From positions 1 through 20,592 of the forward strand of contig LNEX01000580.1 of NCBI GenBank assembly GCA_001464165.1: DNA of 20,592 nt, given 5' to 3'. This DNA is from a bacterium Ga0077546. Its GTDB lineage: Bacteria > Cyanobacteriota > Vampirovibrionia > Obscuribacterales > Obscuribacteraceae. Made by a program: the position numbers and the translations under genes. The notes below the pieces were generated by a model, which saw only the letters and a list, made by a program, of their open reading frames with translations, was not told the DNA's origin and ran no database searches. This document shows positions 1 through 20,592 of this stretch, piece by piece (positions within the stretch are counted from its first letter, which is position 1; each line of letters opens with the position of its first letter).

Positions 1-850
1 GGAAGGACTTACCGGGATTGATGAGCTCGTAGATGACGATGCGCTGGTCGTCACTGAGCCACCACAAGGTAGAGAGAAGAATGTGCGCCCTATCTCTCGT
101 AGCAATCCAGCCGTGAGTGATAGCGTCTTTTTGCGTCTCGGGCCAGGCAAATCGGTCGTAGTGAGCGATTTTGGCGCCACTGAAGTTGACATCAGAGCAG
201 AAGACGCGTCCAGCAATTTCGTTGCCAGATTCATCTACAGTTGGCTGCCAGACTAGCTCGGCCTTGCCGAGGGTGACCTTGAGCACTTGTTCTTTGCTTT
301 TGAAAATCACAATCATCGGCTCATCGACGGTTAGTGAACAGTCGTTGAGAGCTTCTCGATGGGCGCGTTTGAGCAGGTTTTCTTCGGCTAGAGTTCGCTG
401 TGGCCCTGATTTAGCTGCCTGCGACTTTTGCAAGCTTTGCAGCAGTTGCAGCATTTCGAGGCGAACAAAGCTTGGGTGCGACTTGACGATTTTGTGCACT
501 GTTGCTTTTTCGTGCTGTTTGCCCAGTGACTGAATGATGATCAGGGCTGCGTAGCAGGCGTACAGTATCAGGCTAGTCGAGAGCGACAGCTGATAACTGC
601 AGAAGAATAGCAATATGAAAGACGTTGCCATCCAGATAAAGGCGAAAAAGGAACAGAGCTCGAAAGCAGAGAAGCGCTTGCTCAGCTGCTCGGTGAAGCT
701 TGTTAGTTCGCTGCTCTGCGAAATAGGCGGTATTGTGCCTCGAGCCAGCTTTTTGATTGCTTGACCGTGTTGTGCCATGCGATAGAGGGCAATCCCGCTA
801 GCAAAGCACGGTAGAGAGCACAACGCGATGATGAGTATCCCGTCATACAT
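1..850 (-). CDS. Partial three-helix membrane protein, C-terminus cut by window edge
   Basis: I do not recognise the family. Reading leftward from the ATG at 850, the frame stays open to the window edge and gives 283 residues without a stop, so the C-terminus is missing. Hydrophobic segments lie at about residues 4-23, 65-86 and 89-107, followed by a basic, glutamine-rich stretch (about 110-165) and a soluble domain rich in short beta-like strands (about 172-283). This suggests a membrane-anchored protein with a large soluble C-terminal domain. A weak GGA-type ribosome site lies about 8 bases before the ATG. It is the last of four co-directional leftward genes, 125 bases beyond the stop of the glutamate-synthase-domain gene, with two hairpins between them. 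No catalytic motif is visible. The frame is secure; the function is unknown. Confidence 0.7.
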   Translation of the reverse strand, partial: MYDGILIIALCSLPCFASGIALYRMAQHGQAIKKLARGTIPPISQSSELTSFTEQLSKRFSAFELCSFFAFIWMATSFILLFFCSYQLSLSTSLILYACYAALIIIQSLGKQHEKATVHKIVKSHPSFVRLEMLQLLQSLQKSQAAKSGPQRTLAEENLLKRAHREALNDCSLTVDEPMIVIFKSKEQVLKVTLGKAELVWQPTVDESGNEIAGRVFCSDVNFSGAKIAHYDRFAWPETQKDAITHGWIATRDRAHILLSTLWWLSDDQRIVIYELINPGKSF

Positions 851-892
851 GAGATTTTTCCACTTTTTAAATAGAGGTGATACTGCCGAGAG

Positions 893-926
893 GGCGACCC
901 TAAGCTTTTGACAGCTCAGGGTCGCC
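893..926 (-). terminator. Stem-loop, perfect 9-bp arms
   Basis: GGCGACCCT at 893-901 pairs perfectly with AGGGTCGCC at 918-926. The 16-base loop can fold further through AGCT/AGCT. It sits between two leftward genes, downstream of the hairpin at 943-970. No run of T follows in the leftward direction, so termination is uncertain. Confidence 0.35.
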
Positions 927-942
927 TTCGGAACAGCACTGC

Positions 943-970
943 CAGAGCCCTATCTGCAAGATAGGTTCTG
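943..970 (-). terminator. Imperfect stem-loop just after the glutamate-synthase-domain gene
   Basis: CCTATC/GATAGG closes a five-base loop, and a second CAGA/TCTG stem is stacked on it across a small internal loop. It begins six bases past the stop of the leftward gene. There is no T-tract, so it may be an RNA-stabilising or attenuating hairpin and not a true intrinsic terminator. Confidence 0.3.
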
Positions 971-975
971 CCAGA

Positions 976-3057
976 TTAGAAGCGCCTTTCAATCTTGATC
1001 AGCTTGGGCCCGAAGCGATCAGTCTGTTCGGCGTCGTCAGGCGGAATAGTGCCCAACTTGAGATGGCGTTTGCCATCGGAGCCATCGGGGTAGGGATGAA
1101 TCTTGTCCATCCGCTCTTCCACCATCGGCGAAGTGACCACCGACAAGTGCGCACGGGTGAGCTCCCAGGGGGTGCGCACGCCGGCTGACTTGAGAAACAT
1201 GAGCAACTCGCGCTGCAATACCATGTTGTAGTTGGCCACTTTGACGTACTTGTCTTGCGGATCAAGACCACGACGCAGGCGCGGATCTTGAGTGGCGATA
1301 CCAGTCGGGCACTGGTTGGTGTGGCAGCGCAGGGCCATGATGCAACCTTCAGCAATCAAGTTGCCGCGGCCGATGTTGACCATATCTGCGCCCATAGCAA
1401 TGGCGATGGCCGCATCATCACCCTTGGCGATTTGGCCAGAGGCAATGAGAATGGTTTCGTCGCGCACGCCGAATTCACGCAGAATCGTATCCACAATCGG
1501 GATGGCGTGCAGAATGGGCATGCCCATCCGGTCTGCCAGAGCCACAGGAGCGGCACCGGTTCCACCCTCGCCACCATCGATGGTGATGAAGTCGGGAGCT
1601 TCGCCAGTCTCCTTCATATGCTGGGCGATTTCGCGCAGCGAATCTTCGTTGCCTACCACAATCTTGATACCAACCGGTTTTCCGGTCAGCTCTTGCATCA
1701 TGGTGACGAAGCGGAAGAGCGAAGGAACGTCGTGAAACTCGTCCCAGGCGTTTGGTGAATAGCAGTCTTCACCCATCGGGATACCACGCCACTCTGCTAG
1801 TTGTGGTGTGATCTTCTCTTTCGGCAACTTACCGCCTTGGCCAGGCTTAGCGCCTTGGGCCAGCTTCAGTTCGAAGCCGACTATCTGCGGATTGTCTGCA
1901 ATCTTCTTCACCTTGTCGATGTCGAGCATAGTGAAGGGTTCTTCGGGGTCATGGCCGACGGCGCTATAGACGCTGCGCACCAGCTTCTCGGCGATGGCCC
2001 GAGTGGTCGACTTGCGAAAGCCGAACTTGGCCGGGCCAATTTGCTGGATGATGCGAGCGCCGCCGACTACACGACCAGCCGGCGCAGGGCCAGCTTTGAT
2101 CATGCCGAAGGTGCAGAGTGAGCGCAGCTTCTTCAGTTGGTACGTCACTCGCTCGTAGGTGTCAGGCCGCGTATCCACGCCGTTGAGGTGGAATGGGGTG
2201 AGACCGCCTTCACCGGTGAGCAAGTGAATGTTTGCTAACTTGGCACCGCTGGAAAGGGCTTGAACAGCCTCTTCTGATAGCGCACCCCAGCTCATGCCCG
2301 AGATATTGATGGGCCATGGGCAGTAATAAGGTGTGCGACGCTTCGGTCCGATCACCAGCGGCGGCAGGCGATTGCCTAACCGTTCGGTATCAGAGATGGG
2401 AAACATCGAGGGCAACATGTGAATCTCGCCCACATCACGGTATCCGCGTTGCGTACCAAATCCTAGGTTGTTGTTGAGACCTTTGCCTGAGCGGTAGATA
2501 TAGCGCCGCGTTACCCGATTGTATGGGCGTTCTTCGATGTCACTCATGAACCAGTATTGACGTAGTTCGTCGCCGATCAGCTCGAATCCGTAACGGAACC
2601 AGCCAAGAAGCGGGAAGTTGCGTCTGATGGTGTGAGTACGCTGAATCACCGCATCATGCACTGCCACCTGCAAGAGGAAGGCTAGCAAAGCGAAGATCAG
2701 ACCGTACATCGGGTTGAAATAGTGCCAACCGAGCCACCAGGCCAAGAAGGTCGCAGCCAATGACAGGGGCAGAAACGGGCTCTGCCGCTGTATGAATTCG
2801 GCTGCGGCAATTTGCAGGGGGAAGGCGAGAAGAGCTGCCACCAAACCCATTTCCAGGCCACCGAAGTAGCCGACGATGGTGCCGACCAAGATGGTCAGTG
2901 AGAGGATGGCATGCTTGTGTCGTGTCAAATCGCGAATGCCAACCGCAACGAAGGCCCCGACGATGGTGAAGGCTAGCGCGGCCGGCTGCTCTCCGAGAGT
3001 CCAACCAGCAAGGCCGCCAAGGAGAGCTGAACAGGTTGTGAAAATGATCCAGAACAT
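976..3057 (-). CDS. Membrane-anchored FMN-binding glutamate-synthase-domain protein
   Basis: A 693-residue member of the FMN-binding glutamate synthase family, matching the central and FMN domains of GltB. The FMN-barrel signatures are present (about residues 398-409 and IDGGEGGTG at 493-501), as are three cysteines spaced for a 3Fe-4S cluster (C572, C578, C583). There is no N-terminal glutaminase domain and no C-terminal beta-helix domain of full GltB, and no GltD gene is nearby, so authentic glutamate synthesis is not implied; an FMN/Fe-S oxidoreductase of unknown substrate is the safe reading. The first 135 residues form about six hydrophobic segments, more than the one or two I know for this family. 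Start ATG has AAGGAT about 8 bases upstream. The M1 aminopeptidase gene ends 168 bases upstream, with a hairpin in that gap. Confidence 0.9.
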   Translation of the reverse strand: MFWIIFTTCSALLGGLAGWTLGEQPAALAFTIVGAFVAVGIRDLTRHKHAILSLTILVGTIVGYFGGLEMGLVAALLAFPLQIAAAEFIQRQSPFLPLSLAATFLAWWLGWHYFNPMYGLIFALLAFLLQVAVHDAVIQRTHTIRRNFPLLGWFRYGFELIGDELRQYWFMSDIEERPYNRVTRRYIYRSGKGLNNNLGFGTQRGYRDVGEIHMLPSMFPISDTERLGNRLPPLVIGPKRRTPYYCPWPINISGMSWGALSEEAVQALSSGAKLANIHLLTGEGGLTPFHLNGVDTRPDTYERVTYQLKKLRSLCTFGMIKAGPAPAGRVVGGARIIQQIGPAKFGFRKSTTRAIAEKLVRSVYSAVGHDPEEPFTMLDIDKVKKIADNPQIVGFELKLAQGAKPGQGGKLPKEKITPQLAEWRGIPMGEDCYSPNAWDEFHDVPSLFRFVTMMQELTGKPVGIKIVVGNEDSLREIAQHMKETGEAPDFITIDGGEGGTGAAPVALADRMGMPILHAIPIVDTILREFGVRDETILIASGQIAKGDDAAIAIAMGADMVNIGRGNLIAEGCIMALRCHTNQCPTGIATQDPRLRRGLDPQDKYVKVANYNMVLQRELLMFLKSAGVRTPWELTRAHLSVVTSPMVEERMDKIHPYPDGSDGKRHLKLGTIPPDDAEQTDRFGPKLIKIERRF

Positions 3058-3135
3058 ATAAGTATCCTTTGCTTTCTGCGGCTCCTTTTGCAGAGTCGCT
3101 CAAAGACGTTGTATGAGACTTGAACCAAGAAGTAA

Positions 3136-3184
3136 CCCGTGCACTCACTCACTTGCAAAACTGAGCAAGCAAGTGAGGCACGGG
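3136..3184 (-). terminator. Long stem-loop after the downstream M1 gene
   Basis: CCCGTGC (3136-3142) and CTCACTTGC (3148-3156) pair with GCACGGG (3178-3184) and GCAAGTGAG (3169-3177). This gives 16 base pairs with one five-base bulge. It lies about 40 bases past the stop of the leftward aminopeptidase. Only a weak T-rich stretch follows on the leftward strand, so it is a probable terminator or 3'-end hairpin. Confidence 0.5.
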
Positions 3185-3224
3185 GCTACTCTTGTTCTTT
3201 ACTGAGGTTTAGTGCCTGCTGCTG

Positions 3225-6017
3225 CTACTTGCTCTCGCCGCCAGTCGAACTGGTCGAACCAGTCGTATCTTCCGGCGGGTTGGGAGCAATGCAGGTTTCG
3301 GCAGTGACCGGGAGCAGAAGCTGCGTCAACTTCTTGTCGGGGTCGGCGTCGACCGTCTGACGAAGCAGCACGTTGATGCGCAGCTTCTCGAGACCCTGGG
3401 TCAACTTCATCTGCCCACCCTTGGGAGGATTGGCAGCAAAGAAAGCGCGCACATCGGCTTCCTGCTCAACGCTATCCAGCGAAGAGAGGTAACCGAAGAT
3501 GGCAGCCACGCTGTTGGCGGGCCACATCTGGTTGATCTTCTCCCAGTTGCTCTTGATGGCATCCCAGGCCGCCTTGGAGGCGTCCTCGTTGCCGAGCAGG
3601 CTGGCCAGGAAGTACGGAGCGTCCTGAACACGCAGCTCACCCGAGAGGGCAAGCTTGATGTTGGCCGCCACCAGCTCCGGTGCGGTGAAGCTGGTCAGAG
3701 CGTACATGAAGCGGTTGGTGTCCTGCGGCGTGGCAGCATGCAGACGGAGATGGTCGAACTCCTTGTAGAGCGCGGCGTCGCCGTTTTCGGCCAGAACGTA
3801 GACCATGGCCGCGAAGACATCGCTGTCCACCGAAGCCGGGTCCTTGGTCCAGGAGGCATACATTTCCTTCGCTTTGGCGATCACGCCAGGGTGCTTGCCG
3901 GTGGTGCCGAGGGCCGAAACCACGCTGGAGCGCAGGTCGGTGACCTTGACCGATTCGCCCGGCTGGCTGGCGTAGCCCAGCTTGTCGAGCAACGGCTGCA
4001 GAACGTGACGCATCTTGCTCTCGACCGCGGCGCGGGCCGGGCCTTCCACCACGCTGTGAACGTAGTTGAGCGAGCCGATGATCTTGCTCCAGATCTGGGG
4101 GTCCTGCTCGTCGGTGAAGTTCTCCACCATCTTCAGGTAGTCCACCAGCGAGATCAGGCGCGAGCGAACCAGCGACCAGCTGTCATTGAGCAGGTTGTAA
4201 CGATCGACCTCGGTCATGATCGTCTTCTTGTTGCTGATGATGCCCTTGATCAGGCCTTCCGAGTACTTGACCCGGTAGAAGCCATTGCCGCCGGCGTTGA
4301 CCACCACCCATTCGACGCCTTCGCCGACATAGACGGTCTGGTTGCGCTCGGAGAAGAGGAACTTCTGCTCGATCACACCCTTGCGCGTCTTGGCCTTGAG
4401 CACGATCGGGATCGGCCACAGCGAAGCGGACAGATTGTCGGACTCACGCAGAACCTTGAACTCGCTCTGACCCAGTTCGATGAAACCGGGCATCGAGCTT
4501 TCGTCCACCGATACCACCGGGTGACCGGAGGTGAAAACCCAGGCGTCCATGAGCTTGCGCACCGGAACGTTGACGGCCATTTCGTGGCAGCCGACTTCGA
4601 GCGCATCCCACAGGTCGTGGGTTTCGGTGTTGGAGAGACCGTGACGGCTGAGGTAGATCTGCACACCGCGCTGGAAGGCGGCGGCGCCGATGTACTGCTC
4701 CAGCTGACGGAGAACCGAGCAACCCTTCTCGTAAGAGATCAGGTCGAAGATCTCGTCGATCTGGAAGGGGTTTTCCACGGCCACTTCGATGGCGTGGGTG
4801 CTGTTCAGCTGGTCGAGGCCGAAGGCAGAGGCGCGGGAACCGGCGAAGGTGTCCCAGGTGTGCCACTCGGGCTTCCACATGTCGACGACCTTGTTCTCCA
4901 TGTAGGTGGCGAAACTCTCGTTCAGCCACAGACCGTTCCACCACTTCATCGTGGTGTAGTCACCGAACCACATGTGCGCCAGTTCGTGCGCGACCACGTG
5001 GGCGACCCGCTCCTTCTCACCCTGCGTGGCCGTGGCCTCGTCGCAGAGCAGATCGGTTTCGCGATAGATGATGCAGCCCAGGTTCTCCATGGCGCCGGCA
5101 GCGAAGTCGGGCATGGCGATGAAGTCGATCTTGTCACCGCCGTAGTAGCCGATGCCGAAGTAGTCTTCGTAGGTGCTGAGCGAGAAGGCAGCGATCTGCT
5201 GCGCGAACTTGAGCTGGTGGCTCTTGCCCGGCGTCGACCAGAAGCCCAGCTCCTTGCCGTTGACCTTGACCGAACCGCCGAATTCCAGCTCACCGGCCGT
5301 GAAAGCCAGGTAGTAGGTGGACATCAGCGGGGTGTTGGCGAACTCAACGCGCTTGAGCAGCTGCGAGTGGCCGCCGTCGTGCAGAGTGGTAGCCACAGCC
5401 AGTTCGGCCGGGGCGCTGACGCTCATGGTGGAGGTGCTCTCGACCTTCATCGCCGACAGGGCGGTGTAGTCGTGGGGCACATTGAGAGCGACCTTGAAGG
5501 TGGCCTTCATTTCCGGCTCGTCGAAGCAGGGGAAGGCGCGGCGGGCGTCGGTGGCTTCGAACTGGGTGGTGGCAATGACATGCACCTTGCCCTGATCGTC
5601 CGTCCAGGTGGAGCGGTAAAAGCCCTTCAGCTCGTCGTTGAGCTCGCCGGCGAAAGCCAGCTTGAGCTTCCACTTGCCGGCGCCGAGGTTGCCGTTGAAA
5701 GAAACGGTGACGCGCTGCAGAACGCTGTCGAGCGACACCGTGCCGGTCAGAACCGTGCCGTTGGCGTCTTCCACCGAGGCCTTGCCGATGGTGAGGTGGT
5801 TGGCGTTGAGCGTGATCGAGGAAGTACCAGCGGGGTTGCGCACATCGACGTCGATGGCAACGTTGCCCCAGAAGGTCAGGTGTTCGAAGTCGGGGGTGAG
5901 CTCGAGTTCGTAGTGAAGCGGCCAGATGTCGCGCGGCAGGCGATACTGGCTACCAGTGGGAACGGACTGGCCGGTGACGGCGAGGCCGTGATGAGAACAA
6001 TTGCGAAGCTTACACAT
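3225..6017 (-). CDS. M1 family aminopeptidase, downstream paralogue
   Basis: A 930-residue zinc aminopeptidase of family M1 (gluzincin), resembling puromycin-sensitive aminopeptidase and the tricorn-interacting factors. It should remove N-terminal residues from peptides in the cytoplasm. Visible hallmarks are the substrate-binding Gln in TQFE (152), the exopeptidase motif GAMEN (308-312), HELAH (344-348), the third zinc ligand E367 exactly 18 residues on, and the catalytic Tyr429 in SYEKG. The C-terminal half fits an ERAP1-C-like helical domain and ends in a Gly/Ser/Thr-rich tail. There is no signal peptide. I chose the ATG at 6017 because AGGAG lies 8 bases upstream; the frame extends to 6101, but that stretch runs through a hairpin. 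The N-terminus MCKLRNCSHH is unusually Cys/His-rich. The neighbouring upstream gene is a clear paralogue. Confidence 0.95.
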   Translation of the reverse strand: MCKLRNCSHHGLAVTGQSVPTGSQYRLPRDIWPLHYELELTPDFEHLTFWGNVAIDVDVRNPAGTSSITLNANHLTIGKASVEDANGTVLTGTVSLDSVLQRVTVSFNGNLGAGKWKLKLAFAGELNDELKGFYRSTWTDDQGKVHVIATTQFEATDARRAFPCFDEPEMKATFKVALNVPHDYTALSAMKVESTSTMSVSAPAELAVATTLHDGGHSQLLKRVEFANTPLMSTYYLAFTAGELEFGGSVKVNGKELGFWSTPGKSHQLKFAQQIAAFSLSTYEDYFGIGYYGGDKIDFIAMPDFAAGAMENLGCIIYRETDLLCDEATATQGEKERVAHVVAHELAHMWFGDYTTMKWWNGLWLNESFATYMENKVVDMWKPEWHTWDTFAGSRASAFGLDQLNSTHAIEVAVENPFQIDEIFDLISYEKGCSVLRQLEQYIGAAAFQRGVQIYLSRHGLSNTETHDLWDALEVGCHEMAVNVPVRKLMDAWVFTSGHPVVSVDESSMPGFIELGQSEFKVLRESDNLSASLWPIPIVLKAKTRKGVIEQKFLFSERNQTVYVGEGVEWVVVNAGGNGFYRVKYSEGLIKGIISNKKTIMTEVDRYNLLNDSWSLVRSRLISLVDYLKMVENFTDEQDPQIWSKIIGSLNYVHSVVEGPARAAVESKMRHVLQPLLDKLGYASQPGESVKVTDLRSSVVSALGTTGKHPGVIAKAKEMYASWTKDPASVDSDVFAAMVYVLAENGDAALYKEFDHLRLHAATPQDTNRFMYALTSFTAPELVAANIKLALSGELRVQDAPYFLASLLGNEDASKAAWDAIKSNWEKINQMWPANSVAAIFGYLSSLDSVEQEADVRAFFAANPPKGGQMKLTQGLEKLRINVLLRQTVDADPDKKLTQLLLPVTAETCIAPNPPEDTTGSTSSTGGESK

Positions 6018-6087
6018 AGCTTTTCTCCTGTTGAGAGTTTTGCAGAGTTTTCTGCGGTTGCAGAATTGATTGATGGCATGCACAAAG

Positions 6088-6113
6088 CCGAGAGCAGCCA
6101 TTGCTGCCCTCGG
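6088..6113 (-). promoter_or_regulatory. Stem-loop in the leader of the downstream M1 gene
   Basis: An 11-bp stem with one mismatch (left arm 6088-6098, right arm 6103-6113) closes a CATT tetraloop. It lies about 70 bases before the ATG at 6017. It could be a second terminator element after the upstream paralogue, or a leader structure. It also argues against starting translation at 6101. Confidence 0.4.
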
Positions 6114-6133
6114 AAGAAGTGCGGGAAAGAAAG

Positions 6134-6164
6134 AGGGGGTGAATCCAAATTGGATCCACCCCCT
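6134..6164 (-). terminator. Probable intrinsic terminator of the upstream M1 gene
   Basis: A 13-bp stem with one mismatch (6134-6146 with 6152-6164) closes a five-base AT loop. The stem base is five consecutive G-C pairs. On the leftward strand it is followed by a pyrimidine-rich CTTTCTTTCCC stretch. It lies 70 bases beyond the stop at 6234, as expected for a terminator separating the two aminopeptidase genes. Confidence 0.65.
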
Positions 6165-6233
6165 GATTTACTTGGTGTGCCTGGTTCTAGCTTTCAGCCT
6201 TGCGACTGTTAGCTGTGATCTACTGCCGGTGAC

Positions 6234-8966
6234 TTACGACTTAGCCGAGACAGGCTCTTGCTTTTCGTCGGCAGACTTGGCAGCAGTTCCGCTGGCGTCG
6301 GCCTTGGCAGTGCTGGCTGCAGCAGGTGCTGCAATCAGATGCTTCTGCAGACCAGCCGTTTCGCGCTCACGCATCAAGACATTGATGCGCAGCTGCTCGA
6401 GAGCCTGGGCCACAGCCATGTCACCCGACTTCACCTGGTTGGCAGCGAAGAAGGCTTTCACCTCTGCTTCCAATTCGGCGGTGTCGAGACCGGCCACAGC
6501 TCCGCACATACGCACCACACCATTTTCAGGGTAGCGCGCCACCATGTTGGCCCAGTTGGCCTTCATGAAGTTCCAGGCAGCGGCAGCCGCAATCTCGTTA
6601 CCAAGCACGTTGGCATAGAGGTACGGGGCATCCTGGGTGCGCACGTCATCGGTCAGGCACTTGTCGATGGTCTTATCGAGCAAGGCACCATCGCGGAAGC
6701 GTGCCAGCGCGAAGAGGAAGCGCTGCACTTCCTGGGGCGACTGAGCCGCTTTCGACAGTTCGAAGAACTCGTTGTAACGAGCTTCGTCGCCGTTGTGAGC
6801 AAGAATGCCAACCAGAGCCGGCACCACATTGCTATCCACCGACTGCTTATCGGCCTTCCAGTTGCTGAACAGCTCATTGGCCTTCTTCTGCACTTCTTCG
6901 TCGGCACCGATTGTTCCGAGAACACCGATGAGCGAACCGCGCAGCTGACGGCTTTGAACCGATTCGTCTTCGGAGGCAGGGGCATAGCCGAGACGTTCGA
7001 CCGTTGGCTTGACCAGGTTGCGCACCACTTCGGCCAGGGCCTTGCGGTGATCGTCCTTGACCAACGAATGCAGGTGACCGAGCGAGCTGGTGATGATGGC
7101 CCAGACGTTGGGGTCTTCCTCAGCGCCGAAGAGCTTGACCATCTCGATGTAGTTAGGAGTGGCCAGGATGCCCGAACGAACGCAAGCCCAGGCGTCGTTG
7201 ACGAGGTTGAAGCGCTCGATGGCAGAGAGATTCTCCATCACGTTAGCGCTGAGAGCGGCAGTCAGTGCCTTGTCGTAGACCACACGGTAGAAACCGGAGC
7301 CTCCCGAGTTGACCACGACCCATTCAATCTTCGAATCGGGGGTGTTGCCGAGCTTTTCCACATGGCTCTTTTCCGACATGAGGAACTTGCGCTCCACCAC
7401 CTTACCGTTGACCTTCGCCCGCAGGGTAACGGGAATCGGCCAGAGAGTGGCGTCGGCGGTCTCGCTCAAGAACTTGAAGGCGCGCTGGGTCAGTTCGACT
7501 GAGCCGGCATCCTTGTGGCTCTTTACCTCAACCACTGGATGACCAGCGGTGAAGACCCAGCGGTCCATGATTTCACGCACGGGAACCGGAGCGTCACCGC
7601 TTTCGGCAGCAGCAGCCTTGCAGGCTACTTCCAAGGCGTCCCACAGATCGTGGGTCTCGGTGTTGCCGTAGCTGTGCTTCTTCAGGTAGAGGGCGATGCC
7701 GCGACGGAAAGTCTCGGCGCCGATGTACTGGTGAATCTGATAGAGAACCGAACAACCCTTCTCGTAGGAGATGACGTCGAACAGCTGAGCTGCCTCGTCG
7801 GGGTGGTTGACCGGGCACTCGATCGGGTGAGTGCTGCGCAGGGCGTCGACACGTGAGGCCGCAGCGCGGGAGAGACCGAACTCGTCCCAGACATTCCAGG
7901 TGGGCTGCCAGGCGTCGAGGCAGAGGTTCTCCATGAAAGTGGCGAAACTCTCGTTCAGCCACAGACCATTCCACCAACCCATGGTGACCAGGTCACCGAA
8001 CCACATGTGAGCCAGCTCGTGCAGCACCACCACAGCAACGCGGGTGCGCTCTGCGTGGGTGGCTGTTTTCTCGTTGAGCAACAGTGCGGTTTCGCGGTAG
8101 GTGATCAGGCCGAGGTTCTCCATCGCGCCCGAAGCGAAATCGGGGATGGCGATGTGGTCGATTTTCTTACCGCCGGGGTAAGGAATCTCGAAGTACTTCT
8201 CGTAGTGGTCGGTGGCGAAAGCAGCGGCACGCAGAGCGAACTCTGTCATGTCTTCTTTGCCAGGCACGCACCAGATGCGGGTCTCGATGCCGTTGACCAT
8301 GACCGGTTTGGAGGAGACGAATTCGCCGATGCAGAAGCAGACGAGGTACGTCGACATCTTCATGGTGCGTTCGTAGCTTACAGCCTTGAGGCCGTTGCCG
8401 ACCGATTCACTCTTGATGATGGCGCCGTTGGAAAGAGCAGTGAGCTCCTCGGGGACCGTCAAGGTGACGTCGAAGGTGGCCTTGAATTCAGGCTCGTCGA
8501 AGCACGGGAAAGCGCGTCGAGCGTCGGTGGATTCGAACTGGGTGGTGGCGATGGTGTGCTTCTTGCCCTGCTCGTCGGTCCAGATCGAACGATAGAAGCC
8601 CTTGAGCTTGTCGTTCAGTGTGCCGGTGAAGACAGAGGAAAGCTTCCAGGCCCCTTTGCCCAGAGTGCCGTCGAAAGAAATTGTGGCAATCTCGGTCTCT
8701 TCGTCGAGGGAGATTTTGCCATCGAGTCGAGTGCCAGCCGAGTTCGTTGCCGAGAAGGCTGTGATGACGAGCTCTTTGGCGTTGAGTTTGACCGTGCTGG
8801 TCGCTTCAAGTACATCAACATCGATCTCGACTGTGCCGGCGAAGGTGAAATTCGTCAGGTCGGGAGTGAGACTGATCTTGTAGTTGCTTGGTTTAACGGT
8901 CTTGGGCAGACGGAAAGACTGGTCTACCGTTGCAGTGCCCCCAGACATGTGATGTTTCATGCACAT
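6234..8966 (-). CDS. M1 family aminopeptidase, upstream paralogue
   Basis: A 910-residue M1 zinc aminopeptidase, predicted cytosolic (no signal peptide). It has TQFE (142-145), GAMEN (280-284), HELAH (316-320), third ligand E339 at the canonical spacing, and Tyr401 in SYEKG, so it should be catalytically competent. A helical ERAP1-C-like region follows, then an Ala/Ser/Lys-rich tail. By eye it shares more than half its residues with the next gene over the N-terminal 300 positions, so the pair is a tandem duplication. The frame opens at 9047, but the ATG at 8966 is preferred: an AGGG site lies about 8 bases upstream and the resulting MCMKHH start resembles the Cys-rich start of the paralogue. 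Different tails and diverged substrate-pocket regions suggest different peptide preferences (inference). Confidence 0.95.
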   Translation of the reverse strand: MCMKHHMSGGTATVDQSFRLPKTVKPSNYKISLTPDLTNFTFAGTVEIDVDVLEATSTVKLNAKELVITAFSATNSAGTRLDGKISLDEETEIATISFDGTLGKGAWKLSSVFTGTLNDKLKGFYRSIWTDEQGKKHTIATTQFESTDARRAFPCFDEPEFKATFDVTLTVPEELTALSNGAIIKSESVGNGLKAVSYERTMKMSTYLVCFCIGEFVSSKPVMVNGIETRIWCVPGKEDMTEFALRAAAFATDHYEKYFEIPYPGGKKIDHIAIPDFASGAMENLGLITYRETALLLNEKTATHAERTRVAVVVLHELAHMWFGDLVTMGWWNGLWLNESFATFMENLCLDAWQPTWNVWDEFGLSRAAASRVDALRSTHPIECPVNHPDEAAQLFDVISYEKGCSVLYQIHQYIGAETFRRGIALYLKKHSYGNTETHDLWDALEVACKAAAAESGDAPVPVREIMDRWVFTAGHPVVEVKSHKDAGSVELTQRAFKFLSETADATLWPIPVTLRAKVNGKVVERKFLMSEKSHVEKLGNTPDSKIEWVVVNSGGSGFYRVVYDKALTAALSANVMENLSAIERFNLVNDAWACVRSGILATPNYIEMVKLFGAEEDPNVWAIITSSLGHLHSLVKDDHRKALAEVVRNLVKPTVERLGYAPASEDESVQSRQLRGSLIGVLGTIGADEEVQKKANELFSNWKADKQSVDSNVVPALVGILAHNGDEARYNEFFELSKAAQSPQEVQRFLFALARFRDGALLDKTIDKCLTDDVRTQDAPYLYANVLGNEIAAAAAWNFMKANWANMVARYPENGVVRMCGAVAGLDTAELEAEVKAFFAANQVKSGDMAVAQALEQLRINVLMRERETAGLQKHLIAAPAAASTAKADASGTAAKSADEKQEPVSAKS

Positions 8967-9008
8967 AGTTGTATCCCTACTTTGAGTTATCTCCGTTAGG
9001 AGGATTAG

Positions 9009-9173
9009 GTGACGGAATCTCAAGCACAAGCTCGCGCTTTGGCTCAAGCTGTTCTCAGCTGTTCACCACATTTTGACAGGAAATTAGTTGCGCGTAACAT
9101 TTGCAGAAGCATGTTGTTGAGCATGACAACTGATGTCTGCGCGCGGAAGTTTCCAGATGTGGTTAGAGACTGA
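9009..9173 (+). CDS. Doubtful 54-residue small ORF
   Basis: A GTG-initiated frame of 54 codons lies in the divergent spacer. AGGAGG (8998-9003) is placed five bases before the GTG, the strongest ribosome-site match seen in that spacer. The product would be Ala/Gln-rich at its N-terminus, with three cysteines in all and several basic residues in its second half. No family is recognised and no membrane helix is clear. The AGGAGG also falls in a short CTCC/GGAG inverted repeat inside the leader of the opposite-strand aminopeptidase gene, so it may be chance. Confidence 0.2.
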   Translation: MTESQAQARALAQAVLSCSPHFDRKLVARNICRSMLLSMTTDVCARKFPDVVRD

Positions 9174-9462
9174 TGTTCAGCGATTGGACCAAAGTTAAGA
9201 GCAGTGAAGGAGATATATAACCAAGTTACGTAAAACGCCTCTTGAGAATCAACTCTGCTCAAGCTAATAAATGCTCATGAGCTTTTAAGTAAAGAAGCCT
9301 TAGTTGCCTCGCTTTTGAGCCTGCTAATGCTTGCAGGAAGGTTGTTTGAAAGTTGACAAGTGGATGCGCTGTTGCGCCATTGCTAAAGCAAAATGAGAAA
9401 CAATTTTCTTGGCAACCAGGTTGAATCAGTTTGATAGCTCACTAAAAATTGGTTTTTCTAGG

Positions 9463-9492
9463 GCTAATTATTTTCTCGTTCTCATAATTAGC
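9463..9492. promoter_or_regulatory. Perfect 9-bp inverted repeat, possible operator
   Basis: GCTAATTAT at 9463-9471 is mirrored exactly by ATAATTAGC at 9484-9492, with a 12-base gap. Half-site centres are 21 bases apart, two helical turns, as for a dimeric repressor or activator site. It lies near the middle of the divergent spacer. It could instead form an AT-rich hairpin. No regulator gene is present to pair with it. Confidence 0.4.
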
Positions 9493-9704
9493 AGAGGGCG
9501 GGAAGCTTCAGTGTGACCAGTTCTCGTTAGTTGACGCAACCCTCGCCATTAGTGCCTCTTGGCAGCCAGATCTTCAATATATCTTAGGTGTATAGACTCT
9601 TCTTGAATTCCTGATCTGTAATTTCATAGGGTTACATCACGTTTAGTTCTTCCACCCCTCTTCCTCTCAAATCTAACTCAAAAACAAGCACGTTCTAACT
9701 TCAA

Positions 9705-9742
9705 CCATCTCTGATACCACGCGCAGTGCGCGTAGGAGATGG
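9705..9742 (+). promoter_or_regulatory. Leader hairpin upstream of the M4 peptidase gene
   Basis: The outer stem CCATCTC/GAGATGG (9705-9711, 9736-9742) encloses an inner stem ACGCGC/GCGCGT (9719-9724, 9728-9733) around an AGT loop. It sits about 115 bases before the ATG at 9859. It could be a 5'-UTR structure or a binding site. Confidence 0.35.
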
Positions 9743-9858
9743 CTTGCTAGTTGGATGCTTGCTTCTAGAGCCGATTTGGTGGGGATTCAGCGTGTTTGAA
9801 ACTAAGCAATTTTCTAACTCAACCCTCTAAATCTCGCATTTTGCGAAAGGAAACTACC

Positions 9859-10875
9859 ATGACACACCGCGATTTCGACGGTTTCATCCCGTCTTCGTTC
9901 TTGCTCGAGCTTGCCAACCGCAACCCGAACAATCTCTCCCTGGTCACCACCATTCTGGCCACCCAGAAGCTGTCCCAGGCCGCCCGCAACCACACCGTCC
10001 GTTACCGTCTCGCCGCCGGCAAGGCCGAGCGCCAGATCTATGACGCCAAGAACGCAACGCGCCTGCCTGGCACCCGCGCTCGCTTCGAAGGCGAAAAGGT
10101 CACCGGCGACAAGACCACCGACAATGCCTACGACTACCATGGCGGCATGCGCGACTTCCTCTTGCAGGAATTCGGCTGGAACTCCATCGACGGCAAGGGC
10201 ATGAACCTGGTGGGCACTGTCCACTACGGCCGCAACTACAACAACGCCTTCTGGAACGGTCAGCAGATGACCTACGGCGACGGCGATGGCGTGATCTTCG
10301 TCACCTTCGTCGAGCCCGTTGTCGTCGGCCACGAGCTCTCCCACGGCGTCACCGAAATGACCTCTGGTCTCGACTACCAGGGCGAATCTGGTGCGCTGAA
10401 CGAAAGCTTCTCCGATGTGATGGGCGTCTGCTTCCGGCAGTGGCTCAACAAGGAGACCGCTGACAAGGCCAAGTGGCTCGTCGGTGAAGGCATCTTTGGC
10501 CCCACCATCAAGGGCAAGGCCCTGCGCTCCATGATCGCCCCGGGCACTGCCTACAACGATCCGAAGTTGGGCAAGGACCCGCAGCCTGACCACTACAGCA
10601 AGCTGTACCGTGGTTCGGGCGACAACGGTGGCGTGCACATCAACTCGGGCATCCCGAACAAGGCCTTCGCCCTGTTCGCCATCGCCGTCGGCGGCTACTC
10701 CTGGAAGGAGCCGGCGCACGTGTGGTGGGAGTCGAACTCTGGCACCAACCGCGTCGGCAGCACCGCTTCCATCGCCGACTTCGCCAAGAAGACGGTGGAG
10801 AACTGCACCAAGATGTGCCCGCAGCATGTCGCCAAGCTGAAGCAGGCTTGGAGCGACGTCGGCGTCACTGTCTAA
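9859..10875 (+). CDS. Protealysin-like M4 metallopeptidase (thermolysin family)
   Basis: A 338-residue zinc endopeptidase of family M4, of the short protealysin type, and not the long secreted thermolysin type. It shows HELSH (158-162), the third zinc ligand E182 in NESFSD, and the catalytic His260 in DNGGVH with the following NSGIPNKAF block. The first 50 or so residues correspond to the short protealysin propeptide, but the usual Pro-Pro-Tyr motif reads Pro-Ser-Ser here (residues 11-13). There is no signal peptide, as in protealysin. The ATG at 9859 has AAAGGA about 7 bases upstream; the frame opens earlier at 9796, without a comparable site. The usual emfourin inhibitor gene is not adjacent: the next gene is fadE. 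Likely substrates are cytosolic or host-type proteins, unproven. Confidence 0.93.
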   Translation: MTHRDFDGFIPSSFLLELANRNPNNLSLVTTILATQKLSQAARNHTVRYRLAAGKAERQIYDAKNATRLPGTRARFEGEKVTGDKTTDNAYDYHGGMRDFLLQEFGWNSIDGKGMNLVGTVHYGRNYNNAFWNGQQMTYGDGDGVIFVTFVEPVVVGHELSHGVTEMTSGLDYQGESGALNESFSDVMGVCFRQWLNKETADKAKWLVGEGIFGPTIKGKALRSMIAPGTAYNDPKLGKDPQPDHYSKLYRGSGDNGGVHINSGIPNKAFALFAIAVGGYSWKEPAHVWWESNSGTNRVGSTASIADFAKKTVENCTKMCPQHVAKLKQAWSDVGVTV

Positions 10876-10988
10876 GCTCTCTCTTTCTCTCTGTATAGGA
10901 ATGCGGCATCAACTAAGAAGTGGCTGCCATCTGGCAAGTGCTGCTTAGTAGCCTGGTGACATTCACTGATGCATTGCAACTTGCCCTC

Positions 10989-11021
10989 CCGCTGTGATTC
11001 GTTGTTGCAGCGGTGCTTTTT
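10989..11021 (+). terminator. Candidate terminator of the M4 gene
   Basis: CCGCTG (10989-10994) pairs with CAGCGG (11008-11013) and five T residues follow three bases later (11017-11021). The loop is large at 13 bases. It lies 114 bases past the stop. Confidence 0.4.
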
Positions 11022-11073
11022 AGGGCACTTGTGCTCAGTGATTGTTTACCAGGTGATGCCGCATCTCTTTCCT

Positions 11074-11097
11074 CTGCCTTTCTTTTCTGAAAGGCAG
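11074..11097 (+). promoter_or_regulatory. Perfect 9-bp hairpin in the M4-fadE spacer
   Basis: CTGCCTTTC at 11074-11082 pairs exactly with GAAAGGCAG at 11089-11097 around a six-base TTTTCT loop. No T-tract follows, so it may be a leader element of fadE or a read-through trap after the M4 gene. Confidence 0.35.
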
Positions 11098-11117
11098 TCG
11101 TCCTTCCCAAACAATAA

Positions 11118-11139
11118 GCAGACAAATTTTGGTGTCTGC
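11118..11139 (+). promoter_or_regulatory. 7-bp dyad close upstream of fadE
   Basis: GCAGACA (11118-11124) and TGTCTGC (11133-11139) are perfect inverted copies with an eight-base gap, ending 31 bases before the fadE ATG. It could be an operator or a 5'-UTR hairpin. It does not resemble the E. coli FadR site as I know it. Confidence 0.35.
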
Positions 11140-11170
11140 AGAAATTCAACCATCTAAAGTAGGAACTCAC

Positions 11171-13483
11171 ATGAGTAACAACAAGCAAAATCCGCAGGGG
11201 TCAGTTGCTGGTCCCAATAGTGGGAGCTCCAGCAAGGGCCGTCAGGGCGACTTTTTCTTCCGCTTCATCCTCAACACGATGAAGAAGATGAAAGTCCTCC
11301 CGCAAATCTCCGAAACCGAGCGACAGGCGCTTGAGGCCGGAGATGTCTGGCTTGATGGCGATATCTTCGCTGGCAAGCCCAACTTCCGTTCGATGCTCGA
11401 GAAGCCCTACGGCGGGCTGACTGCAGAAGAGCAAGCCTTCATCGCCGGCCCTCTCGTCGAGCTGTGCCGCATGTTCGACCACTACGAAGTCGGCCAGACG
11501 CGCCGGGTTCCGCAGGACGTCGATGACTTCATCAAAGCCCAGGGCTTTATGGGGCTGATTATCCCGAAGCAGTACGGAGGCCGCGAGTTCTCTCGGTTGG
11601 CCGTCTCGACCATCCTGCACATCCTCACGCCCTACTCGTTCACCGTCGGTGTACGGGTGATGATCCCCAACTCGCTTGGTGCGGGCGAACTGATCATCCA
11701 CTACGGCACTGATGCACAGAAGAAGTTCTACCTGCCGAAGTTGGCCAGCGGCGAGTTCGTGCCCTGCTTCGGTCTGACCGAAAAGGAAGCCGGCTCTGAT
11801 GCGGCCAGCATGAAGTCTGAAGGTGTGGTCTTCCGTGACACCGACGGCCAGGTCAAAATCCGGATGAACTTCGAGAAGCGCTACATCACGCTGGCGCCCA
11901 TCGCCAACCTCTGCACCGTTGCCCTTCAGCTGTCGGATCCCGACAATCTGACCGGCAAGGCCACTGCGGAGAACAAGGGCGATATCGGCATCACCTGCGT
12001 GCTGATCCACAAGGGCACTCCCGGTTTCGTCAACGGTAATCACCACATCCCCATTGGCGAGCCCTTCGATAACGGCACGCTCAAGGGTGTGGATGTGGTC
12101 GTTCCGGTCGAGAACATCATTGGCGGAGTTGATTACGCCGGAGGCGGCTGGAAGATGCTCATGGAGCAGCTTGCCGGCGGTCGCTGCGTCTCTCTCCCGG
12201 CTGGTGCGGTCGGCAACCTCAAGCTGTCGGCAGCCGCCGTCGGTTCATATTCGATGGTCAGGTCGCAGTTCAATCGCCAGATTGGTCAGATGGAAGGCAT
12301 CGAGGAGAAGGTAGCCTCGGTGGCCGGCATGACCTACATGCTGGATGCGGCGCGTATCTTCGTCTGCTCGGCCGTTGATTCGGGCGTTCAGCCCCCAGTG
12401 ACCTCCGCTGTGTTGAAGGCATACACCACCGAGATCGCCCGCAAGGCCGGTATCGATGCCATGGATGTCTTCGCCGGCGCTGGCGTCATGCAGGGCCCGC
12501 GTAACATCCTCTCCAAGGGATACACCGGAGCACCTGTTGGTATCACCGTTGAGGGTGCCAACATCCTCACCCGCACGCTGATGATTTTCGGTCAGGGTGC
12601 GACCCGCTGCCATCCGTATGCGCTCAAGGTGGTGCATGCGGTGGACGACAATGACGTGCCAGCCTTCCGTAACAACCTGTGCGGCTGGATGCTGCACTTC
12701 GGTTTGGGCATGGTGCGCACCGGCGTGCGGGGCCTCACTCGCGGCTGGACCACGAGCATCCCCAAAGTCGCTCCCGAGACCAAGACCTACTACAGGCGCC
12801 TCGGTTGGGCTGCGGCGCATTTCGGCACTCTCACCGACCTGGCTATGTTCACGGTTGGTGGCAAGCTGAAGTCGCGCCAGATGCTCACCGGACGTTACGC
12901 TGATGCGGTCGCCTGGATGCTGCTCGGTTTCTCGGCGCTCCGGCGCTTCGAGGCTGAAGGGCGTCGCAAGGAAGACCTGCCGCTGGTGCACTACGCTCTG
13001 TCCAAGGCACTCAGCGAAGTGCAGACGGCCTTCGAAGGCATTTATGCCAATTTCGAAGCGCCCGTCCTCGGTTTCCTGATGCGCACGGTAGGCATGGCAA
13101 TGCTGCGGATCAACCCGCTTGGCCATGCACCTTCTGATGCAGTCGCTCGCAAGGCGGCAAGGACTCTGCAGACCTACGGAGACCAGTTCAATCGTCTCAC
13201 CGAAGGCGTCTTCGTAGACCACGAAGAGGCTCCGGGGCTCGGTCAACTGATCCATGCCTTCCGCCTCACCACCGAGGCCCAGGCGACGGTTGACAGCATC
13301 ATCACGGCGCAAAGGTCGAGGCAGTTGCCTCGTGGTGCCATCAACGAGTCGATTGCCGCTCAGGCAGTCACACTTGGTGTGATCACTCAGACCGCAGCGG
13401 ATCGTCTGTCGCTGGCGCAGGCCGCTAAGAGGAAAGTGATCGAAGTCGACGTCTTTACTCCCGACCAGTACTACCGCGACTGA
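11171..13483 (+). CDS. fadE: Acyl-CoA dehydrogenase, FadE type
   Basis: A 770-residue FAD-dependent acyl-CoA dehydrogenase that should catalyse the first step of fatty-acid beta-oxidation. It aligns by eye with E. coli FadE along most of its length: the GLTEKEAGSD substrate/FAD motif (201-210), KRYITLAPIA (236-245), the catalytic Glu461 in VEGANILTR, and GQGATRCHPY (474-483), followed by the FadE-specific C-terminal domain (DUF1974 type). E. coli FadE starts with about 75 residues of membrane anchor; here they are replaced by about 25 hydrophilic Gly/Ser/Asn-rich residues, so this enzyme is predicted soluble. The ATG at 11171 is chosen for the AGGA about 7 bases upstream; the frame opens at 11129. 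No other beta-oxidation gene is in the window. Confidence 0.93.
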   Translation: MSNNKQNPQGSVAGPNSGSSSKGRQGDFFFRFILNTMKKMKVLPQISETERQALEAGDVWLDGDIFAGKPNFRSMLEKPYGGLTAEEQAFIAGPLVELCRMFDHYEVGQTRRVPQDVDDFIKAQGFMGLIIPKQYGGREFSRLAVSTILHILTPYSFTVGVRVMIPNSLGAGELIIHYGTDAQKKFYLPKLASGEFVPCFGLTEKEAGSDAASMKSEGVVFRDTDGQVKIRMNFEKRYITLAPIANLCTVALQLSDPDNLTGKATAENKGDIGITCVLIHKGTPGFVNGNHHIPIGEPFDNGTLKGVDVVVPVENIIGGVDYAGGGWKMLMEQLAGGRCVSLPAGAVGNLKLSAAAVGSYSMVRSQFNRQIGQMEGIEEKVASVAGMTYMLDAARIFVCSAVDSGVQPPVTSAVLKAYTTEIARKAGIDAMDVFAGAGVMQGPRNILSKGYTGAPVGITVEGANILTRTLMIFGQGATRCHPYALKVVHAVDDNDVPAFRNNLCGWMLHFGLGMVRTGVRGLTRGWTTSIPKVAPETKTYYRRLGWAAAHFGTLTDLAMFTVGGKLKSRQMLTGRYADAVAWMLLGFSALRRFEAEGRRKEDLPLVHYALSKALSEVQTAFEGIYANFEAPVLGFLMRTVGMAMLRINPLGHAPSDAVARKAARTLQTYGDQFNRLTEGVFVDHEEAPGLGQLIHAFRLTTEAQATVDSIITAQRSRQLPRGAINESIAAQAVTLGVITQTAADRLSLAQAAKRKVIEVDVFTPDQYYRD

Positions 13484-13541
13484 GGTGACCTGAGGGTCAT
13501 CGCACCGTTTGTAGTACCGCTAAGTAATTAGCGTTTAGTAC
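13484..13541 (+). terminator. Tandem hairpins after fadE
   Basis: GGTGACC/GGTCATC (13484-13490, 13495-13501; one G-U pair) begins immediately after the stop. A second hairpin, CGCTAA/TTAGCG around GTAA (13518-13533), follows, with outer GTAC arms (13514-13517, 13538-13541) and a short TTT after the inner stem. Termination is plausible but weak. Confidence 0.35.
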
Positions 13542-13632
13542 AAATTCGCTCTCTCACGACAGCGCCTCACTTGGTTCGGTAAGCAATTGCCGGGCCAGGT
13601 GGGGTGTCTTTTTACAGCTTTTTTCAACTGCA

Positions 13633-13676
13633 CAGCTGGAAAACAGCTGAAATTTAACTCCCGCTTTCAAGCGGAA
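13633..13676 (+). promoter_or_regulatory. Structured leader before the zincin-like gene
   Basis: Two CAGCTG palindromes (13633-13638, 13644-13649) can pair around a five-base GAAAA loop. A second hairpin, CCGCTT/AAGCGG, occupies about 13661-13674 and ends just upstream of the AAGAAGGG ribosome site for the ATG at 13688. Such a stem beside the ribosome site could modulate translation. Confidence 0.3.
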
Positions 13677-13687
13677 GAAGGGTCAAC

Positions 13688-15865
13688 ATGTCAAATAACA
13701 AACCTGTACAAATCATCATCGACCTCAAGTCGAGTGATGACGGCAGCGACCGCAAGCCGCACGGCCATCATGGTTCGTGTCGTCCTCATGTGGTCATCTG
13801 CCCCGGCTACGGCAACAAGGATTTTCCTTTCCCCAACGCCGAAGACCTGACCGTTCGGGCGCTCACTCGCCTGAAGAAGAAACAAGCCGACGCCAAGGCC
13901 GCACAGGCTGAAGGTGGCGACGTCAACACCGACGGCATCGGCTCCAAGTCAAGCAAGGGCCAGCGCCCTTTTGATACTGCCGGTAGTGGCCACAGCCACG
14001 AACACATTACCGGCGCGTGTTCGGATGATTCAAAAGATTCGTGGGATGGTCTCGGCAAAGATCAGACCTTCGTTCCCGGTATGCCCAACCTGGGCCAGAT
14101 TCCCAAGCCAGCCGCTGTCATCGCCCAGTCAAAGCGGGCGCGTGAAAACGGCATCGACGGCACGCTCTTCGTAGCGGCCGGCGGTCTGCGGGAACTTCTG
14201 GAAGACGGCAAGTACGATGCCATTGTCGCCGAGCGTTTCGACGACTTGGTCGACAAGGTCAACTGGGCCCGCGACAACATGGGTCCCAAGTACCAGCGTG
14301 CCGTGGAGAGCCTCAGCTCTCAGCTGAGCAAGTTGCGTGAAGTCTATCTCGGCGCCCTTCCCCGGGTGCTGGATGGTCTGCGCGCTCAGAACCCTGGTGT
14401 GGGTGAGGGTCGCTTGATTGAAGCGGCCGTGGAAGTGCTCGATGAAGAGCTCAAGCAGATCATTTCTGTGCTGCGTATCTGGACCGATGCTTTCGGTCAG
14501 CAGCGCGGTGGCAGCTACAAGCAGCTTGACGCTGTTGTCTTCGCTGTCGAGCAGGCTTTCTTGCTCTTCGAAGGCAACGACCCCTCGCAGCCTCTGTCGA
14601 ACGACGTCACCACCCGTCTGAAGAATCGCGTCTTCGGCGTTGGTGATACCTTCGTTGCCCGTTTCAGTGGCGAAGGTCCGGCTACCCTGCCTGGTACCCG
14701 TGGTCCGGTGCGTGCACACGCTCTGGAAGTTCCCCACGACGAGCGGCATTTCATCACCCTGATGCTGGTGCTCTACATGCACGAGTTCCGCCACGATGTC
14801 TTCCATGACGTGGAAGGCATGGGTGAAGAGCTGACCGCAGTGGTGAGCAAGGCAATCATGCAGGCTGCTGGTAAGGGTGAACTCAAGCTCACTCGCGAGC
14901 ACGTCAACATCGGCAAGCAGCGTGTGCCCCTGGCCAATCTGCTGACCAAGATGTATGCCGACACCATCGGTGAGGTCGATGCCGACGTTTCTGGCGGCGT
15001 TCTGCTTGCTGGTCCGGCCTTCCTCTATAACATGTTGATGACGTTCTCCGCCTTCAATTCCCGTCGGCGCGGCGTCTTCAACCAGCGTCAGCTGTTGCGC
15101 ACTTCCTCTTTCTATGAAATGGAAGAGAATGCCAACGGTCAGATGGCGCTGTCCTTCCTGCCGCACCCGCCCGACTACATCCGGGCGCACATCGTTGCTG
15201 CCGCCCTCGATGAGATCGGCATGCCCGATGAGGCCAAGCAGTGTCGCCTGCTGGCCGACCAGGCCGTGGGTTGCGACGTCAACGGCACCAAGGGTCGTCC
15301 GACCATCAAGATTCCGGTGGAAGACATCAAGCGTGCCGCGCCTTTTGTGGCTCGCGCGCTGATTCGCACTCCCCTCGAATCGCTGGGCAAGGTCAGCACC
15401 GGTGAAGTGATTTACTGGACGCCCAAGTCTGAGGCCAAGGCCCAGATGTTGGCTGAAATGATGATGGACGGTGAGTCGCAGCTGCCAACCGACAAGGGTG
15501 ACATTCACGTCACTCACGTCATCGCTGCGGCATCGCTCGCTTACTGGGGCCTGTGCAAATCGGGTACTCAGCCGCGTGATGGTGCTGCCGTTATCGAAGC
15601 CACTGCTCTGAAGATGATCGACCAGGTGCGCAACGCCTTCGAGACTCGCAAGGCAGCTCTCGAAGCAGAAGCCGCAGAAGCCGCTCGTTTGGCCGAAGCA
15701 GCGAAAGCTGAAGCGGCCAAGACCGTGCCTGCTGGTGATGAAACCGGTGGCGAAACTGGTGACACTTCCGGCGCCGAAGACCAAGATACTGGACCAGATG
15801 GAGCTGGCCCAGCTAACGGTGGAACCGATTCGGCTAACCCCGAAGCAGTGACCACCGAAGAGTAA
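13688..15865 (+). CDS. Unrecognised 725-residue protein with zincin (gluzincin-like) motifs
   Basis: I know no family for this protein. Three motifs in order match the gluzincin layout of M48-type peptidases: HEFRH (365-369) on a hydrophobic helix, then E429-V-D-A-D433 (ExxAD, E as presumed third zinc ligand), then HPPDYIR (494-500). There is no signal peptide or membrane helix, unlike most M48 members. The N-terminus (about 1-50) is rich in His and Cys (HGHHGSC at 25-31); residues 140-310 look helical; an Ala/Glu helix (about 652-680) leads to a Gly/Thr/Asp-rich tail. AAGGG lies about 6 bases before the ATG. Residues 1-5 (MSNNK) equal the start of the FadE upstream. Peptidase activity is inference; the frame itself is secure, with neighbour-like codon usage. 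Confidence 0.85.
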   Translation: MSNNKPVQIIIDLKSSDDGSDRKPHGHHGSCRPHVVICPGYGNKDFPFPNAEDLTVRALTRLKKKQADAKAAQAEGGDVNTDGIGSKSSKGQRPFDTAGSGHSHEHITGACSDDSKDSWDGLGKDQTFVPGMPNLGQIPKPAAVIAQSKRARENGIDGTLFVAAGGLRELLEDGKYDAIVAERFDDLVDKVNWARDNMGPKYQRAVESLSSQLSKLREVYLGALPRVLDGLRAQNPGVGEGRLIEAAVEVLDEELKQIISVLRIWTDAFGQQRGGSYKQLDAVVFAVEQAFLLFEGNDPSQPLSNDVTTRLKNRVFGVGDTFVARFSGEGPATLPGTRGPVRAHALEVPHDERHFITLMLVLYMHEFRHDVFHDVEGMGEELTAVVSKAIMQAAGKGELKLTREHVNIGKQRVPLANLLTKMYADTIGEVDADVSGGVLLAGPAFLYNMLMTFSAFNSRRRGVFNQRQLLRTSSFYEMEENANGQMALSFLPHPPDYIRAHIVAAALDEIGMPDEAKQCRLLADQAVGCDVNGTKGRPTIKIPVEDIKRAAPFVARALIRTPLESLGKVSTGEVIYWTPKSEAKAQMLAEMMMDGESQLPTDKGDIHVTHVIAAASLAYWGLCKSGTQPRDGAAVIEATALKMIDQVRNAFETRKAALEAEAAEAARLAEAAKAEAAKTVPAGDETGGETGDTSGAEDQDTGPDGAGPANGGTDSANPEAVTTEE

Positions 15866-15928
15866 CCTGGTGGTTCCGCTGGCGGCAACGTCAACGGTCA
15901 GCCCACCTCATAAAAAGAAGAAGACATC

Positions 15929-15962
15929 GAGCGCCCTGACTAACTCCAAAGTCGGGGCGCTC
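15929..15962 (+). terminator. Strong GC hairpin between the zincin-like and DG-repeat genes
   Basis: A 13-bp stem (15929-15941 with 15950-15962, one G-U pair) closes an eight-base loop. No T-tract follows rightward, so it may attenuate and not fully end transcription. The A-rich left flank would serve as a T-tract on the other strand, but no leftward gene uses it. Confidence 0.45.
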
Positions 15963-15991
15963 CTGTCATCCACCTTAAAAGGTCTAGATCT

Positions 15992-17323
15992 ATGAAAGTC
16001 AATGCTCGAAAGACCGCCATTGGAGCGGTCCTCATCGTATTTCTTCTGGTCTTGTTCAAGTTGGCGTTGATGGCTTTTGCCGGCAATTCGGCTGGCACTT
16101 CACCTCGTTTTGCTGAGCGTTCCCATGCGCCCACTGTCGTTCTCAAGGACGGTCAGTATGGTGAGCAGGTTCGCCTGGTGCAGTATGCAGCCGACAAGCG
16201 CACCCGTGTGTCGATGCGCATCGAGCGCTTCGACGGCGGTTCTGCCACGGTTGAATTCGGCACTAACGGTAAGGCCGCCAAGCTGATCGAGTACTATCCC
16301 GTTCCGACTGAGCCGGTAACGCCGGTCTCAAATAAGGAATCCACAGAAGTTGTGGACCCTTTGAAGCAGACCCTCGACCATCGCATTGTCTTGCGTGAGA
16401 CGCTGTTCAAGAGCGACGGTTCGTCCGTTGCTTCGCAGACAGCCTATCGCCCCGACGGCAGCTTGAAAGAAGTGGCCGTGCGCACTGCAGATGACGACCT
16501 GCTCGTTACGGTCTACCGCGACGACAAAAAAGGCGTCGAAAGCATCCAGGTTTTTGACAAAACCACTGGTATGCTCAAGAACGAACGCGTCTTCAATCTC
16601 GATGGCACGATTGCTTCGCTCTTGGCCAAAGACAACAGCAGTTACTACAGCAAGGCCAAGCAAGACTTCTTTGGCAGCGATGGTAAGCGCACACGCAACG
16701 TGCTCTTCTCCAATTGGGACGTCACGGTCAGCGATTACGCTGCCGACGGTACAACGCTGCAGCAGACGATTCAGTACACCTCCAGTGAGGTGATTGTGAT
16801 TGTCTACGACAGCAAGACCGGCAAGAAGCAGATGGAGCGTCGTTACAACACGAGCTCCAAGGCAGTTCAGATCACTTACTACAATGCTGCTGGAACGCCT
16901 ACCACCGTTCAGCGCTGGGTGGTGCTTGACTCTGCTATTCCTGCCGATCGCATTGGTGACGTCAATGATGGCTACGTGCTCAGCGAAGTCGCTGACATGC
17001 ATCCCGATGGTCTCGCAGCCAAGCGTATCATCCGTTACTACCCGGGCGGCAAGGTTGTAGGTCAGGTGGAGATTCGTCCGACCATGGCTTGGACCAATCG
17101 CACCATGAAGACCTACCGTCCTGATGGTAGCCTCGACAAGGTCGAAGAGTACACCTGGAGTCAGGTGACCAAGACGGTTGCTTCGCCTCCCGGTCCCAAC
17201 AATGACCGCGAAGTGGTGCCTGCCGAATGGACTAAGCCGACAAAGCTCTTTCCTGACCCGGCCTTCGATCTGACTGCAGCTCCCAAGTTGGCGCAGCGCC
17301 CGCTGAGCTACAGCTTCGACTAA
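15992..17323 (+). CDS. Membrane-anchored DG-repeat (YwqK/MORN-like) protein
   Basis: A 443-residue protein of unknown role. Residues 9-30 form one hydrophobic segment after a basic start (MKVNARK), a signal anchor or uncleaved signal peptide, placing the rest outside the cytoplasmic membrane. The exported part repeats an aromatic-x-x-D-G beta-hairpin unit: YRPDGSL (152-158), FNLDGTI (201-207), YAADGTT (249-255), YNAAGTP (297-303), MHPDGLA (336-342) and YRPDGSL (375-381). Such spacing resembles YwqK-type, MORN-like or YD repeats, which are structural or binding modules; no enzyme motif is seen. The tail is Pro/Ala-rich. AAGG lies about 9 bases before the ATG. It follows the zincin-like gene by 126 bases and is closed by a strong terminator, so the two could share a transcript. 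Confidence 0.85.
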   Translation: MKVNARKTAIGAVLIVFLLVLFKLALMAFAGNSAGTSPRFAERSHAPTVVLKDGQYGEQVRLVQYAADKRTRVSMRIERFDGGSATVEFGTNGKAAKLIEYYPVPTEPVTPVSNKESTEVVDPLKQTLDHRIVLRETLFKSDGSSVASQTAYRPDGSLKEVAVRTADDDLLVTVYRDDKKGVESIQVFDKTTGMLKNERVFNLDGTIASLLAKDNSSYYSKAKQDFFGSDGKRTRNVLFSNWDVTVSDYAADGTTLQQTIQYTSSEVIVIVYDSKTGKKQMERRYNTSSKAVQITYYNAAGTPTTVQRWVVLDSAIPADRIGDVNDGYVLSEVADMHPDGLAAKRIIRYYPGGKVVGQVEIRPTMAWTNRTMKTYRPDGSLDKVEEYTWSQVTKTVASPPGPNNDREVVPAEWTKPTKLFPDPAFDLTAAPKLAQRPLSYSFD

Positions 17324-17343
17324 GCAAAAAAATCCATTTTTGG

Positions 17344-17389
17344 ACGCCCAGGTGATCAGGTTTTCCTGATTATCCTGGGCGTTTTTTTT
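17344..17389 (+). terminator. Textbook Rho-independent terminator
   Basis: ACGCCCAGG (17344-17352) pairs with CCTGGGCGT (17374-17382), and an inner ATCAGG/CCTGAT stem (17355-17360, 17365-17370) closes a TTTT loop. Eight T residues (17382-17389) follow directly. It ends the transcript of the DG-repeat gene and isolates the M20 gene downstream. Confidence 0.9.
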
Positions 17390-17394
17390 GGCTT

Positions 17395-17423
17395 TTTTCA
17401 GCCTAAAATTTTTCGTATATACT
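17395..17423 (+). promoter_or_regulatory. Candidate sigma-70-type promoter for the M20 gene
   Basis: TTTTCA (17395-17400, 4/6 to consensus) and TATACT (17418-17423, 5/6) are separated by 17 bases. This places a start point near 17430, about 22 bases before the ATG. A promoter is expected here because a strong terminator lies just upstream. Confidence 0.4.
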
Positions 17424-17451
17424 CATATATTACTTGACACCCCAAGGCAAA

Positions 17452-18804
17452 ATGTCCACTCAAAACTCTTCCCAGATTCCTCCGACTGCGGCTCCTGACC
17501 AAACCGAAAGCATCGTTGCTTTCACTGCTCAGTTGGTGAAAATCCCCGCACAAGGCGGAATCGATCAACCCAAACCGATGCTGCAAGCCATTTCAACTTG
17601 GCTTACCGAACGCGGCGTCAATCATCGTTTGCTGTTGGCGAATCCTGCAACTGGTGCTTCGACCGCTGCTGCCACCTTCACGGGAAAGCCGCCTGCCTCC
17701 ACTGTTGTGCTTCCGGATCCTGTGGCCGTTGTGATCGAGATTCAAGGCGCACTGCCTGGCCCGACCTACTGCTTCGACGCTTGTGTAGACACTGCACCAG
17801 CTGGTAATTTGGCCTCTTGGACCAAGCCACCTTTCGCCGCTGTCATCGAAGACGGCTGGCTCTATGGTCGTGGTTCTGCTGACTCGAAAGTGGCGGTTGC
17901 GATTCTCTGCCACTTGGCTTTGGAATTTCAGAAACGCCGCGACCAGATGCACGGCAAGCTCACCATTCTTTTGGATGGAGATGAGCATACCGGGGGCTTT
18001 GGCGGCGTGAAAGAATACATCTCCAAAGTGGAGAAGCCGGATGGTTTGGTTATCTGCTATCCGGGCAATGATCGCATCGCAGTTGGTGCCCGCGGTTTCT
18101 ATCGCGTCAGCATCAGCGTGCCAGGATTCGCTCAGCATGCCGGTAGCAGCCAGCCTGTCAAAGACAGTGCTGTGACCAAAGCTGTCTTGCTTGCTTCCAA
18201 GTTGAGCGCCATTGCCCTGCCCAAGGAAGCGGATCAAGATTTCTATTTCGGTCCGAAACTGACAATCACAGCCATCAATGGTGGCAGTGGTTTCGCTCAG
18301 GTGCCAGACCTCTGCACCATCAATGTCGATGTGCGCCTCACTCCCTCTTTCACTGCTGCTGACGCCCGAGTGCTGATCAAGCAAGCGGTCGACGAGGTGG
18401 ATGGCGCTGTGACGAATGGCAAGAAAGCCTGCATCATCAAAGAAGAAGAAAGCTGGCCGCCCTACAAGCTCGCCGCTGATCACCCGCTGGTTGCCAGTTT
18501 CATCGCTGCTGCCAGTGACGCCCATGGTCGCACCTTGACCAGCTTCGTTTGCGGACCTTCCAACATCGGCTGCTATCTCAGCGCCCTGGAAGTGCCTGCC
18601 ACCTGTGGCTTTGGCGTCAACTTCCGCGGCCTCCATGCTGCTGATGAAGCGATTGAAATTGCTTCGATTTTGCCGGTGGTCGATTCGTACCGCAAGCTCG
18701 TGGAGAATTTGCTCTACAAGCAGGATGCTGAAGAATCATCTGACGCTGGTAACTGCTGCGGTGGCAATGCCTGTGTCAACGATGCAGAGGCCAAGAAAGA
18801 ATAA
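17452..18804 (+). CDS. M20-family peptidase homologue with altered metal ligands
   Basis: A 450-residue protein with the M20 (ArgE/DapE/dipeptidase) fold signature: a GRGSADSK block with bridging Asp144, the dimerisation-domain AQHAG (227-231, H229), and C-terminal H395 in GLHAADEA. Three usual ligands differ. The GHxD motif reads AC-V-D (C111 for His, D113 kept). The Glu-Glu pair reads E178-H179 (base kept, ligand Glu to His). The usual Glu-Pro reads Tyr203-Pro. A mononuclear D144/H179/H395 site is conceivable, so activity may be changed and not lost. The C-terminus has a CCGGNAC cluster (435-441). No signal peptide is seen. The ATG at 17452 has AAGG about 5 bases upstream; a TTG at 17434 is a poorer start. 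Substrate unknown, presumably di- or small peptides. Confidence 0.88.
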   Translation: MSTQNSSQIPPTAAPDQTESIVAFTAQLVKIPAQGGIDQPKPMLQAISTWLTERGVNHRLLLANPATGASTAAATFTGKPPASTVVLPDPVAVVIEIQGALPGPTYCFDACVDTAPAGNLASWTKPPFAAVIEDGWLYGRGSADSKVAVAILCHLALEFQKRRDQMHGKLTILLDGDEHTGGFGGVKEYISKVEKPDGLVICYPGNDRIAVGARGFYRVSISVPGFAQHAGSSQPVKDSAVTKAVLLASKLSAIALPKEADQDFYFGPKLTITAINGGSGFAQVPDLCTINVDVRLTPSFTAADARVLIKQAVDEVDGAVTNGKKACIIKEEESWPPYKLAADHPLVASFIAAASDAHGRTLTSFVCGPSNIGCYLSALEVPATCGFGVNFRGLHAADEAIEIASILPVVDSYRKLVENLLYKQDAEESSDAGNCCGGNACVNDAEAKKE

Positions 18805-19149
18805 GCGGTAATGATGTTTTGGGGGAGAGTTAGTCTAAATCTAGGCCACGCCTGGATTTTACTAGCTCTTCTCTTTTTATATTTTAATACTATAGAATAT
18901 GGTTAAATTGAGTTTTTTGGGAAATTTGACATGATCCGCTTTCTGTCACATCCTCCGTTCAGTAGACAGTTGATTAGTTTGCATTGATTGAGTAAATAGT
19001 GGCTCTCCTAGTGCTTTTTCCTCCTGCCGAACTTGTCTCATTTTCACTAGAAAAATGAGTCAAGCTTGGATGCTGTTTGGCACTAAGGGTAAGAGAAGAT
19101 CAGGGGATATTACTTGGAACTCGCAGTAACTGCTCATAGGGCGGATGAC
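18805..19149. other. 345-base convergent intergenic region
   Basis: This is an AT-rich spacer between two convergent genes. Apart from the M20 terminator it holds an AT-rich hairpin, CTCATTTT/AAAATGAG (19037-19044, 19052-19059), which could serve either strand. I see no gene, RNA or repeat array in it. Confidence 0.75.
18837..18860 (+). terminator. Probable terminator of the M20 gene
   Basis: A 10-bp stem with one G-U pair (18837-18846, 18850-18859) closes a CAC triloop and runs into TTTT. It lies 33 bases past the stop. A further T-rich stretch follows after about ten bases. Confidence 0.55.
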
Positions 19150-20445
19150 CTATGTATCGTGCAGATACATATCGTTCGTCAATTGAAAACCAACGACTGT
19201 ATCTTTTTGCAAGAAAAAGCTTAGTCGACTGTTGCCAACTCTGTAATCGATACTTTTGCCAGCTTCAGAAGAACAGCGCTCTGGGCCGAGTAAGGTAAGT
19301 ATTTCTAGCCTTTTCATTCCGATCAATTTTTGCAGATTTGGTTTTATGGCTGCCCAATAAGTAGCTTCATCGCGTCGTTTTGCGCCGGTGTATACAGCAT
19401 CTTCGTCGCTTGGCCTTGAATCGCCCCAGCCTATTCGAACAAGGCCGTGGGCTCGTTTGCGATCTTCAGTTATCTCAATGGGCTCAAAGTCAATAGACTG
19501 CACGAAGCCATGTTGTAAAAACACTGTGCTGCTAATTCGATCATCAAGCTGCCATTTATCTATTTTGTAATCGCGCTGCCGTGGTCTATTCGATGAGCTT
19601 TGGGCACTTTTTGAATTTGCTGCTTCTTTTTCTATGGAGTTTTGCACTAGTGACTCGTACTTTTCTGTTCTCATGCCAGGAAGTCTGTCAATTTGGGTTT
19701 GAAATATTGGCCATAGTTCAGGGTGAGGCTTTGCCGGAGTAACTTTAGATAGAAACCAATTCTCTTTGCCGTACTTGTCGGTGATTAGCTTCAGGAAAGA
19801 GACACGATTGTTGTTGAGGTAAAACCGCAGTCTTTGATTGCCGATTCTATAGTCAACAGTCTGTTTTGATTCTGATGAGCATCTTTCCGGACCAAGTAAC
19901 CTTCTTAGTTCTTCTTTGGTTTTGCCGGGGAGATTCTTGAAGTTTGTTTTGACGACTGCCCAGTATTGGTCGTCAAATCGGCGGGATGCATAGGTGTATT
20001 CTGTGTCGCTTTGCCAATCGTATTCAAACTCATCGTTTAATCTGAGGTGTATTGCTTTTGTGTCTTGATTGGTTGGTATCAGACTGATCTCGTCGATAAG
20101 TCTTATGGTCCTAGATAGTTCAAGTTCGGTGTCATTGTCTAACCGAACGTGTTGATAGCTCATTCCTTCCCACTCCGCTTTATTGTCGTTGCTAGCTCGT
20201 GAGCTTCCGAATAGTTTTTCTATTGCTGATGGAGACATACTGCCAAAGCTGCCGAAATTTTCGCCTGCAATTTTCCAGCAGTCTTCGTCTGTCATTTCGG
20301 CAAGAGTTTGTTGGCTTATCGAGTCTTGGTTCTGATTGTCAGCAGCGAAGGCCATAGAAGTGCTGTGGGAGTCGCTGTAAGAACTGGCAACTAAGCTAGC
20401 GATTAACGAGCCTAATAAGTGATTCTTACAATTTGTCTTGTTCAT
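19150..20445 (-). CDS. Secreted internal-repeat protein of unknown function
   Basis: A 431-residue protein I do not recognise. It starts with a signal peptide: basic MNKTNCK, hydrophobic core LLGSLIASLVASS, likely cleavage near AFA-A (about residue 34). The mature part is a duplication of a unit of roughly 190 residues. Each unit holds a motif with an aromatic or Trp start and a Leu/Phe-Gly end at its beginning (about 57-84 and 244-267) and a stronger copy at its end (about 161-220 and 363-421). The stronger copies share LLGPERCSSE, DYRxGN and RLxFxL. The short Leu-Gly-Pro plus beta-strand pattern is loosely like BamE/SmpA-type domains (weak inference). Base composition is visibly more AT-rich than the metabolic genes. 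No clear ribosome site precedes the ATG. The next gene upstream is a paralogue. Confidence 0.8.
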   Translation of the reverse strand: MNKTNCKNHLLGSLIASLVASSYSDSHSTSMAFAADNQNQDSISQQTLAEMTDEDCWKIAGENFGSFGSMSPSAIEKLFGSSRASNDNKAEWEGMSYQHVRLDNDTELELSRTIRLIDEISLIPTNQDTKAIHLRLNDEFEYDWQSDTEYTYASRRFDDQYWAVVKTNFKNLPGKTKEELRRLLGPERCSSESKQTVDYRIGNQRLRFYLNNNRVSFLKLITDKYGKENWFLSKVTPAKPHPELWPIFQTQIDRLPGMRTEKYESLVQNSIEKEAANSKSAQSSSNRPRQRDYKIDKWQLDDRISSTVFLQHGFVQSIDFEPIEITEDRKRAHGLVRIGWGDSRPSDEDAVYTGAKRRDEATYWAAIKPNLQKLIGMKRLEILTLLGPERCSSEAGKSIDYRVGNSRLSFFLQKDTVVGFQLTNDMYLHDT

Positions 20446-20497
20446 TCTGTATCAAGAAACCATGCGTTGAGTGAAGGGTATAATTGAACAAGCGAGT

Positions 20498-20592
20498 CTA
20501 GGTGCCAGGAATGTAGCGGTCTGAACTGAATCTGAATTTTTCTACTTTGCCATCTTTGAGAAAGAAGGTTAGTCCAGCATCACCGACTCGGT
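20498..20592 (-). CDS. C-terminal fragment of a paralogous repeat protein
   Basis: Reading leftward from the window edge, one frame runs 31 codons to a TAG at 20498-20500. It begins with the RVG of the DYRVGN motif, then LTFFLKDGKV, and ends in a Tyr-containing tail, matching the last 30 residues of the neighbouring 431-residue protein (RVGNSRLSFFLQ and DMYLHDT). It is therefore the 3' end of a tandem paralogue whose start lies outside the window. Its stop is 52 bases before the neighbour's ATG, so the two could be co-transcribed. It is too short for the usual ORF cut-offs. Confidence 0.7.
   Translation of the reverse strand, partial: RVGDAGLTFFLKDGKVEKFRFSSDRYIPGT

Follow-up and report, generated by a model that had tools for sequence, protein, structure and literature searches.

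Soluble M48-Like Putative Zinc Metallopeptidases of Obscuribacterales: A Common, Unnamed Family

Introduction

The best-known M48-like gluzincins are active in, or at, membranes or the cell envelope. The M48 family (PF01435), which includes HtpX, Ste24/ZMPSTE24, BepA and LoiP, is marked by the motifs HEXXH, ExxxD and HPX4R in a characteristic order and spacing. According to a study of BepA, all of PF01435 shares a conserved HPX4R motif; in BepA, the fourth zinc ligand is H246, which lies on an active-site plug, R252 sits in the active site, and it was proposed that the H246N substitution deregulates the protease, with increased self-cleavage (PMC7950410). Two further zincin families invite comparison. 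In M49 (dipeptidyl peptidase III), which also has a second glutamate motif, HEXXGH takes the place of HEXXH, as it does in one branch of the proteins described below (branch C), and an M49 enzyme with the pentapeptide motif HEISH is reported (PMC5805324). The M78 (ImmA/IrrE) gluzincins share the HEXXH helix.

Here, we analyze a 725-amino acid hypothetical protein from a non-photosynthetic relative of cyanobacteria, encoded in a window of 20,592 nucleotides, the whole stretch of DNA under study. Like M48 proteins, it exhibits the HEXXH, ExxxD and HPX4R motifs in the same order and spacing; unlike them, it gives no PF01435 match, possesses no membrane helix by hydropathy, and carries, besides helical domains on either side of the catalytic domain, an N-terminal module attached through a disordered linker. 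It differs from M49 in having HEXXH, and HPxDxxR is retained in nine of the 14 loci of the HEXXGH-bearing branch C, while the match of the superfamily to M78 profiles is confined to 14-15 columns. The family of this protein is common in its bacterial order, unnamed and undescribed.

Results

The protein is the product of a single open frame that runs from ATG to stop. Its domain architecture is as follows (branches A-F are described below):

13688..15865 (+), M48-like putative zinc metallopeptidase, branch A, with 105 homologues and no Pfam family
13772..13909 (+), N-terminal module, residues 29-74, CRxHxVxxPGxGxxxFxFPxxxxLVxxALxR, partly Cys/His, helix 51-74, present in branches A, B and E
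13931..14125 (+), disordered linker, residues 82-146, pLDDT <50
14132..14569 (+), N-terminal helical domain, residues 149-294, helices of the AF2 model from 149-154 to 278-294
14588..15292 (+), M48-like catalytic domain, residues 301-535, from the domain model and the hhalign and VIA-align comparisons to M48
14780..14794 (+), HEFRH, residues 365-369, in helix 350-374, two proposed zinc ligands and the proposed general base
14972..14986 (+), EVDAD, residues 429-433, in helix 427-441, E429 being the proposed third zinc ligand
15164..15184 (+), HPPDYIR, residues 493-499, proposed active-site plug motif HPX4R
15317..15637 (+), C-terminal helical domain, residues 544-650, from model helices and within the hhalign matches of branch A with C, D and F
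15752..15862 (+), low-complexity disordered tail, residues 689-725, pLDDT <50

The model of the catalytic domain (residues 301-535) reached a pLDDT of 88.0 and a pTM of 0.84. A preliminary description of this DNA had read the protein as a soluble gluzincin whose motifs follow each other as in M48, assigned to no known family. The positions that it gave for HEFRH and EVDAD are correct, whereas HPPDYIR, which it had placed at 494-500, occupies residues 493-499. The protein indeed has no membrane helix, the top 19-residue Kyte-Doolittle mean being 1.51; the low-complexity tail is real, and so is the His/Cys-containing N-terminus, with C31 occupied by cysteine in 85 of the 95 rows covering that position in the alignment of homologues described below. 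The GxGxxxFxFPxxxxLVxxALxR part of the N-terminal module recurs midway along two open frames, of 272 and 293 amino acids (L101, 938-1753, +; L102, 1359-2237, -), which otherwise encode different proteins, and this recurrence suggests that the module is a portable element for docking or targeting. In P0060, P0063, P0087 and P0091, the CxxxxVVxPG half of the module is apparently duplicated.

The protein matches none of the families in the libraries scanned, as had been supposed. A Pfam scan revealed no family at E up to 10 (PF01435 and PF06114 included), the only NCBIfam match was confined to the low-complexity tail (E 0.059; 12.5 bits versus a cut-off of 75), and a PDB sequence search gave no match. 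Among 58 members scanned against Pfam, no family appeared in more than three, and the lowest E was 0.012. In a search of 5.8 billion proteins, in which the 7,993 candidates with the most words in common with the query were scored, we found 105 homologues with 38-97% identity. Most of them have no source name; those named are hypothetical proteins, mostly from Obscuribacterales, Melainabacteria and unclassified Cyanobacteria bins, with two labels of other kinds, one a Planktothrix sp. bin (P0067) and one an FAD-binding oxidoreductase (P0075). Precomputed Pfam domains are absent from all 105 except P0018, which carries KH and S1 domains (PF00013, PF00575) and may reflect a gene fusion or a mistake in assembly or gene calling. 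Literature searches on Obscuribacter peptidases and Melainabacteria metalloproteases listed no paper evidently concerned with such a family.

Conservation was assessed in an alignment of the query with 104 of the 105 homologues (105 rows; P0018 omitted). HEXXH and ExDAD are both kept in 105/105 rows, the former being spelled HEFRH in 104 and HELRH in one, and HxPDxxR is kept in 104/105, the sole exception being a fragment; P494 is replaced by L or M in eight rows. The 16 invariant columns include H365, E366, R368, H369, D374, E429, D431, A432 and D433. Homologues without HEXXH, which the preliminary description had named as evidence against its reading, are thus not found in the 105 rows; the remote branch C has HEXXGH. 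Upon shuffling of the protein, HEXXH appeared in 5,744 of 200,000 shuffles (2.9%), HEXXH followed 30-140 residues on by HPX4R in 34, and all three motifs in order in one. Such an order and spacing is unlikely to arise by chance.

For comparison with M48, we gathered M48 proteins from 12 genomes by a PF01435 search (2-8 matches per genome), and none of the PF01435 places in these genomes coincided with a place of the family studied here. A domain alignment of the pooled branches (A5, 56 rows) matched 29 M48 domains with a probability of 94.7 (E 6e-8) over 175 columns, with all three motifs in register; leaving out branches C and D, the match was 91.6 over 131 columns. In control comparisons, A5 gave only 2.3 with M1, 3.3 with M4 and 0.1-0.2 with reversed profiles. 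With M78 it reached 31.4 over 14 columns, and M78 matches ranged over 31-53, confined to 14-15 columns of the HEXXH helix. By way of comparison, the M48 domains themselves score 41.9 versus M1, 18.4 versus M4 and 40.6 versus M78. Random subsets of 6 or 11 M48 rows yielded probabilities of 72-94, and single branches matched M48 more weakly than the pooled alignment (A, 89.7 over 66 columns; D, 45.2; C, 1.3; F, 72.4). Moreover, M48 chains headed the VIA-align structural list for the catalytic-domain model. In a tree of 70 rows, with a midpoint root and long branches, the superfamily stands apart from 10 M48 rows with a support of 100/99.

Beyond branch A, the superfamily comprises branch B (HEARH or HESRH, mostly HPVDYxR), branch C (open frames of 509-644 amino acids, HEV[GA]GH), branch D (about 1,000 amino acids; HEIGH, HELGH, HENKH or HENVH; H[AG]xDxxR), branch E (HETGH or HEVGH, HPQDxxR) and branch F (open frames of 449-479 amino acids, e.g., HEVSH/EIWAD/HPTPYLR). 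By hhalign, branch A matches C at 99.7 (403 columns), D at 98.5 (366 columns) and F at 96.8 (321 columns), and these matches extend over a large part of the C-terminal helical domain. Branch F scores 97.2 with C and only 2.7 with D. A joint alignment of 60 rows has exactly seven invariant columns, H365, E366, H369, E429, D433, G442 and R499. H493 is kept in 57 of these rows and replaced by Y in L060, L062 and L064, all of branch C. All 14 branch C loci (L025, L029, L030, L034, L036, L059-L066 and L068) have HEVGGH or HEVAGH and keep E..[AS]D. In 36 aligned sequences out of 37 further branch C homologues, H219, E220, V221, G223, H224, E291, D295 and R346 are invariant (P0120 numbering). Since branch C forms one side of a supported split (94/95) in the midpoint-rooted tree, a single change between HEXXH and HEXXGH, in either direction, would be the simplest reading of these sequences. 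Four genes, the maximum seen in any genome (branches A-E), are present in each of G002, G003, G004, G005 and G007, namely one C, one D and two A/B, rows with a common frame being counted once. The branch D gene (~1000 amino acids) in L026, L031 and L033 adjoins a gene for a protein that is TPR-like by eye.

In profile searches, the family was found in 36 of 53 genomes from the order of G003 (the genome of the Ca. Obscuribacter phosphatis contig L003) and in 34 of 289 sampled genomes of its class, all 34 of them already in the order-level listing. The domain profile matched 3 of 292 sampled phylum genomes, G003 and two others, and the latter two led to branch F, which is present in 4 of 194 sampled phylum genomes, in one of them weakly (25% identity). 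All four branch F genomes carry full PsaA/PsaB genes and are therefore photosynthetic, whereas G003 and G041 have no PsaA/PsaB genes. As the genomes surveyed are drafts of unstated completeness, the absences are soft.

The gene neighborhood in the window is as follows:

3225..6101 (-), M1 aminopeptidase-like gene, PF01433
6234..9047 (-), second M1 aminopeptidase-like gene, adjacent to the first, PF01433
9796..10875 (+), M4 (thermolysin-like) peptidase gene, PF01447 and PF02868
11129..13483 (+), acyl-CoA dehydrogenase-like gene, PF09317 and others
13562..13607 (+), terminator-like hairpin with a 20-pair stem and a T run, between the acyl-CoA dehydrogenase and M48-like genes
15992..17323 (+), protein with an N-terminal hydrophobic stretch (by eye) and a DUF2963 match, PF11178
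17434-18804, M20-type peptidase, after the conserved block

No evident signal peptide was seen by eye in the M1 and M4 proteins, and the DUF2963-type neighbor is here termed YwqK-like. The two M1 genes and the M4 gene form a conserved block with the M48-like gene, to which the acyl-CoA dehydrogenase-like and DUF2963-type genes also belong. Across 14 loci from 12 genomes, an M1 gene lies on the expected side in 11, an M4 gene in 10 and a DUF2963-type gene in eight; an acyl-CoA dehydrogenase-like neighbor is present in 10, being only 26-28% identical in L010, L011 and L014. The gene order M1 - M4 - M48-like is retained at 35% identity (L012). None of the block genes was found in L005, L006 and L013, but the sequence breaks off 1.3 kb upstream in L005 and 0.3 kb downstream in L013. 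Given the terminator-like hairpin upstream, which is a consensus match only (three such hairpins found versus a shuffle mean of 2.2), the M48-like gene may have a transcript of its own. On the strand opposite to the M1 genes run long open frames (e.g., 3738-6212, +) of up to 824 amino acids, which are most likely spurious. Further downstream, 19150-20445 (-) encodes a 431-amino acid protein with an N-terminal hydrophobic segment and no Pfam family, in which two similar internal segments each contain LLGPERCSSE followed by DYR(I/V)GN.

Discussion

The invariance of the motifs, the M48 profile match in register against weak controls, and the M48-led structural list together support the earlier reading, in which this unassigned protein is a soluble gluzincin with its motifs in M48-type order. 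Going further, we consider it likely that the 725-amino acid protein acts in the cytoplasm as a soluble zinc metallopeptidase, and that its family, so far undescribed, is a remote relative of M48. With regard to zinc binding, catalysis, the plug, location, substrate and role, we infer the following scheme. One zinc ion would be bound by H365, H369 and E429, with E366 as the general base. The loop H493-P-P-D-Y-I-R499 would form an M48-type active-site plug, in which H493 could occupy the fourth zinc place while R499 stays in the active site, and the helical domains 149-294 and 544-650, flanking the catalytic domain, would shape the substrate cleft. Because the gene holds a conserved place beside genes for M1 and M4 peptidases in which no signal peptide is evident, its role is probably in intracellular protein or peptide turnover; the enzyme would cut proteins or larger peptides inside the cell in a regulated manner, and the aminopeptidases would finish the pieces.

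Alternatively, the protein may be a true but very divergent M48 member whose domain has been extended by helical domains, rather than a separate family. We regard this as possible, though clearly the less probable reading: all three M48 motifs in order, the profile match of 94.7 and the M48 chains at the top of the structural list fit it well, but PF01435 finds no match at E up to 10, its places in the 12 genomes never coincide with those of the family, and the tree, for all its midpoint root and long branches, separates the two groups at 100/99. It is rather improbable that the M48-like fold binds zinc in a structural or regulatory capacity, or as some other hydrolase, and is no peptidase. 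The large helical additions and the lack of a known activity or of any characterized relative found would agree with such a protein; however, in 60/60 rows the proposed base E366 and R499, which is not a ligand, are as unvarying as the ligands, in line with catalysis, and the gene is located in a block with peptidases. Less probable still is convergence, by which a zincin without kinship to M48, and nearer to some other gluzincin such as M49 or M78, would have come to the M48 motif order, since among the profiles compared (M48, M78, M1 and M4) the M48 match spans 131-175 columns for pooled branches (66 for A alone) versus 14-15 for M78. Finally, a chance HEXXH in an unrelated protein, although that motif alone arises in 2.9% of shuffles, is refuted by its retention in 105/105 rows and, as H, E and H, in 60/60, and we give it practically no weight.

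Returning to the reading of an undescribed M48-related peptidase family, we tentatively propose, at somewhat less than even chances, a wider picture of a soluble M48-like superfamily of Cyanobacteriota that was missed by family libraries and radiated in Obscuribacterales into branches A-E, and whose zinc motif switched once between the HEXXH and HEXXGH forms, with no change in the glutamate or in the plug arginine. If so, these branches would provide a natural series on the tolerance of the zincin active site for a one-residue insertion in the zinc helix, and the HEXXGH branch would give, in addition to M49, another case of relatives that differ in having HEXXH or HEXXGH. Should the peptidase reading hold, an unnamed, soluble family would be added to the M48-like gluzincins, and the "hypothetical proteins" recurring through Obscuribacterales genomes would gain a testable function.
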